A stretch of DNA of 64,000 nucleotides from Methanosalsum zhilinae DSM 4017. Lineage in GTDB: Archaea; Halobacteriota; Methanosarcinia; Methanosarcinales; Methanosarcinaceae. Under the pieces are notes generated by a model. The model was not told the DNA's origin and did no database searches. It saw nothing but the letters and a program-made list of their open reading frames with translations. Where the stretch lies: NCBI RefSeq assembly GCF_000217995.1, contig NC_015676.1, positions 1,032,103 through 1,096,102 on the forward strand, given 5' to 3'. The position numbers were made by a program, and so were the translations under genes. This document shows positions 1 through 64,000 of this stretch, piece after piece (positions within the stretch are counted from its first letter, which is position 1; each line of letters starts with the position of its first letter).

Positions 1-233
1 TCTGCTTCCTTTACCACCTAGATGAAAATTTTGATAAATTTACTCGCGAAGCTCTATTAGAGGATGCTAAAGTTGGAAAGGAGTATTTCACATCATTTGA
101 AAAAATAGCTGTTGTTTCAGATAAAGATTGGCTACTCAATACTGTTGAAATATTTAAATTTGTTATTCCAGCATCTGTAAAAACTTTCAGCAATGAAGAA
201 CTAGCAGACGCAAAGGCATGGGTTAGTGAATAA
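1..233 (+). CDS. SpoIIAA/STAS-like protein, C-terminal part (cut by window edge)
   Basis: An open frame (codons starting at base 3) enters from the left edge and ends at TAA 231-233, giving about 76 residues. It contains EKIAVVSDKDW, then a hydrophobic strand, and ends in ELADAKAWVSE. This order (strand with I-A-V-V-x-D-K-x-W, later 'EELxxAxxWL' helix) is the C-terminal half of the SpoIIAA-like family (PF11964), small cytosolic STAS-fold proteins of uncertain, possibly lipid- or anion-related role. The N-terminal half lies outside the window, so completeness cannot be judged. No downstream partner: about 200 bp separate it from the PEP carboxylase gene. Confidence 0.6.
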   Translation, partial: CFLYHLDENFDKFTREALLEDAKVGKEYFTSFEKIAVVSDKDWLLNTVEIFKFVIPASVKTFSNEELADAKAWVSE

Positions 234-439
234 CCTGTTGATCAAATCTTTTCTTCTCATGTTTTCCAAAAGCATTAGAAAAATTAAGTGGCTCGTAGAA
301 GTATTCAATAGCCAGAATAGTTCCAATAGGAAATGATATATATTTATCTGGTGTAATATTATGTGTTTTTTTAGTCTTTGTTGCATTTTTATTAATTGTG
401 ACTGGAAAGCTTGGGGTATAAAGGAGTGAGTGAACAGAA

Positions 440-2020
440 ATGACATCAAATAAAATGTATCCGAAAGTGATGTGTACACAGCATCCGGATTCAATATCCA
501 GGTACATATCAACCCAGGAAGAAACATATGAAGCAGTCGAGGCAGCTACGAAATACGGTTGTGATGAATATATGCCGGACTATGAGGGCAAAACCACACC
601 ATATCATCAGAGTGCTCAGATAATATCAAAATTCATAGAGGAAACTGACCTGGTTCTTGGTAAAGATATATTTATTACACCAAGAGTACCAAGCGCTGTT
701 CATGAAAACCTATTTCGCCAGCTCATGGTTATGATGGCCATCGCTGAAGCGAATTACATCTCCTATAAACATACAGGTATTCAGGCAATAGACGAACTGG
801 TGCATCCAATGACGAGCTCTGTTGGCCAGATAGTAGAATCCCAGCAGCACATGATAGATGTGACCAACCTTGCAAAAAAGGAATTCAGTTTTGAGATGGA
901 AGCTCCCCGGATAATACCACTTATTGAAGAAGTTCCAAAACATCTGAATGCTAAAGAAATTATAGGAAACACAATTACAGCCTATCAGGAACAGCTGAAT
1001 CAAACACCCGAAAAATACAGGGTATTTCTGGGAAAATCAGACTCTGCACTAACATTCGGGCATGTGGCCAGCACACTCTCATGCAAATATGCAATAAGTG
1101 AGCTTCACGAATTAGAAGCCGACACCGGGATCCCGATAGGAATCATATTCGGAACTGGTTCACTGCCTTTCAGGGGACATATGAGCCTGGAGAATAAAGA
1201 TAACTTTTTCATGGAATACAGGGGCATTGATACGGTCACATTGCAGTCTGCTTTGAGGTTCGATCATGAAAAGGGTGATGCAGAACAATTTGTAAAGTAT
1301 GCCAGAGATGAACTGTCAAAGTCTCCGGATATATTATCTGCTCAGGAAAAAGAAGAGTTCATCAACATAATAGGGATATTCGGTGCCAGTTACAACAGAG
1401 CAATACAGCAGTTTTCATCGACCATAAACAGTATTGCCGATTTCCTGCCCCAGCAGCGAGATCGACTGATGCGTGGGGGCAGCACTGGATACGCAAGGGA
1501 TCTGCCTGATTCCATAATTGTGTCTCGCCTCTGTCAAAGTGACATTGGAAATGAGCTGCAAGCAAGTATGGCATGTGGTAGTATGAATCTACCAAGAGCA
1601 ATAAAATTCACAGGAGCATTGTATTCCATCGGAATACCGCCTGAAATAATTGGCACTGGATCTGCTTTAGAGAAAGTCAGAGAAAAGTTGGGAGATAGTG
1701 TCTACGAGCGGCTTCTTACCAGATATTTCCCGTCACTGCAAACAGACCTCAGGTTTGCATTTCAATACCTTGATACAAATACAGCATCAAGGTTCCTGTC
1801 GGATTCACTCCATGAATCTATCCGAGAAGAGGTTGATATATTAAGAAACATATTCGACATTGAAACTCAATGCGACCCTTCATACCGGATGCTTCTGGAG
1901 ATGGCAAATCCGCATCTTCTATGTGCAGCAGACAGTAACTGTATTATGGATGCAGACCTCTTGCAGCTTACGCGTTCAATAATGATCAAGATGGGGAAAA
2001 TGAGGAAATCACTGGGATAA
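440..2020 (+). CDS. ppcA: Archaeal-type phosphoenolpyruvate carboxylase
   Basis: The 526-residue protein matches the short archaeal form of PEP carboxylase (about 500-530 aa, against about 900 aa in bacteria and plants). It converts PEP and bicarbonate to oxaloacetate and phosphate in the cytosol, feeding aspartate/glutamate synthesis and the incomplete TCA pathway of methanogens. Recognisable motifs are the N-terminal MCTQHPDS, a central KSDSALTFGHVAS, and GTGSLPFRGH, where the Arg and His are typical of the active site. The ATG is preceded by AAGGAGTGA. It is monocistronic: the next gene starts about 250 bp later. PEP would come from PEP synthase, encoded at 53.6 kb in this window. Confidence 0.96.
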   Translation: MTSNKMYPKVMCTQHPDSISRYISTQEETYEAVEAATKYGCDEYMPDYEGKTTPYHQSAQIISKFIEETDLVLGKDIFITPRVPSAVHENLFRQLMVMMAIAEANYISYKHTGIQAIDELVHPMTSSVGQIVESQQHMIDVTNLAKKEFSFEMEAPRIIPLIEEVPKHLNAKEIIGNTITAYQEQLNQTPEKYRVFLGKSDSALTFGHVASTLSCKYAISELHELEADTGIPIGIIFGTGSLPFRGHMSLENKDNFFMEYRGIDTVTLQSALRFDHEKGDAEQFVKYARDELSKSPDILSAQEKEEFINIIGIFGASYNRAIQQFSSTINSIADFLPQQRDRLMRGGSTGYARDLPDSIIVSRLCQSDIGNELQASMACGSMNLPRAIKFTGALYSIGIPPEIIGTGSALEKVREKLGDSVYERLLTRYFPSLQTDLRFAFQYLDTNTASRFLSDSLHESIREEVDILRNIFDIETQCDPSYRMLLEMANPHLLCAADSNCIMDADLLQLTRSIMIKMGKMRKSLG

Positions 2021-2272
2021 CCAAATAACTCAACTGGATGCAATGAGATAACAAAGAAAGCATTGTCGAACAGAAGCAGAACAGTCTGTCGGTTTTAAGA
2101 ATACATCAGGATGGTTTCGGAGCTAAATGTTGGAAATGGCATCCTGTAGCCATTTCAATACATATATCACTCATACAATCAGTAAGAAAATAAGATTCGA
2201 CTACTAGCTAAGTACTGTATTTATCTAGTAGGGGGTACAAAAAGGATTTTGGAATTAAAGGTGGGTGATAGT

Positions 2273-2761
2273 TTGGAAATTATAAACGAACCTGTGATAA
2301 CAGAGTTGGAAGAAAGGAATGTAGCATATGTTTCATTTGTTGGCAATTACATGGGAGATGCCAGCGTCTTTGAAGAGATGTTTGGTAAACTGTTTAGCTG
2401 GGCAGGTCCTGAACAATTAATGGGACCCGATACTCTTCTGATGTCTGCCTATTATGATGACCCGGGTGTTACTCCACCGGAAGAACTTAAGCTGGACGTG
2501 TGCATGACCATTGAGGATGATGTTGAAGTTGAAGGGGAAATTAAGAAGAAAAAAATTCCCGGTGGAAAGTATGCAGTAATGCGTGTGGAACTGGCAGGGG
2601 CAGAAGAGTATGGTCCTGCATGGGAGAAGATAGTTGAGTGGGTGATGCAGAATAATCTTGAAATTGATACATCCCGAGCAAGTTATGAGATCTATCTCAA
2701 CTCCCCTGACGAACATCCTCAAGGACACCATATCCTTGATGTATGTATGGCTGTGAAGTGA
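2273..2761 (+). CDS. GyrI-like small-molecule-binding domain protein
   Basis: A stand-alone effector-binding domain of the GyrI/AraC C-terminal type (SOUL-like fold), about 162 aa. It starts MEIINEPVIT with the usual 'xxRxVAYVSFxGxY' first strand, and has PEELKLDVCMTI and the KKIPGGKYAVMRVE strand, both hallmarks of the duplicated beta-alpha-beta fold. Such proteins bind amphipathic small molecules or inhibit gyrase; the ligand here cannot be told. I chose the TTG at 2273 because GGTGGGTGAT lies just upstream as a strong Shine-Dalgarno; an in-frame TTG at 2249 would add eight residues. It stands alone between two unrelated genes. Confidence 0.75.
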   Translation: MEIINEPVITELEERNVAYVSFVGNYMGDASVFEEMFGKLFSWAGPEQLMGPDTLLMSAYYDDPGVTPPEELKLDVCMTIEDDVEVEGEIKKKKIPGGKYAVMRVELAGAEEYGPAWEKIVEWVMQNNLEIDTSRASYEIYLNSPDEHPQGHHILDVCMAVK

Positions 2762-3081
2762 ATAATATCGGGACATTTATGGAAACTTATAATACCTCTT
2801 TTTTAAAACAGAACTATGGGAATTTGAGGGGAGAAATTGAGTTTCTTTTACAACTCATCTTGCAGTTTATGAGATGAAATTCAAAATCTGGCAGGCCTTT
2901 TAGTTTGAATGATATTGCAGGGGATTTGAGATATGGAATCTGGAAAATAAAATAAAGAATCAACTTATAGAATGTGAAAACATTGCAGAGAACATTTTAA
3001 AATTCATCATATATTTAACTGGATGTGAACAAAATAATATTCCAAACTGCTTATGTGGGGTGAATACCTATTTCTTCATAT
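2762..3081. other. Gene-poor spacer
   Basis: About 320 bp of AT-rich sequence without a convincing ORF. A 6-bp inverted repeat (TCATCT at 2855-2860, AGATGA at 2873-2878) is the only structure seen. The promoter of the kinase-like gene probably lies near the right end, where a GGGGTGA Shine-Dalgarno-like site sits at about 3056-3062. Confidence 0.5.
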
Positions 3082-4020
3082 GTGAATCGGCTTGTACCAG
3101 GTGATACTTTCAGGGACTGGCTGGTGGAGATTCTTGGTGAGAGGATAAAGAACAAAGATTGCTCGGTTGATGTTCTCAAATATAGATCAACATCTCATAC
3201 TGTGTGCAGATATAGATTCATTGGAGAGGATTACAGTGTTATTGCAAAATTCTTTGCAGAACCTTTGGGTGAACGGAAAGAATACGACGCATACAGTGCA
3301 ATGATCACGGAGTACAATAATCTCAATAGAGCCGGACAGTTCATTAATGTTGCAAAACCCATTGCAGTAAGAAGCGATTTTAACTGTGTTCTTGTAACAG
3401 AATATATAAGGGGCAAAAAGCTTTTGTGGCACATGGAGAATCGTGAACGTCTGTATGATGTGCTCAGATCCATTGCATATATGCTCCGTAATTTACATGA
3501 TAACACAAATTCACATTATGACAGAGAAAATGAATTTGCAAATTTCCATCATCTGCTGGATCAACTGAGACTAGAGCCCAGCATAAGAAAAAGTTTTGAT
3601 ATGCTGCTTGGCAAATGGTGGTATAGTACACTTATCGATAGTGAGCACGGGTGCATGATCCACAGAGATACTTCACCTCTTAACTACGTTATATCAAAGG
3701 GTGTACCATATGTCCTTGATATGGAAAGTTGCTGGTATCATGCAAACTGCATAAGAGATATAGGTACTCTTTGCGCAGAGATGAAAAACTACTTTCAGCT
3801 TAACTGTGGATCCGGAATGAAAGCTGAGCCTTATATAGGACACTTCCTCTGGCATTATTGCAGAAGTGAAGAGGAATTTTACAGGAACACAAGGATTTTG
3901 CCATTCTTTATGAGCATAGGCCTTCTGAGAACTGCAAGACTATATAGGCATTCACCATACAATCAATATCTTTTAAAGGAGGCATTATTCTGTTTGAAAG
4001 CTATAGAGTCAAAGGTCTGA
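3082..4020 (+). CDS. Aminoglycoside phosphotransferase/choline kinase-like protein
   Basis: A 312-residue protein of the APH-type small-molecule kinase fold. MIHRDTSPLN (His194, Asp196, Asn201) is the catalytic loop and VLDMESC (Asp213) the metal-binding motif; VIAKFF (Lys56) is the likely ATP-anchoring lysine. Substrate unknown; the family phosphorylates hydroxyls of small molecules. It overlaps the downstream HAD phosphatase gene, so kinase and phosphatase are probably made together. The listed start is GTG, but its best Shine-Dalgarno (GGGGTGA, 3056-3062) is about 20 nt away, which fits an ATT codon at 3070 better; the N-terminus is therefore uncertain by four residues. It is not evidence of antibiotic resistance. 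Confidence 0.7.
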   Translation: MNRLVPGDTFRDWLVEILGERIKNKDCSVDVLKYRSTSHTVCRYRFIGEDYSVIAKFFAEPLGERKEYDAYSAMITEYNNLNRAGQFINVAKPIAVRSDFNCVLVTEYIRGKKLLWHMENRERLYDVLRSIAYMLRNLHDNTNSHYDRENEFANFHHLLDQLRLEPSIRKSFDMLLGKWWYSTLIDSEHGCMIHRDTSPLNYVISKGVPYVLDMESCWYHANCIRDIGTLCAEMKNYFQLNCGSGMKAEPYIGHFLWHYCRSEEEFYRNTRILPFFMSIGLLRTARLYRHSPYNQYLLKEALFCLKAIESKV

Positions 4021-4655
4021 TATTTGATCTCTATAAAACGATCATAGATATCCATACAGATGAAAGTGACCTTGCTACATACAATGCCGTTAGTAAATGG
4101 TTGATGTATCAGGGTGTTATGATAGCAGCAGACAGGCTAAAAGTTGAGTATGCTACACTGATCGAAGAAAAAATGAATTCATCTAAGGAAGCTTATCCTG
4201 AAATACGGGTAGAAGAGATCTTTTCAAGGATATGCAAAGATAACTCTATCTGGGATATTAACCACCATAAACTTGGAATTGAAACAGCAAGGGTATTCCG
4301 TTCTGCTTCACTGCGCAGGCTTGAAGTATTTCCCCAGAGTCACCAGTTAATAAAAGATAACCCGCACTTGAAAAAATGTGTTCTTTCTAATGGCCAGCGT
4401 GTGTTTTCTGAACTTGAGATGAGATTTTTGGGAATATACGAACTCTTTGACCTTGTTATTTTCTCCTCAGATGTCAGATATAAAAAACCCAACCCCAAGC
4501 TATATCAGCTTGCAATGCACAAAATGAAACTTAATCCTGATGAGATATTATTTATAGGGGATACACCTGAAAACGACATCATAGTCCCAAAGAAGATGGG
4601 AATGAAGGCCATTCATATCAATGAGGCCTGGGAACACATGAATGATATGCTTTAA
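3990..4655 (+). CDS. HAD-superfamily hydrolase (haloacid dehalogenase type), probable CTG start
   Basis: Reading the frame upstream of the first ATG (4101) is necessary: bases 3990-4100 encode GLIFDLYKT, the HAD motif I with nucleophile Asp13 (the D-x-Y-x-T variant of haloacid dehalogenases). Motif II is VLSNGQ, motif III the KKPNP lysine, motif IV LFIGDTPENDI. The protein is then about 221 aa, a normal length; starting at 4101 would remove the nucleophile. AAAGGAGG (3975-3982) sits seven bases before a CTG at 3990, the most likely start (ATT 3987 is an alternative). The start lies inside the kinase-like gene, 31 bases before its stop, implying translational coupling. Substrate unknown. Confidence 0.75.
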   Translation: MFESYRVKGLIFDLYKTIIDIHTDESDLATYNAVSKWLMYQGVMIAADRLKVEYATLIEEKMNSSKEAYPEIRVEEIFSRICKDNSIWDINHHKLGIETARVFRSASLRRLEVFPQSHQLIKDNPHLKKCVLSNGQRVFSELEMRFLGIYELFDLVIFSSDVRYKKPNPKLYQLAMHKMKLNPDEILFIGDTPENDIIVPKKMGMKAIHINEAWEHMNDML

Positions 4656-4711
4656 GGCTGTTCTTTTCATTTCAATTTTTAAAGTAGGAGGTCTCGTTCT
4701 GTAAGGGAGGA

Positions 4712-5488
4712 TTAGTTAACTTTTTCAAAACTGCCTATATGTCCTTTTGTTGACCATGTGATAAAAGCTATCAGAAGAATACCTAAAAAAGCAGGTATTA
4801 GCAGTTTCATGTAAACGCAAACACCTGTCCAGAAGAACATTATCAGCAGCAGGCTTGAGGCTAGTGCTGGGGGTTTGTTTTCCCTCAACTCATATCGGGT
4901 AATACCTATCCCAATAACAGCTGCTACCAATCCGCTTATTCCCCATCCTATGAAATTCATCAGTGGAACACCATAAAACATGCCAGGTTCTTTCCATATC
5001 CAGAACTGCAGAGCCACAGCTGCAGGATCCAGCACAAGATCTGTCATAAGCAGCAGAAAGGTAGTCAGCAGCACTATTTGCCATAATTCTGGTCTCTGGT
5101 GATTTATCCTGATTTCGCTTGCAAGGTAAAGGCTGCCAATGAAAAGCGGAAGCCAGGCAAAGGGCACTGTAAAAGGTGTAGTACCAAACAATTTTGTCCC
5201 TATCATTTCAGTGTAATAAAATTCCGAATAAGGAATTCCGGTAATAATGGCCATAGTTTCCAGAACGAGAGCATATAAACCCATTATTATCAACAGGAAA
5301 AGACCTTTTTTTGTTCCAAGCCATACAAGTACTGCTAAAAAACATGGAATTGATAAGAATATAATAAAAAAAATAGATATTAAAGAATGATGAGAATCGA
5401 TATTAACACTGGAAAGAAAAAAAGCAGGTATAAGCAGCATGAAACCTAGTAGATAGAATAGTCTTGAAAGATCTTTTATGATAAACAC
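4712..5488 (-). CDS. cruF: CruF-like carotenoid hydratase (bisanhydrobacterioruberin hydratase family)
   Basis: A 258-residue integral membrane protein with about seven or eight hydrophobic segments. Near residue 150 it has TDLVLDPAAV followed by GVPLMNFIGW, the signature of the CruF/DUF422 family. In haloarchaea members hydrate the terminal double bonds of C50 carotenoids to give bacterioruberin; in bacteria they are 1',2'-hydratases of gamma-carotene or lycopene. It is the last gene of the reverse-strand carotenoid set, about 190 bp after the UbiA gene. The assignment to the C50 pathway is inferred from the neighbouring UbiA-type elongase. Confidence 0.8.
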   Translation of the reverse strand: MFIIKDLSRLFYLLGFMLLIPAFFLSSVNIDSHHSLISIFFIIFLSIPCFLAVLVWLGTKKGLFLLIIMGLYALVLETMAIITGIPYSEFYYTEMIGTKLFGTTPFTVPFAWLPLFIGSLYLASEIRINHQRPELWQIVLLTTFLLLMTDLVLDPAAVALQFWIWKEPGMFYGVPLMNFIGWGISGLVAAVIGIGITRYELRENKPPALASSLLLIMFFWTGVCVYMKLLIPAFLGILLIAFITWSTKGHIGSFEKVN

Positions 5489-5682
5489 CCAATCATTTAT
5501 TTTTTATTATCTTTTCTACTCATGCTGTACAGGCCCCTTTCATATGTATGGACCTGTATACTGCTTATTACTACTATTAATTCAACCTAATATTATAAAA
5601 GAATGAATACCCTTTGTTTTTTTGACAACCAAAAAAACAAACAGAATGGATTTTTCTAGAAAGCCTTTTACTAACTTCATTT

Positions 5683-6540
5683 TTACACCCAGGAAAATAT
5701 TTTGTAATTTATTAAAGTAAAAAACAGCAAACCACCTAAAAGTATGTTAATATATGGTAAATACCAATAGAGTTTCCTGATATCTACCGAAGGTCTAATT
5801 ATCAGAATAAGTGGAAATGCTGGGAAGAGTAGGGCTAAAAAGCTGAGTACATGAAGTGCAGATAAATATATAGCTATAAATGCCAGGATTGTCCAGAACA
5901 CAAGTACTATATATAAAGCAACTTTTTTCCCAAAATAGACCGGTGTAGTGATTATACCGGTGATACGATCATATTTAATATCGGGAATTGCTGAAAAGAT
6001 ATGCATTGCAGAAATATGGCAGTATGCTGCAAGTAATATGACCCATGATGGGAGATCTCCTGCAACCAAATAGTATGCTAAAATGCCTGGCATTACATAA
6101 AGATAATTCGAAGAAAAGTCTAGGATAGGTCTTTTCTTAAGCCTTAATGGTGGTGCACTATAAAAGTAAGAAAGTATCAAAAATCCTGAAAATATTAACC
6201 TTTCACCCCAGCTCTGAAAAAGCATTAAGATGAGACTTATACCTAAAATGAAATAAATTGAATATTTTAATTTTAATTTCTCAGATTTTTGTAACCGATG
6301 TTCCATTTCATCTTTTTTTGGATTTAGTTCGTCAGTATCCTCGTCCCACAGATCATTTACACCGTATATGAAAATATTTGCTAAAAAGAAGAAATAGAGA
6401 AGATAAATGTAATATTCGATTTGAATAAAGTCAATAAACGTGTTCGCAGCTAGTGCATACCCTACAACGTAAGTTCCTCCAGTATATATCCAAAACCTGA
6501 ACCTGGAAACTTTAAACAAAAATGAAAAGGTTGAATTCAT
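5683..6540 (-). CDS. UbiA-family prenyltransferase, probable lycopene elongase
   Basis: A 285-residue membrane protein with the two aspartate-rich motifs of UbiA transferases: NDLWDEDTDE near residue 62 and DIKYDR near residue 185, with about eight membrane helices. Sitting between phytoene synthase and a CruF-like hydratase, it is best read as a lycopene elongase (hydratase type, as in haloarchaeal Lye/LyeJ), adding C5 dimethylallyl units to each end of lycopene to form C45/C50 carotenoids. A quinone- or chlorophyll-type UbiA role is less likely given the neighbours. It lies about 40 bp after crtB and is probably cotranscribed with it. Confidence 0.8.
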   Translation of the reverse strand: MNSTFSFLFKVSRFRFWIYTGGTYVVGYALAANTFIDFIQIEYYIYLLYFFFLANIFIYGVNDLWDEDTDELNPKKDEMEHRLQKSEKLKLKYSIYFILGISLILMLFQSWGERLIFSGFLILSYFYSAPPLRLKKRPILDFSSNYLYVMPGILAYYLVAGDLPSWVILLAAYCHISAMHIFSAIPDIKYDRITGIITTPVYFGKKVALYIVLVFWTILAFIAIYLSALHVLSFLALLFPAFPLILIIRPSVDIRKLYWYLPYINILLGGLLFFTLINYKIFSWV

Positions 6541-6582
6541 AAAATTTTTTAATCTATAACTGCTTCTTGGTTATTATGCTGT

Positions 6583-7521
6583 TCATTTCATATCGATCTT
6601 AGATAATATCACAGATTTTTTATGGAGCTTGGACTTTTTACTGATAATTTTGGCACATTTACCTAAGCCTATTCCAATATTCAATATAATACGAAGAATG
6701 CTAGGTTTAATCTTTTTATCATAGACTACAAGTGGATTCTTGTAAATTTGATCTGAAGTCCATAGGTACATCTCAGATGCCGTTTTTATGGGGATCAAGT
6801 ATCTGCATGGAATAAAAACAAAACCTTCTTCTGCTTTCATTTGCCACTCTTTGTAAATATCAATCTGTGACCTGACTAATGAACGGAAATTCTCTTTATT
6901 CTCTTGAATCCTGTCATACTCTAGCCTGCTCAATCCATATTTTACAAGTTCAGTTTCAGGAAAATAGTTTCTACCCAAATCAAGATCTTCATCGATATCT
7001 CTTATGAAGTTCAGGTATTGCATAGCTCTGCCTAAATACTTCGCCGAAATGTATGCATCTTCGGGTAAATCTAGTATCTTGGCCATGAACAGGCCAACTA
7101 CTTCCGAAGAACCGTAGAGATATTTGTCAAGTTCATCAAAGGTTTTGTAACTTGAGACCGTCAGGTCCATTTCCATTGAAATGAAGAATGCATCTACCCA
7201 TTTTGAATCAAACTCTTTTCTGTTAAGAAGTTCAATAAACGAGTCTATTACCACATCTCCTGTCTTAACACCATTAATTCCTTCATAATATCTATTTTTA
7301 AAGTTATTGAAACCCTCAATATCCTGTGGAATACTGTCAACGTAATCATCTGCTTTACGTAAAAAACTGTATAATGTGAATACGTCACTTTTTACATTAC
7401 CGGGAAAAAAGATAGTTGTATAAAAATACGTTTTACTCCCTTTTTTGAATATTGAATGTATTGTTTTGTCAATCATGTTATTACTTAAAATGATACTATT
7501 TTTTTCTTTTATTCTCTTCAT
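6583..7521 (-). CDS. crtB: Phytoene/squalene synthase family protein
   Basis: The protein carries both Asp-rich motifs of head-to-head prenyl synthases: RKADDYVDS near the N-terminus and NFIRDIDEDLDLGRNYFP in the middle, the latter with the Y-F-P that follows in phytoene synthases. It would join two geranylgeranyl diphosphates to phytoene. The gene overlaps the 3' end of crtI by about 26 bp, so the two are translationally linked. The start is uncertain: ATG 7521 has AGGT close upstream, TTG 7536 is possible, and ATG 7476 (MIDKTIHS) matches the usual family N-terminus but has no Shine-Dalgarno. Squalene synthase activity is less likely beside crtI. Confidence 0.9.
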   Translation of the reverse strand: MKRIKEKNSIILSNNMIDKTIHSIFKKGSKTYFYTTIFFPGNVKSDVFTLYSFLRKADDYVDSIPQDIEGFNNFKNRYYEGINGVKTGDVVIDSFIELLNRKEFDSKWVDAFFISMEMDLTVSSYKTFDELDKYLYGSSEVVGLFMAKILDLPEDAYISAKYLGRAMQYLNFIRDIDEDLDLGRNYFPETELVKYGLSRLEYDRIQENKENFRSLVRSQIDIYKEWQMKAEEGFVFIPCRYLIPIKTASEMYLWTSDQIYKNPLVVYDKKIKPSILRIILNIGIGLGKCAKIISKKSKLHKKSVILSKIDMK

Positions 7522-8977
7522 TGACCTGTTCAGCAACTATCTGTGAAGATATTAAAGTCATAGGTACGCCAATTCCAGGGTGTGTATACTGGCCCGAGTA
7601 ATATAGGTTAGAAACTTTTTTGCTCTTATGTGCGGGTCTCCAAACTGCGGTTTGCCTAAGTGTATGAGAAATTCCTAATGCAGTACCTTTATAGGCATTA
7701 TATCTTTGTTCAAAGTCATCTAACGCAAATATCTTTTTAACTACAACGTGACCTCTTATGTCTTCATGCACCTTTTTTTCAAGGTCTTCCATAATCTTAT
7801 GATAAAGTTGATCTCTTTTTTCTTTCGTATCTTCTAGTCCTGGAGCTAGTGGTACCAGGATAAATAAAGTATCTGTACCTTCAGGAGAGGCTGTTGAATC
7901 TGTCCTTGATGGAATATTCACATAATATGAAGGAGAATCTGGCCATGCAGCTTTTTTCGGATCGAACAGTTGATCGAACTTGTTTGACCAATCCTCCTTC
8001 AAGAACAGGTTATGATGATCCAGTTTATCTAAAACCTTATCAATCCCAACATAAGCAACAAAAGCTGATGGTGCCATTACTCTAGTTTCCCAATATTTCT
8101 TGGAATAAGTTTGATGATTGTCTGGTACCATGTCGAGTTCACTGTGCGCATAATCTGCATTTACTAAAACAAGATCACACTCATATTCACCATTAAAAGT
8201 AATTACCTTAGTAGCTTTTTTATTCTTGATTTCTATTGATGTCACGGGTTCATTGAACTTGAACTCAACACCCTGTTCTAGTGCCAGTTCATGCATTGAA
8301 GAAGCGACTTTTCGCATTCCACCTTCCGGATAAAATACGCCCATGGTCATATCTATATGTGACATGATATGGTACATTGAAGGAGTTTTTTGTGGAGAGC
8401 TGCCTAAAAAACCGATTGAATATTCTAACACTTTTCGAGCTTCATCACTTTTAAACCTCTTATTAACAAAATGGTCTAAACTTTCCAGGATATTGAGTTT
8501 CATACCCTTGAAAAGGAGTTTACCACTCAAAAAATCGGATAATGATGTGAAATCTTTGTAGAGCATATCTTTAACAGAAGATTCGTACATTTTACCTGCT
8601 GATTCCAAATAATTTTTTAATTTTTCACCACCATTCTCTTCAAATGAATCGAAAAGTTCATAGTTTTTTTCAAGTGATGGTGAGATATCTACAACTTTCT
8701 TATCACCAAAAAATACTCTGTATGAAGGGTCCAGTTTTTTTAATTCATAATAATCTTCAGGTTTTTTATCGAATTCTGCAAAATAGTTCTCGTAGATATC
8801 AGGCATCAAGTACCATGAGGGGCCCATATCAAAATTGAACCCGCTTTCACTATAAACACTAGCTCTTCCACCAGAAGCTTCATTTTTTTCAATAACGATT
8901 ACTTGATGTCCATCTTTAGCAAAAAGGGAAGCAGCTGAAAGACCCCCGAAACCAGCCCCTATAACTATAATTTTCAA
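7496..8977 (-). CDS. crtI: Phytoene desaturase (CrtI type)
   Basis: An amine-oxidase-fold flavoprotein of about 493 aa. The N-terminus is the FAD-binding IGAGFGGLSAA followed by the VIEKN strand; the C-terminus has the family signature GQYTHPGIGVPM. CrtI enzymes convert phytoene to lycopene by successive desaturations. The TTG at 8977 gives the classic MKIIVIGAG N-terminus and has GGGGTGAT upstream; GTG 8986 would add three residues. First gene of the carotenoid operon. It is the only desaturase in the cluster, so if the product is bacterioruberin, a second (CrtD-like, 3',4') desaturase must be encoded elsewhere or this enzyme does both steps. Confidence 0.92.
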   Translation of the reverse strand: MKIIVIGAGFGGLSAASLFAKDGHQVIVIEKNEASGGRASVYSESGFNFDMGPSWYLMPDIYENYFAEFDKKPEDYYELKKLDPSYRVFFGDKKVVDISPSLEKNYELFDSFEENGGEKLKNYLESAGKMYESSVKDMLYKDFTSLSDFLSGKLLFKGMKLNILESLDHFVNKRFKSDEARKVLEYSIGFLGSSPQKTPSMYHIMSHIDMTMGVFYPEGGMRKVASSMHELALEQGVEFKFNEPVTSIEIKNKKATKVITFNGEYECDLVLVNADYAHSELDMVPDNHQTYSKKYWETRVMAPSAFVAYVGIDKVLDKLDHHNLFLKEDWSNKFDQLFDPKKAAWPDSPSYYVNIPSRTDSTASPEGTDTLFILVPLAPGLEDTKEKRDQLYHKIMEDLEKKVHEDIRGHVVVKKIFALDDFEQRYNAYKGTALGISHTLRQTAVWRPAHKSKKVSNLYYSGQYTHPGIGVPMTLISSQIVAEQVNEENKRKK

Positions 8978-9499
8978 TATAATCACCCCTAACCCAAATA
9001 TAAACAGTATAATACCATATTAATTTCCTAGTATTTAGAAAAATCGATTATTCAATTGATTTTGAAGAAATATTAAATAAAATAGTTGGAGAATATAGAT
9101 TATCTTATAATATTTGAGTCACGAGATTAAAAATCACCTAAATTATAAAAATTTTTAAAATTTCTGTAGATTTTGTATAAAATAGTATTTAACCTTATAA
9201 AAAAGCATAAAATCCGCTGTCTTTATCATCACGCGAAATCTGCGATTAAATGAGAGTTTCATGAAGTATAGCAAGCTGGAATATACTCCTCTATACCAGC
9301 TTACTATTTTTAATTCCCCGATCCCAATCCGCTCTTGCTTATGAGTGAAATTTTTTTATTCCCACTCGAACTATGAAATGATATTGATTATATTTAACCT
9401 AAATTGTGTATAATTTAATATACAATTTTAAATTTTAAAGTTACTATAATTTCAAATGCCACTGTAAATAAATATATAAATTCCAGAGTATTTTTCCAT
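8978..9499. promoter_or_regulatory. Divergent intergenic region between crtI and the wHTH regulator
   Basis: About 520 bp, very AT-rich, with no supported gene. It must hold the promoters of both the carotenoid operon (left) and the regulator (right). One hairpin is visible: AAGCTGG at 9273-9279 pairs with CCAGCTT at 9296-9302 and is followed by TTTTT, which could be a terminator of an unseen short RNA or a structured operator. The length is unusual for this compact genome. Confidence 0.45.
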
Positions 9500-10300
9500 A
9501 TGATGAAAAAAAATTTAATTGATATTTTATTCATGTCTGAGAAGAGAAAAAAAGTTCTTCTATTGTTAATAGAAGAACCCAAAGAAATGAAACATCTTCT
9601 CAAATCTATTAATACCACTAGACAAGCTTTGCTTCCCCAGATGAGACTATTAGAAGAACACCATCTTATAGTTCAGTGTAACGATAAATATGAACTAACT
9701 ACAGTTGGAAATTTAATAGTCAATGAAATGATTCCTTTATTAAATACTATTGAGGTATTTGATATTAATATTGACTACTGGGGAACTCGAAATCTTAAAA
9801 TCATACCAAAAAGATTTTTGAAAAGAATAAACGAATTAAAAGGATGTAAAATAATAGAACCCAGTTTGGTGAATATATTCGAGGCTAATAAGGATTTTAT
9901 TAAAAATGCTCAAAAATCCAGTTCATTATGTTTTATATTTATTTTTATGCATCCCAGTTTATTTCCACTTGCAACTCAACTTGTTAACAATGATATTGAC
10001 ATTTCAGTCATCATTAACAAAGATATGCTGCAAAAAATTGAATCTGAATTGTCTAATGAATTTAATCAACTCATTAAAACTGGGAAAATTAAGTTTTATT
10101 TGTATCAGGAAGAGATTGGAATTTTATCCTTAGCACTAAGTGACGATTGCTTAATTTTAAGATTATTCTCTAAAACTTATTTTGGTAATAACAAATTCAG
10201 TAATGAACAAGTTTTTTGTTCAACTTCACAAGCACATCAATGGGGTGAAGATCTTTTCAGTTATTACTTGAAAAGCTCAACACTGATAACTGAAATTTGA
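9500..10300 (+). CDS. Winged-helix transcriptional regulator, FilR1/DUF1724 family
   Basis: A 266-residue two-part regulator. Residues about 1-85 form an ArsR-like winged helix (SEKRKKVLLLL...TTRQALLPQMRLLEEHHLI, then a wing YELTTVGNLIV). The C-terminal half is the DUF1724 domain (PF08350), known from the methanogenesis regulator FilR1 and abundant in Methanosarcinales. The family controls genes in response to unknown signals. It is transcribed away from the carotenoid operon across a 520-bp spacer, so regulation of that operon is possible but only inferred. Codon use is AT-rich like the neighbours. ATG 9503 is an equally good start. Confidence 0.85.
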   Translation: MMKKNLIDILFMSEKRKKVLLLLIEEPKEMKHLLKSINTTRQALLPQMRLLEEHHLIVQCNDKYELTTVGNLIVNEMIPLLNTIEVFDINIDYWGTRNLKIIPKRFLKRINELKGCKIIEPSLVNIFEANKDFIKNAQKSSSLCFIFIFMHPSLFPLATQLVNNDIDISVIINKDMLQKIESELSNEFNQLIKTGKIKFYLYQEEIGILSLALSDDCLILRLFSKTYFGNNKFSNEQVFCSTSQAHQWGEDLFSYYLKSSTLITEI

Positions 10301-10340
10301 TTATGTAAACTCTCTAATGTTAGTTATTAATGATATTTGT

Positions 10341-10387
10341 CAATTGTGATCTGCAGTCGATTATCTTGATAGGTTTTCGACAGAGCC
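10341..10387. mobile_element. Right-end relic of a small inverted-repeat element
   Basis: The stretch starting CAATTGTGAT and ending TTTTCGACAGAGCC resembles bases 51776-51820 (CAATTGTGAT...TTTTCTACAGAATCC) along about 47 bases, including a shared CAGTCGAT core. It looks like a decayed terminal segment of the same element; no left end is visible before it. Confidence 0.5.
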
Positions 10388-10528
10388 GTTAAAATAATTT
10401 GCTTTTAATGGAAACATCTAAAATGTGGAATTAAAAAAAAACTGATCTTAAATTAAATGAGAGCAGGCCATCAGCTGAAATTGGATGTGACGAAATTTTC
10501 TTTATGTACCTTCTTTAATAAATAAAAA

Positions 10529-10548
10529 ATGGTAACCAATGTTACCAT
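10529..10548 (-). terminator. Intrinsic-type terminator of the beta-helix gene
   Basis: A perfect 8-bp stem (ATGGTAAC / GTTACCAT, loop CAAT) starts five bases past the stop of the reverse-strand beta-helix gene and, read on that strand, runs into TTTTTATTTATT. Confidence 0.6.
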
Positions 10549-10552
10549 CTAA

Positions 10553-12022
10553 TCATTTCTTTTGTTCTTTTCTCAGGATCATGAACATGGATATGCCAAG
10601 CAGGCCGACAATTAGAAGTAATGGACTCATTGTCGGAACTGAGAAAAGAGCTGCACAGAAGTCGTTTGGTTCACGGAGTTCACCTGTGGATGGACAGTCT
10701 GCGGGTGGACAAACATCGATCATTTCTGCTGCAAATGGATCATATTCCACATTCATTGAGATTGAGTCTCCTGAACCCGGGCCTTCGCCCGAAGGTCCAG
10801 AGCTGTCACCCCACCAGTTGCTGGTAGCAGTGACAATCTCATCGCCATTATTTATGTTGACCAGTCCCTCCTCATTGTCATAAATGTTGTTGTCCTGTAC
10901 TGTAGTGTTTTTAACCTGGAAGTTCTCTCCACCACTGACAAGTATTCCATATTTATTATTGTATAGATCATTGAATTTTAGAGTATTGTTCGTGGTAGGA
11001 CCATATGAATTGTATCTGTAATCATTGGTGATTCTGATACCTGCTGTTGAATTATAGATTTCATTGCACTCAAATACAATATTGTGGCAAAGATATGCCA
11101 GGATTCCATCAGCAGGATTTATACCCCAACTGGGACTTGTCCGGTTTTCATTGTCAAATATTGTATTTCCCTTTACAAGTGATTCACTTTCAGGATCAAC
11201 AATTCCAGGTATTGATTCGTTGTGGTTTATCTTGTAAAGTAGAAGGCCTGGACCTTTGTTTTTGTATATCTTATTATTTTCAATTGTGACATGAGTAATT
11301 CCTGCATCATGGGCTTTCGAATAAACTATTATTCCACCAACCCGATGATCACTTGATCCAATCGCTCCAGCATTCTCATTTTCATACACTTCATTACAGG
11401 AAATAGTGACCATTCCAGTGCCAGAAACAGAACCTACATTAACATAAATTCCTCTTTCTACATTATTGGAAACAAGGTTATTGAGAATGCTACCATAGGA
11501 ATAAAATGTGATTCCATCACCATCATTAGCAATAGCCTTACTGTTCTGGATAGTTCCATTTTGATCATATCGAACCCTTATACCGTCATTGGAATTATTA
11601 TGAGATACGATATTATCTATCACTACTCCCTCTGTCTTATCAGCATAAACACCGCGATTAGGTGAGCTGTGAACCTCAAAGTTCTCAACAGTAACGCCTG
11701 CGGTCTGGTCAATAAAAATTCCATATCCACTTGTAAAGCTTGATAGGTTGAGTATACTGGTAGGCACACCATTGTCATCTGTAGATCCAACCAGCTTTAG
11801 GTTGGACTTGTTTATATAAATTATCAGTTGTTCCTCATAAATTCCAGGGCCCACTTCAATAGTATCTCCAGGGTCTGCACCATCAATAGCATCCTGGATA
11901 GAGTCACCTTCTTCTACAGATATTGTAGCTGCACCTGCTGCTCCAACCATGCCAACAATAAAAGCTAGCACCAAACAAGCAACAATAAAAATATTAGTTG
12001 ATTTTTTCTTTGATCTTAACAT
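10553..12022 (-). CDS. Secreted right-handed beta-helix (NosD/pectate-lyase-like) surface protein
   Basis: A 489-residue exported protein. A basic N-terminus and hydrophobic stretch (signal peptide ending around AGA) are followed by SIQDAIDGADPGDTIEVGPGIY, the opening of NosD/PbH1 repeat proteins, then about ten parallel-beta-helix coils with recurrent N-x-I-x-x-N patterns (residues about 60-420). The C-terminus has one hydrophobic helix plus RKEQKK, a membrane anchor, after a short Cys-containing stretch. Such proteins are common in methanogen cell envelopes; ligand or enzymatic activity cannot be predicted. It is monocistronic with its own terminator. Confidence 0.8.
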   Translation of the reverse strand: MLRSKKKSTNIFIVACLVLAFIVGMVGAAGAATISVEEGDSIQDAIDGADPGDTIEVGPGIYEEQLIIYINKSNLKLVGSTDDNGVPTSILNLSSFTSGYGIFIDQTAGVTVENFEVHSSPNRGVYADKTEGVVIDNIVSHNNSNDGIRVRYDQNGTIQNSKAIANDGDGITFYSYGSILNNLVSNNVERGIYVNVGSVSGTGMVTISCNEVYENENAGAIGSSDHRVGGIIVYSKAHDAGITHVTIENNKIYKNKGPGLLLYKINHNESIPGIVDPESESLVKGNTIFDNENRTSPSWGINPADGILAYLCHNIVFECNEIYNSTAGIRITNDYRYNSYGPTTNNTLKFNDLYNNKYGILVSGGENFQVKNTTVQDNNIYDNEEGLVNINNGDEIVTATSNWWGDSSGPSGEGPGSGDSISMNVEYDPFAAEMIDVCPPADCPSTGELREPNDFCAALFSVPTMSPLLLIVGLLGISMFMILRKEQKK

Positions 12023-12351
12023 TTTACCCCCACCTCAAGATATTTTTATATGGGATGCAATATTTTGCAATGATAACTATTTTGATAATTTTAGATAAAA
12101 AAGTAAGAAACTAAGTTACAGGATCATGTCTTTTTTTGGCCTTACATACTCCCATGATTAAAGTTTGTGATCTTTTTCTACCTTTGAACTCTATCATTTG
12201 TAAATAATCAATTCAAGTAAAATACAGTACATCCCTACATTCAAGACTCTGATGGAAACATTTTTGTGATTTTGCTCTTATTTACATCGTCCATAATCTC
12301 GACTGAGTCCTCTAAGGCTCTTTCCAGTGTAAAGATTTATTGCAGGCTGAT
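12023..12351. other. Spacer with a possible decayed IS605-type end
   Basis: About 330 bp without a gene. ACTCCCATGATTAAAG followed by a T-rich stretch near 12150-12175 resembles the CTCCC...CTAAAG palindromic end of IS200/IS605 elements in a heavily worn form. The promoter of the beta-helix gene must be at its left end. Confidence 0.3.
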
Positions 12352-13059
12352 TCATTCACCATAGATGAGTTCCATATTCGGTTGCTCCGTACCAAAATAG
12401 TGGGCCCATACGAAAGCGTGCTGGAATAACGCAATCACCAATGCCAGATGTGACCCCAGTAGTAAAGCGATACTCCAAAGGCCAAAAAAAGCGAAGGTGT
12501 ACATGGCATTTGGTGTCCAGCTAAACGCTCCTTCGGTTACAAGCGGCATATTTCGATAGCTTTGTCGAAAATGATCTCCTCCGACTGCACGTTTGAATCC
12601 GAAATACTTCTTTACTGACCAGCCAGTGTACAATGCCGGGACTAGCAACATAAGTCCTATGGCTAGTTGAATCCATCGAGGCAAAGCAAGTGTCAATGGA
12701 CTGGCCATGCCCGCCGCGATAACGACAAAAGGACGAGCAATCAACATCGGAGAAAAAAGGATGGAATGGACTGTGAGGTCATACCTTCCGAACAATTGTG
12801 TGAAGAAACCCCATCCCAGTTGCCCACGAAAAACTACCCACACATAGAACTGGTGGAAGATAGTTAGTCCAACAGCGGCCCAGAACCAGCCAGCTTCGCT
12901 AATTCCAAGCCAGGACCCTTCATTTAGGACTGGAGCAGCGAGGGCCCACGCAATGGTGGTGAGGATGACAGCTGCCGTTAAATGAAGAAGCTGACCTCGA
13001 AACAGAAATCGAAGTGATCGAGCCTCGGAGATAATTAGCGCATCATGGCTATTGGACAT
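12352..13059 (-). CDS. Phospholipid/isoprenylcysteine methyltransferase-like membrane protein
   Basis: A 235-residue protein with about six hydrophobic helices. Near residue 160-190 it has GGDHFRQSYRNMPLVTEGAF, resembling the conserved C-terminal region of PEMT/ICMT-type membrane methyltransferases, which methylate lipid head groups or prenylcysteines with SAM. The exact substrate is unknown. Base composition is clearly higher in G+C (about half) than its neighbours and codon use differs, pointing to recent horizontal acquisition, possibly bacterial. No operon partner; the neighbours are a decayed spacer and a toxin-antitoxin pair, consistent with an accessory locus. Confidence 0.55.
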   Translation of the reverse strand: MSNSHDALIISEARSLRFLFRGQLLHLTAAVILTTIAWALAAPVLNEGSWLGISEAGWFWAAVGLTIFHQFYVWVVFRGQLGWGFFTQLFGRYDLTVHSILFSPMLIARPFVVIAAGMASPLTLALPRWIQLAIGLMLLVPALYTGWSVKKYFGFKRAVGGDHFRQSYRNMPLVTEGAFSWTPNAMYTFAFFGLWSIALLLGSHLALVIALFQHAFVWAHYFGTEQPNMELIYGE

Positions 13060-13279
13060 ATTAACAAAATAGGTGGCTTGCTACTAAAAAATTGTTCTAA
13101 GATTCAGGTTATACTATTGCTTGAATACTGAACGATTATAATCAGTACTGTATCTTTTAGGGTTCGATCAAAACCCATAAAAACAAGGTGCAGAACATGA
13201 ATGTATACTTTAAAATGAATAAAGAACTCTCATTTTCAATCAATAATTATTTATCTAAATATATCGTACTTTTTTACTA

Positions 13280-13459
13280 ATGGCTTCAAACAAGAATTCA
13301 TATAAGGATTCAGGAAAGTGCAATCTTAATAACGTAGATTTAGATTCAGCTCCATTAAGTTCAGAAACCAAAGAGCGTATAAAAGAAGCTAGGGAAGACC
13401 TTAAAAGTGGTAATGTATGTACTCTCAAGCAACTCAAAAATGAACTTGGATTGGAATGA
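13280..13459 (+). CDS. Small antitoxin-like protein (RelB-type partner)
   Basis: A 59-residue, charged, mostly helical protein starting ATG 13280 and ending TGA 13457. Its C-terminal half (TKERIKEAREDLKSGNV...LKQLKNELGLE) resembles short RelB/Phd-type antitoxin tails. The next gene starts inside its stop region (4-bp ATGA overlap) and encodes a RelE-fold toxin, the standard antitoxin-first order. It would bind and neutralise that toxin and may repress the operon. The family assignment rests mainly on context. Confidence 0.65.
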   Translation: MASNKNSYKDSGKCNLNNVDLDSAPLSSETKERIKEAREDLKSGNVCTLKQLKNELGLE

Positions 13460-13746
13460 ATTATGAAGGACTTTTTACTAATGCATTCAAAAAAGATTTG
13501 AAAGCAATTAAGAAAAAACATCCCGACAATTTAAACAAAATTGTAGATTCAATAGAAAATAAAATATTGAATACCCCTTTTTCTGAAGATGTTAAACAAT
13601 TAACATGCTTTAACTATTATAGGTTCAGGGTTGGAAAATATAGAATTATATTTGATTTTGAAGATGATAATAAACTTCTTTTTTTAGCTGTTGATATAAG
13701 GTCATCAATATATGAAAAGTTAAGAGAACGTTTCAATAAGTGCTGA
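13456..13746 (+). CDS. RelE/ParE-superfamily toxin
   Basis: A 96-residue protein with the RelE-type layout: an N-terminal helix pair (FKKDLKAIKKKHPDNLNKIVDSI), then YRFRVGKYRIIFDFEDD, the central strands with the conserved R-x-R-V-G-x-Y-R-I core, and a final strand VDIRSSIYEKL. RelE toxins cleave mRNA at the ribosome; ParE toxins attack gyrase, and the sequence does not decide between them. It overlaps the antitoxin gene by four bases. The module sits between a likely transferred gene and a possible IS605-type end, typical of a mobile accessory locus. Confidence 0.8.
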   Translation: MNYEGLFTNAFKKDLKAIKKKHPDNLNKIVDSIENKILNTPFSEDVKQLTCFNYYRFRVGKYRIIFDFEDDNKLLFLAVDIRSSIYEKLRERFNKC

Positions 13747-13767
13747 AAGTCATAGACATTATCTGAC

Positions 13768-13800
13768 TACTCCCACGGCTAAAGTTGTAGGGTTCTTTTG
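13768..13800. mobile_element. Possible IS200/IS605-type palindromic end (relic)
   Basis: ACTCCCACGGCTAAAG then GTTGTAGGGTTCTTTTG follows the toxin gene. CTCCCACGGCTAAAG-x-GGGTTC is the layout of IS605/TnpB-element right ends, here with mismatches in the stem. No transposase gene remains. Confidence 0.4.
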
Positions 13801-13851
13801 AACCTGAAGAATCTTAACCTTTAACAGAGTTAAGTATTTGTTGATTCCCTC

Positions 13852-14079
13852 TTATTTTTTGACCCATTCTCCATCTTCATTCTTTTGATACTTTTCCTTC
13901 ACAGCAGACCAAGCTACACTATGCGCAACTTCTTCTTGAGATTTGTCTCCCCTGCGTTTTTCTGGATCATCATACTGATTCCATGCATTATTAAATGCTT
14001 TCATGTATATTTCTTGAGCATTTTTCGGGAGATTATTTCTTACACTTGCTGGTAGATCGCTTAATTTGTCATATGGCAT
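13852..14079 (-). CDS. ChaB family protein
   Basis: A 75-residue protein beginning MPYDKLSDLPASVRNNLP, with AQEIYMKAFNNAWNQY, EEVAHSVAWSAVKEKY and a C-terminal W-V-K-K. This is the whole ChaB family pattern (PF06150), a small protein first named for cation-transport regulation in E. coli, though its true function is unclear. In archaea and phages it is often accessory. The ATG at 14079 has GGGG upstream and gives the family N-terminus; longer readings would run into the preceding exonuclease gene. It lies about 45 bp after that gene and may be cotranscribed. Confidence 0.85.
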   Translation of the reverse strand: MPYDKLSDLPASVRNNLPKNAQEIYMKAFNNAWNQYDDPEKRRGDKSQEEVAHSVAWSAVKEKYQKNEDGEWVKK

Positions 14080-14125
14080 GATTTTGTTTCCCCATTTTGG
14101 CTTGCTTATATAGAAAAAATGAAAT

Positions 14126-14653
14126 CTAAAGATTATCACTGGACTTGCTGCTCATAATTTTATAACAATAAAGAGTTGCTCTAGTATCCTCCATTGAGTC
14201 ATGAAGATTTTCAAGATGAGGATAACCATAATATTCTGCACATGTGCACAATTTTTGCCATTTATTGTTCTGGTAGTATTCACTCCACTCTCCACAAATA
14301 TCGGCAAATTCCAGCATCACATCATAAACTGTCATTTCTGGGATAGTAATTCCTGAGCTATGTAGGAATTTTAGATCATAATTAATTATATTATATCCCA
14401 CAACAGTATCTGATTTTCGGAGAATATCTTCAATTTTTGGCTTATGGAAACAAATACTTTTCTTATCCTGAACCATTGGCGGAGATATGCCGTGTATTTT
14501 TTGTGCTTCTGGCCACACTTTTTTGGTTAACGGTTTAAAGTAATCATAAAACAATATATCTCCTAAATCATCGATAATTGCTAACTGTAAAATCTCATCA
14601 GTTGAATGAAGTCCAGTAGTTTCAACATCAAGACATATCACCCCATTGCCCAT
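14126..14653 (-). CDS. DEDDh 3'-5' exonuclease (DnaQ-like)
   Basis: A 175-residue exonuclease with all acidic residues of the DEDDh class: LDVETTG (Asp9, Glu11), NYDLKFL (Asp93), and HDSMEDTRAT (His151, Asp156). IHGIS in the first third is another typical motif. It would degrade single-stranded DNA or RNA ends with two metal ions; stand-alone members act in repair, proofreading or RNA processing. The length fits a single catalytic domain with nothing fused. It is followed closely by chaB on the same strand. Confidence 0.88.
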   Translation of the reverse strand: MGNGVICLDVETTGLHSTDEILQLAIIDDLGDILFYDYFKPLTKKVWPEAQKIHGISPPMVQDKKSICFHKPKIEDILRKSDTVVGYNIINYDLKFLHSSGITIPEMTVYDVMLEFADICGEWSEYYQNNKWQKLCTCAEYYGYPHLENLHDSMEDTRATLYCYKIMSSKSSDNL

Positions 14654-14883
14654 ATTTTTTCCTCTTAAGTATAATCTATTTTATACACATAATATAATAC
14701 TATGTATATAAAGCTCTATATGAATCATTAAAGTTTTTTTTATAATCAAGATACAGGTAATTACAATAATTAATTATTTTTGAGGTTCGTTGAATGATTA
14801 TCCTTTTTTTGAGCACTATTCAAGCATGCATGATCAATGGGAACAATGGTATTCCTTAATATTGATAATTCAACCCTGTGATT

Positions 14884-15723
14884 TTATTTTAAAATTGCAA
14901 TTTCAGTTTCAGTAATTCTATTTGATTCTTTTTCAGGAAATATTTCATTTTTTATTCGCCTATAACAATTTTCAGCTATCGTAGTATTACCCTGAATTTC
15001 AATTATATCAAAACCAAACAATGATGCAAAACTATCAATATTTTCTTCAAAATTTGGTTCATAATTTAACCCTGTGTTTATTTTAGCTAACACATCTATC
15101 CCCATTTTCTTAAAAAACAATTTTTTAGTTTTATCTTTTTTCATTGTTCTTTCAAGATCTCCAAACAAAATATCCCAATTTGAAGCCCACATGGGTGTAA
15201 AGAAAATAGCTTTTGGATACTGCTTAAGTATCTGGTAATACTCATCATCACCTCCAAGAGCAAGTGAAACACAATCGGTTACTTTTGATGATTTGGTATT
15301 GTCATAATTTTCCAGAATCCGAATGACTGTATCAGTTTCATCAAAATCTGAGTTGATGTCTCTGAATGCTTTTCCACAGGAACCATAAAATAATAATATA
15401 CCTTTAGCATACTTAGAATATTTTTTGATAATGCTATAAGTTTCAGATTTCAGTTTATTTGGGCATGAATGAAGATGTTTTGGTTGAATCACTATTACAA
15501 CAGTAAGAGTATCTATGTTGTAGCCATGATTCACAAACTTTGATTTGAACATATCCTCATCAGCAATTTCAGGAGTTATATCAGTACTTCTGAATTTTTC
15601 TACCAAATCTGAAATCTCTCCGTTATCTATTATTATAGTTCTCTCAATGCTGGTATCATCTGACAAGATATGAACAATCTCATCTTCTAAAATTTTACAT
15701 CCAATTAAAAATAAAAACGTCAT
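14884..15723 (-). CDS. DUF1638 family protein
   Basis: A 279-residue soluble protein of the DUF1638 family (PF07796), common in methanogens and other corrinoid-using anaerobes. It shows the family features GCKILEDEI at the start, LLFYGSCGKAF in the middle and FTPMWASNWD near residue 175. Genes of this family often occur near methylamine methyltransferase or corrinoid-activation genes, but no such gene is adjacent here. The function is unknown, although the Cys residues (GC near the start, GSCG) suggest metal or corrinoid contact; this is inference. Confidence 0.75.
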   Translation of the reverse strand: MTFLFLIGCKILEDEIVHILSDDTSIERTIIIDNGEISDLVEKFRSTDITPEIADEDMFKSKFVNHGYNIDTLTVVIVIQPKHLHSCPNKLKSETYSIIKKYSKYAKGILLFYGSCGKAFRDINSDFDETDTVIRILENYDNTKSSKVTDCVSLALGGDDEYYQILKQYPKAIFFTPMWASNWDILFGDLERTMKKDKTKKLFFKKMGIDVLAKINTGLNYEPNFEENIDSFASLFGFDIIEIQGNTTIAENCYRRIKNEIFPEKESNRITETEIAILK

Positions 15724-16155
15724 AAAACCTCCCTTAATAGTATAAATTATTGAAAGAAATCAGGGATGCAGATTAAAAGTTCCTTCTTTGGATCCTTAAC
15801 CTCACAGATCACAAATCTGTAGTTTATCCTTGGAAACTGGTTTCCTGGTAAATTTTTGGCTCCAAATGATTTTACCATGGAAAATATTCCTTAGCAGCAT
15901 TCGATTTCTTACTATACAGCAGATAGTTCATAATCTATCCTGGCTTAAAGAATACAGATAACAACGTTTAAAATAAATCATTCAGATTATAGACATTACC
16001 ACGCAGGCTACTTTATTTTAATTTTTAATCAGTTATTTAAACTGGTTATTTCACCAATTTCCTGCAAAGTCTCTTAATAATAATTAATGTCATTTAAGAA
16101 TTTAATCAATTAAAAATAAAATGGAGACTAAAAAACTCTCCAAAAAATAATATAT
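15724..16155. other. Spacer between DUF1638 and the CobN-like operon
   Basis: About 430 bp without a supported gene. It contains a short hairpin (ACAGAT 15804-15809 / ATCTGT 15815-15820) and, at its right end, the terminator of the reverse-strand CobN-like operon (listed separately). Confidence 0.5.
16110..16141 (-). terminator. Probable terminator of the CobN-like operon
   Basis: GGAGA (16123-16127) and TCTCC (16137-16141) form a short stem just past the stop of the reverse-strand operon; on that strand it is followed by ATTTTATTTTTA. Confidence 0.45.
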
Positions 16156-19100
16156 TCAAATTTTTCTCCTAAATCCAACATAAATGGCGATTACAGCCAT
16201 CAGAACAATTATTGCCCCTATGATTTCAGAACTCGAAAATGAAGGAGCAAATCCAGAATCTGCTTTATCTTCTGCGGATCTTGTTTCCATTTCATACCCC
16301 TCTACATAATCCGAAGACGGTGCTTGAGGCTGCTCACCCTCAGTTCCATACCCAATATCCTTTACAATAGTGTGGTTAGTCTGACTATGATCTCTGATTG
16401 TTGGTGTAGCCAGGTCAGAACTGCTACTACTGGATCTTCTACTGGTTTCTCCGATATCTGCAGAAGATGGTTCTCTGTGAGTTGCTTCCTGCATAATTCG
16501 TTGGTATTCTGATGCAAGATCATCCGAAACTACACCAGGAACTGACATGAGACCCTGTACATATGAATCAAGGGATGGATTTCCACAGGTATGGTGACAG
16601 CATGTAACACCATTGTTAACCACAGATTCAACATACTCTTTAACAAGCTGGTTTAAGATCTCTGAATCCGCATTCCAGTATTCTTTTCGGGCAGTTTCGA
16701 GCATTCTACCTGTCATAGATTGATAAGCATGGGGATTTGCATCTTTGAAAAATTCATTTACACCAAGATCATATTTGTCTTCAACGTATATGTCATATAT
16801 CTCATTCCAATCAGAATCTGAAATAAGATCAGGTGTAACCACATTCCAGCCCCACATATGCTCTGTGAACTTCATAAATTCACGTGCACCAGCATAATCA
16901 TGTTCCATCATACCCTCAACCCATTGCGGATTGAAATATCTGGCACGCAACTCTGTTCTCATAGATTCCCTTAAGGTTGCAATACGCAGATCATTTGGAT
17001 TCTGTAATTCTGCAATATACATCTCTGGATTACTACCTGTAACTGATCTTACAGCAAGACCAAGTCCACCAAGATAGGAGAACACATCATCATTGTCAAA
17101 GTGACCATACAAGTTAGAACTTCGACTGTGAATTGCAGAATCTACGTTCATTAAATTAAGTCTAAGAATTGATTCATAGCTGTCACCCCAAATCTCTTTT
17201 CCATATATATTTGACATTTTGCTGATAAAAAGATCAGCAAGTTCGTTTTCGTTATCCCAGGTATCACTAGCATCTATAGCTTCTGAAAGTCCTGTGCCAT
17301 AAGATCCGGGAGCTTCACTAAATATACGTGCCTTTGACAGGTACTCAGCATCGGCTGGATCAAAGCCAGCATCAAGAAGTGCCTGTTCTATTTCAAGTGA
17401 ATGAGCACGTACATAATTGTTTTCTGCGGATTCATTAAGAGCAGCTACCATCCTTATAGCCTCATCGATCATTTCTAACTGGTATGGATAAGAATCACGA
17501 TACAGGCCTGAAGGCATGACGGTTACATCAATTCTGGGATGAGTCATATCTTCTAGTGGTATTACTTCAAAACCAGCAAGTCTGCCCCACTGCCTAACAG
17601 GTTCTACACCCAGTAAAGCATGTATCTGTGCCTCCATCAGGCCTTGATGTCTCATCGTTTCAACTGACCAGAGAATAAAGCCAACATTTCGTGGATATTC
17701 TCCATGTTTGGCCTTATAATCATTTAACATGTCTTCAGCTAGAGCTGCTCCAAGTGCAGAGGTCTCCGGATCGGGAATGGCCCTCTGATCGAAACTGTAG
17801 AAGTTCTTTCCAGTAGGTATAGCTGCTGGATTTCTAATAGGGTCATTGCCAGGACCCGGGGAGATATATTCTCCATTGAGTGCTCTTAGAGTATTAGTTA
17901 TCTCCTGTGTTGCAAGTTTGAGATTTTCAGCATATGTGTTGCCTAAATCCAGATTATCAGTAATGCTCTGATCAACAGTTCCAATCACTTTTTGCTGTGC
18001 ATCGTCGACTGATGTAAAATTGAGTAGCGTTTCATTCAACATAGCATCGGCATACACGTGTGCTTGGTTTTCTCTATCTTCACTGCATGTTATATTTGAA
18101 TCCACGTGATACTCAATATTAGATATGAAATCATTACCAAGCATTGCTTTGACTGTTGTCACAAGACGCATATCCTCAGGAGGGGTACCGAATATATGAA
18201 GACCCATTGGCATTAAGGAGTAACCAATACGGTGTAAATAATCATGTAATTCTCCTTTGGCAAAACTTTCAAACTCAGAATTATCCATGTTCCTAAGCTC
18301 ATCAACAGAAACACCAAGATCAGTATCAAAACCAAGAATTTCATAGTACTCAGTTACGGTCTCACGATATGAATCAGCAAGAGCTGTGTTGTTTGCTGCG
18401 ACTGCATCTTCATAGGAATGAACCCTATCATGTATTGTAGCAAGATCGCCATAGAATCCTGCATTTGATACTGGTGGTATCAAATGGTCGATTATCACTG
18501 CATTACCACGTCTTTTGGATTGAGTACCCTCACCTACATTATCAACTATATAAGGATATATTACAGGAGTATTTGCAACCATAATCGAGGGATAGTCATA
18601 TTTCCAAAGACCGGTTTCCTTACCAGGTAGCCATTCCTGAGTTCCATGTGTACCAAAATGAATTATTGCATCTGCCTCAAACACGTTGTTTATCCAGAAG
18701 TATGTAGCAAGATACTGATGTGTAGGGGGTATTGACTTGTCGTGATACAATATTGATTTATCTGAGTGCCAGCCTCGCATTGGCTGGGGAACTAATATAA
18801 CATTTCCAAATTCTGTAATTGGTATAACAAATGAATCTTCATAGACCATGAGTTCGCCTGGTGCTTCACCCCACGTAGCTTCAACTTCTGCTCTTACAGA
18901 TTCAGGTAGTTCATTATACCAAACAAGATAATCGTTTTTGGGAACCAGAACAACGCTCCCTTCACTCACTACCTTCTCCAGTTCACCCGGAGCCCAATTA
19001 CCCACGTTCCTGTTTGCTTTAAGCATCTCTATAAGCTCACTGCCATTTGGAATAGGCTCAGAAACTGTGTAGCTGTTTAACTGCATATTCTCAAGTAGTA

Positions 19101-20760
19101 GAGGTAGACTTGCAGGGACATTGAGGTAACTTGCACCTATATCTGCTTTGCCTCCTCCATAGTTATAGTAGATTATACTGACTTTTTTATCTGAGTTATC
19201 CATATGTCTAAGTTTTGCCCAATTGATTGCCCGGTCACAAAGCCATTCTACCTGTTCCATAATCGGCTCATAGTACCATCTTTCTGTAACAGGATCCTGG
19301 GTTCTGCCTGCTATCCATATATAGTCTGTTAAACCTTCTATCTCAGGTTGTATTATTTGTGAAGCAAGTGTTGTAGAGTCGCTAATTCCACGAACACTTG
19401 CATTGTAACCTTCGGGGCATAGGTTATAATCCTTAACTCCTTTCAAAATAGGTACATTATACTCTTCTAGATAAGATACAGATGTAGCATAATCGAAGTT
19501 TAAGTAAAACATTTTGGTTGAGATTAAAACATCAACAATTGTTTCATTATCCTTGACGAAATAATCTACATCATGACTGAAAGCTCTTGCTGAACCAAGA
19601 ATCACATTCATTTCCTTTGATTCAAGATACCGAATCATAGTATCTTCAGTTTTCCAATCGATTTCATCAGAAGCAAGTGTACCAACAACAATACCAATTG
19701 TCGGAGATGTGGAATCATAATATCCTTGCTGATCATACCATTCAAAGTATTCTGCAGAGTTATCGAAAATCAAAGGAAAGGCATCTGGATGATAGAGGCC
19801 GTGCTGAGGAATTGCTGGCGGAGCTGGTAACGAGTACTCAATATAAGCTTTTTTTATCATATTGCCTGTAAAACGTATCCAGTTCTCCATATTTGCAAAA
19901 CCGTTATTTCTTTGATATTCCTTCATGATATTATAAGGCTCATCGTCGATTACAAACGTCTGCTCTGCATCACCGGCACCTGCAAACTGTCCGATCTCAA
20001 CACCAGCAGCTTTTGCATCCTGGAGAAGTGATTTCAGACCCCCTTCGTGATAATCTTGATGTCCTACCATATACAGAATAATTATATCCTGGTCAGTAAG
20101 GTCATCTATGGTATTTACTGCTTCACTGCTGCTCACAACAACAATATTGAAACGTTCAGCTATTACTCGCCTGTCATTGATAACATTCTTCATGAAATGT
20201 CGATTGGTATCTGAATTGATAATATAGGTAATGTTGATCTTTTGTTGAATAATTTCAGGCTCTGGAATATCTTCTCCTATCCAGAGATCACTGAATTTTT
20301 GTCCCATGAACATCAACATATTCTTGATGTTGGAATCTCCACCCTGGGTCCAGTATCTTTCAATATCAGTATACTCTTCTGTATATAGGTCGATATTGTT
20401 AGCAGTGAAGTTGGAACTTAAGTTATAACCAATCACACTATTATTGTTTTCAGTAGCGTTTATCAGGTCAAGTTCCCATGAATCCAGAATATTTTCTTCC
20501 TGGGATTCAAGGAAAATGATCGAGTAGTTAGAAAAATTAAGGTCTGATGGAATACTATCAGCTTTTGAAAATATAGTAAGATTTATTTTATCTGAAATGT
20601 TTTGATTTGAAGCAACATTTTCAATTGCCTGTTTGTTTGTATCTGTTCCTAAAATGAACAGGTATTCATCTTTTACAGTCTCCTGTGCCGATACTACAGG
20701 CATTGCTAATAATGCCAGCAATACACTTAAAAGAATTAAAGTACTATTTCTTCTTTGCAT
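16156..20760 (-). CDS. Surface-anchored CobN/BchH-family chelatase (HmuS-like)
   Basis: A 1534-residue CobN/BchH superfamily protein. Family motifs are clear: FGTHGTQEWLPGKETGL, then NVGEGTQSKRRGNAVIIDH, RIDVTVMPSGLYRDSYP and GSYGTGL. Unlike cytosolic CobN and ChlH, it has an N-terminal signal peptide (ending VVSAQ) and a C-terminal hydrophobic helix followed by FRRKI, so the catalytic body should face outside. Start ATG 20760 has GAGGAGATAAC upstream. It ends an operon with DUF2162, ExbB-like and DUF2149 genes; no CobS/CobT or BchI/D AAA+ partner is present. The same gene grouping occurs around HmuS, a CobN-like haem dechelatase of Bacteroidetes. Role proposed: inserting or removing metal from haem or corrinoid outside the membrane, with energy from the motor protein. 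Confidence 0.85.
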   Translation of the reverse strand: MQRRNSTLILLSVLLALLAMPVVSAQETVKDEYLFILGTDTNKQAIENVASNQNISDKINLTIFSKADSIPSDLNFSNYSIIFLESQEENILDSWELDLINATENNNSVIGYNLSSNFTANNIDLYTEEYTDIERYWTQGGDSNIKNMLMFMGQKFSDLWIGEDIPEPEIIQQKINITYIINSDTNRHFMKNVINDRRVIAERFNIVVVSSSEAVNTIDDLTDQDIIILYMVGHQDYHEGGLKSLLQDAKAAGVEIGQFAGAGDAEQTFVIDDEPYNIMKEYQRNNGFANMENWIRFTGNMIKKAYIEYSLPAPPAIPQHGLYHPDAFPLIFDNSAEYFEWYDQQGYYDSTSPTIGIVVGTLASDEIDWKTEDTMIRYLESKEMNVILGSARAFSHDVDYFVKDNETIVDVLISTKMFYLNFDYATSVSYLEEYNVPILKGVKDYNLCPEGYNASVRGISDSTTLASQIIQPEIEGLTDYIWIAGRTQDPVTERWYYEPIMEQVEWLCDRAINWAKLRHMDNSDKKVSIIYYNYGGGKADIGASYLNVPASLPLLLENMQLNSYTVSEPIPNGSELIEMLKANRNVGNWAPGELEKVVSEGSVVLVPKNDYLVWYNELPESVRAEVEATWGEAPGELMVYEDSFVIPITEFGNVILVPQPMRGWHSDKSILYHDKSIPPTHQYLATYFWINNVFEADAIIHFGTHGTQEWLPGKETGLWKYDYPSIMVANTPVIYPYIVDNVGEGTQSKRRGNAVIIDHLIPPVSNAGFYGDLATIHDRVHSYEDAVAANNTALADSYRETVTEYYEILGFDTDLGVSVDELRNMDNSEFESFAKGELHDYLHRIGYSLMPMGLHIFGTPPEDMRLVTTVKAMLGNDFISNIEYHVDSNITCSEDRENQAHVYADAMLNETLLNFTSVDDAQQKVIGTVDQSITDNLDLGNTYAENLKLATQEITNTLRALNGEYISPGPGNDPIRNPAAIPTGKNFYSFDQRAIPDPETSALGAALAEDMLNDYKAKHGEYPRNVGFILWSVETMRHQGLMEAQIHALLGVEPVRQWGRLAGFEVIPLEDMTHPRIDVTVMPSGLYRDSYPYQLEMIDEAIRMVAALNESAENNYVRAHSLEIEQALLDAGFDPADAEYLSKARIFSEAPGSYGTGLSEAIDASDTWDNENELADLFISKMSNIYGKEIWGDSYESILRLNLMNVDSAIHSRSSNLYGHFDNDDVFSYLGGLGLAVRSVTGSNPEMYIAELQNPNDLRIATLRESMRTELRARYFNPQWVEGMMEHDYAGAREFMKFTEHMWGWNVVTPDLISDSDWNEIYDIYVEDKYDLGVNEFFKDANPHAYQSMTGRMLETARKEYWNADSEILNQLVKEYVESVVNNGVTCCHHTCGNPSLDSYVQGLMSVPGVVSDDLASEYQRIMQEATHREPSSADIGETSRRSSSSSSDLATPTIRDHSQTNHTIVKDIGYGTEGEQPQAPSSDYVEGYEMETRSAEDKADSGFAPSFSSSEIIGAIIVLMAVIAIYVGFRRKI

Positions 20761-20852
20761 GTTATCTCCTCGGTAATATGCTAACATCCCGGAACATTGC
20801 TTGCAGGCGTTTCCGGGGTGTCAAACTTCTTATCAGATTATCAATATTTTAT

Positions 20853-21218
20853 TCAATCAACGGTTTCCATTTTGTTTCCATTTTCAGGAACGTAAATCAC
20901 TCTCCCATCTGCCAGACGGTATGCTGTACCCATGGCTTCACCACTGCCACCACCAATATGTTCGGTCATATCAAGAATTTCAATTGACTGTCCCTCTTTT
21001 ATGACGATCTGCATGTCCTCCTGACCGGGATTCTTGATGATTGTTACGTCCTGGGTAGGATCAAGCATTTCAGGCATGTTGAATGAAAATACCATGGCTA
21101 TCAACAATGCAACAGAAAATACCATTGCTACATCAAACAGGTTAGCTACACTTGTTAGCGGATTCTGCTCTTCAGCATCACTTAGCAAACCCGTTCTACG
21201 ATATCTTCTTGATTTCAT
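20853..21218 (-). CDS. DUF2149 protein, ExbD-like single-span partner
   Basis: A 121-residue protein with a charged N-terminal tail (RRYRRTGLL), one membrane helix at about residues 24-47 (LFDVAMVFSVALLIAMVF), and an external domain of about 70 residues. The helix bears an Asp (LFDVAMV) in the same place as the ion-carrying Asp of ExbD/TolR, and the topology (short inside tail, one helix, outside domain) is the same. This is the DUF2149 family (PF09919), regularly found with MotA/TolQ/ExbB and CobN-like genes in methanogens. It would form the second half of an ion-driven motor contacting the chelatase. Its stop lies 92 bp upstream of the chelatase start; its start abuts the ExbB-like gene directly. 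Confidence 0.8.
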   Translation of the reverse strand: MKSRRYRRTGLLSDAEEQNPLTSVANLFDVAMVFSVALLIAMVFSFNMPEMLDPTQDVTIIKNPGQEDMQIVIKEGQSIEILDMTEHIGGGSGEAMGTAYRLADGRVIYVPENGNKMETVD

Positions 21219-21839
21219 TTACTTACCCTCCAGTGTGTTGAGAATGTAATCAATATCAGCCATATCCTGCCAGTACCATCTTTTTCTTACCTGTGTGAGA
21301 ACATAGGCAATACTTCCTGCAAATAACCCAATTACTGTAGTTGCAAAGGCTACTATCAGATTATTTGCAAGCTGTTCTATATTGCCCTGAGAAAGACCTA
21401 TCAGTGCTGGTCCCAGTGGAATCAATGTTCCCATCAGACCCAGCATCGGGGCAACTGCAGCAATCACACGGGTCTGCTCAAGATTTTTTGCCATCTTAAT
21501 TTCATAATCTTCAGAAATCCATTCAATTGCAGGAATACGGTTAACTTCCAGATGCTTTGCTGCAGAATTTGCAAAGGAAGTAACAATATTTGTCTGCTTG
21601 AGTGTTTTTAGCGATTTAGCAGCTCCTGCAAAGTCTGAACACTGCATACGTTCCTGTACCGACAGGCAGGTTGATTCTAAATTCTCTACATCTCTATTTC
21701 GTTTTGAATATTCGGATAAGAATTCTCCTATCAATATCAGGGATAGTAAAGATAGAAGTAGCAATACAACAATCACAGGATAGAGAAGAGAAGATGAAAA
21801 TGTATATAGTATCCCAAATATTAGAGAAGTTGGATCCAT
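21219..21839 (-). CDS. MotA/TolQ/ExbB proton-channel family protein
   Basis: A 206-residue protein with three membrane helices: one near the N-terminus (residues about 12-40), then a cytoplasmic domain, then two helices (residues about 122-195). The second carries VAPMLGLMGTLIPLGPALIGLSQG, the ExbB/TolQ/MotA signature, including the conserved Thr facing the ion path. Such proteins convert proton or sodium motive force into movement of a partner. Archaea lack the TonB/outer membrane system, so the likely client is the neighbouring CobN-like surface protein. It starts five bases after the DUF2162 gene ends and abuts the DUF2149 start. Confidence 0.9.
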   Translation of the reverse strand: MDPTSLIFGILYTFSSSLLYPVIVVLLLLSLLSLILIGEFLSEYSKRNRDVENLESTCLSVQERMQCSDFAGAAKSLKTLKQTNIVTSFANSAAKHLEVNRIPAIEWISEDYEIKMAKNLEQTRVIAAVAPMLGLMGTLIPLGPALIGLSQGNIEQLANNLIVAFATTVIGLFAGSIAYVLTQVRKRWYWQDMADIDYILNTLEGK

Positions 21840-21844
21840 TTTTT

Positions 21845-22516
21845 TTAATCACCTTTTAGTTTATTTATTGCATAGCTACTGAGAACAATAGCTGCAATGA
21901 TCAGCAGGGGTGCCAGTTGAAACTCTCCTCCCGATGCGGTAATATTGAGCTGTTTGGACTGCATATAAGCAGGAATTAGCATAGCACCGAGCAGGTAAAA
22001 AAGGCCAAGAAACATCATCACAGTCCCAAGATCTTCTGGTGTGCGGTTCATTTTGCCAAATAACCAGCTAGAAGACAGAATCGAAATAAAAAAGACAGCA
22101 CCTACAAAAGTACCTATAATCCATCCACTCCATGTAACTGTTGTTGCAAGAACAATGCAGGATAGAATTAAGGCACTCAAGCAGGCAGGACATGGAACTG
22201 CTAAAAATAAAAATGTCTTTCTTGAAACGTCATGGCCACACAGCCATTTTTTTTGTGTGTATATTCCTGCACCAATCAAAAACAATGCAATTATTGCATG
22301 TAAAGTTACACCCAGACCAAGTATTTCAGTTAAAACAGAGATATCAATAAAGGCCAATAAAATTCCAATTAGAAATGATAGTGCTAAATAGCTTGAAGCT
22401 ATTAGCAAAATTTGCTTTTTGTCGATACTTGAGAAACCGCAACCTATTCCGGTTTTGAGCCCTATGACAAATATCCCCAGTACTATTCCAGCAATAACAG
22501 CTATACTAGTTCCCAT
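21845..22516 (-). CDS. DUF2162 polytopic membrane protein
   Basis: A 223-residue protein with about seven membrane helices, of the DUF2162 family (PF09930, annotated as putative transporter). Visible features are GLKTGIGCGF near residue 25 and AVPCPACLSALILS near residue 110, whose C-P-x-C resembles the DsbD/CcdA or metal-transfer style of paired cysteines in a membrane helix. It could move electrons or a metal/tetrapyrrole across the membrane. It is the first gene of the four-gene operon ending with the chelatase, and the family is found in this arrangement in methanogens. Function otherwise unknown. Confidence 0.8.
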   Translation of the reverse strand: MGTSIAVIAGIVLGIFVIGLKTGIGCGFSSIDKKQILLIASSYLALSFLIGILLAFIDISVLTEILGLGVTLHAIIALFLIGAGIYTQKKWLCGHDVSRKTFLFLAVPCPACLSALILSCIVLATTVTWSGWIIGTFVGAVFFISILSSSWLFGKMNRTPEDLGTVMMFLGLFYLLGAMLIPAYMQSKQLNITASGGEFQLAPLLIIAAIVLSSYAINKLKGD

Positions 22517-22986
22517 ATACTAGTCCCCATTATATTAACCCCACAGAACTAAACTAAATTAAAGTAGATAAATTAGTTTTTTTAGATAACAAACATTATC
22601 AAACAGGTTAATGAGTACAGTTTTATTTGCTTTAAACGAAAAAGAAAGAAGAATTTTTGAATCCAAAAAGGACCCCTTGCCGGGTTAAAATGGAGACATC
22701 ATAAAATATAATCATGAGATACTATCATGAGCTTTAAACAACTTAATAGTGGTGATGAGCATATCTAATTTTTGTAAATTCGATCTTTTCGACCTCGGAT
22801 ATCTCTTCAACTGTTTCATCTACTATTCGTTTAATAACCAAATCCTATTTTCCATTATTTGACTGAACCTAATATGTAAAAAAGATGAAAAAGCGTGTTG
22901 TTTTAGTTTACTGAATGGTTTCATATACATTTAGGTAGATGTTATTGATATATAGTACTGTATATTACTTCAAACGGTGTTTTCTG
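22517..22986. other. Spacer upstream of the CobN-like operon, with a possible gene fragment
   Basis: About 470 bp. The left end must carry the operon promoter. A short reverse-strand open frame at 22743-22844 reads LVIKRIVDETVEEISE... and ends YAHHHY; its codon use looks protein-like, but it has no good start or Shine-Dalgarno and is stopped 5' by TAG. It may be the tail of a lost gene, perhaps with a His-rich metal-binding end. Nothing else is seen. Confidence 0.35.
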
Positions 22987-23378
22987 ATGACAGGCGCAGG
23001 GGAAGATCCAACCTCTAAAAAAAATAGTTTTTGTTTATAATGCCGATAGCGGCATTGTCAATATGCTGAAAGATTATGTGCATAAGATAGTATCTCCTTC
23101 TACATACGGATGCACGCTCTGTAGTCTTACATATGACAGCAGGGGTGTCAAAGATTCCTGGACGAAATTTGTATCCCAAATGCACTTCCGCTCAGAGTTT
23201 TTCCACAGGGACGAGTTTATTGATAAATACGGTAAGGCAGATGATCAGTTACCATGCATATATCTGGAAAAAGACGGCAAGCTTGATCTTTTCATCACCG
23301 GCTAGTGAGATAAATGAATGCAACAGCCTTGAAGAACTAAAATCACTGTTATCCGATAAGCTGGCAGGCATATCCTAA
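22987..23378 (+). pseudogene. Frameshifted small conserved protein (KIVFVYNAD family)
   Basis: Three frames have to be joined for a sensible protein. ATG 22987 leads into MTGAGEDPTSKK, then a run of eight A's must lose one base to reach KIVFVYNADSG...IVSPSTYGCTLCSLTYD, with a C-x-x-C pair and later FFHRDEF and PCIYLEKDGK. That frame stops at TAG (23303-23305), but one base shift near 23299 continues it as ITASEINECNSLEELKSLL to a stop at 23376-23378. The central part looks like a small conserved hypothetical protein of anaerobes with thiol residues. Two shifts suggest a decaying gene, unless the base calls are wrong. Confidence 0.6.
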
Positions 23379-23558
23379 TGAGTTTAACAAATGTATAATT
23401 TTTATTCTACAGAAAATAGAGATAACGTGCATATAAGAAACTATATGAAACCTATTTAATCCCGAGTCATGGTTTAGTTCATACTAGAAAGGCAATAACT
23501 ACAAACTTGTTTGAAGCTTAAGAATGTTTTATCTATTCAGATCACATATGTATGATTG

Positions 23559-24389
23559 ATGAATATGAACATTATAACAAAAAAAATAAAAAATAAATCG
23601 ATCCCTCTTATTTCAATTGGATTGATTGCATTATTATTATTTTCATCAGGATGCTTGGATAATAATATAATTGGTGAAACTGAATGTGATGCAATGATTC
23701 ATTTACCAAAGGAGAGTTTTAGTAAATATGAAGATATCCAGTTCGAAATCGAGAATACTGGAGATACTGTACTAGAATTTGGCCGTGCATTCAGCATAGA
23801 GTATTATGACGAAATCAATGATACATGGACTCGAATCCATTTAGATCTGGTGTGGACTGAGGATCTAATAATTCTATCTCCTGGAGAAACTTTCGATCAA
23901 CAAACTTTCAATCCTGCCTCAAATTTCATGGATGAAGTAAAAGAAGGTGAATATAGAATTAAAAAGAACCTGATCTGTGCAGATACAGGTGAAATTCTAG
24001 AGTTAACCAGAAACTTCTACATTGATATGGACAAGCCTTACCCCAATGCTTCTTTGAGCCTAGAGAAAGAAGAGTTCAATAAAGACAACAACATCGAATA
24101 TACCGTTGAAAATACTGGAACTACACCAATAACCTTTGGTCGAATGTTTGAAATTGAATTCTATGATCAGAATGAAAATGCCTGGGAACTCGTTGAAATG
24201 CAAATGGCAGTCACTTTAGAAATGCTAATATTAAATCCTGGCGAGGAGTTTAAACAATCATTCAATCCATCAGAGCATTTTACTGAGGATGTTAAAGAAG
24301 GATTGTATAAAATCAATAAGTCAGTCACCTGCACAGAAACCGAAGAACCCCTCCATCTTGAAAAAGAGTTCAATATCTTAGAAAATTAA
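23559..24389 (+). CDS. Lipoprotein with two Ig-like domains
   Basis: About 276 aa. It has a basic N-terminus, a hydrophobic segment and the lipobox-like SSGCLD, so it is probably a membrane-anchored lipoprotein. Two tandem copies of a domain of about 110 residues follow: each contains LPKESFSKYEDIQFEIENTGDT or LEKEEFNKDNNIEYTVENTG, then FGR-F-IE-YD, ILSPGE or ILNPGE, FNP, and EVKEGEYRI or DVKEGLYKI. The pattern matches bacterial Ig-like domains of the Big_14 type (inference). Function unknown, probably adhesion or envelope. ATG 23559 or 23565 is preferred over TTG 23556. Confidence 0.75.
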   Translation: MNMNIITKKIKNKSIPLISIGLIALLLFSSGCLDNNIIGETECDAMIHLPKESFSKYEDIQFEIENTGDTVLEFGRAFSIEYYDEINDTWTRIHLDLVWTEDLIILSPGETFDQQTFNPASNFMDEVKEGEYRIKKNLICADTGEILELTRNFYIDMDKPYPNASLSLEKEEFNKDNNIEYTVENTGTTPITFGRMFEIEFYDQNENAWELVEMQMAVTLEMLILNPGEEFKQSFNPSEHFTEDVKEGLYKINKSVTCTETEEPLHLEKEFNILEN

Positions 24390-24465
24390 AGTATGTGGGT
24401 CAAATAGATTAACAAAAAATGTGAATCAAACTATCCACTTTTTTAAAAAAGAAGCACTATTTTTT

Positions 24466-24596
24466 GTGCTCTGTAGAGATACATAGTATTCTTATGGACG
24501 GAAACTTACAATAATTGCAAATATACATCGAATTAAAGATACAAATTACAAGTTTAAGATTTCGATGTTGGTTTTGACAGGGACTCTACAGAGCCA
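24466..24596. mobile_element. Small non-coding inverted-repeat element (MITE-like), about 130 bp
   Basis: A perfect 11-bp inverted repeat, GCTCTGTAGAG at 24468-24478 and CTCTACAGAGC at 24584-24594, bounds about 105 bp of AT-rich non-coding DNA, with TTTTT and AAAAA just outside. The same termini recur at 10341-10387, 38360-38380, 46996-47005 and 51687-51820. It sits between the convergent lipoprotein and hydrolase genes. Confidence 0.6.
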
Positions 24597-24623
24597 AAAA
24601 TTATCTAATAATTTAAATTTCAA

Positions 24624-25418
24624 TCATTTTTGAATACCTCGAAGGAAGTTGCGTATTTCGGCATTGAAAATCTCTGGTGCTTCCTGATTGGCCACATGAC
24701 CAACGTCAGGTATTATCACAAGTTTAGATGTAGGAATCCTTGAGTGAAGTTCTGAAGCAATATTAAGAGGAGAACGCTGATCCTTTTCACCATACAGAAG
24801 CAGTGTAGGTACTTCTATAGTTGGAAGCACGTCACGAAGATCCGCTTCAGCAAAGGCCACTGACATTACTCTCATCCCTACCGGGTGAAATTCAGACATT
24901 ATTTCCTTATTTTCATTGATCACCGTAGAAGACACTGATTTTGTGAAAAGTGTTGGAATCCATTTATCCACAACATGGTCAGGAGGCAATTCTGATTGTT
25001 TAAACGCCATTTTCAAGCGCTCTTCTACGACTTCAGGTGGTAAAGATCCAGCCCAACCAGCATAAGCTGAAGCCAATATAAGAGATTTTGGTATGTTGGG
25101 GTGGCGTCTGTAGAGTTCAAGTGCAAGCCCAGAACCAAATGATAAACCAAGAATGTGGGGTTTATCTAAGCCTATCTCCTGAATAAATTCCGCGAGACAG
25201 TCGGCAAAGTCAGGTAACCGAAAGGTTTCTGGAGGATCTGTCGAGCGGCCACAACCTGGAGCGTCCCAGGCAACAACTGTGAACTCATTGGAGAGATCAT
25301 CAAGTTGTCTACGCCACACCCGACTGTCGCTAAGAGCTCCGTGAAGAAGTACAATAGGTGCCCCCTTACCTTTTCTCTTGTAGGCAATGTTTAAACTACC
25401 AATTTTAATTTCATCCAT
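24624..25418 (-). CDS. Alpha/beta-fold hydrolase
   Basis: A 264-residue hydrolase with the complete catalytic set: oxyanion-hole motif LLHGALS near residue 25, nucleophile elbow GLSFGSG (Ser93), acid in YGEKDQRS and His in VGHVAN near the C-terminus. It resembles the esterase/haloalkane dehalogenase-like COG0596 group; the substrate is not predictable. ATG 25418 has GGGG upstream and gives the usual start MDEIKIGSLNIAY. It is monocistronic. Confidence 0.88.
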   Translation of the reverse strand: MDEIKIGSLNIAYKRKGKGAPIVLLHGALSDSRVWRRQLDDLSNEFTVVAWDAPGCGRSTDPPETFRLPDFADCLAEFIQEIGLDKPHILGLSFGSGLALELYRRHPNIPKSLILASAYAGWAGSLPPEVVEERLKMAFKQSELPPDHVVDKWIPTLFTKSVSSTVINENKEIMSEFHPVGMRVMSVAFAEADLRDVLPTIEVPTLLLYGEKDQRSPLNIASELHSRIPTSKLVIIPDVGHVANQEAPEIFNAEIRNFLRGIQK

Positions 25419-25639
25419 ATATAACCCCATAACCAAACTTAGAGCCCCGAGATAATCTACTTTATGAAACTTACATACGAATAATCAGACTTTTTTGAAA
25501 AATAATAGATTTAATGAATTATTCAGGTAGGAATTTATACAGAACCTAAAAAGGCATTATCAACAAAAATCATGCCAAAATAAGAACATGTAGGAATCGG
25601 TTCCTCAGGTTTGGAACTTTTTTGTGATGCTCGATGTTC

Positions 25640-26224
25640 TCAATTTCCATCTATAACTTCCTCATCTGTAATTCTTTCTATTCTTATTTTATTAGATATC
25701 TCATTTTTGAAAATACTTAATTTCCGGCTTAGTATCGGTTGCCCGATGTTATAGATATCCGTATATTCCAGCTCAAAATTCATATCTGCTAATAGTGATC
25801 TAATTTTTTCCTTTTCTTGGATGTGCTCATCATCACTTGAATCAAAAAGAATATACAGTAACCGAATTGAATCACCTTCTTTTAGTGCAGTATCTTTTAA
25901 ATCGACCCTAAAATCAAATTTTTTGCATGATAAGTTCTTGAATTTAAAAAGAATAAACTCTCCAGGAGACTTGTTTTCTTCACCGTTTGTCTTGATATTT
26001 TTGATTAGCATTGGTCCAATCCCATTATTTACAACATCAATAAAGAATTGGCTTGCACTTGCACCGTACCTAATATCCCCTATAGGACGCACGGATTGTA
26101 TATTGTGGGTACGTTCATTTTCAACACTTTTAATGCCAACATAAAGTGAAATTAAAGATATGACAATTGCAGATACTGCTATAATTTCACTTAAAAAGAA
26201 ATCCATTAGTTCGTTTATAATCAT
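25640..26224 (-). CDS. Hypothetical protein with one N-terminal membrane helix
   Basis: A 194-residue protein not recognised as a named family. Residues about 8-30 form one membrane helix (IIAVSAIVISLISLYVGI). The rest is soluble, with a beta-rich part around FFIDVVNNGIGPMLIKNIK, a layout seen in membrane-tethered proteins of unknown function in bacteria and archaea. Transcribed divergently from the histidine kinase, about 100 bp away, so they may share a regulatory region. Confidence 0.6.
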   Translation of the reverse strand: MIINELMDFFLSEIIAVSAIVISLISLYVGIKSVENERTHNIQSVRPIGDIRYGASASQFFIDVVNNGIGPMLIKNIKTNGEENKSPGEFILFKFKNLSCKKFDFRVDLKDTALKEGDSIRLLYILFDSSDDEHIQEKEKIRSLLADMNFELEYTDIYNIGQPILSRKLSIFKNEISNKIRIERITDEEVIDGN

Positions 26225-26324
26225 ATCATTTCCTTGTTTTAGATATTCCAGTTAAAATCACTTATTTGCGCCTCCATATAAATATAGTTAACATATTTAT
26301 ATCTTGAACTTATTGAAAGTATTT

Positions 26325-27815
26325 ATGGATTTACCTAAAAAATATTTAATTTTTTTAATAGTCTTGTTTTCTTTCGCTGGGCTATATTATATTAGTTTGT
26401 ACAATTATCTATTATTTCATACTTTAATTGAAGGTTTCACCATTGTCGTAGCTTGTTGTATTTTTGTAATTGCATGGAATTCAAGAAAATTTGCAGAAAA
26501 TAGTTATTTGCTCTTTTTAGGTATAGCTTATCTTTTTATTGCAGGTATGGACGCTATTCATACACTTAGTTATACAGGCATGGGACTGTTTTTAGGGTAT
26601 GATTCAAATCTGCCTACTCAGTTATGGATTATTGCAAGATATATGGAAAGCTTTTCATTTCTTGTAGCTGCTGTTTTTATAAAACGCAATATCAACCCTG
26701 GACTCACATTTGCAGGATATTCAATAATTAGCATAATTCTATTAGCATCAATATTTCAATTTAATATTTTTCCAGACTGTTTTATTGAAGGAGTAGGATT
26801 AACAACTTTTAAAGTCTTAAGTGAATACACTATATCCTTAATACTCCTCTTTTCTGCAATTATTTTATTCAAAAATAAAAACGAATTTGATCCAAAGGTA
26901 AGCAATTTGATATTAATAGCTATAATGCTAACTATTTTAACAGAACTAACGTTCACATTTTACATTGATGTATATGGCTTTTCAAATATGGTGGGACATT
27001 TCTTAAAACTGGCATCTTTTATCCTCATTTATCAGGCAATAGTTATTACTGGCATATCTCAACCATATAATTTAATTTTCAGGGATCTACAAAAAAATGA
27101 AAAGAAGTTGAAGGAAGAAAATGAATTAAAAGATTTGTTTACAGATATTCTTCGACATGACCTCTTGAATCCAGCAAATGTCATTAAAGGTTATACTGAT
27201 ATTTTACTTGAAAATGAGAAAAATGAAAATAATTTAAAGATTCTTAAAATTATCAAAAAAAATAATGAAAAAGCAATAGAGATTATAGAAGCAGCATCCC
27301 AGTTATCAAAATTAGAAAATACTGACAGCCTGGGATTTGAAGATGCTGATATTGGGGTTATATTTAAGAAGGTGATACAAAATTTCAAATTTACGATAGA
27401 AGAAAAAAATATGAAAGTGAAGTTCATTGCAGACGGGATTTACTGTGCCAGAATAAATCCATTGATAGAAGATGTTTTTGTGAATTTACTTTCAAATGCT
27501 ATTAAGTACAGTCCTGATGGAGAAGAAATTATTATCGATATATTGGATGCCGGAAGTGACTGGAAAGTAACAGTTACAGATCATGGTCAGGGAGTATCAG
27601 ACAGCGATAAACAAGCAATCTTTAAACGCTTTAAACGAGCAAATAAAGGCGGAGTTAAAGGTACAGGTCTGGGCCTTGCTATCGTGAAAAGAATCATAGA
27701 GCTACATGATGGAGAAGCTGGAGTAGAAGATAATCCTAAAACCAGTGGATGCGTTTTTTGGGTTACAGTTAAAAAATCCACATATTCTACTAAAAGTGAA
27801 CAAAAACCTGGCTAA
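26325..27815 (+). CDS. Membrane sensor histidine kinase with MASE3 domain
   Basis: About 496 aa. The first 230 residues form a seven- or eight-helix membrane sensor of MASE3 type (AGMDAIHTLSYTGM, ARYMESFSFLVAA, FTFYIDVYGFSN). It is followed by a coiled coil, a HisKA box (DILRHDLLNPANVIKGYT, phosphoacceptor His near residue 275) and an HATPase domain with N (LLSNAIKYSPDG), G1 (DHGQGVSD) and G2 (GTGLGLAIV) boxes. No receiver domain or response regulator is adjacent, which is usual for orphan methanogen kinases. Signal unknown. ATG 26325 is preferred; TTG 26304 is possible. Confidence 0.88.
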   Translation: MDLPKKYLIFLIVLFSFAGLYYISLYNYLLFHTLIEGFTIVVACCIFVIAWNSRKFAENSYLLFLGIAYLFIAGMDAIHTLSYTGMGLFLGYDSNLPTQLWIIARYMESFSFLVAAVFIKRNINPGLTFAGYSIISIILLASIFQFNIFPDCFIEGVGLTTFKVLSEYTISLILLFSAIILFKNKNEFDPKVSNLILIAIMLTILTELTFTFYIDVYGFSNMVGHFLKLASFILIYQAIVITGISQPYNLIFRDLQKNEKKLKEENELKDLFTDILRHDLLNPANVIKGYTDILLENEKNENNLKILKIIKKNNEKAIEIIEAASQLSKLENTDSLGFEDADIGVIFKKVIQNFKFTIEEKNMKVKFIADGIYCARINPLIEDVFVNLLSNAIKYSPDGEEIIIDILDAGSDWKVTVTDHGQGVSDSDKQAIFKRFKRANKGGVKGTGLGLAIVKRIIELHDGEAGVEDNPKTSGCVFWVTVKKSTYSTKSEQKPG

Positions 27816-27836
27816 AGTCCAGGTGGTAGTTCACTT
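27806..27836. terminator. Hairpin at kinase 3' end, resembling an IS605-type end
   Basis: ACCTGG / CCAGGT form a 6-bp stem around loop CTAAAGT, overlapping the last codons of the kinase gene. It is followed by GGTAGTTCACTTTATTT. GTAGTTCACTTT also occurs at 38764-38778, and GTGAACTGCTC...CTAAAG (its complement type) at 48810-48829, so this may be a domesticated IS605 left end acting as a terminator. Confidence 0.45.
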
Positions 27837-27877
27837 TATTTCTTAACATTCAGGCCTACAGTGATTGGAATCTCTAT

Positions 27878-28174
27878 TTACTTGCCGCCCTCAACCAGGC
27901 AGTAATAAGTCTCTGTAAGGTTATTCTCTTTGTACACTTCACATTCAGGACATACACATCCTTTCTCATCCGTAATGCAGTTGCTTTTTCCAAAGGCACA
28001 AAACATTCCCTCTATGTGATCTATTTCTGAAATGTTCCCTTTGAATGCTCCTTTAAGGAGCTCAGCTGTATTGGAGGGTATTGATTTTACTTTGCAAGCA
28101 AAACTATAGCTTGGACATTTCTTCATACAGATACATTTCATGAGATTCTCTTTGTTCTTTTCCACTCCTTCCAC
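27878..28174 (-). CDS. DUF2769 cysteine-rich protein
   Basis: A 98-residue protein with eleven cysteines in the pattern of DUF2769 (PF10967): NLMKCICMKKCPSY, a lone Cys in FACK, GMFCAFGKSNC, GCVCPECEVY and YYCLVEGG. The C-x-C-x3-C and C-x-C-x2-C groups suggest an iron-sulfur cluster or zinc site; the family is nearly restricted to methanogens and related anaerobes and its role is unknown. The usual start is near MKCICMKK upstream residues; ATG 28174 is kept because MEGVEKNKENLMKC matches the family N-terminus. Confidence 0.8.
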   Translation of the reverse strand: MEGVEKNKENLMKCICMKKCPSYSFACKVKSIPSNTAELLKGAFKGNISEIDHIEGMFCAFGKSNCITDEKGCVCPECEVYKENNLTETYYCLVEGGK

Positions 28175-28338
28175 TCAAATCACCTTTCTTTTGTCGATGT
28201 CAAACGCTCTGAAAAACAACTTGTACGCACAAGCTGCATACCATATAAATGTGGTTATGGATACTATTTAATGGTATTTGTTCGTTATTTAGTTTCACAT
28301 ATGCAGGATAAAAAAATCCTGATTATGTGTGTCTGCTA

Positions 28339-29202
28339 TCATGCCATTTTCTCAGGGCCTTTTACTGACCACCATATCCTTACCCTGGTGGAGCTGGCAT
28401 CATAGACATATTTTTCATTATCAACCTGCAAAGTCTCCTGAAAATATTGTTTGAGTATTTTCCTTTGCTGCTCATTCTCAATGGCAAAGTGATTTTTCTG
28501 CTCGTTTACTGCTTCATCCAGTGTTAAATATTTTTCAGTCCTGCCAATAATAAATGGTTCCAAATGGGGGTATATTCCCATCTGGTAGAGCACATTGAAC
28601 AGTATATCACACTTGGGTGAGGGATGATATTCACTTCCATGCAATGCAGGCCATATCCTGAAGGAATGTTCATCCCATGGTGTATTACCGGCAAACCAGT
28701 AGAGGTATATATAATCTGAAGATACTGCCTGCATATCCTCGATAGCCCTGCGGATGTCAGGCATACCCAGTGAGAACGATGCAATCACCACATCATAGGG
28801 CCCGTCAAGGTCCTTTTCAACATCTATGTCCTCCCACCTTTTCCTGACAATAGATATATTATCTCTTCTGTACTCTGCTATCTTCTCATCAAGGACCTCC
28901 AGCATACCCTTTGAGGGTTCAACGGCAGTCACATGTCCAACTTTTTCTGAGATGGGTATGGAAAGTGTTCCGGGTCCTGCTCCAATATCAAGAACTTTGG
29001 AATGGGGTGTTATATGAAGATCTTTGATGGTTTCTTTTGCCCGTTTCTGTCCATCTCTCTGTGAAATGTTCCAGAATCTTTTTGCACTCTCACGGTCTTC
29101 CCATATAGAAGAGCATTCCTTCCTGTTTTTGCTTCTCTGGCTTTTCTGTATCTGATCTGTCCAGACACGGTTCCAATCTATATTATTGTACACATCATTC
29201 AT
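28339..29202 (-). CDS. Class I SAM-dependent methyltransferase
   Basis: A 287-residue methyltransferase: motif I VLDIGAGPGTLS near residue 80, followed by VTAVEPSKGML (acidic residue binding the SAM ribose), then DVVIASFSLG as motif IV/post-motif. The C-terminal part is helical with aromatic clusters (WFAGNTPWDEH). The gene lies about 55 bp downstream of a metal-chelate ABC importer on the same strand, so it probably belongs to that operon. A role in modifying the imported chelate or a corrinoid or metallophore is plausible but inferred. Confidence 0.82.
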   Translation of the reverse strand: MNDVYNNIDWNRVWTDQIQKSQRSKNRKECSSIWEDRESAKRFWNISQRDGQKRAKETIKDLHITPHSKVLDIGAGPGTLSIPISEKVGHVTAVEPSKGMLEVLDEKIAEYRRDNISIVRKRWEDIDVEKDLDGPYDVVIASFSLGMPDIRRAIEDMQAVSSDYIYLYWFAGNTPWDEHSFRIWPALHGSEYHPSPKCDILFNVLYQMGIYPHLEPFIIGRTEKYLTLDEAVNEQKNHFAIENEQQRKILKQYFQETLQVDNEKYVYDASSTRVRIWWSVKGPEKMA

Positions 29203-29255
29203 ACTTTGGCCTATGCTCTCAACTGTTTGCTTAACACTTAATATTCATGGTTCTG

Positions 29256-30008
29256 TCAGACTGGTATTACTACAGATACATTATGATAGTTCTGTATGGT
29301 GACCGGTACGCCATATACTTCTTCTATTATCTGTGGAGATATATCTGTTATACTCCCTGCTGCAAATATGGTTCCATTTTTAAGAAAAAGGAATTTATCG
29401 GCGTATCTGAAGGCAAGGTTCAGGTCATGCATGGTCATAATTGCAGAAACATCTTCTTTTTTCACAACATCCCTGATTATATCAAGTATATTCAGCTGGT
29501 TCTTAAGATCAAGACTACTTGTTGGTTCATCAAGCAGTAAAAGCTTTGGATTTTGTGCAAGAGCCCTTGCAATACCTATTTTCTGTAGTTCTCCTCCACT
29601 AAGCTCGTCTATATATCTAAGTGCAAGATCCTCAAGCTTCAGTCTTTTGATAACAGCCTCCACAAGCATCACATCTTCTGTACTGATATTCCATTTTATG
29701 TGTGGCATCCTGCCCAGAAGGATAGCATCAAATGCCGTCAGTTTTGCAGACTCGCAGTGCTGTGGAACATACCCCAGGCGGCGTGCGATCTCTATCTGCT
29801 CAAGCTTAAGCACATCCTCCTCTTCTATCATTATTGTCCCTTTGTCTGGTTTAAGTATTGCGTTCATACATTTGAGCAGGGTGGTCTTCCCCACCCCGTT
29901 TGGTCCGAGTATAGCAAGTATCTCATTCTTCTTCAGATGAAACTTGATATTACTGAGAACTTCTTTGCTGCTATAGTTAAATTCCACTCCATTTACATCT
30001 AATATCAT
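29256..30008 (-). CDS. ABC transporter ATPase, FecE/BtuD type (metal-chelate import)
   Basis: A 250-residue ATPase of the iron-siderophore/cobalamin importer class: Walker A GPNGVGKTT, Q-loop VPQHCE, signature LSGGELQK, Walker B LLLLDEPTSSLD and switch His in MTMHDLN. ATG 30008 overlaps the permease stop by ATGA and has GGAG upstream. The substrate may be ferric siderophore, haem or cobalamin; the sequence does not decide. It forms one operon with the permease and the binding protein at 30005-32300. Confidence 0.92.
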   Translation of the reverse strand: MILDVNGVEFNYSSKEVLSNIKFHLKKNEILAILGPNGVGKTTLLKCMNAILKPDKGTIMIEEEDVLKLEQIEIARRLGYVPQHCESAKLTAFDAILLGRMPHIKWNISTEDVMLVEAVIKRLKLEDLALRYIDELSGGELQKIGIARALAQNPKLLLLDEPTSSLDLKNQLNILDIIRDVVKKEDVSAIMTMHDLNLAFRYADKFLFLKNGTIFAAGSITDISPQIIEEVYGVPVTIQNYHNVSVVIPV

Positions 30009-31075
30009 ATTCTTCTCCACTTTAGTATAATATATATAAACGCAGGTGCACCCAGAAATGAAGTAAGCACAGCTACAGGAAGCTGGTATGGCTGTATCAT
30101 TGCCCGAGCAACAGTATCAGCACACAGAAGCAGCAGTGCTCCCATCACAACACTGCCAGTAATTAGGAACCGATGGTCATCTCCTATGAGTCGGCGTACC
30201 ATGTGAGGGCATATTAGCCCAATAAAACCAATAACTCCTAGGAAAGCAACAGTAATGGCAGTGACAAGCGATGCCCATATCATACCCCACAGTCTTACTT
30301 TCTCAACATCCACGCCAAGACCCTTTGCAGTCTCATCCCCTGCATCTATAGCATTGTATTTCCAGCGGTTTAGTGTGAAATACACAAAAGCAATGATAAC
30401 TATCACAGATATCAGGCCCAGCTCTTCCCAGCTTGCCCTTGAAGTATCTCCAAAGGTCCAGAATACCATAGAAGCAAGTTGTACATCATCTGCAAAGTAC
30501 TGCAAGAACATAGTACCTGCCGTGAACAGAGATCCCATGGCAACACCTATCAGTATCATTACTTCGGGAGTTGTTCCTCTTATCCTTGCAAACATTAGTA
30601 TGACAGCGGTAGCTATCATTGCAAAAACAAATGCTGCAATTGTTGTGGTATAGGGATTGTTTATAGTAACTGCAGTTCCAACGCTACTGCTTGTACTACC
30701 AGCTCCCAGTATAATTATTGAGAACGCTGCCCCAAAGGCTGCAGCATTTGATATTCCAAGGGTGAAAGGCGATCCAAGGGGGTTTCGGAGTATGGACTGC
30801 ATCACGACCCCCGAGATAGCAAGCCCGGCACCTGCAACAATAGCTGTAAGTACCTGTGGCAGACGAATGTTCCATATTGCACTGTCCCATGTAGGTGAAA
30901 TACTTTGTCCTGCAAGTGTCCTGATAACATCAAGTAGCGGGATATCAATAGGTCCAGTGGATATTGAATACACAGCTGCCAAAAACAGCAGGAAGATGCC
31001 TGTAAGTATATAGCTGACCTTCCTGGCAGTGTGCTCCTTGTACCTGCTTACAATATCTCCTGCTCCACTGCTCAT
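30005..31075 (-). CDS. FecCD-family ABC permease (metal-chelate import)
   Basis: A 356-residue permease with about ten membrane helices. It has the family hallmarks LPQVLTAIVAGAGLAISGVVMQSILRNPLGSP in the first third and GVIGFIGLICPHMVRRLIGDDHR at the ATPase-contact loop, and GAPAFIYIILKWRR at the end. It would form a homodimer importing chelated iron, haem or cobalamin with the FecE-type ATPase downstream (ATGA overlap) and the lipoprotein encoded upstream. Confidence 0.93.
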   Translation of the reverse strand: MSSGAGDIVSRYKEHTARKVSYILTGIFLLFLAAVYSISTGPIDIPLLDVIRTLAGQSISPTWDSAIWNIRLPQVLTAIVAGAGLAISGVVMQSILRNPLGSPFTLGISNAAAFGAAFSIIILGAGSTSSSVGTAVTINNPYTTTIAAFVFAMIATAVILMFARIRGTTPEVMILIGVAMGSLFTAGTMFLQYFADDVQLASMVFWTFGDTSRASWEELGLISVIVIIAFVYFTLNRWKYNAIDAGDETAKGLGVDVEKVRLWGMIWASLVTAITVAFLGVIGFIGLICPHMVRRLIGDDHRFLITGSVVMGALLLLCADTVARAMIQPYQLPVAVLTSFLGAPAFIYIILKWRRI

Positions 31076-31133
31076 ATGCTTTATCTGTCTCCTTTCTTAC
31101 GTTCGTTGTCTGTAACTCTTCTTGTTTTTCTTC

Positions 31134-32300
31134 TTACAAATCCACCTTTGTGAACGCAGGGGTAGTAAAGATATGTTTCATTGTATCATACACGTGTGCT
31201 CCCATCTGTTCATCTCCCATACCAACAAGGAATGTGTAGATTTCAGCTCCTTTCTCATCAATATCTACGTCTTCAAACCTGTCAGGATACAGTAGCTTAC
31301 CTGTATAATATGAGTTCACAAGAACTGATCCATAATTCTGTGTATACCAATTGTAAGGCAAAACTGTGTAGACTTCTGATGATTTTACAGCACTTAGTTG
31401 CCTGTAAGCACTGTCTGTCTGAAGCTGATATACAGCACAGGACTTATCCTCAGATTGAGTGGTGGACAAATCCACAAAAAGTATTTCTGGATCCCAGCCA
31501 AGCAAGCTTTCCTTTGAAACTTCGACACTGCTAAGTTCTCTTGTTGGATCATATGCTACATTCTTAGCATTTATGAAAAGGAAAGGTGGATATGTAGGTT
31601 CTGTGGAATGGAATCCATGTGGACCCCTACGGGCAATGCCACCTACATAGCATGTTGTCTTTTCTTCTTCAGGTACATCTTTTGTACGCTCGTTAAGGTC
31701 TGCAATAGTCTCATCAAAAAATGCTATGAGCTCTTCAGCACGTTCCTCTTTACCAAGTACTTCGCCCATTATCTCAAAGGATCTGTACATATCTGATCTA
31801 TAATTGACCATATCTCCATAGTTAAGTACAACAACCGGAATGCCTGTTCTTCTCTGCAGCTCCACAGGATCATATGCATCTGCAGAATAAGTCTTGAATA
31901 TTACCTGGGGTTGTGGGTCAAGCATCAATATTTTCTCAGGGTCATCATTACCTCTAAACTCTCCAAATACCGGATAATCCTTAAACTGCGGGTTTGCAAT
32001 AGCATAGGGTCTGGCATCATAATTTGATTCTCGGGTTTCGATACTGTCCACACCAACTATTCTGTCCTGAGCCTGGAGATATGTCAGATATCTCAGAGCG
32101 CCGGAACCTGAACAAATGACATGATCCGGGGATTTTGGTACCTCCACATTCCTGCCAAGGGCATCGGTAACTGTTATCATCTCATAATCAGACTGGGTGC
32201 TCTGGGAACTGGATGAATTATCCATGCATCCGCAGGCAAACACTGAAACTGCAACAAGTGTAACTAATAGTGTAAAAGTTAATATCCTGCTTTTTTGCAT
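31134..32300 (-). CDS. Substrate-binding lipoprotein of a metal-chelate ABC importer
   Basis: A 388-residue lipoprotein: basic start MQKSRIL, hydrophobic segment and lipobox-like FACGCMDN. The body is the FepB/BtuF type (PF01497): ITVTDALGRNVEVP, later DPEKILMLDPQPQVIF and LLGWDPEILFVDL. It would capture the chelate outside the membrane and deliver it to the FecCD permease encoded 58 bp downstream. Ligand unknown. First gene of the operon; an upstream AT-rich palindrome (32384-32397) may be an operator. Confidence 0.9.
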   Translation of the reverse strand: MQKSRILTFTLLVTLVAVSVFACGCMDNSSSSQSTQSDYEMITVTDALGRNVEVPKSPDHVICSGSGALRYLTYLQAQDRIVGVDSIETRESNYDARPYAIANPQFKDYPVFGEFRGNDDPEKILMLDPQPQVIFKTYSADAYDPVELQRRTGIPVVVLNYGDMVNYRSDMYRSFEIMGEVLGKEERAEELIAFFDETIADLNERTKDVPEEEKTTCYVGGIARRGPHGFHSTEPTYPPFLFINAKNVAYDPTRELSSVEVSKESLLGWDPEILFVDLSTTQSEDKSCAVYQLQTDSAYRQLSAVKSSEVYTVLPYNWYTQNYGSVLVNSYYTGKLLYPDRFEDVDIDEKGAEIYTFLVGMGDEQMGAHVYDTMKHIFTTPAFTKVDL

Positions 32301-32663
32301 CCTATGTCTCCTTCTGATTTTATGCCATTATGTTTTTTTCTTCAAAATATAAGCACATATTATTAATATTTTATTAATTCGTGTTATTAATTAATAATAA
32401 AATGCAGATTAACCTATAAATATATGTAATTTAATGCAGAAAAACATATTAAAATGAAGTTATTTTATTATTTTAGATAATTATTCTTTCCTTTTGAGAT
32501 CATCAATTTGATTGACTGTTAAATCCGATGTAGTAAATTAAGTTAAAGGTCAATGAAATACTTTATTTAATTCGAAAAATAACGGTGGTAACCATATGAT
32601 TGAACCTACTATCAAAATGATTGAAGATATATCACTTAATTGATGTAAAATTATAATTTCAGC
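32301..32663. promoter_or_regulatory. Spacer with AT-rich palindrome upstream of the binding-protein gene
   Basis: About 360 bp. TTATTAATTAATAA at 32384-32397 is a perfect palindrome in a very AT-rich stretch, about 85 bp upstream of the reverse-strand importer operon; it is a candidate metal-regulator operator. A micro-ORF (ATG 32595, MIEPTIKMIE..., 15 codons) with GGTGGT before it is too short to call. Nothing else seen. Confidence 0.35.
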
Positions 32664-34088
32664 TTAAAAGCTTAATCGTTCATTCTTCATTAGTCTCACT
32701 ATGTAAAGTCTTGCCCATACAAAAATGATAACAGAACCAATCATGTTACCTATGACTATTCCCCACCATATGCCAGTAAGTCCCATATCAAGACTAAAGG
32801 CAAATATGATCGTGAACACAGGTACAAATATAAGGGCTCGAAGAATAGTTGCAACAAGTGAATTCAATCCTTTACCAATACCCTGGAATAGTGAAGATGA
32901 GAGCATTCCCAGGGAGATCATTGGATAGAATATGCAAATTATCCTGAGAAACGTGATCACATCATCGGTTATATGGGAAGCATCTTCAGACATTGTGAAT
33001 ATGTAAGCTAGCTGTGGTGCTAGAATAAAGGTCAAAAATGCAATGACAGTTTCTACAAGAATCCCCACCTTCATGGAGTAGATATGAGAGGATGATAACC
33101 TATCATATGTTTTCTCTCCAAAAGAATAGCCTGACATGGTTACAACGGCTGTAGAAATACCCATTAATGGTGCAATGGCTATAGTCACAATACGCCACCC
33201 TACCGTATAAACAGCCACTCCATCCGTATTGCTAGCCGTAATGATAATAACGTTCATTATAAGCATCATAAGAGCCATGGAAGTCTGTTGTGCGGCAGCT
33301 GGAAAGCTTACTCTGAATATATCCCATAAAATACTTTTATCAAAGCTAAAATCGCTGAAATCAAATTCCAAGTATGTATCTTTTTTGAAAAATAACCACT
33401 TGCCCATTAAAATAGACGTTATTCCCATAGATATCACTGTAGCCCATGCTGCACCGGAAACTCCCATTTCCAGTGTGTAAATAAATATTGGGTCAAGAAA
33501 TATGTTAAGCACAGAACCAAATATCATCGCGTTCATAGCGCGTTTGGAATCCCCTTCACTTCGAAGTATAGCGTTTGCTACATTCGTAAAAAATAGCAGA
33601 ATACTGCCTCCAAATATAATACGTCCATATGAGGTCGCCATTTCAGTAGTTCTGCCAGCACCTATGTATGTGAATATCTGTTCTGCAAATATGTACAGAG
33701 GTACAGTAAAAATCACAGATATGATCAACAGAAGGATGAATGTATGTACTGCAACATTATCCGCGCCTCTCTTATCTCTAAGACCTAGTCTTCGAGATAT
33801 AGCCGACCCACCTCCTACCCCAAGTCCGTTTGAAAGTGCAATTATAACAAAAAAGAAAGGAAATACAAAACCAACAGCTGCAAGAGCATCCGCCCCTAGA
33901 CCAGATACCCAGAAAGTATCTACAAGATTATAAAGTGTCTGCACTAGCATACCCAGCATCATGGGGAATGCCAGTTTTCTTATAGCCGTTTGAGGATCAC
34001 CTGCTAGAAGCCTCATGGAAGATGTTTCTTTATGGCCATTGCTCGGATCATCATAGTCGTATGTCTGAGCAGAATTAGTTTTATTCAT
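32664..34088 (-). CDS. MATE-family multidrug/organic-cation efflux protein
   Basis: A 474-residue membrane protein with about twelve helices in two similar halves, typical of MATE transporters: PMMLGMLVQTLYNLVDTFWVSGLG in helix 1-2, VGGGSAISRRLG in the loop after helix 3, and the matching second half (FPAAAQQTSMALMML). It would expel drugs or metabolites using Na+ or H+. ATG 34088 overlaps the MarR stop by a few bases, so MarR and MATE form one operon whose promoter contains tandem palindromes. Lying between two chelate importers, it might export a metallophore, but that is inference. Confidence 0.9.
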   Translation of the reverse strand: MNKTNSAQTYDYDDPSNGHKETSSMRLLAGDPQTAIRKLAFPMMLGMLVQTLYNLVDTFWVSGLGADALAAVGFVFPFFFVIIALSNGLGVGGGSAISRRLGLRDKRGADNVAVHTFILLLIISVIFTVPLYIFAEQIFTYIGAGRTTEMATSYGRIIFGGSILLFFTNVANAILRSEGDSKRAMNAMIFGSVLNIFLDPIFIYTLEMGVSGAAWATVISMGITSILMGKWLFFKKDTYLEFDFSDFSFDKSILWDIFRVSFPAAAQQTSMALMMLIMNVIIITASNTDGVAVYTVGWRIVTIAIAPLMGISTAVVTMSGYSFGEKTYDRLSSSHIYSMKVGILVETVIAFLTFILAPQLAYIFTMSEDASHITDDVITFLRIICIFYPMISLGMLSSSLFQGIGKGLNSLVATILRALIFVPVFTIIFAFSLDMGLTGIWWGIVIGNMIGSVIIFVWARLYIVRLMKNERLSF

Positions 34089-34527
34089 CTGAAACCTTAT
34101 ACATTTCATTCTCAGAAGCTATATTCATGGCAGCTTTTTCAATCATGGAAACGAATAATTTTTGTTCATATGGATTCAAATCGCGTAATAAGATAGCATT
34201 TAATTTGGATCTCAAGCTGAGCAAAACATCTCTCATATTGTGTCCTTTATCTGTAAGATAAACACAATATATCCTTTTATCAAGAGAGTCACGCTTACGG
34301 ATAACGTAACCCGCTTCTTCTAACCTACTGATGGATCTTGTGATAGTTGCTTTATCATACTTTAATAAGCTAGCAAGCGTTTCTTGACGTACACCATCCT
34401 GATGGATCAAGTACATGAATAAAGGAAATTGACCACTTCCTATACCATATGGTTCAAGTTTTTTTGAAAGGTATATGTTCATTGATCTGAATAAATATGA
34501 AATATTTCTTCCAATGCATAAATTCAT
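34081..34527 (-). CDS. MarR-family transcriptional regulator
   Basis: A 148-residue winged-helix repressor: dimerisation helix at the start, then GVRQETLASLLKYDKATITRSISRLEEAGYVIRKRDSLDKR, the MarR recognition helix and wing with the conserved D-x-R, and YLTDKG after it. It is first in an operon with the MATE transporter, a classic ligand-relieved efflux arrangement. The upstream tandem palindromes at 34600-34628 are probably its own operators. Confidence 0.9.
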   Translation of the reverse strand: MNLCIGRNISYLFRSMNIYLSKKLEPYGIGSGQFPLFMYLIHQDGVRQETLASLLKYDKATITRSISRLEEAGYVIRKRDSLDKRIYCVYLTDKGHNMRDVLLSLRSKLNAILLRDLNPYEQKLFVSMIEKAAMNIASENEMYKVSDE

Positions 34528-34599
34528 GCTGTTTTTTCCGGTTGTAATTTTTACTCATTGAAGATATATCCAAAAAATCACCTTTGCTAAGTTCTGATA

Positions 34600-34628
34600 G
34601 TTGCATATGCAACCGTTGCGTATGCATC
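34600..34628 (-). promoter_or_regulatory. Tandem palindromic operator in the marR-MATE promoter
   Basis: GTTGCATATGCAAC (34600-34613) is a perfect 14-bp palindrome and GTTGCGTATGCATC (34615-34628) an imperfect copy 15 bp on, i.e. on almost one and a half helical turns. On the reverse strand, a TATA-like TTTTATATTA lies at about 34633-34642, so the operators cover the expected transcription start. A repressor bound here would block initiation; MarR is the natural candidate. Confidence 0.65.
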
Positions 34629-34785
34629 TAATAATATAAAAATATTCAGGCAGTGGTTCATATTTGAAATTACCCCTTAAGATAATCATTATTAGCAAAA
34701 AAAATCCGTTTATGTACTTTAAATTAAGACATGATTCCACTTTCAATCCTGTTTGTAATATTTTATAGCATGGAGGTATGTTTTT

Positions 34786-35925
34786 ATGCTTAATAAATTA
34801 ACTAAAAAGAGTGGTATAGTAACATTAGTTGCTGTCTTGATGGTAATAGCAACAATGATATTTTTTTCCGGGTGTCTTGGAGAAGAAGGAGGTAGAGGAG
34901 ATATTGATGGTAGTGAAGCACAAGCAACTATAAAAATAACAGATATGGCTGGCAGAACAGTCGAAGTGCCCGAAAATGTGGATAGAGTTGCTGCAGTAGG
35001 AGCAGGTGCACTGCGCCAATTAGCATACTTTAATGCTATGGATAAAGCTGTAGGTACCGAACAACATGAGCAAGAAGAAGAAGCAGTTCCATACATAATC
35101 GCTAATAAGGATATAATAGCTGACCTTCCTTCAATTGGACCTAACCATGGGGGTAATGCTGAACTAATTGCTGGAGCTCAACCAGAAGTTATTTTCTTCA
35201 GTTTGGTAAGTGGTGATGTTAGTGATGCTAATAACCTCCAAAGCAAAACAGGGGTACCTGTAGTTGTCGTGGATATGGGAGATTTGTACCATTATAGGCA
35301 TGTTCTTTATGAATGCTGGGATACTTTTGGGTCAGTTCTTGGTAAAGAAGACCGTGCTCAGGAACTCCAGGATTATACTGAAGACCTGATCGCAGACCTT
35401 GATTCTAGGACCAAAGACATACCTGATGAAAATAAACCCCTATTGTATGCAGGAGGTACTTCACATCGTGGTGGACATGGTCTGCTGGGTAGTAGGTCAC
35501 CATATACTTCTTTCCAGCACCTAAACGCAAATGATGCTCTAGATGTGTTAGGATATGAGGAATCAACACCTGTTAACATTAATCGGGAAGACCTACTCAA
35601 TTGGGATCCTGAAATGTTGTTCGTTGATATTGGGAACATTGACCTTGTAAGAAACGATTTTGATCGAAACCCTGCATATAAAGAACTGAAAGCGTACCAA
35701 GAAAATCAAATATATGGAATTCTACCAACATCATCCTATCAAAGAAATTTTGAATCAACACTAGCAAACTCATACTTTATAGGTTCTACAGCATACCCGG
35801 ATGAATTCAGTGATATCGACGCAGAAGAAAAAGCTGATGAAATCTATACAATGTTCCTTGGAGAACCTGTATATCAGGAACTCGCTGATAAACTTGGTGC
35901 AGGGTATGGCCCTGTTGACCTTTGA
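34786..35925 (+). CDS. Substrate-binding lipoprotein of a second metal-chelate ABC importer
   Basis: A 379-residue lipoprotein with lipobox-like SGCLGE at about residue 30 and the FepB/BtuF fold (ITDMAGRTVEVPENVDRV, AGAQPEVIFF, LLNWDPEMLFVDIG). It resembles the binding protein at 31134-32300 in motif order, so the two are probably paralogues with different ligands. GGAGG lies just upstream of the ATG. It is followed six bases later by the permease gene, on the forward strand, opposite in direction to the first importer. Confidence 0.9.
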   Translation: MLNKLTKKSGIVTLVAVLMVIATMIFFSGCLGEEGGRGDIDGSEAQATIKITDMAGRTVEVPENVDRVAAVGAGALRQLAYFNAMDKAVGTEQHEQEEEAVPYIIANKDIIADLPSIGPNHGGNAELIAGAQPEVIFFSLVSGDVSDANNLQSKTGVPVVVVDMGDLYHYRHVLYECWDTFGSVLGKEDRAQELQDYTEDLIADLDSRTKDIPDENKPLLYAGGTSHRGGHGLLGSRSPYTSFQHLNANDALDVLGYEESTPVNINREDLLNWDPEMLFVDIGNIDLVRNDFDRNPAYKELKAYQENQIYGILPTSSYQRNFESTLANSYFIGSTAYPDEFSDIDAEEKADEIYTMFLGEPVYQELADKLGAGYGPVDL

Positions 35926-35931
35926 GGAAAG

Positions 35932-36999
35932 ATGATGGATCAGAGCAGTATACTAGATCTTTACAAGAAAGATATTGGGAAAAAATTAGTGTTTGGTATA
36001 TCCATACTAATTTTTCTTATTCTTCTCATGTCATTTGCTGTACTTGTAGGTCCAGTAAATATACCATTACCTGAAATTTTATCAGTTCTAACTGGGCAGA
36101 CAAAGAGTGGTATGGCCTATCACATCATTTGGAGTATACGTATGCCCCAGATACTCACTGCCGTGATCGCAGGTGCAGGGTTAGCCATATCCGGTGCAGT
36201 GATGCAAAGTGTCCTCAGGAACCCCCTCGGTTCACCGTTCACATTAGGTATATCACACGCTGCAGCTTTTGGTGCAGCTTTTGCGATAGTCATACTAGGT
36301 ACCGGTACTACACACAGTTCTGGGGATGTAGTTAATATCAATAATCCATATATTACTACTATCTCAGCATTCATGTTTTCTATGATATCTACAGGGGTCA
36401 TACTTGCATTAGCCAAATATAAACAAGCTAGCCCTGAAACAATGATATTAACTGGTGTAGCTATAGGTTCAGTTTTTACTGCTGGTATAAGTGCAATACA
36501 GTATTTTGCTGAAGATACTGCAATCGCAGCGATCATTTTCTGGCAGTTTGGGGACGTTGGTAAGACTTCATGGACTGAAATTGGACTCATTACAGCTGTG
36601 GTGGTTCCATTATCGTTCTGGTTTGCATATAATAGCTGGAATTTTAATGCACTCAACTCAGGTGACGATACTGCTAAAAGTCTTGGTGTAGATGTAGATA
36701 AATTGCGGATTAAAGGTATGGTGATCTCATCAACAGTCTCCGCACTAATAGTCTCATTTGTTGGAATAATTGGATTTGTAGGTCTTGTTGTACCTCATAT
36801 TGTTCGAAAATTAATCGGCGGGAATGAGATGTTATTACTTCCATTCTCTTTTTTCACAGGTAGTCTATTGCTTCTGGTATCAGATACAGTTGCCAGAAAT
36901 ATAATCTCACCCGAAGTACTTCCAGTAGGAATTCTAACATCGTTTTTGGGTGCACCGCTGTTCATCTACCTTGTGATCAAAGGAAGGGAATATTGGTGA
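35932..36999 (+). CDS. FecCD-family ABC permease (second importer)
   Basis: A 355-residue permease closely similar to the one at 30005-31075: MPQILTAVIAGAGLAISGAVMQS, NPLGSPFTLGISHAAAFGAAFA, and VGIIGFVGLVVPHIVRKLIGG. About ten membrane helices. With the lipoprotein six bases upstream and the ATPase 170 bp downstream it makes a complete importer for iron, haem or corrinoid chelates. Confidence 0.93.
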   Translation: MMDQSSILDLYKKDIGKKLVFGISILIFLILLMSFAVLVGPVNIPLPEILSVLTGQTKSGMAYHIIWSIRMPQILTAVIAGAGLAISGAVMQSVLRNPLGSPFTLGISHAAAFGAAFAIVILGTGTTHSSGDVVNINNPYITTISAFMFSMISTGVILALAKYKQASPETMILTGVAIGSVFTAGISAIQYFAEDTAIAAIIFWQFGDVGKTSWTEIGLITAVVVPLSFWFAYNSWNFNALNSGDDTAKSLGVDVDKLRIKGMVISSTVSALIVSFVGIIGFVGLVVPHIVRKLIGGNEMLLLPFSFFTGSLLLLVSDTVARNIISPEVLPVGILTSFLGAPLFIYLVIKGREYW

Positions 37000-37115
37000 T
37001 ATATGTACAAGAAGAGTTACCCTTATAGGCAATGTATGTTAGGGGAAAAATGAGATTAATATACACTTGAGTAGGTCTATGAAGTATAACTAAAAATAAA
37101 ATTTCATAACAATTG

Positions 37116-37140
37116 ATAATTATTTTAATCAAATAATTAT
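37116..37140 (+). promoter_or_regulatory. Inverted repeat upstream of the second importer ATPase
   Basis: ATAATTATT (37116-37124) and AATAATTAT (37132-37140) are perfect 9-bp arms around a 7-base spacer, in the 170-bp gap before the ATPase gene. It could be an iron/metal-repressor box or an AT-rich promoter feature. It implies the ATPase may be transcribed separately from the permease. Confidence 0.4.
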
Positions 37141-37168
37141 GATTTAGTGTTATTTTATGAGGGTATGT

Positions 37169-38008
37169 ATGAAAATTGATGTAGAAGGATTGGAATTCAG
37201 TTATAATGGGGTTCTTACACTTAAAAATATGAACCTAACTGTGAAAAAAGGTGAATTTTTATCGATAATTGGCCCAAACGGCTCAGGGAAAACTACTTTT
37301 TTAAAATGTATAAACAGGATCTTAAATCCTGAAAAAGGTTCTATCATGATTAATGAGTTTGACTTGGATAAACTTCACAGAAAAGATATTGCAAAACAGG
37401 TAGGTTATATCCCACAAGCTGAAAAGGGAGCATTTCCTACAACAGTCTTTGATACAGTCCTTATGGGCCGGAAACCACACATTAACTGGGTCCCTACATC
37501 ACGTGATTTGAATATTGTAGTTGATGTTATGGAAATGCTTGACCTAAGTCAAATATCCATGAAAAACATTAATGAACTCAGTGGTGGACAAAGACAAAAA
37601 GTCATCATTGCAAGAGCACTTGCACAACAACCGGAGATTCTACTTTTGGATGAACCCACGAGTAGTTTAGATCTGAAACACCAATTAGAGGTTTTAGATA
37701 TTACTCGAGCCCAAGCTGACAATGATGTTACTGTGATCATGTCAGTGCATGACCTCAACCTTGCAGCAAGATATAGCGATAAGATTATTATGATGAAAGA
37801 TGGAGAAATTTTCCATGGAGGTGGTCCGGAAATTCTTACACCGGAGAACATTGAACCTGTATACGGTGTAAGTGTAGATGTATATCGAACAGGAGACCAA
37901 ATATGGATATTACCAAAGAAATTAAAGAAAGCACCAGGATTAAAGGTTGATAAGAATGAATGTACAGATTATAGGCTCCGTGATCAACGAGTTCCAGGAA
38001 CCTGTTGA
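37169..38008 (+). CDS. ABC transporter ATPase (second metal-chelate importer)
   Basis: About 279 aa, FecE/BtuD type: Walker A GPNGSGKTT, Q-loop IPQAEKG, signature LSGGQRQK, Walker B LLLLDEPTSSLD, switch His MSVHDLN. ATG 37169 is preferred (GAGGGT upstream); ATG 37157 is possible. The C-terminus (residues about 245-279) extends past the usual end into sequence shared with the next gene, overlapping it by about 53 bp. It completes the importer with the genes at 34786-36999. Confidence 0.9.
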   Translation: MKIDVEGLEFSYNGVLTLKNMNLTVKKGEFLSIIGPNGSGKTTFLKCINRILNPEKGSIMINEFDLDKLHRKDIAKQVGYIPQAEKGAFPTTVFDTVLMGRKPHINWVPTSRDLNIVVDVMEMLDLSQISMKNINELSGGQRQKVIIARALAQQPEILLLDEPTSSLDLKHQLEVLDITRAQADNDVTVIMSVHDLNLAARYSDKIIMMKDGEIFHGGGPEILTPENIEPVYGVSVDVYRTGDQIWILPKKLKKAPGLKVDKNECTDYRLRDQRVPGTC

Positions 38009-38339
38009 TCCTGATATAATGCGTGAATCAGTAAGTAAGATACTGATAAAGCCCGAATTTGAAGATGGACTATATAAAATAGAAGACAATGATTATATCC
38101 AAATCATATTTTTTTTTGATAGGTCAGAAGGATATGAACTTATTGGAAAAAGAAGACATGGTGGGATTAAAGGTGTTTTTGCATCTCGCAGTCCAATGAG
38201 GCCCACGCCAATTGGAACTAGTGTAGTAAAATTACTTTCAAGGAATACTAGGGAACTTGAAGTAAAGGGTCTTGATGCTTTAAATCAAACACCTATAATT
38301 GATATTAAACCTTATGCAAAACCTTTCGATTCAAAGTAA
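37956..38339 (+). CDS. TrmO/TsaA-like protein (UPF0066)
   Basis: A 127-residue protein of the TrmO/UPF0066 family: IGSVINEFQEP at the start, FFDRSEGYELIGKRRHG, and GVFASRSPMRPTPIGTSVVKLLS, the SAM-binding loop with R-x-P-x-R-P-x-P-I-G. Bacterial TrmO methylates N6 of t6A in tRNA-Thr; archaeal members are often found near metal-transport or cofactor genes and their substrate is unsure. It overlaps the ATPase gene by about 53 bp, showing it belongs to the importer operon. Confidence 0.85.
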   Translation: MNVQIIGSVINEFQEPVDPDIMRESVSKILIKPEFEDGLYKIEDNDYIQIIFFFDRSEGYELIGKRRHGGIKGVFASRSPMRPTPIGTSVVKLLSRNTRELEVKGLDALNQTPIIDIKPYAKPFDSK

Positions 38340-38925
38340 ATAAAAATTTGAATAATGAATGACTCTGTAGAAATCCGTTTTATTATTGACTTAACCTAAT
38401 CTAATAGTACAAATTCTATTAAAGAACCTATTTCAAAACACCGGGTACACCCTTTTCCAAGAACCTCTCTATTGCACCTCTTTTATTATGTGATTCATAT
38501 TCAAGTCGGGTAGGTCTTCCTCTTTGTATATTTATCTGATTTTCAAATGGTTTTGTTCCTGGAGGCAAATGCGGTTTAATATATCTTCCACTGATTATCA
38601 GTGGGCTATTTAATTACAAATGCAAGAAATGATATTTATATTTGTGAAATCAGTTCAAAATATAATAAAGTGTTTAATACATCATAGGAAATACTAGGAG
38701 AGCCTTTGGACATGTTTTTGTTGGAAAAGGCATGAAGCAGGAAGCCATCTGATCTTTAGCCTGGTAGTAGTTCACTTTCATTGTTGAATAAAGAAACAAA
38801 TAACTTTATTAAACAATAATCTATTATCCTGCTCCTAGCATACAATATACTTTAATTTTAATGCACATTTACTTCCTTTAACAAACTATGACTGGTGCCA
38901 TACCTCTTTTCAGGATTGATATTGA
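38340..38925. other. Spacer with mobile-element relics and a possible gene fragment
   Basis: About 585 bp. GACTCTGTAGAAATCC at 38361-38376 is the end of the inverted-repeat element seen elsewhere. GTAGTTCACTTT near 38764-38775, after CTTTAGCCTGG, is a worn IS605-type end. The reverse strand at about 38436-38614 has an open stretch reading GRYIKPHLPPGTKP...HNKRGAIERFLEKG and a proper stop but no start; I do not recognise it. It may be the remains of a gene carried by a mobile element. Confidence 0.4.
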
Positions 38926-40140
38926 ATGATAAAGTTTAAAGAATCATTGATGTTAGCATTTGGAAGCATCAATAGTGCTAAACTCCGGTCTGCCCTTACT
39001 GCACTTGGAATAATAATTGGTGTTGCAGCAGTTGTTGCTAACCTGTCGCTTGGTGCAAGCTTTGACCAGTATTTTACAGATGAATTGGGAGAATTCGGGG
39101 ATAATTTTATAATAGTAATGGCTCAGGACACAGGTCTTTTTGGAAATAGCCAGCTTGAGGTGATCAGAAGAACTCAGGGAGTTGAAGACGTATCACCCCT
39201 GAAGCAACGGTCGGCTGAGGTGGAGTTTCGGTCAGTGTCAAGACAGATTACAATTGAAGGAACCTCACAGGACTTACCTGATGTACTGGGTATAAACCTG
39301 GAAAGCGGGAACTATTTTACAGATAATAACCAGTTTGTGGCAGTAGTTGGAAACCAGGTTGCAACTGAAAGGTTCGACCGTCCTATTGGTAACAGGAATT
39401 CGATTGATATCACATTTCGAAGAAGCGATGGAACAACCGTCACCCAGACCTTCAAAGTGATTGGAATTACAGAAGCTCCTGAGCCCGGCGCTTTACAGAC
39501 CGGATTTAATCCAGAGACCAGTATTTTCATTCCGATCTCAGCCATGAATGAGTTGCTTGATGAAACTGATTACGGGGCCTTTGCTGCAAGGGCTGCAACG
39601 CCGGAGGAGGTCAGGCCGGTATCGGATCAGATTGACAGAAATCTTGCACGAAGTCTTGGAGTACCGGCACGGGATCTGGACAGGGATGATGTAAAACCGT
39701 ATAGCATTATCAACCAGGCAGATATTGTTGAACAGCTGGATGAACTGACAACTGCCCTTACAGTCCTGATCACGGCTGTTGCACTGATTGCACTTCTGGT
39801 AGGATCAATCGGTATCATGAATATAATGCTGGTAACGGTAACTGAAAGAACAAAGGAGATCGGGCTTATGAAATCACTTGGATTTACGTACAGAGATCTT
39901 CTTAGCCTGTTCCTGATTGAAGCTATGGTGCTTGGGCTGATTGGAGGCATTCTGGGTGCAGGACTGGGACTGGTTGGGTCCTTTATACTTGAATTCTCAT
40001 TAGGACTGCCACATGTATTTCCGATTTACCTGATATTTACTGCCTTCTTTGTTTCAGTCCTGATTGGCCTGATCTCAGGAGTCTACCCTGCAAACAAGGC
40101 TGCAAAGATGAATCCGGTTGATGCACTCAGGTCAGAATAA
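38926..40140 (+). CDS. MacB/FtsX-family ABC permease
   Basis: A 404-residue permease of the MacB class: one N-terminal helix (LRSALTALGIIIGVAAVV), a large external MacB_PCD domain (residues about 45-260), then three C-terminal helices forming the FtsX domain (GSIGIMNIMLVTVTERTKEIGLMKSLG, later SGVYPANKAAKMNPVDALR). It would work in mechanotransmission or lipid/peptide export rather than classic transport. No ATPase is adjacent; the nearest is the MacB-type ATPase at 41815-42537 on the other strand. A small DUF3784-like membrane protein follows. Confidence 0.9.
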   Translation: MIKFKESLMLAFGSINSAKLRSALTALGIIIGVAAVVANLSLGASFDQYFTDELGEFGDNFIIVMAQDTGLFGNSQLEVIRRTQGVEDVSPLKQRSAEVEFRSVSRQITIEGTSQDLPDVLGINLESGNYFTDNNQFVAVVGNQVATERFDRPIGNRNSIDITFRRSDGTTVTQTFKVIGITEAPEPGALQTGFNPETSIFIPISAMNELLDETDYGAFAARAATPEEVRPVSDQIDRNLARSLGVPARDLDRDDVKPYSIINQADIVEQLDELTTALTVLITAVALIALLVGSIGIMNIMLVTVTERTKEIGLMKSLGFTYRDLLSLFLIEAMVLGLIGGILGAGLGLVGSFILEFSLGLPHVFPIYLIFTAFFVSVLIGLISGVYPANKAAKMNPVDALRSE

Positions 40141-40181
40141 GATGAATGTACAAACTATTTATCATAAAGGGAAGAACAAGA

Positions 40182-40469
40182 ATGTCAGAACAGTTGATAT
40201 TTTGGATTTCAGGGTTCATGCTGATTGTACTAGGATATTTGATTGCATTCAAGAAAAAGATGGCTCTTATTGCAGGTTATAATGAAAAGGAAGTTAAGGA
40301 TAAGCAGGGACTTGCCAGACTGGTTGGATATTTTACAATTTCAATCGGAGCTGTGACTGCAATAATGCCTTTCTTAATGCAGAATATAGGAGAATATGCT
40401 ATATGGATATTCTCAGTAATTGTTATTGGAGGCTCGATCATAGTGCTCATAAAGGCACAGAAATACTGA
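40182..40469 (+). CDS. DUF3784-like small membrane protein
   Basis: A 95-residue protein with three membrane helices. The loop KKKMALIAGYNEKEVKDKQGLARLVGYF between helices 1 and 2 is the DUF3784 signature (PF12650). The family is small, found beside ABC systems in many anaerobes, and of unknown role. ATG 40182 gives the typical N-terminus; an upstream in-frame ATG (40146) follows the permease stop by only five bases. Confidence 0.75.
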   Translation: MSEQLIFWISGFMLIVLGYLIAFKKKMALIAGYNEKEVKDKQGLARLVGYFTISIGAVTAIMPFLMQNIGEYAIWIFSVIVIGGSIIVLIKAQKY

Positions 40470-40518
40470 GCCTAGATAAAAAAAATAGATAAGGAAGATA
40501 GCAGACAGAAATGTCAGT

Positions 40519-41772
40519 TTATTCTTCTTCCTTTTCATTCTTATTCATTTTCTTCTTCCTGTAATAGAATGCTCCTGCACCTGCTGCAACTACCACAAGT
40601 AGAAATACTATCAGAGCTGCACCACTTCCACCAGGTGCATCGACTGACCGGACTTCCAGAGTATCCACAGTATACTCATGGTTGTTGGGACCATTGCGAT
40701 AACTTGCAATCACATTGACTGTGTTTGTGGAATTGGAATTTGAAATTGATTCAGCCTTTATGTCAATGGTGAACAGTTCATCCGATTCCATAGTACCGAT
40801 AAAGTATTCTGCAGGAGAAAAGCGCATATCGTCGGATTCGAGTCGTACAGATACACTGGACAATGCAGCAGAATGTACATTTGCCACATCAAATTCAAGG
40901 GTTCCTACTCCATTCTCAAGTTCAAGTGAGCCGGACGGAATAACTTTCAGGGATGACTGTGAATCAATTCTCACAGGTACCTGCCAGTTGGCATTGTAGG
41001 AATGGGAACTGCCAATCAGTGAAAAGCCAATCAGGTGAGTGCCAACTGGAGCATCTTCATCAACTTCAACAGTATAATGTATGTTAATGATGTCACCAGG
41101 TCCTAGCACACCATCGCCTCGATAGGAGTCACTGAGCACTTCAATAAAACCGTTGCCTGCAAGGGAAGCTGCCTGAATCCGGGCGTTGGTATCATATTCA
41201 GTTCCATCCAGTACAATGGTCTGGCCGGATGCACTGTTACGCATCTCAAGTATTACAGTACCAATATCCCCAGGCATTAAAACTGAAGGCTCGGTCCTGG
41301 CAGATACAAGTTCCAGAGTACCTCTGCTGTCAAATGTATCGGTTCCAACCCTTATGTCAAATGATTCCTCAATCCAGGCACCACCACTTTCTCCCTGATA
41401 GCGTACCTTTATGGTTCCAACTCCAGGCCTTGCATCCTCATCAACAAACAGTCGAAACTCATGGATACCAGTACTGGTTGGTGGAAGTATTCCAAAATTC
41501 TTCTGAGCGTTTCGGGGTGAATCCAGATAAAACGGATATTCGGGGACAAGTTCGATTGTCACATCATCTGATCGCTGGGATGCAAAATTATCTATCTTGA
41601 CCCATACACTTACATATTCTCCAATTTCTGCAGGATATGGTTCATGTTTCAGGATATCAACTTTAAGTGTGGTTGATGAAGAACTGGCTGAAACTGCAGG
41701 AATAAAGATTCCAAGCATCAGCAATATTGCTGCCAGCACCGTGAGTCCTGGTAAAAGCTGTTTGATATTCAT
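40519..41772 (-). CDS. COG1361-type S-layer/CARDB-like surface protein
   Basis: A 417-residue exported protein: signal peptide (hydrophobic stretch ending AVSASSS), repeated Ig-like/CARDB-style domains (residues about 35-375, e.g. VKIDNFASQRSDDVTIEL, TVILEMRNSASGQ, TLEFDVANVHSA), a small linker, one C-terminal helix (GAALIVFLLVVVAAGAGAFYY) and a basic tail RKKKMNKNEK. This is the COG1361 S-layer-related type. It follows the MacB-type ATPase gene by 42 bp in one operon, suggesting it is the extracytoplasmic partner of that ABC system. Confidence 0.8.
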   Translation of the reverse strand: MNIKQLLPGLTVLAAILLMLGIFIPAVSASSSSTTLKVDILKHEPYPAEIGEYVSVWVKIDNFASQRSDDVTIELVPEYPFYLDSPRNAQKNFGILPPTSTGIHEFRLFVDEDARPGVGTIKVRYQGESGGAWIEESFDIRVGTDTFDSRGTLELVSARTEPSVLMPGDIGTVILEMRNSASGQTIVLDGTEYDTNARIQAASLAGNGFIEVLSDSYRGDGVLGPGDIINIHYTVEVDEDAPVGTHLIGFSLIGSSHSYNANWQVPVRIDSQSSLKVIPSGSLELENGVGTLEFDVANVHSAALSSVSVRLESDDMRFSPAEYFIGTMESDELFTIDIKAESISNSNSTNTVNVIASYRNGPNNHEYTVDTLEVRSVDAPGGSGAALIVFLLVVVAAGAGAFYYRKKKMNKNEKEEE

Positions 41773-41814
41773 TTCTAGTAATCTCCAGTAAGTTGTGATT
41801 TGATCAGTATATAA

Positions 41815-42537
41815 TTAGTCATGGTCTTGGTCTTCAATAACCCCATCCCTTAGATGAACTACTCTGTCAGCATGTTCGGCAACTTCAGGATCATGGGTAA
41901 TCATAACTATTGTACTACCCTTTTTATGAAGGTCCCTGAATATATTCATTATTTCCTCTCCTGTCTTTGTGTCAAGATTACCGGTAGGTTCATCTGCAAG
42001 TATCAGGGAAGGGTCATTGATAAGTGCCCGTGCAATTGCAACTCTCTGTGACTGGCCACCTGAGAGTTCATTGGGTTTGTGGTGTATCCGGTCACCCAGT
42101 CCAACCAGATTCAGCAGTTCCTCTGCACGTTTTCCGGGCTCGATTCCTTTCTTCCTGTTTGCATAGGTTGGAAGTTGAACGTTTTGCAGGGCATTCAGTC
42201 TGGGTACAAGATTGAAGTTCTGGAAAACAAAGCCGATCTCAAGTCCTCTGATCAGTGCCAGCTCATTATCCGATGCCTTGCTGATATCCCTACCAGTAAT
42301 AAAGAAGCTGCCACAGGTAGGTCTGTCAAGAATACCCAGAATATTCATTAGTGTACTTTTACCGGAACCTGAGGGGCCCATAATAGCTACAAACTCTCCC
42401 TTTTTCACACGGATATTGACGTTTTTTAAAACCTCAATTTCCATATCACCTATTTTATAGCTTTTACAGATATTCACTGCCTCAATTATAAGGTCAGGGT
42501 TGGATTTATGTTCCGTCACTTCACAGCAGGTTTCCAT
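41815..42537 (-). CDS. MacB/LolD-type ABC ATPase
   Basis: About 240 aa with the motifs of the LolD/MacB class: Walker [12 protein letters not shown]-loop FVFQNFNLV, signature LSGGQSQR, Walker [13 protein letters not shown] and the switch MITHDPE. The ATG at 42537 is preferred; GTG 42552 adds five residues. It is encoded between the permease (42594-43760) and the surface protein (40519-41772) on the reverse strand. It likely powers mechanical work by the FtsX-type permeases nearby, possibly also the orphan permease at 38926. Confidence 0.92.
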
Positions 42538-42593
42538 AGGAGTTCCAAACACATCTATGAATAAATAGATTTCTGAGTATTAGTGCTTTGTTA

Positions 42594-43760
42594 TTATCTG
42601 CTAGCAGATATTGCTTCTACCGGATCAAGAGATGCAGCTCTTTGTGCAGGATAAATTCCGGCTATCAGATTTAGTACAGATATAGCAAGAATGATTAGAA
42701 ATACATCAAGTGCTCTAATAACAATTGGTAGTTCAGTTACTCCAAGTATTGCATCCGTTTCATGATATTCAAGGCTTCCAATTGATAGACCAATAACAAT
42801 TCCAAGTAATGCACCGATAATTGATCCTGCAAGACCCAGTATACCACTCTGAATCACAAAAATCTTTTTTATACTGCTTTTAGGAACACCCATTGCCATT
42901 AATATTCCAATTTCTTTTACTTTACTCATTACCATGGTATTTAAAGTACTGACCACTCCAAAAGAGGCTATAATTGCTACCAGCCCGGTTTCGATGGTAT
43001 TTGCTATGTATGCAATATTTAATAGCTGAAGTATTTCGGGATTAAGCTCGGTCCAGCCTGCAGCTTCAAAACCTTTATCTTTTATTGCATTAGCTACTTC
43101 CAGATCTTTATAAACGTCATCAAGCCGGATTGAAATCCTGTTAACAACATCCTGTGTCTGGTAGAAGTATTGTGATGTTGGTAATGACGTGTAAACTACA
43201 TTTTCATCAGCTGGTGTGCCAGTTTCAAATATTCCAACTACCCTTAATGACATTGGTCTTGCTTCTGGAAATGAAGCATCGACTGAATCCCCCACTTCAA
43301 GATCAAGGCGTTTTGCAAGATCAACACCAATAACAATTGTATTTCTCTGGAGAATCAGATTCTCAAAACTTCCCTCTTTGATATCTTCATTTATGGAAAA
43401 GACCAGATTTTCCCTTTCAGCATCTATTCCCCTAAGTTGTGCATTCCGATTTCTATCGGCTTTAGTTAACGAAACACTACCATCCAGTCTAGGAGATGCA
43501 GAAACTACATACTCCATATTTTCAATATCATTTACAAGAGTATTATAAAAATAAATATACTCATTTCTGTCATGTGGAGTAACTGTTACATGTGATAGTT
43601 GATCTACAGTTGTATCATGGAGTTCATCACTTAATCCTGCGATCATTGCCAGAACGACAACCATTATCATTACAGCAATTGCAATTGCACCAAGGGATAA
43701 TATCGTCTGCTTCTTTTTAGAGCGAATATAGCGCAAAGCAATGAACAATTCATATCGCAT
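42594..43760 (-). CDS. FtsX/LolE-family ABC permease
   Basis: About 388 aa. N-terminal cytoplasmic amphipathic start RYELFIALRYIRSKKKQTILS, one helix, external domain (residues about 50-255) and three C-terminal helices carrying VSTLNTMVMSKVKEIGILMAMG and AGIYPAQRAASLDPVEAI. Closely related to the permease at 45717, including the external-domain motif GTPADE. Operon: surface protein (43779-44879), this gene, ATPase, then COG1361 protein. Confidence 0.92.
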   Translation of the reverse strand: MRYELFIALRYIRSKKKQTILSLGAIAIAVMIMVVVLAMIAGLSDELHDTTVDQLSHVTVTPHDRNEYIYFYNTLVNDIENMEYVVSASPRLDGSVSLTKADRNRNAQLRGIDAERENLVFSINEDIKEGSFENLILQRNTIVIGVDLAKRLDLEVGDSVDASFPEARPMSLRVVGIFETGTPADENVVYTSLPTSQYFYQTQDVVNRISIRLDDVYKDLEVANAIKDKGFEAAGWTELNPEILQLLNIAYIANTIETGLVAIIASFGVVSTLNTMVMSKVKEIGILMAMGVPKSSIKKIFVIQSGILGLAGSIIGALLGIVIGLSIGSLEYHETDAILGVTELPIVIRALDVFLIILAISVLNLIAGIYPAQRAASLDPVEAISASR

Positions 43761-43778
43761 CTGGATTACCACTTAAAA

Positions 43779-44879
43779 TTAATTTTTCTTCGAGCGGATG
43801 AGTATAGCTGAAATTAGTGCAATCAGTGCATAGATTCCAGCAAAGCCGGGTATGCTTCTATCATTTTCATCTTCTTCAGGTGTGGGCTGTACACGCCTTT
43901 CTTCAACTTCTATAATTGTTTCTTTAGTATCAATAACTTTTTCAGCGTTTCCAACAGCCTCAATGATCAGCCTGTATTTACCAGGCTCAAGTGGTTCATC
44001 CCAGATGGCTTCAATTGTTTCATCATCCCCGGAAAGGAGCAGGGGAGACTTTTGGTCAATTGCCTGAACAGTTCTTTCAGGATCATACCAGGGTTCCAGT
44101 ACAGTAAATCTTACATACCCTTCAAAGGGAACCTGTGACTCACCTTCCAGTGTTATGCTTGAACCTCTTCTGTCCTTAAATACATCGGTTATTGCAACTT
44201 TTTCTGTAGCCTGGAATGGCTTTACATAGGAAACAGTACGCTGAACGGGAGAATGTATAATGATCTTCACACGTGCTTCATAATCCTTGTTTGCCTCAAG
44301 AATCCGATCCCACCCTTCAGTAACTGTGGTGGTAGCTGTGTGAACTGGAATATTTTCATTTGATTTAGTGTATATTACATCATTACCATCCACAAGCATG
44401 AAAGTTAGATCGATGATAGCAGGTACACCTGGATGCGGGGTTATCATTATTGACATTCCAGTTGAATCTGAGAAAACACTGTCAATTTTTATACTTGAAA
44501 TGGCAGGTCTTCCATGTACGAAATTGTAGGTCGTGGATGTGAGTTTGCGATCATTGTCATATATACTGGCAGTAACGGTATATAGTCCATCCTCCGTCGA
44601 CTCTACATCCCAGCTGAAAGCTTTCATAATATCATAACCAGCTCTAATTTGCTCAATATCGATACTTTTAGTCTGCAATATCCTGTCATCTTTTGATATC
44701 TTGATCTCTACTCTTAATTCCTGATAATCATTTTGTGAGAATACAGTAATGTCTCCAGAATCTATATCAGAATATAAATCCGTGATCACTATATTTGAGT
44801 CAATATATTCTTCCTCGCCACTTACCGGACAAACTAATATTGTAATTAGAAACAAAATTATGATTAAAATAGCTCTCAT
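43779..44879 (-). CDS. Membrane-anchored surface protein with repeated beta domains
   Basis: A 366-residue protein with a signal peptide (FLITILVCPVSG), Ig-like beta domains through most of its length (e.g. ITDLYSDIDSGDITVF, KVAITDVFKDRRGSSITLEG, PGKYRLIIEAVG), an acidic linker (PTPEEDEND) and a C-terminal sequence RSIPGFAGIYALIALISAILIRSKKN. The PGF followed by a helix and basic end matches the PGF-CTERM sorting signal handled by archaeosortase, so the protein may be cleaved and lipid-linked. It is the first gene of the reverse-strand ABC operon. Confidence 0.8.
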   Translation of the reverse strand: MRAILIIILFLITILVCPVSGEEEYIDSNIVITDLYSDIDSGDITVFSQNDYQELRVEIKISKDDRILQTKSIDIEQIRAGYDIMKAFSWDVESTEDGLYTVTASIYDNDRKLTSTTYNFVHGRPAISSIKIDSVFSDSTGMSIMITPHPGVPAIIDLTFMLVDGNDVIYTKSNENIPVHTATTTVTEGWDRILEANKDYEARVKIIIHSPVQRTVSYVKPFQATEKVAITDVFKDRRGSSITLEGESQVPFEGYVRFTVLEPWYDPERTVQAIDQKSPLLLSGDDETIEAIWDEPLEPGKYRLIIEAVGNAEKVIDTKETIIEVEERRVQPTPEEDENDRSIPGFAGIYALIALISAILIRSKKN

Positions 44880-45006
44880 TTTATCTTCCAGCTGTTTGAA
44901 TGTTTTGTTTATAAATTAGCTAAAAACAATACAGATATTTATAATTATTTATGATTATGGAAATCAGCAGCTTTTTATATCAAATATATAGTGTAATCAT
45001 TTGTAA

Positions 45007-45690
45007 ATGTCTGTAAGTGATACTATAATTGAAATTAAGGATCTGAGTAAGATATATAAAAATGGTGCTGAAGTACATGCCTTAAAATCAGTTAATTTAA
45101 CTGTCTCTAAAGGCGAATTCATGTCCATCATTGGCCCTTCTGGCTCTGGAAAAAGTACCCTTCTCCATATTATAGGAATATTAGATACTCCTTCTAAAGG
45201 TACGATCCTGATTGATGGAAAAGATGTTAGCAAAATGTCAGATTCACAGAGGTCCAGGACACGTAACGAGAAACTCGGGTTTGTGTTTCAGTATCATCAC
45301 TTATTACCTGACTTTTCTGCACTTGAAAATGTTATGATGCCTCTACTTATTTCAGGAAAAAGTGATAAAGAAGCTAAAAATATTGCAGAGAGACTGCTGA
45401 AAGATGTAGGACTTGAGGATAGATTAGATCATCGTCCAAATCAATTATCAGGCGGTCAGTGCCAGAGAGTAGCAGTTGCAAGAGCACTTGCAAATAATCC
45501 GGATATTGTTATAGGAGATGAGCTGACAGGGAATCTTGATACAAAATCAAGTGAAATGATATATGATCTTCTAAGAAAACTAAACAGTAAATATCAACAG
45601 ACATTCATTATAGTGACCCATGATCCGAAACTTGCAGAAAAAACAGATCGAATTGTAAGAATTGTTGACGGCCAAATAGTTAGCAGTTAA
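45007..45690 (+). CDS. MacB/LolD-type ABC ATPase (second system)
   Basis: A 227-residue ATPase: Walker [12 protein letters not shown]-loop FVFQYHHLL, signature LSGGQCQR, Walker B IVIGDELTGNLD, switch IVTHDPK. The usual D-E-P-T is D-E-L-T here, a small change outside the catalytic Glu. The permease follows after about 15-25 bp. This forward-strand pair is divergent from the similar reverse-strand operon and probably arose by duplication. Confidence 0.92.
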   Translation: MSVSDTIIEIKDLSKIYKNGAEVHALKSVNLTVSKGEFMSIIGPSGSGKSTLLHIIGILDTPSKGTILIDGKDVSKMSDSQRSRTRNEKLGFVFQYHHLLPDFSALENVMMPLLISGKSDKEAKNIAERLLKDVGLEDRLDHRPNQLSGGQCQRVAVARALANNPDIVIGDELTGNLDTKSSEMIYDLLRKLNSKYQQTFIIVTHDPKLAEKTDRIVRIVDGQIVSS

Positions 45691-45725
45691 TCTGGTTAAT
45701 TTGATTGGTATTTCAGAAGGATTTG

Positions 45726-46889
45726 ATGTACGAATATAAAGTTGCTTTTCGCAGTGTTGTTGCCAAAAAAAGAAATACTTTTTTTTCAGTTTTAGCTGTA
45801 GCACTTGCGGTTGGAATTATTATAATGTTTATGGGAATTATCTCTGGTTTTTCTGGAGAAATGATTAATTCAACTGTTGAATCCGCCCCACATATAACCG
45901 TTAACCCGATAGATGACGATGAATACATTCATCTGTACAATCATTTTGGTTCAATAATAGATGCAACTGAAGGTGTACTCTATACATCTCCCGTTATATC
46001 CGAGCCTGCAGCTTTGACTTATAGAGGTAATGCAGAAGGAATTGTAATTGAGGGCATCGATCCTCGCTCTGAAATTAATACCATGCGTATACATGAGAAT
46101 GTAATCGATGGTGATTTCGAGTCGCTTGAAAGATCATATCGAGGAGTAGTTTTAGGAAATATCCTCGCAGATAATCTGGATGTTACAATTGGAGAACGAG
46201 TTACACTGGTAAGGGCTGATGGCACAAGTACCAGTCTAGAAGTTGTTGCGATAGTAAGTACCGGAACTCCAGCCGACGAAACTTTAGCATATGCTCAACT
46301 GGATTTTGTTCAGGACCATTTTGATAAAAAAGGCCAGATATCTTATATCAAGGTTCGGGTTGCAGACATACATCAGGCAGAGAACATTGCATCCACTATT
46401 AAAATGAATACAGACCTGGATGCTATAAGCTGGATGGAACAAAATGAAGACATACTTGATCTCTTAAATACCCAGCAAGCCATCGCATGGCTATTTTATT
46501 TATTGATTTTTATTGTTGCAGGATTTGGAATTGCTAATACGCTTTACACAATAGTAATGGATAGGAAAAAAGAGATTGGTATGCTAATGGCATTGGGTTC
46601 TTCCAGAAGAAGCATTCTCAAAATATTCTTGATTGAATCTGCACTACTTGGTCTAGCAGGTGTCATACTTGGTTTCATAATAGCTTTAATTGGAGCATAT
46701 GCTATTGGTCTCTATGAAATAGAGTTACCTCCAGATGTTTATTTTGGAGTTACAGAAATTCCTATTGATATGCAGGCTAGATACTTTATTTACGCGGGTG
46801 CTTTTTCAATGATCATCAATATGATTGCAGCTTCAATTCCAGCAAAACAGGCATCTCAGCTGGACCCTGTCGAGGCAATTGAAGATTAA
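45726..46889 (+). CDS. FtsX/LolE-family ABC permease (second system)
   Basis: About 387 aa. The likely start is ATG 45726 (MYEYKVAFRSVVAKK), with AGAAGG upstream; ATG-less upstream codons add a few residues. It has the same plan as the permease at 42594: one helix, a large external domain with GTPADETLAYAQL, and C-terminal FtsX helices (IANTLYTIVMDRKKEIGMLMALG, ASIPAKQASQLDPVEAI). With the preceding ATPase it forms a mechanotransmission-type ABC complex; its partner surface protein is not adjacent on this side. Confidence 0.92.
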   Translation: MYEYKVAFRSVVAKKRNTFFSVLAVALAVGIIIMFMGIISGFSGEMINSTVESAPHITVNPIDDDEYIHLYNHFGSIIDATEGVLYTSPVISEPAALTYRGNAEGIVIEGIDPRSEINTMRIHENVIDGDFESLERSYRGVVLGNILADNLDVTIGERVTLVRADGTSTSLEVVAIVSTGTPADETLAYAQLDFVQDHFDKKGQISYIKVRVADIHQAENIASTIKMNTDLDAISWMEQNEDILDLLNTQQAIAWLFYLLIFIVAGFGIANTLYTIVMDRKKEIGMLMALGSSRRSILKIFLIESALLGLAGVILGFIIALIGAYAIGLYEIELPPDVYFGVTEIPIDMQARYFIYAGAFSMIINMIAASIPAKQASQLDPVEAIED

Positions 46890-46995
46890 ATTGTTTGAAT
46901 ATAAATTCAAAGTCAAAATTTCTGGAGATCAGATGTCTCCAATTATTTTTGAGTTATTACCGAAAAAAATCGTTTCAGTACGAACCAATAACAAT

Positions 46996-47221
46996 CTACA
47001 GAGCCACTAGATCTGGACTGTCTCTCTGGCTGGTAATGCATGTGTACGAAACCATTCACATATTGTTAAGATCTGTTATGGTTGCTCTTGTGGTGATCCA
47101 CTTATACCTTCACAGAACACAGATTGTAAAAATGTATGCAAGAATCATACCAGAGCCTGGGAAAAGAAAATTGGTTACACTGGGATATGCACTGCTGTGT
47201 CTCGTACTTCTTATCAATTAG
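46996..47221 (+). pseudogene. Truncated membrane-protein fragment next to an inverted-repeat end
   Basis: After the element end CTACAGAGCC (46996-47005) an open frame reads SGLSLWLVMHVYETIHILL...ALVVIHLYLHRTQIVKMYAR, then EPGKRKLVTLGYALLCLVLLIN and a stop at 47219-47221. His spacing in W-x-x-x-H and V-I-H-L-Y-L-H resembles DUF4405/cytochrome b561-like helices that bind haem. The N-terminal part is missing, apparently cut by the element, so it is called a pseudogene; a short product from ATG 47037 (61 aa) cannot be excluded. Confidence 0.45.
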
Positions 47222-47274
47222 TATTAAAATCAATGGATATTGATTTTGAATACCTGAATAAAAATTGAATTAAA

Positions 47275-47294
47275 GATGGACAGATCTGTCCATC
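47275..47294. terminator. Perfect 20-bp palindrome
   Basis: GATGGACAGA and its exact complement TCTGTCCATC abut at 47275-47294, just past the stop of the reverse-strand fragment at 47307 and followed on that strand by TTTAATTC...TTTTTA. Most likely a terminator hairpin left from the lost gene. Confidence 0.5.
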
Positions 47295-47306
47295 CTTCCC
47301 TTCATT

Positions 47307-47537
47307 TTATTTTGACCTTGTAAATAAATAGACTGCAGCTACCAGACCAGACAATGCTAGCAATAATCCAAATCTGGGTTCAGGCTCTGGCTCCGGTTCT
47401 GCAAGGCTTCGTTCAAGTTAAAACCCAAACTCTCCTATTTTCTCAGCACTATGCGGGACAGTGGCTCCTGCTTCAGTGCAACCAACTCCTGTACCATGCA
47501 ATTCACTATCAAAAAGTGCTGCATAGCTAAAAAAACA
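47307..47537 (-). pseudogene. C-terminal remnant of a surface-anchored protein
   Basis: Read on the reverse strand: YAALFDSELHGTGVGC, EAGATVPHSAEKIGEFGF, an in-frame TAA, then LERSLAEPEPEPEPRFGL, a hydrophobic helix LLLALSGLVAAVYLF and TRSK before TAA (47307-47309). The acidic-proline linker, helix and basic end are the anchoring tail of a methanogen envelope protein. The internal stop and lack of a start show it is a decayed 3' end. Confidence 0.55.
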
Positions 47538-47618
47538 GAGTTAAAGTTGTGTTTGGGATTTTTTCCCAATCAGAAGACTTGATGAAAGTTTTCTGGAACC
47601 GGTATTATGACAACGCAC

Positions 47619-47834
47619 TCAGTGCACCTCTTTTATGATAATTTGCTCAGCTATCTTTTTATCTATTGCAACACACCGTGTTCCAATCTGTACAACCAGT
47701 GGTCCTCCAAAGAACTGTCTGGATCTGATGGATACCTTTGATCCTTTTCTAAGTCCAAGTGAGTTAAGAAGGTTGATGTCCGGCAGGTTTTCAATTATAC
47801 AGGGTTTGTCATTTTCGTAGCTGGCAAGATACAT
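47619..47834 (-). CDS. feoA: FeoA-domain protein
   Basis: A 71-residue SH3-like FeoA protein: INLLNSLGLRKGSKVSIRSRQFFGGPLVVQIGTRCVAIDKKIAEQIIIKE, with the typical L-x-x-L-G-L-x-x-G and GGP-x-V-V-x-I-G-x-x-x-V-A-I pattern. FeoA supports the ferrous-iron transporter FeoB or acts as a regulatory domain. No feoB is adjacent, only non-coding relics, so it may be an orphan or assist a feoB elsewhere. Confidence 0.85.
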   Translation of the reverse strand: MYLASYENDKPCIIENLPDINLLNSLGLRKGSKVSIRSRQFFGGPLVVQIGTRCVAIDKKIAEQIIIKEVH

Positions 47835-48805
47835 ATCCGATTCTCCACTAATATTTCATTAACCTATATTATCTAGAGTGGGTTAATATAATTAATGGTA
47901 CTTAAGGATTTTCGTATACCCGAATTCTTAATGAGTTGATACCTGACAGTCTAAATTATTTCTTGAGAATGTGCTCAAGATATCTCTTCAGGAAGTACCC
48001 ATATTATCTGATAATAGGCTCTAAAATGGAGTGATTAAAAATCAAATAACATCTAATTACAGAAACGGCTGTTCCTTTCCGGTCACATACGAGGTCGATA
48101 GAGAAGACAGTATTCACTAGGAAATCTGGGAGTAGAAGGTGAAGACGTAATTATTATAGGATTGACAATTTGGTGCACTTTTGTAATGAATTGTACTTAT
48201 TGTTCTGAAATATTAAGAAAAAAGTGAAATTAACTCCGTTAATATTATATATTTTAGCCCATATCACTATATTGTTGATAAAAAAGTATTTATGAAGGCT
48301 CTTTTCATAAATATTATATCCAAATTTTTTTATCTATTTATTAGAATGAATAATTAAGGCTTGGATATATAATATTAGTCATTCGATGAATCATATGGTT
48401 CTGATGCATCTACAACGTCAAAATCTGAATTGTCTAGTTCTTTTTCAGTTTTAAACATTTTTTTTCGATGACTTTAATTTCATATTATTAAATTGAAAGT
48501 TAAAAAATACTTTTAAAATTAAAATAATTAATATTGTTAATATTATAAGATAAATTAACGAACCTGCATCCATATTTTATACATCCTTTTTATTAATAAA
48601 TATCATTTTCAAGGAACGATTAAAATGTCCAGCTCTGCGGAGTAAAACATTTTATTATTTATCCTCTGTATTCTAATTTGTTTAATTTGTTTTAAATGTT
48701 TCGTAATGCTAAAAAAAAATTAATAGAATATGTAAGAAATTTTATCAAAGGAAAGGAAAAATCAAGTTCCTGAAAATGAACGTGATAACATTTAATGCTT
48801 ATTGA
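47835..48805. other. Long AT-rich non-coding stretch
   Basis: About 970 bp without a confident gene. A reverse-strand micro-ORF at 48375-48458 (27 aa, acidic: FKTEKELDNSDFDVVDASEPYDSSND after the Met) has no good Shine-Dalgarno. A forward open stretch near 48115-48230 reads SLGNLGVEGEDVIIIGLTIW and then two Cys, with no start. Both may be remnants. No CRISPR repeats were found. Confidence 0.4.
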
Positions 48806-49071
48806 GGACGTGAACTGCTCCTAAGCTAAAGACTCAGGTGCTTCCTTGGACCGATTCCTTAAGGAATCTGATAGCACAGTTCATACCCAACTGGAAGGCA
48901 ACGAACTATGGGAACCCTTTACGAAGACACCTATCCCATAGGTGTCCAGTTTAAAATCCTTTTGACTTGGTTCTCGCCATCGGTTAATTACATACACACC
49001 GGGACTTATTTATAATATAGTTGATGATTACATCCCCTATGCTAAAGACATAGGGGTTTTACGCTCCGTTT
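48806..49071. mobile_element. Gene-less IS200/IS605-like remnant with conserved hairpins
   Basis: About 265 bp bounded by two typical ends: GTGAACTGCTCCTAAGCTAAAG with a hairpin on the left, and CCCCTATG-CTAAAGA-CATAGGGG (49034-49056) then TTTTACGCTCC on the right. Inside are a perfect 16-bp palindrome GATTCCTTAAGGAATC (48853-48868) and a perfect 9-bp stem GACACCTAT/ATAGGTGTC with a CCC loop (48926-48946). No tnpA or tnpB remains. The right side resembles the structured 3' region from which TnpB guide RNAs are made. The right end interrupts the cas1 fragment. Confidence 0.6.
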
Positions 49072-49254
49072 ATAAGCTAGACTGTTCTTACTCGGATTCA
49101 TTTCATGCAAAAATTCTACATGTGCATCAAGACCATTTGAATTAATAGCACTTAAACATTCAGCTTCAAGCAGAGCATAACCATAATTCAACATGACATT
49201 GACTTTATCTCCTGCATTTACTGGTCTTCTGTACTCATCAACCCTTGAAGCAAA
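49072..49254 (-). pseudogene. cas1 fragment (CRISPR integrase remnant)
   Basis: The reverse strand reads ASRVDEYRRPVNAGDKVN, VMLNYGYALLEAECLSAIN, SNGLDAHVEFLHEM and NPSKNSLAY. These are the central Cas1 motifs: L-N-Y-G-Y-A-L-L-E with the first catalytic Glu, G-L-D-x-H-V-x-F-L-H-E with the catalytic His, then S-L-A-Y. Directly after the Tyr the frame enters the IS605-like end and stops, losing the catalytic Asp region; the 5' side is cut by TAA (49255-49257) before the transporter promoter. About 61 codons survive without internal stops. No other cas gene or repeat array is visible. Confidence 0.75.
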
Positions 49255-49286
49255 TTATATATTAATTAGGTCACTATAAGTGTTGG

Positions 49287-51542
49287 GTGAATTTGTTGGG
49301 AGATGGAAGAGGTAGTGGATTACAGAATGATGAATCTTTACAGAAAAAGGTAGAAGATCAAAAAGGATTGACACCGGGAAAAAAGCTATTTGGTACATTT
49401 GAGGGTGTTTTTGTACCAACCCTTCTGACTATACTCGGTGTAATAATGTACATAAGGCATGGTTGGCTTGTTGGTAATGCAGGCCTTCTTGGAGCATGGC
49501 TTATTATACTTATATCATTTAGCATTACACTTGCCACCGCACTTTCACTTTCTTCAATAGTCACTAATATAAGAATAGGTGCAGGTGGCGCTTTTTCAAT
49601 AATTTCTCAGTCTCTGGGTATAGAAGTAGGAGGCAGTATAGGCATTCCTCTTTACCTATCTCAGACCCTTGCAGTGGCAATGTACATATTTGGATTTCGT
49701 GCCGGATGGATGTGGATATTCCCGGATCACCCTGCTATTTTAGTAGATTTAGCTATATTTTTTATTCTCTTTGTTGTTGCATACATCAGTGCATCTCTTG
49801 CATTTAGAATACAATATATTGTTCTTGCGGTAATAATAGCTTCATTTGTGTCAATCATATGGGCTGCATATACAGGTTCAATGCAGGAATCCATTACACT
49901 ATGGGGTTCTTTTCCGGGATTTATTGAAGAAGACTTTTCAGGTGTTGGTTTTTGGGTCGTATTTGCTGTTTTCTTTCCTGCAGCTACAGGAATAATGGCA
50001 GGTGCAAATATGTCAGGAGAACTTAAAGATCCCCGGAAAAGTATTCCTCTGGGTACTCTGTCAGCTATAGTCATAAGTCTAATAATCTATCTACTGCTTG
50101 CTCTGTGGCTTGCAGCCTCTGCGACAAATACAGAACTTGTGAGCGATTACCTGATAATGGTGGAAAAAGCTGCGTGGGGTCAGTTGATTATAGCCGGTCT
50201 TTTGGGAGCTACATTTTCATCTGCTCTGGCCTCATTAGTTGGTGCACCAAGAATACTTCAGGCTTTAGGGAACCATAAAATACTTCCGGGCAGTGAATGG
50301 TTCTCAAAGAGTTCAAAGTCAGGAGAACCTCGAAATGCAATGATATTTACCGGAATTATTGTTTTTCTTGCATTATTACTGCGTGACCTTAATGCAATAG
50401 CTCCTCTGATAACTTTATTTTTCTTAATAACCTATGCAATGATCAATATAGTTGTTCTGATTGAACAGCGATTACAATTGGTAAGTTTCAGACCACTTCT
50501 AAGAATCCCATCCGTAATTCCATTTATAGGAGCTACAGGATGTATTTTTGTAATGTTTATAGTAAATCCTACATTTAGCTTGCTGGCACTTATTATTGTA
50601 ATTTTAATACATGGACATCTAATAAAAAAAGAATTAAAGGCACCTTTTGGAGATATGCGCAGTGGTCTTTTCGTAGCACTTGCAGAGTGGGCTGCAAAAA
50701 AAACATATAAAATCGCTTCTTCTGAACATAGAACCTGGAAGGCTAATCTTTTGGTACCTATAGAAAATCCAAGAATTCTTACCGGTGCTTTCAAAATACT
50801 GGTAGATTTAACATATCCCAAAGGCTCGATTAAGATACTGGGAATGGCAGGAAAATTCGAAGAAGAGGAGTTATCTTCACGGCTAACTGATTTGACCACT
50901 TCTTTTAGAGAAAAAGGCGTTTTTTCTTCGTGGACAATCATTGATACTGCTGGATTCGAACACAATCTCATAGCAGGAATGGAAACTTTAAGCGGCTCCT
51001 TCTTCAAACCAGGGGTACTGTTCATTCATATGGATAGTTTTAGTCAGCAAGAAGATGAAATACAGAATGTGATACATAAAGCTTCTCAAAGAAACATAGG
51101 TGCTTTGCTTCTTGCAGTTCATCGTAATGCATTTTTTGGAAGAGAGAATTCTATAAATCTATGGATAAATGATCGCAGCCCAGACTGGGATATAAGCATG
51201 GATTTAGGAAATCAGGATCTAGCCATTCTAATAGCATATAAACTTAAAATCAACTGGAATGCAAGATTAAAGATGATAACCTGTGTGAATGAACAGTACA
51301 ACGTATATAAGGCTGAGAGATACTTAGCAAATCTTGCTGAACTAGCAAGAATTCCAAATGTGACCTATAAGGTTATGGTCGGAGATATGGAGTCCAACAT
51401 ATCTAAAGCACCACAGGCATCTATCAATGTCTTCAGCACGGATTCAGATATAGACTTTGATTTTATTCATAAAACAGTTGATCAAACGGGGTCTTCTTGT
51501 TTATTTGCTATGGATTCTGGAGAAGAGAATGCGCTTGCTTAA
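49287..51542 (+). CDS. Cation-chloride cotransporter (SLC12/KCC-like)
   Basis: A 751-residue APC-superfamily transporter: a short N-terminal tail ending LFGTFEGVFVPTLLTILGVIMY-RHGW, twelve membrane helices (residues about 35-465; FFPAATGIMAGANMSGELKDPRKSIPLGT in helix 6 is the cotransporter signature) and a C-terminal cytoplasmic domain of about 270 residues (TYPKGSIKILGMAG onward) with the layout of eukaryotic SLC12 C-domains. It couples Na+/K+ and Cl- movement, useful for osmotic control in saline habitats. Start is GTG 49287 or a nearby TTG; GGGTGA lies close. No operon partner. Confidence 0.9.
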   Translation: MNLLGDGRGSGLQNDESLQKKVEDQKGLTPGKKLFGTFEGVFVPTLLTILGVIMYIRHGWLVGNAGLLGAWLIILISFSITLATALSLSSIVTNIRIGAGGAFSIISQSLGIEVGGSIGIPLYLSQTLAVAMYIFGFRAGWMWIFPDHPAILVDLAIFFILFVVAYISASLAFRIQYIVLAVIIASFVSIIWAAYTGSMQESITLWGSFPGFIEEDFSGVGFWVVFAVFFPAATGIMAGANMSGELKDPRKSIPLGTLSAIVISLIIYLLLALWLAASATNTELVSDYLIMVEKAAWGQLIIAGLLGATFSSALASLVGAPRILQALGNHKILPGSEWFSKSSKSGEPRNAMIFTGIIVFLALLLRDLNAIAPLITLFFLITYAMINIVVLIEQRLQLVSFRPLLRIPSVIPFIGATGCIFVMFIVNPTFSLLALIIVILIHGHLIKKELKAPFGDMRSGLFVALAEWAAKKTYKIASSEHRTWKANLLVPIENPRILTGAFKILVDLTYPKGSIKILGMAGKFEEEELSSRLTDLTTSFREKGVFSSWTIIDTAGFEHNLIAGMETLSGSFFKPGVLFIHMDSFSQQEDEIQNVIHKASQRNIGALLLAVHRNAFFGRENSINLWINDRSPDWDISMDLGNQDLAILIAYKLKINWNARLKMITCVNEQYNVYKAERYLANLAELARIPNVTYKVMVGDMESNISKAPQASINVFSTDSDIDFDFIHKTVDQTGSSCLFAMDSGEENALA

Positions 51543-51929
51543 ATCATAGGAATCAGATTTCTAAATGGAGGGGTATATCGTCAGAATAGTGACACAACCA
51601 AATTTTATTTCAACTCAAGTTTTAAAGAAGTATTACGAAGGTAACCAAATAAATCTGAATCATTCTTTTGTAAAGTCAAAAATAATGGCTCCGCAGAAAT
51701 CCTTAATATTCGAACAAAATAGTTAGAGTTACAATAACTCAAAATATATTGTAGGTTAATGGTGTTATTTTTCAATTGTGATTTCCAGTCGATGATTTTG
51801 AAAGATTTTCTACAGAATCCGTTTTCATTTTCTTGATTGAAAAGATATTAGTTCTTTTTAAAATATAGACTGATGGAATAAATAACGAGAGTTCCGTTTT
51901 CTTGAGATATCTATAACCCTTAAAAATAG
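51543..51929. other. Spacer holding an inverted-repeat element
   Basis: About 390 bp with no gene. The element at 51687-51820 (listed separately) takes up much of it. The rest is AT-rich and shows no promoter or ORF that can be supported. Confidence 0.5.
51687..51820. mobile_element. Inverted-repeat (MITE-like) element, about 134 bp
   Basis: Left end GGCTCCGCAGAAATCC (51687-51702) and right end GATTTTCTACAGAATCC (51804-51820) form imperfect terminal inverted repeats. The inner left part (TTCGAAC...AATAACTCAAAA) matches the complement of 46940-47005 and the inner right part (CAATTGTGAT...CAGTCGAT) matches 10341-10387, so all belong to one family. No coding capacity. Confidence 0.6.
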
Positions 51930-52014
51930 TGCGAGGGGTGGGATTTGAACCCACGAAATCCTTCGATACCAGATCTTAAGTCTGGCGCCTTTGACCTGGC
52001 TGGGCAACCCTCGC
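51930..52014 (-). tRNA. tRNA-Leu (anticodon UAA)
   Basis: On the reverse strand GCGAGGG pairs with CCCTCGC (acceptor), GTGGG-TTCAAAT-CCCAC is the T arm, and CCAGA-CTTAAGA-TCTGG is the anticodon arm with TAA at the centre. A long variable arm (ATCGAAGGATTTCG region) makes it class II, as expected for leucine. No encoded CCA; discriminator A at 51930. D arm AGCC...GGT is present. No intron seen. Confidence 0.97.
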
Positions 52015-52182
52015 AAGATAATATGATGAGTGGAGATTTGTTGAAAATGATTCTTAAATCATTCTATATTCCAGTAGTTTTTTAGTTGGTCTGAAAGGCA
52101 CTTGCTCCATATATTCAGAAGCAGGTATTCATTGAACAACCCATAATTAAAGTTAAGTTACTTAAGCCTTATTATAGTGAAT

Positions 52183-52950
52183 ATGAAACTTACATTTCTT
52201 GGAACTGGTGTGGCAATACCGCAGGCCAACCGTGTGCAATCAGGAATACTTATTGATACCGGAAGGAAACCATTGTTACTTGACTGTGGTAGTGGTGTTC
52301 TTAACAGAATTAATGACAGTGGGAATGATCACACATCCATAGAACATGTTGTCCTTACACATTTGCACCTGGACCATGTTTCTGATCTTCTTTGCCTCAT
52401 AAAAGCAAACTGGCTTTGCGGTAAAACGGATATCAGCCTGTACGGGCCTGCGGGAACAGAGAGCTATCTCAATAAACTGTTAGATGCATATTCTTACATG
52501 AAAGATAAAGTTGATATTCAGATAAATGAATTGATACCAGGTAAAAGCTATATTATTGAAGATACAGGATGCACTATTAATTCCGTAAGAGGGATACACA
52601 GTGTTCCTTCCCTTTCCTACAGGGTTGACACAGATTCAGGCTCAGTTGTATATACCGGAGACACAGAACCATCTACTTCTATTATGCAACTATCTAATGG
52701 AGCTGACTGTCTAATTCATGAATGTTCATTTCCCCCGGGATTTGAGACAACAAACCATACAAATCCAGATATGCTGGCAGAAATGCTTGACAGCAATCCT
52801 CCAGGATGCAATGAAATATATCTAACCCATCTCTATCCACATATGCAGGGACATGAAAATGAAAGTCTGGAAATTCTCAGAAAGCACTTTCATGATCGCG
52901 TTAAAATAGCAGAAGATCTCATGGAAATCATAATTAAAAAGAAAAAATGA
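52183..52950 (+). CDS. MBL-fold metallo-hydrolase (RNase Z-like)
   Basis: A 255-residue metallo-beta-lactamase-fold protein: MKLTFLGTGVAIP at the start, metal motif LTHLHLDHVSD (H-x-H-x-D-H), later YTGDTEPS (Asp), and YLTHLYPHM near the end. This resembles RNase Z/arylsulfatase-like hydrolases (COG1234); without the RNase Z exosite helices a general phosphodiesterase or esterase role is as likely. It lies just after tRNA-Leu, which is on the other strand. ATG 52183 preferred over GTG 52177. Confidence 0.85.
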   Translation: MKLTFLGTGVAIPQANRVQSGILIDTGRKPLLLDCGSGVLNRINDSGNDHTSIEHVVLTHLHLDHVSDLLCLIKANWLCGKTDISLYGPAGTESYLNKLLDAYSYMKDKVDIQINELIPGKSYIIEDTGCTINSVRGIHSVPSLSYRVDTDSGSVVYTGDTEPSTSIMQLSNGADCLIHECSFPPGFETTNHTNPDMLAEMLDSNPPGCNEIYLTHLYPHMQGHENESLEILRKHFHDRVKIAEDLMEIIIKKKK

Positions 52951-52971
52951 GGGTGTTGAATCAGGAATATT

Positions 52972-53385
52972 TTATTTTTTTCCAGGAAAAACTTTCAGTC
53001 CTCGCAGTTGAAACTTTCGATCTGAATTTTCAAGATCAGGCCTGTAAACTCCTGTAGCTATTACTTCTGAATACGTGTCTCCTTCAGCCACAGATAAATA
53101 GCAGGTCACATCACACATATCTCCACTGTATTCCACAGTAACATTTGCACCTATATGCCGGATATCCTTTTCTTTCTTTAGCAAAGCTCTGGCTATCATT
53201 TTATTCTTAATTATATTGCGATAAATCTTCTGTGAACAACTTTCAGCATGTTTGTCATCCATTGAATGTGCAACAACTGGATCACTATCATGCTTCCAAT
53301 CGAATAGGAAATACTGCATACAGATATCCGCTATATTTTTTATCTCTGATTGTTCCAGTATCAAGAAATGTACCCCCGTACCCAC
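52972..53385 (-). CDS. Hypothetical protein
   Basis: A 137-residue soluble protein, not recognised. The N-terminal half is helical with paired His/Asp residues (DPVVAHSMDDKHAES) and the C-terminal half is beta-rich (ANVTVEYSGDMCDVTCYLSVAEGD). Four cysteines. Start uncertain: GTG 53385, or a TTG at about 53364 with GGGGGT before it, giving a shorter protein. It is convergent with the MBL-fold gene. Confidence 0.55.
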   Translation of the reverse strand: MGTGVHFLILEQSEIKNIADICMQYFLFDWKHDSDPVVAHSMDDKHAESCSQKIYRNIIKNKMIARALLKKEKDIRHIGANVTVEYSGDMCDVTCYLSVAEGDTYSEVIATGVYRPDLENSDRKFQLRGLKVFPGKK

Positions 53386-53627
53386 AAGAGAAATGATCTG
53401 AACATGGATAGTTTGCGATTAATAAAAACTATAATATAATGATAAATATAATTTTGGGAACATAATTCCTTATCTTAGTTACATTGAGAAAAAAAAACGG
53501 ATTTATATCGCACAAAAACACTCTGAATCCATTTTTTCAGATGATATTTTAAATGTGGAATTCCTTTTACATTATAGAGATTAATAAACGTGATTCTTAC
53601 TAAAATTATTGTGGTTGGGAGATATCA

Positions 53628-56039
53628 ATGCCTCAAACAAAATATATCAGGTGGCAAAAGGAGATTACCATTGAGGATATTCCTCTGGTAGGGGGAAAGA
53701 ATGCCTCAATTGGCGAAATGTATCGTGAACTGACTGGTAAAGGAATTAAGATTCCAAATGGATTTGCTGTTACTTCGGATGCATACTGGCATGTACTGGA
53801 ATCCGGAGATATTCTTGATAAACTAAGAGAAACCCTTGCAGATCTTGATACTTCAGATGTATCAGATCTTGAAAAAAAAGGACAAAAAGCAAGATCTCTG
53901 ATACTTGATGCAGGAATTCCGGATGATCTTTGGGAAGAGATTAAAGCTGCCTATGATCAGCTATGTGATCAATATGGATCCGATACTGATGTGGCTGTAA
54001 GAAGTTCTGCAACAGCTGAAGACCTGCCTACGGCTTCATTTGCAGGCCAGCAGGAATCATATCTGAACATAAAGGGATACCATGCATTAAAAGAAGCATG
54101 CAGCAAATGTTTTGCATCCCTTTTCACAGACAGAGCAATATCCTATAGAGTAAACAATGACTTTGATCATTTTGACGTGGCTCTATCGATTGGTGTTATG
54201 AAAATGGTACGATCCGATCTTGCATCCGCAGGAGTTATTTTTACACTGGATACAGAAAGCGGATTCAGAGATGTGGTTTTTATTACAGGTGCGTATGGTC
54301 TTGGGGAAAATGTGGTTCAGGGCCAGGTCGATCCTGATGAATTCTATGTCTTCAAACCAACATTCAGAGATGGGTACAGACCTATTATCAAGAAAAACCT
54401 TGGGAAAAAATCAATAAAAATGGTTTATGGTAAAGGTGAATCTAAAATAGTAACCCGAAATGTGGAAGTACCTGAAACTGATAGACAGGTATTTTGCATT
54501 AATGATGAGGAAATCCTGAAACTGGCTGACTATGCAATAGCCATTGAAGATCACTACTCTAACAAGGCTGGAAAAGCACAGCCAATGGATATTGAATGGG
54601 CCAAGGATGGAATTACCGGTGATCTGTTCATAGTTCAGGCACGTCCTGAAACCGTACAATCACAGAAAGATATTGATGTACTTGAAAAATACAGCCTTGA
54701 AGAAAAATCAGATGTTCTGGCAAAGGGAAGGAGCATAGGGGAAAAAATAAGCTCTGGAAAGGCACATATAATCAAGGATGTGTCAAAATTGTCTTCATTT
54801 AAGGAAGGAGAGATTTTACTGGCAGATACAACAACTCCTGACTGGGAACCGGTAATGAAAACAGCGTCTGCTATTGTAACCAACAAGGGCGGGAGAACCT
54901 CACACGCAGCTATTGTCAGTCGCGAACTTGGAATTCCTGCAATTGTTGGTACAGGTAATGTTACTGAAAAAGTTCAGAATGGACAGGAGGTCACTGTGAG
55001 CTGTGCTCAGGGTGAAACCGGTTATGTTTATGAAGGAAAATTATCTTATAAAGTAGATAAACAGAGCCTGAAAGACATAAAAAAGCCAAAAACAAAGATA
55101 ATGATGAATATAGCAAATCCTGAAACCGTATTTGGTAATTCCAGAATACCAAATGATGGTGTAGGACTTACCAGGCTTGAATTTATGATCTCAAGTACAA
55201 TAAAAGTGCATCCAATGGCTCTTGTGTACCCTGAAAAGGTAGAAGATAATGAAACACTGGACATGATTGAAAAACTGACATACGGTTATAGTAGTAAAGA
55301 AGATTTTTTTATAGAAAAGCTTGCTGAGGGTGTTGGAACAATAGCAGCTGCCTTTTATCCTAAACCTGTTGTGGTTCGTCTAAGTGATTTTAAGTCTAAT
55401 GAATATGCTTCACTTATTGGGGGAGAATATTTCGAAGATGTTGAAGAGAGCAATCCAATGCTTGGTTTTAGAGGAGCTTCCCGATACTACAGTGAAAGAT
55501 ACAGAGATGGTTTTGCTCTTGAATGCAAAGCCATGAAACATGCAAGAGATGTAATGGGACTCAAAAACATAGTGCTCATGATTCCTTTCTGCAGAAAGGT
55601 AGAGGAAGGGAAAAAAGTTCTCAAAGAGATGGAAAAGCATGGCCTCAAAAAAGGGGAAGACGGACTTGAGATATATGTAATGTGTGAGATTCCAACAAAT
55701 GTGTTGCTAATTGATGAATTTAGCAAGATATTTGATGGTTTTTCCATCGGTTCAAACGACCTGACACAGCTCACACTTGGTGTTGACAGAGACTCAGAAA
55801 TCCTTGCTCCAGATTTTGATGAAAGGGATCCCGGTGTCATGAAAATGGTTTCAATGGCTGTACAGGGTGCAAAAAGAAATGACCGGTACAGTGGATTATG
55901 TGGAGAAGCTCCCAGCAACTATCCTGAATTTGCAGAATTTCTGGTTGAAGAGGGAATAGAATCTATTTCTCTTAATCCCGATTCTGTATTAAAGATTTTG
56001 CTGAAAATTTCAGAAACAGAGGAAAGACTTGGTAGATAA
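53628..56039 (+). CDS. ppsA: Phosphoenolpyruvate synthase
   Basis: An 803-residue PEP synthase (pyruvate, water dikinase), of standard length. N-terminal ATP-grasp/PPDK domain (GGKNASIGEMYREL, AVRSSATAEDLPTASFAGQQ), central phosphohistidine swivel domain (GGRTSHAAIVSRELGIPAIVGT, catalytic His near residue 427) and C-terminal TIM barrel (GFSIGSNDLTQLTLGVDRDS, LCGEAPSN with the acid/base Cys). It makes PEP from pyruvate and ATP for gluconeogenesis and for PEP carboxylase. Monocistronic apart from a small gene 55 bp downstream. Confidence 0.97.
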   Translation: MPQTKYIRWQKEITIEDIPLVGGKNASIGEMYRELTGKGIKIPNGFAVTSDAYWHVLESGDILDKLRETLADLDTSDVSDLEKKGQKARSLILDAGIPDDLWEEIKAAYDQLCDQYGSDTDVAVRSSATAEDLPTASFAGQQESYLNIKGYHALKEACSKCFASLFTDRAISYRVNNDFDHFDVALSIGVMKMVRSDLASAGVIFTLDTESGFRDVVFITGAYGLGENVVQGQVDPDEFYVFKPTFRDGYRPIIKKNLGKKSIKMVYGKGESKIVTRNVEVPETDRQVFCINDEEILKLADYAIAIEDHYSNKAGKAQPMDIEWAKDGITGDLFIVQARPETVQSQKDIDVLEKYSLEEKSDVLAKGRSIGEKISSGKAHIIKDVSKLSSFKEGEILLADTTTPDWEPVMKTASAIVTNKGGRTSHAAIVSRELGIPAIVGTGNVTEKVQNGQEVTVSCAQGETGYVYEGKLSYKVDKQSLKDIKKPKTKIMMNIANPETVFGNSRIPNDGVGLTRLEFMISSTIKVHPMALVYPEKVEDNETLDMIEKLTYGYSSKEDFFIEKLAEGVGTIAAAFYPKPVVVRLSDFKSNEYASLIGGEYFEDVEESNPMLGFRGASRYYSERYRDGFALECKAMKHARDVMGLKNIVLMIPFCRKVEEGKKVLKEMEKHGLKKGEDGLEIYVMCEIPTNVLLIDEFSKIFDGFSIGSNDLTQLTLGVDRDSEILAPDFDERDPGVMKMVSMAVQGAKRNDRYSGLCGEAPSNYPEFAEFLVEEGIESISLNPDSVLKILLKISETEERLGR

Positions 56040-56095
56040 TCCATTTATTAACCCCTTCTTTTTTTACCAAAGCTTTAAAATTGAAAAGTGATCAT

Positions 56096-56353
56096 ATGCA
56101 GAAATCTACCACAATAGAGAAGCATCTAAAAAAAGAATTCAATGAATTTTTCAGTGATCTTGGATCAAAAAGATATTTTGTAGAAGTTAAACCAAGAGGA
56201 CATGGATTTATAGCTAAAATCTGGGTAGAGGAAGATATTCTAATGCAGATATCTGAAGATCGTGAACTGATCTCAATAATCTCCAAAAAAATTCGTGAAG
56301 CTGGAATGGCATATAATACCCGCATTTTCGAAGAGTTAAAACCTCTTTTTTAA
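56096..56353 (+). CDS. Small hypothetical protein downstream of ppsA
   Basis: An 85-residue charged protein, not recognised: helix KHLKKEFNEFFSDLG, strands RYFVEVKPRGHGFIAKIWVEED, then helices (SKKIREAGMAYNTRIFEEL). ATG 56096 follows GTGATC, which matches the 16S anti-Shine-Dalgarno, and is preferred over TTG 56081. It is probably cotranscribed with ppsA. It might be a small regulatory or binding partner, but this is only context. Confidence 0.6.
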   Translation: MQKSTTIEKHLKKEFNEFFSDLGSKRYFVEVKPRGHGFIAKIWVEEDILMQISEDRELISIISKKIREAGMAYNTRIFEELKPLF

Positions 56354-56661
56354 AAGTATAAGATTAGCTGTTTATCATAAATAAGCAATAAAATATACAC
56401 AATATTAGAAGACTTAATCTGGTTCATTGATAATAATGTATAGATGGCTTACTATGCTCTTTTTATACCAGAATATGTCTCTTAATAGATCTTATTTTCA
56501 TGGCTACAGTAATGAAGATACTTCCCAAAGATATCAATCTATAAAAACAAATCGTGTTCAAAGTAACTTTAGTAAATGTTATTAATATTGTCGTTAATGA
56601 AAAGAAGCCATATCTACTGGATTAAAATCTGTACATTAACTTGAATTCAGGAAAGAAGTTC
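56354..56661. other. Spacer upstream of the MFS gene
   Basis: About 300 bp, AT-rich, no supported gene. AGGAAAG just before 56662 is the Shine-Dalgarno of the MFS gene. Confidence 0.5.
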
Positions 56662-57810
56662 ATGAACATTGATAGACTGATCATATACCTTACTATTTTT
56701 GTAATAATGGGTCTATCTGATGCAGTAATTCCTGTAATACCGGAACTGGTTTCATTAAGTCAGGCACCATATGGGTCCTTTTCTTCGAGTCTTCTGTTTT
56801 CAGGATATTTTTTAGGTGCTCTTCTAACAATGCTGCCTTTTGGAATTCTATCCGATCGATACGGAAATGAAAAATTTATTGCTCTGGGTATATTTTTAAC
56901 ACTGATTTCTGGAATAATATTACTAGTATCAAATAATTTCTGGATACTTGTAGTCGCAAGGTTTCTGGAAGGATCCGCGTGTGGCGCTTTTTTTCCGGCA
57001 GCTTATTCTATTCTTTCAGGTTTTGTTCAGAAAAAACGGTATATTGGAGAATTCAATTTTTTATTAAATGCAGGTCTTGCCCTTGGACTTATCATAGCCG
57101 GATTCCTTGCTGATATCAACATCAGGGGAGGAATAATGGTTTTTACAGTTATGGCAGCTGTTTTGATGATTATGTCACTGATCCGACTAATTAAGATGCC
57201 CTCTTTGACTTCAGGTCAAAAAACTGAAAAATCTGATATTTCATCCGGAATAATTGATAAGGTCAACACAACAGCGACTATTATATTTGACATTAATTTT
57301 AGAAAAATATGGTTTATGACTTTTGTCCTGTTTGGGTCTACAGCTGTACTGGTAGCTTTTTATCCAGATTATAGTGCGGACTTTTTAACAAAACCAGAAC
57401 TTGGAACTGCAATTTCCCTTATATACATATTTGCAATGGTTACTTCTTTTGCTTTTGGAAGATCAATGATGGACCATAAAACTATGATAGTTGTAGGTTT
57501 AGGAATTGCATCATTTGGTGCTCTGGTATCCATAAGGCACCCTATGGCCGGATTTGCAATTCTTGGCGCAGGATCCGGTATTGGAATGATTGGGCTTCCA
57601 GTAGCAGTATCACACATGAACATTGAAAGAGGACTGGCAATGGGACTATTTAATACCTGCACATACGGAGGACTTGCTCTGATGCCTATTTTTGCGGGTG
57701 TGTTCGTAGATGTTTTAAGTTTTGAGATGATATTTGCATTAAATGGAGCATTGCTTATTATTGCTACGCTATATTCTAATAGGAAACTAAAAAGAAAAAA
57801 TTATATTTAG
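56662..57810 (+). CDS. Major facilitator superfamily transporter
   Basis: About 382 aa with twelve membrane helices. The motif-A region between helices 2 and 3 reads GILSDRYGNEKFIALG, and ARFLEGSACGAFFPAAYS follows in helix 4, both standard MFS signatures. Substrate not predictable; drug or sugar efflux-type COG0477 is closest. ATG 56662 has AGGAAAG upstream; TTG 56641 would add seven residues. Confidence 0.88.
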   Translation: MNIDRLIIYLTIFVIMGLSDAVIPVIPELVSLSQAPYGSFSSSLLFSGYFLGALLTMLPFGILSDRYGNEKFIALGIFLTLISGIILLVSNNFWILVVARFLEGSACGAFFPAAYSILSGFVQKKRYIGEFNFLLNAGLALGLIIAGFLADINIRGGIMVFTVMAAVLMIMSLIRLIKMPSLTSGQKTEKSDISSGIIDKVNTTATIIFDINFRKIWFMTFVLFGSTAVLVAFYPDYSADFLTKPELGTAISLIYIFAMVTSFAFGRSMMDHKTMIVVGLGIASFGALVSIRHPMAGFAILGAGSGIGMIGLPVAVSHMNIERGLAMGLFNTCTYGGLALMPIFAGVFVDVLSFEMIFALNGALLIIATLYSNRKLKRKNYI

Positions 57811-57939
57811 CTTTTTTAGAGAATTCACAGTCTTGCAATTTCAGATAGTTTTTAGATACATACATTTCTGAATACTTTGCTATTGAGTAAAAAAATTGAG
57901 CAAAAAAAACAAATTTGATGAGCATCAATAGATGCAATA

Positions 57940-59391
57940 TCATTTTTTAAACGCTTCTACAAAAGCTTCAGATGGTTTTTTTGAAGGGGTTCCGCTGAAT
58001 ACCCCGCTATACTGAGCAAATGGAAGTTCAACCGAAATACCCTTATCACTTATTTTATACTCCCTTATCTCTTTATCGTGGTCACTTCCACGCATTTTTA
58101 TAATAGAAACTGCTTTTTTCATTTCAGATTCTATTTCTACATATCTTAAGGATATTATAGTATCCACTACAAAGGAGGTTCCGTGCTTTGTGGCTTCTGT
58201 ACTGCCAATAATCTCAGATACTTCGCTTGTCAGAATACTTGTGGTATTATGCTCTTTAAGCATATCTACAATCGTGTAGAATGTATCCCGTATCTCTACA
58301 GAGGTTTGATTTCTTTCAATGTTGGCAATACCATCGATAACAATCCTTTTTGCTCCGGTATGTTCAATAGTCTCTTTTAACCTGTAGATCATTTCATCAA
58401 CACTTAGATCAACAGGAACGATGTGTAAAATTGTGATCAATCCTTTTTTGATCATATCCTCCAGGTTAATGCCATAAGAATGTGAATTCTCAATTACTTC
58501 ATCCGCCCTTTCTTCAAAAGAAAGAAGTATTCCATTTTCTCCTTTCTTTGCACCTTCGGCCAGAAAATGCAATCCCATCAATGACTTTCCTGTTCCTGCA
58601 CTACCTATTACAAGAGTTGCCCTCCTTTGTAACAACCCTCCTCCAAGCATAGTATCCAATCCGGGAACTCCAGTTGAAACTCTTTCAGGTTCTGATCTTT
58701 CATCTGAAATCTCAGATATGCGGAGTTCAGGTTTTAGATGTGGATATATGGTTATGCCACTGTCGTCTATTTTCATAGTATGTTTTCCAGATAAGAAAGA
58801 AGTACCACGCATTTTTTTGATTTCAATATTTCTTGAACCATTATCATATTTTAGACATATCATGCTGTCAGCGACTGAGAATTCAGGAAGGGTGTCTCTT
58901 TCATTGCAGCTATATTCTCCTACAAGAAAAGTAGTTGTATTCCATGACGAAAGTTTAACAGCCAGTTCAAACATAAAATTCCTGAAATCTGTCTGGGAAG
59001 ACACCAGGTCATGAATTGCCTTAAAGCTGTCAATTACTAAAAAATCGGGGGAGTGTTCTTCAATAAGCTTGGTGACCGAATCCAGGGCGCCCTTACTACC
59101 GTTCTTGCGAATAATCTCTCCAAGGTCTGCGTATATGACATATTCTCCCAGAAAATCTGGATTGAAATAATCAAATTCTCTTTGAAATCGCACAACCTTT
59201 ACAGATGGTTCAGAAACAGTTGTCAGGTAGATGGATTTTTTTCCCTGAGCAGCATTGTTAAATATCATCTGCTGAACCAAGATAGTCTTACCAGTTCCAG
59301 GTTTTCCTGCTATAATATTAATACTGTATTCCGGAATCCCGCCGTTCAGGATCATATCCAGATTAGGGATTTTGGTCTGTATTCTTTCCAT
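57940..59391 (-). CDS. Double-domain KaiC-like RecA-superfamily ATPase
   Basis: A 483-residue protein with two RecA-like domains: first Walker A GKPGTGKTI (about residue 28), second GSAGTGKSL (about residue 252), each followed by KaiC-type strands (FLVIDSF, RIVIDGI) and EERADEVIENS in domain 2. This is the KaiC/RadA-like family widespread in archaea, where it acts in signal transduction rather than a clock; no kaiA or kaiB is present. Convergent with the MFS gene. Partners unknown. Confidence 0.88.
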   Translation of the reverse strand: MERIQTKIPNLDMILNGGIPEYSINIIAGKPGTGKTILVQQMIFNNAAQGKKSIYLTTVSEPSVKVVRFQREFDYFNPDFLGEYVIYADLGEIIRKNGSKGALDSVTKLIEEHSPDFLVIDSFKAIHDLVSSQTDFRNFMFELAVKLSSWNTTTFLVGEYSCNERDTLPEFSVADSMICLKYDNGSRNIEIKKMRGTSFLSGKHTMKIDDSGITIYPHLKPELRISEISDERSEPERVSTGVPGLDTMLGGGLLQRRATLVIGSAGTGKSLMGLHFLAEGAKKGENGILLSFEERADEVIENSHSYGINLEDMIKKGLITILHIVPVDLSVDEMIYRLKETIEHTGAKRIVIDGIANIERNQTSVEIRDTFYTIVDMLKEHNTTSILTSEVSEIIGSTEATKHGTSFVVDTIISLRYVEIESEMKKAVSIIKMRGSDHDKEIREYKISDKGISVELPFAQYSGVFSGTPSKKPSEAFVEAFKK

Positions 59392-59611
59392 TTTTCAGAT
59401 TCACCACAGTAACGCTGGCACAACCTAATTAAAACGCAAATATAAAATAAATTTTCCCTTAAATTAGGCCCCTATAGCTAATTAAATTTACGCTATCATA
59501 ATTATGAGCACTGACCACTTATAGGTTTCTATTTTATCATAAATAATGCTGCTTTAAGTTATATGATAATAGCGTCACATATTCTTATATCAGCCATCAT
59601 AATATCTATTG

Positions 59612-60439
59612 ATGAATTGCCCAGACACAGATAATGAATGTATTCAGGTAGATATCGCTCCAACGATTTCAAAGATCTTACATATTCCAATGATAGCCCC
59701 TTCTGGAAAACCAATCCAGAAAATATTGGACTATACCGGAAAAAAAAAATGTAGAAAAATTGTTTTAATAATAGTTGACAGCCTGGGATTTTCACTCTAC
59801 AAAAGACTGGAAAAACATATGCCTGCAATTAAAAAAATTGCAGATACAGGTCTTCTTATCAAATGTCGTTCAGTAGCAGACAAGACCACTCCTGCCATAG
59901 CATCAATATTTAGTGGTTATTATCCAGAAGAACACATGATTCAAAAAACAGAAGACCTGTATTATGAGAGAGTGAAAAATAAAGACAATCCAAAAATAAA
60001 ATCTATTCTTGAGTGGGCCCATGAAGCCGGTCTACGGTCATCAATTGCAATTGAATCAGAAGGTGCTGCAGCTTTGAGTGGTAGAATTGATACGTCCTCG
60101 GGGGTTAGAGATGTGAGTGATATAGTAGAATATGACAGAAAAATAACAGAGGCGGTATTTAAATCACTGAAAAATCAGCCACATCTTATGGCCATACATT
60201 TAAGAACAATTGATCGAATTGCCCATACTGAAGACAAATGGAAATCTATCATTGGTGCTGCATCCTGCATAAATAAAAATATTGATATGATTATCAATGA
60301 AATGGAACCGTGCACTCTGGTGATTGTATGTGGTGATCATCCAATACACTCATCTCAAAAGTGGCTAAAAATGGCATCTGACGAGGAAATCAACAATTAT
60401 GATAACAAATATGTAGCACTGATTGCAGGTTGTATATAA
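59612..60439 (+). CDS. Alkaline-phosphatase-superfamily (nucleotide pyrophosphatase-like) protein
   Basis: About 275 aa. VLIIVDSLGFSLYK carries the first metal-binding Asp, KTTPAIASIFSGYYPEEH the nucleophilic Thr region, HLRTIDRIAH the second metal site and VCGDHPIH the Asp-His pair near the end. This matches the type I phosphodiesterase/sulfatase superfamily (PF01663-like), without a signal peptide, so cytosolic. Substrate unknown. TTG 59609 precedes ATG 59612 directly. Confidence 0.72.
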   Translation: MNCPDTDNECIQVDIAPTISKILHIPMIAPSGKPIQKILDYTGKKKCRKIVLIIVDSLGFSLYKRLEKHMPAIKKIADTGLLIKCRSVADKTTPAIASIFSGYYPEEHMIQKTEDLYYERVKNKDNPKIKSILEWAHEAGLRSSIAIESEGAAALSGRIDTSSGVRDVSDIVEYDRKITEAVFKSLKNQPHLMAIHLRTIDRIAHTEDKWKSIIGAASCINKNIDMIINEMEPCTLVIVCGDHPIHSSQKWLKMASDEEINNYDNKYVALIAGCI

Positions 60440-60590
60440 TTGATTTTTTGAATACTAAATATCAATGTTTTCCTTACATTACTTTAACCTAAGGGTTAAA
60501 CTTATTAGCTAAAATATCTATTTTAATTTTAAATGTGTATCATGCCTGTATAATTACTAATTTCAAATTAATTCTGGAGAAGAGAATAAA

Positions 60591-60725
60591 ATGCTTGGGA
60601 TTGATGATCCTCAAATATGGATTGCTTACATTCTCTGTTTTATAAGTGCTATCGGCTGTATGATATACGGTGGCCTGAAATGGAATAGAGGAGATGAAGA
60701 AGAGGTCGCCGAAAAATGCCAGTAA
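60591..60725 (+). CDS. Small accessory membrane protein of the SSS symporter
   Basis: A 44-residue protein starting ATG 60591 with GGAGAAGAG upstream, ending TAA 60723-60725. One membrane helix (WIAYILCFISAIGCMIYGGL) is followed by a charged tail RGDEEEVAEKC. It overlaps the symporter start by 10 bp. Such short proteins beside SSS symporters are known in methanogens and bacteria as symporter small accessory proteins and are often missed. The helix probably packs against the symporter. Confidence 0.85.
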   Translation: MLGIDDPQIWIAYILCFISAIGCMIYGGLKWNRGDEEEVAEKCQ

Positions 60726-62302
60726 ATACTGCCATACTGGGTATTGTTGTTCTAATTTACCTGATGGTAATATTCTATCTCGGCTGGCTTGGCTACAAGC
60801 GTACCTGTAAAGACGATGACTACATGGTTGCAGGTAGAAAAATACACCCTTTTATTCTCGCCCTTTCCTATGGCGCAACCTTTATCAGTACTGCTGCAAT
60901 TATTGGATTTGGGGGAGCGGCAGGCTCACTTGGTATGGGATTACTATGGCTGGTCTTCATGAATATTTTTGTGGGAATTTTTATTGCCTTTGCACTTTTT
61001 GGACCAAAAACAAGAAGAATTGGACTAAATCTGAATGCAGTCACTTTTCCTGAACTTCTAGGAAAAAGGTTCGAATCCAGGTTCATTCAGGGATTTTCAG
61101 GTGCACTGATAGGAGTTTTCATGCCGCTTTATGCAGGTATTGTGCTGATCGGGGCAGCACGGTTTATTGAGACCGCGCTTGGTGTCCATTATGACATAGC
61201 TGTTTTGATCTTTACCATTATTGTTGCTGCCTATGTGATTACAGGTGGCCTTATTGCAGTAATGTACACTGATGCATTACAGGGTTTTTTGATGTTTATT
61301 GGAATGGGCATACTGCTAGTATTCACATACAGAATACTGGGTGGTATCAGCCAGGCACATCAGTCACTTACTGAACTGGGACACCTTGTGCCTCAGGCAC
61401 TGGTTCAGGGAGGGCACCAGGGATGGACCATGATGCCGGAACTCGGATCCCCAATATGGTGGACAATGGTATCAACCCTTATACTTGGTGTGGGAATTGG
61501 TGTACTTGCCCAACCTCAGCTGGCAGTGAGATTCATGACAGTGGAAAGTGATAAATCGTTCAACAGGGCAATATTTGTGGGAGGGCCTTTTATCCTGATG
61601 ATGACAGGCGTGGCTTTCATAGTTGGCTCTCTATCAAACGTATATTTCTTTGAGAATTTTGGCCAGATAGCACTTGAGATTGCTGGAGGAAATACCGACC
61701 TAATCATTCCTGCATACATTAATAATGCAATGCCTGATGCATTTGTGATATTGTTCATGCTGGTGTTGCTGGCGGCATCCATGTCAACTCTCAGTTCACA
61801 GTATCACACCATGGGCACTTCAATAGGCCATGATTTTTATCGAAGTTATCTTCTAAACGGCAAAGCCGGACGAACAGTAAATATTACCCGTCTTGGTATT
61901 GCTGTCACCATTCTGATCAGTGTCGTCTTCGCCTATATTCTTCCGATCAGTATCATTGCACGTGCAACCGCAATTTTCTTTGGACTTTGTGCAGCTGCAT
62001 TCCTGCCTATATATGCCGGTGCCCTTTTCTGGAAAAGAATGACAAGGGAAGGTGCAATTGCAGGTCTGATCGTAGGCACGGTCTCAAGTCTGTTCTGGCT
62101 GACCTTTGTACATGCTGCAAATGCAGTTCCACTGGGAATATCAGAATTTATATTCTCAACTGAAACAATTATTACAGGTACCTGGACTCTTGTAGATCCA
62201 ATACTGATTGCAACACCGCTTGCAGCAATTGCAGCAGTTGTAGTAAGTCTTGCTACAGAGCCTCCGTCAGATGAACATCTGGAATGGTGTTATGGGAAAT
62301 AA
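60716..62302 (+). CDS. Sodium:solute symporter (SSS family)
   Basis: A 528-residue membrane protein with about thirteen helices: YLGWLGYKRTCKDDDYMVAGRKIHP at the start, GATFISTAAIIGFGG (helix 1 region with Na+ site), YTDALQGFLMFIGMG and LAASMSTLSSQYHTMGTSIGHDFYR, the SSS signature. It imports a substrate with Na+; proline, pantothenate or a compatible solute are possible. Overlaps the small accessory gene by 10 bp, so they are translated together. Confidence 0.93.
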   Translation: MPVNTAILGIVVLIYLMVIFYLGWLGYKRTCKDDDYMVAGRKIHPFILALSYGATFISTAAIIGFGGAAGSLGMGLLWLVFMNIFVGIFIAFALFGPKTRRIGLNLNAVTFPELLGKRFESRFIQGFSGALIGVFMPLYAGIVLIGAARFIETALGVHYDIAVLIFTIIVAAYVITGGLIAVMYTDALQGFLMFIGMGILLVFTYRILGGISQAHQSLTELGHLVPQALVQGGHQGWTMMPELGSPIWWTMVSTLILGVGIGVLAQPQLAVRFMTVESDKSFNRAIFVGGPFILMMTGVAFIVGSLSNVYFFENFGQIALEIAGGNTDLIIPAYINNAMPDAFVILFMLVLLAASMSTLSSQYHTMGTSIGHDFYRSYLLNGKAGRTVNITRLGIAVTILISVVFAYILPISIIARATAIFFGLCAAAFLPIYAGALFWKRMTREGAIAGLIVGTVSSLFWLTFVHAANAVPLGISEFIFSTETIITGTWTLVDPILIATPLAAIAAVVVSLATEPPSDEHLEWCYGK

Positions 62303-62335
62303 AATTAAAAAATAAGAAAATGGGTGTTTTCAAAA

Positions 62336-63163
62336 TCACTTATCATGGACCCAGTATTCACCATCAAAGGTAAATTCTTTTTTCCAGACCGGAACTTCTG
62401 CTTTTAACCGTTCAATTGCTTCACTTAGTGCAGGAAAAAGCTGGTGTCTATGAGATGCTGCAATTACAATATATACAATATCCTGTCCAGGTTTGATCAT
62501 TCCGGATTTATGATGAATAAGTACTTCATTTATGCCTTCTTTTTGTTTCAAACTTTTACAGATATCCTGGATTTTTTGTTCAGCAACATCTTCATATTTC
62601 TCGAATACAAGCATTCTCGTCTTCAAATTGCCGGTCTGCTCTCTCACTATACCTGTAAAAGTGCCTATAGCACCGCATTCTTTAATATCAGGGTTTAATT
62701 TGGCTTTTTTGATCAGAGATCCTAACGTTTCCCAATCAGGAAGAGATAAAATAATTTCGACCAGGTACTCGATTTCCTGTTCTTCATGGAGAGATATTTT
62801 TGCTACAATGTTTGTAAGATCACATAAACCTGAACCATTTTCTATTATGATCTTTGGAAGATCTGTTTCCTTTCCCCCTTCCACTATGGCAAAATCAATC
62901 CCATTATCTGCCAGAGTATTAAGTGAATCTTCTATAGAAGAACTTTTACTATAAGTTATGACTCCACTATTTACAATACCTGAAACTATTTCTGCTCCTG
63001 CAGCAAAATGTTTCCCTGTATCTGTGTCCGGATCGATGAACTCATGCGATCTCATGTGCTTAATTGTGCCAACAGAACCTTTTTTTACCAGCTTTCTGAT
63101 GATCTTTGTCACAATATCAGTCTTACCTGTATTTTTATATCCGACAACGGAAACAACTTTCAT
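62336..63163 (-). CDS. MobB-MoaE fusion protein (molybdopterin metabolism)
   Basis: A 275-residue fusion. Residues 1-150: MobB GTPase (Walker A VVGYKNTGKTDIV, IKHMRSHEFIDPDTDTGKHFAAGA, AIVEGGK), used in guanylating molybdopterin. Residues about 165-275: MoaE, the large subunit of molybdopterin synthase (GAIGTFTGIVREQ, HRHQLFPALSEAIERLKAEVPVWKKE). The combination covers two steps of molybdenum/tungsten cofactor synthesis, needed for formylmethanofuran dehydrogenase. The same fusion is known from other methanogens. ATG 63163 gives the proper MobB N-terminus. Convergent with the symporter gene. Confidence 0.93.
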   Translation of the reverse strand: MKVVSVVGYKNTGKTDIVTKIIRKLVKKGSVGTIKHMRSHEFIDPDTDTGKHFAAGAEIVSGIVNSGVITYSKSSSIEDSLNTLADNGIDFAIVEGGKETDLPKIIIENGSGLCDLTNIVAKISLHEEQEIEYLVEIILSLPDWETLGSLIKKAKLNPDIKECGAIGTFTGIVREQTGNLKTRMLVFEKYEDVAEQKIQDICKSLKQKEGINEVLIHHKSGMIKPGQDIVYIVIAASHRHQLFPALSEAIERLKAEVPVWKKEFTFDGEYWVHDK

Positions 63164-63315
63164 AAAATAACACCCGTCCTTTGGCATGGAAATTAATTTT
63201 AAATATACTTTTATCCTAATATAAAATCTAACACATCACATATGTATAATAACTTTGTTTGCTTATCACCGGTTTCGTTCTTTTTTCTTAAATATCATAA
63301 GTTAAAAAGCTATTA

Positions 63316-64000
63316 TTAAAGATATTCCACACTTGCCTTAACATATCTAAAGTAATTCATGAACTCATAGACTTCCCCTGGAATCTCTGTTTTTACTGGA
63401 AGTCCAAGTTCAATGGCTTCTGATGGCTTAATAGGCGTTATGTGAATAAGTTCTCCACTAAAGAGTTTATCAGCAACAACTTTTAATTTCTTTTGATCTT
63501 CAAATCTATCAGAAAGTAATTCATGAACAACAGCACCTGTTAGATTCATGGCTTTTTGTGAAATGTCACTCATAATAATAGTTGAATCTTCCGCATTTAC
63601 TCCTTTTTTGTTTGCTGCATATATCCAGGAAGGTGCAGGATAAGTTCCACGTATGAAATCCCCAATCTGAGGGTCTATTGGTCCAATAACTGCATGTGGA
63701 TCCATTAAAATTTCATCTGCTGCCAGAGCAATAATAGTTCCGCCTGACATAGAATAATACGGAATAATTACACGTGTAGGTTCTGAATGGTTTTTGAGGG
63801 CACGAGCTATCTGAATACTGGAATGCATCTGTCCTCCTGGAGTATGAATTATAAGATCAATGGGACGCTTTCCGGTCTCTCTTATACCTTTTATTATCTG
63901 TTCAGCATCATCTGAATCAATGTACTGATAAATTGGGACACCAAATAACGACAATGCTTCCTTTCGATGAACCATCGTTAACACTTTCGTTCCCTGACTC
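63316..64000 (-). CDS. SDH/SppA-like serine protease, 5' end cut by the window
   Basis: The frame is open to the right edge (…SQGTKV before MVHRKEALSLFG), so the N-terminus lies outside. It belongs to the SppA/ClpP-fold SDH family (PF01972): LIIHTPGG, YYSMSGGTIIALAADEI with the likely nucleophilic Ser, IGPIDPQIG, and a helical C-terminus. Archaeal members are membrane-linked or soluble peptidases of unknown target. An internal GTG at 63984 exists, but homologues extend further upstream. Confidence 0.85.
   Translation of the reverse strand, partial: SQGTKVLTMVHRKEALSLFGVPIYQYIDSDDAEQIIKGIRETGKRPIDLIIHTPGGQMHSSIQIARALKNHSEPTRVIIPYYSMSGGTIIALAADEILMDPHAVIGPIDPQIGDFIRGTYPAPSWIYAANKKGVNAEDSTIIMSDISQKAMNLTGAVVHELLSDRFEDQKKLKVVADKLFSGELIHITPIKPSEAIELGLPVKTEIPGEVYEFMNYFRYVKASVEYL

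Follow-up and report, generated by a model that had tools for sequence, protein, structure and literature searches.

A CobN-family chelatase encoded with an ExbB/DUF2149 motor in Methanosalsum zhilinae: a candidate ion-motive-force-powered system for recovering cobalt from tetrapyrroles

The single-contig genome of Methanosalsum zhilinae DSM 4017 (2,138,444 bases) carries, within the 64,000-nucleotide stretch analysed here (the window, positions 1,032,103-1,096,102), four minus-strand open reading frames arranged head to tail and encoding a DUF2162 membrane protein, an ExbB-family protein, a DUF2149 protein and a CobN-family chelatase (Table 1). In this order the genes are separated by 5, 0 and 65 nt, which is consistent with an operon. 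Pfam places the four products in PF09930 (E 3.5e-65), MotA_ExbB PF01618 (E 9e-13, above the cut-off), PF09919 (E 8.6e-36) and CobN-Mg_chel PF02514 (E 0, residues 290-1376), respectively, so that both coordinates and domain content confirm the tight reverse-strand order reported in the initial annotation.

Table 1. Genes and sequence features of the unit, in window coordinates.
Feature	Position	Strand	Remark
CobN/HmuS-family chelatase, predicted to be exported, 1543 aa	16156..20787	(-)	only PF02514 protein of the genome
Chelatase signal peptide, residues 1-34	20686..20787	(-)	predicted from sequence and hydropathy
Chelatase HFGTHG motif, residues 710-715	18643..18660	(-)	His714 at the position of HmuS His538
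Chelatase DNDDVFSYLGG, residues 1231-1241	17065..17097	(-)	Asp-Asp signature; HmuS has LSLDHVYEFMGG here
Chelatase C-terminal membrane helix and basic tail	16156..16230	(-)	predicted from hydropathy
DUF2149 protein, 121 aa	20853..21218	(-)	HmuV homologue; one membrane helix followed by a small predicted extracytoplasmic domain
ExbB/TolQ/MotA-family stator-like protein, 206 aa	21219..21839	(-)	HmuU homologue; only PF01618 protein of the genome
DUF2162 multi-helix membrane protein, 223 aa	21845..22516	(-)	predicted transporter; weak NicO kinship
DUF2162 PCPAC motif, residues 108-112	22181..22195	(-)	aligned with PCPAA of a NicO-family protein

The chelatase carries an N-terminal signal sequence, ending in LLSVLLALLAMPVVSA directly before QE, and, near its C-terminus at about residues 1522-1540, a hydrophobic helix; the hydropathy values are 2.7 and 2.9, respectively. 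These features, both anticipated at first reading and both borne out, strongly suggest at the sequence level that the protein is exported and anchored outside the membrane. The true start of the protein may be the ATG at codon 10.

The closest solved structure is HmuS, the haem de-chelatase of Bacteroides (9d26), and alignment with it shows that the His538 and Glu577 positions are kept; the B. theta enzyme requires His538 to turn over haem (PMC12583661). The HFGTHG motif with its catalytic His is a feature of the superfamily as a whole, although one paralogous group has lost the His. At positions 1208/1209/1212 (HmuS numbering), the aligned proteins fall into two main classes, namely Asp-His-Glu, found in HmuS, a few archaeal paralogues and Azospirillum (ChlH having Asp-His-Asp), and Asp-Asp-Gln, found in the CobN proteins of S. 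meliloti and Tsukamurella, in T. lovleyi, Comamonadaceae, Diaphorobacter and Pseudoalteromonas, and in most archaeal exported proteins. The M. zhilinae chelatase reads Asp-Asp-Ser, with Ser replacing the Gln of its Asp-Asp relatives.

Kinship with the Bacteroidota system extends beyond the chelatase. HmuU matches the ExbB protein at about 1e-41 and HmuV matches the DUF2149 protein at about 1e-30, making the triad common to both domains of life, and homologues of these two partners lie downstream of hmuS in 46 of 55 Bacteroidota loci. Like the HmuS-HmuU-HmuV system of the hmuYRSTUV haem operon (PMC12583661, PMC13227078), the archaeal unit pairs a class I chelatase that is predicted to be exported, bears a membrane helix at either end and keeps the catalytic His with ExbB-family and DUF2149 partners and no AAA+ partner. 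The archaeal unit differs in lacking HmuY, HmuR and an outer membrane, and in having DUF2162 in place of HmuT, with which it shares no detectable homology (hhalign probability 0.3%); comparison with HmuS, HmuT, HmuU and HmuV, as proposed in the initial annotation, thus establishes homology for all but HmuT.

The family marks of HmuS comprise a Met-rich insertion, the motif LSLDHxxEFMGG with His1209, and two haem-binding elements located at the head/neck interface, Met79 and His254-Gly-Arg (PMC12583661). In the alignment, Met79 is replaced by Val and His254-Gly-Arg (HGR) by Met-Phe-Tyr (MFY), and the LSLDHxxEFMGG motif is missing, FDNDDVFSYLGG standing in its place (DHxxEF to DDxxSY, hence Asp-Asp rather than Asp-His). 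The stretch between two aligned blocks measures 62 residues in the chelatase and 219 in HmuS, so that, judged by the alignment boundaries, about 157 residues are missing from the domain IV region, which in HmuS houses the Met-rich insertion. With haem ligands, Met-rich insertion and DHxxEFMGG all absent, the protein does not have the sequence of an HmuS-type haem enzyme, and the parallel with HmuS drawn at the outset stands for the homology of the three proteins and not for the type of enzyme. An archaeal counterpart of HmuS, that is, an extracytoplasmic haem de-chelatase supplying iron, would accord with the best structural match, the homologous HmuU/HmuV partners and the retained His538 and Glu577 positions; the substituted ligands, the shortened domain IV region, the missing HmuY, HmuR and HmuT, and the neighbourhoods of relatives, which hold cobalt and B12 genes rather than haem genes, render it quite unlikely.

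In phylogenetic trees, a strongly supported branch (SH-aLRT 100 in IQ-TREE, 0.993 in FastTree) separates HmuS, the CobN proteins of bacterial cassettes and the archaeal exported CobN proteins from ChlH and from cytosolic CobN, including that of archaea. This split points to a broader group, defined in the present analysis and termed exported motor-coupled class I chelatases; HmuS forms one long branch within it, and the M. zhilinae protein fits into it by its export signals, its ExbB and DUF2149 partners and its side of the branch. With the CobNST cobaltochelatase and the ChlHID magnesium chelatase it shares the catalytic subunit fold and an HFGTHG-type motif, and, with CobN, the Asp-Asp pair as well; those enzymes differ in being cytosolic, in being driven by ATP through AAA+ subunits and in occupying the separate branch in both trees. 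Moreover, the chelatase fails to reach any CobN or ChlH equivalog cut-off, scoring 1189.5 against 1619 for the best NCBIfam CobN model and 610.9 against 822 for TIGR02257. A classical cobaltochelatase, inserting cobalt into a corrin with AAA+ partners encoded elsewhere or with none, is consequently very improbable, despite the CobN-like active site and the automatic annotation as CobN: an exported protein would have neither ATP nor the corrin precursor at hand, and early cobalt insertion in anaerobic archaea is performed by CbiX. The proposed absence of AAA+ partners holds for the operon, none of whose ORFs encodes one; elsewhere in the genome, weak and partial ChlI-like matches make a distant partner possible.

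Of the two putative motor proteins, ExbB retains both channel threonine positions in alignment (GLMGT..., ATTVIGL...) and shows weak similarity to structures of TolQ, MotA and ExbB. The AlphaFold model of DUF2149 contains a single confident helix, residues 20-47 (pLDDT about 90 for residues 31-40), with low confidence outside it; Asp29 within this membrane helix is invariant across 34 homologues, in keeping with the ExbD-like Asp noticed earlier. A profile search of DUF2149 against solved structures retrieved no ExbD and only a chance-level match to ComE; judged from sequence, likeness to ExbD appears confined to the membrane helix, the outer domain not being ExbD-like. The unit thus shares with the ExbB-ExbD-TonB and TolQR motors an ExbB-family protein with channel threonines and a partner helix with an essential-looking Asp; unlike them, it has a DUF2149 protein without a detectable ExbD domain, and its client is apparently a chelatase.

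What else such a motor might serve in M. zhilinae is hard to name. Archaea lack the outer membrane on which a TonB system would act, a profile search of the genome found no ExbD (PF02472), and this ExbB is the sole member of its family there; together these points make the chelatase the obvious client and support the earlier suggestion that the motor has no other evident job. In Trichlorobacter lovleyi, furthermore, a complete and separate ExbB-ExbD-TonB set lies directly downstream of the CobN cassette, which makes it unlikely that the ExbB/DUF2149 pair is a mere TonB energiser.

A survey of 120 genomes of the same order, of the kind suggested in the initial annotation, found CobN and DUF2149 together in 69, CobN only in 5, DUF2149 only in 2 and neither in 44 (Fisher p 1e-24, uncorrected for kinship), so that the two travel together, with seven genomes discordant. 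DUF2162 is confined to genomes with DUF2149 (64 of 71), and one genome of the same genus (G097) lacks CobN, DUF2149 and DUF2162 altogether, which suggests that the unit is gained or lost as a whole. Members of the family, and of more distant families too, share the order DUF2162-ExbB-DUF2149-CobN, and further exported CobN paralogues often follow the unit within the family. Co-inheritance and gene order together argue strongly that the chelatase works with ExbB/DUF2149.

Clues to the substrate come from relatives of the unit, which in several archaeal families run co-directionally with cbiM(N)QO cobalt transporter genes or with the B12 genes cbiTLFG/cbiD/E. Neither in the M. zhilinae window nor in the rest of its family does the unit adjoin a cobalt or B12 gene, and the genes upstream of it in Methanosarcinaceae look unrelated, offering no substrate clue; the mere presence of CbiM is likewise uninformative, since nearly all genomes of the order have it (115 of 120). 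At one locus of the same order (L106), the unit comes last in one continuous gene series, CbiM-(96-aa protein)-CbiQ-CbiO-DUF2162-ExbB-DUF2149-CobN, in which CbiO and DUF2162 overlap by 4 nt, with CbiD and CbiE divergent and upstream. Elsewhere, cbiM/cbiQ flank the unit (L158, L165, L166, L170, L174, L177), cbiT-cbiL-cbiF-cbiG adjoin it (L175, L176, L178), cobT lies near it (L176) and cobyric acid synthase likewise (L184); the neighbours at these last loci were assigned by family models for the proteins of L178, L176 and L184 and by sequence likeness for the others. An orphan exported CobN is also found beside CbiM-CbiN (L117). Cobalt/B12 neighbours occur at 11 of 50 CobN cassettes vs none of 22 ExbB/DUF2149 modules without CobN (p 0.015, uncorrected for kinship, the archaeal cases coming mostly from one family, f10). 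The Asp-His class also adjoins cbiM (L166, L179), so that the active-site signature is no clean predictor of context.

Bacterial context, taken from plasmid records, points in a similar direction. On pGLOV01 of T. lovleyi, two tandem cobalamin riboswitches precede a TonB-dependent receptor (TBDR) followed by DUF2162-ExbB-DUF2149-CobN, next to bza and cob genes, and on a Comamonadaceae plasmid a single cobalamin riboswitch precedes ExbB-DUF2149-CobN. In Azospirillum, a cobalamin riboswitch lies downstream of the unit and is therefore not counted as controlling it; the Pseudoalteromonas region is unannotated. The Trichlorobacter (Geobacter) lovleyi pSZ77/pGLOV01 cluster (PMC3403914) has the identical gene order and likewise resembles the archaeal unit in its chelatase active site (DNDDFFQYLGG) and corrinoid gene surroundings; it differs in being bacterial, in the receptor before it, in the separate ExbB-ExbD-TonB set after it and in its upstream riboswitches. 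The occurrence of this CobN without CobS/CobT was noted by Wagner et al. (2012), in passages that do not describe the ExbB/DUF2149 pair (PMC3403914).

These neighbourhoods, together with the active site, lend moderate support to a tetrapyrrole-bound metal, cobalt or nickel, as the target. Methanogens have a high nickel need, and the unit might exploit F430 or other nickel tetrapyrroles to supply this metal to methyl-CoM reductase, CO dehydrogenase or hydrogenase. In Runella the unit is embedded in the hyp operon of a nickel hydrogenase and has a NicO/DsbD_2-like protein where DUF2162 would stand, and nikR lies near the Azospirillum unit; PF01891, moreover, takes in nickel as well as cobalt importers, and DUF2162 is weakly related to NicO. 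Such a role appears decidedly improbable when set against neighbours that are B12 genes (cbiD, E, T, L, F, G, cobT, cobyric acid synthase) and cobalamin riboswitches, no nickel gene having been found beside the archaeal units. The same riboswitches, and the TonB-dependent receptor, would suit a corrinoid uptake device, in which the chelatase-like protein captures intact cobamides extracellularly and the motor powers their release or membrane passage, with no metal chemistry. At one locus (L121) an exported protein with a B12-binding domain lies between two exported CobNs, and loss of the catalytic His in the paralogous group is also compatible with binding of this kind. We consider such a device unlikely, as the M. 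zhilinae chelatase keeps its catalytic His and Glu, the transporters recognised beside archaeal units are cbiM/cbiQ ion transporters (BtuCDF lying outside the systematic search), and the NicO-like slot in Runella suits an ion.

The fourth protein, DUF2162, bears a CPxC motif (P108-C109-P110-C112), which had been picked out at first reading and proves invariant in 19 archaeal homologues. A profile of archaeal DUF2162 aligns with one NicO protein, encoded beside cbiMQO and cbiDE, weakly (hhalign probability 56, E 1.1e-4), and PF09930 weakly matches MarC and NicO-like proteins near cbiM. A fold search in the PDB gave nothing below E 0.26, and direct comparison with the Runella slot protein, itself a weak match to NicO/DsbD_2, gave no match. 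In relation to the NicO/RcnA and LysE-superfamily transporters, the likeness is thus one of weak profile similarity around the PCP motif, with no significant fold match. The aligned PCPxC and PCPAA motifs and the weak NicO/MarC matches favour, weakly, an ion permease over an electron carrier; of the two roles initially offered, moving electrons or moving the product, the second is accordingly the slightly preferred one. Earlier comparative genomics predicted a cobalt transporter, CbtX, in Methanosarcinales (PMC2667541); should CbtX prove to be DUF2162 or the NicO-like protein, the cobalt link would in part have been foreseen there.

Taken together, the evidence suggests, with a probability of about 0.5, that the unit is an extracytoplasmic chelatase system that uses ion motive force to recover cobalt, possibly nickel, from tetrapyrroles. 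The four gene products would form one membrane complex; the exported chelatase would bind a metallated tetrapyrrole in its class I chelatase cleft (His714, Asp1233/Asp1234); ExbB and DUF2149 would constitute an ion-driven, stator-like motor acting mechanically on the chelatase, in the role that ATP-driven CobST or ChlID plays elsewhere; and the released metal, most likely cobalt and possibly nickel, would pass to DUF2162 for import or, by an alternative route, to a CbiMNQO-type importer such as is encoded beside the unit in several relatives. That the motor acts on the chelatase is likely, and the direction, removal for import, is suggested by HmuS and by the importers beside the unit; import by DUF2162 itself is speculative. 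The fuller statement, in which ExbB/DUF2149 directly works an extracytoplasmic class I chelatase that draws cobalt (or nickel) from corrinoids or related tetrapyrroles and delivers the metal to a dedicated importer, is put forward tentatively, at somewhat less than even odds. Cobalt in corrinoids is chemically inert, so that simple de-metallation would be demanding, which counts against cobalt recovery. In favour of the proposal as a whole, de-chelation by HmuS proceeds without ATP (PMC12583661). Purified HmuS is also active without HmuTUV (PMC12583661), so that catalysis may not need the motor, or the motor may act in transport.

The use that archaea make of HmuS/CobN/ChlH homologues has been called unclear, complete hmu operons being absent from them (PMC12583661), and a search of the accessible literature found no published description of the archaeal unit or its cobalt context; its probable job, stripping cobalt or a similar metal from ring-shaped molecules for import, would be a new assignment for such a unit in archaea. 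If the proposal is true, the chelatase superfamily would have an energising principle distinct from AAA+ ATPases, and in gut Bacteroidota the HmuUV pair would, by extension, drive HmuS and not the outer-membrane receptor HmuR. In Bacteroidota, HmuU and HmuV have been assigned to powering HmuR at the outer membrane (PMC12583661, 2025); the occurrence of the pair with a chelatase where there is no outer membrane, together with the separate set in T. lovleyi, makes powering an outer-membrane receptor unlikely as its general job. The cobalt/B12 context provides a first testable substrate for the archaeal proteins and suggests that many "CobN" annotations in anaerobes denote metal-acquisition enzymes, not B12 biosynthesis enzymes. 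The motor itself may be more widely used, as ExbB/DUF2149 modules without CobN accompany other exported proteins (beta-helix/NosD, BatD-like), which is expected of a reusable motor.

The unit of DUF2162, ExbB, DUF2149 and exported CobN genes is accessory within the genus, since CobN, DUF2149 and DUF2162 are all absent from G097, a genome of the same genus. In other genomes, ExbB/DUF2149 modules also occur without CobN (loci L104, L105, L107, L108, L109, L111 and L112), some with a TPR-fused DUF2162, and their neighbours are exported beta-helix (NosD) or BatD-like proteins, an association which suggests that ExbB/DUF2149 constitutes a general archaeal extracytoplasmic motor. On a Runella slithyformis plasmid (L142), an ExbB-DUF2149-CobN unit is enclosed within a NiFe hydrogenase hyp operon, where its companions are a TonB-dependent receptor and a protein resembling NicO.

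The neighbours of exported CobN in the window and in L121, a locus from another genome, are listed below. A DUF1638 gene in this position is common to both genomes, and a NosD-type gene likewise lies close to the exported CobN genes of L121.

Neighbours of exported CobN genes in the window and in L121
Locus	Coordinates	Gene product	Setting
L121	12375-12929	Exported B12-binding-domain protein (PF02310)	Flanked on both sides by exported CobN genes
Window	14884-15723	DUF1638	Adjoins exported CobN
L121	19135-19901	DUF1638	Adjoins exported CobN
Window	10553-12022	Exported repeat protein, NosD/beta-helix-like, C-terminal membrane anchor	Close to the unit

Additionally, one group of exported CobN paralogues (L157, L162, L183, L089 (7287), L098 (9770), L099 (1605) and L179 (6764)) is missing the catalytic histidine (His538 in HmuS numbering) and carries EHPMVAAYFGG-like motifs; these proteins are perhaps non-catalytic. 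In cytosolic archaeal CobN (L113, L115, L116, L105 and L114), a cysteine-rich, CCC-type motif, GCCCYFGxHGG, replaces the Asp-Asp/Asp-His active-site signature, and ECF-type ABC genes adjoin the CobN genes, together with PQQ-propeller lipoproteins in L113.
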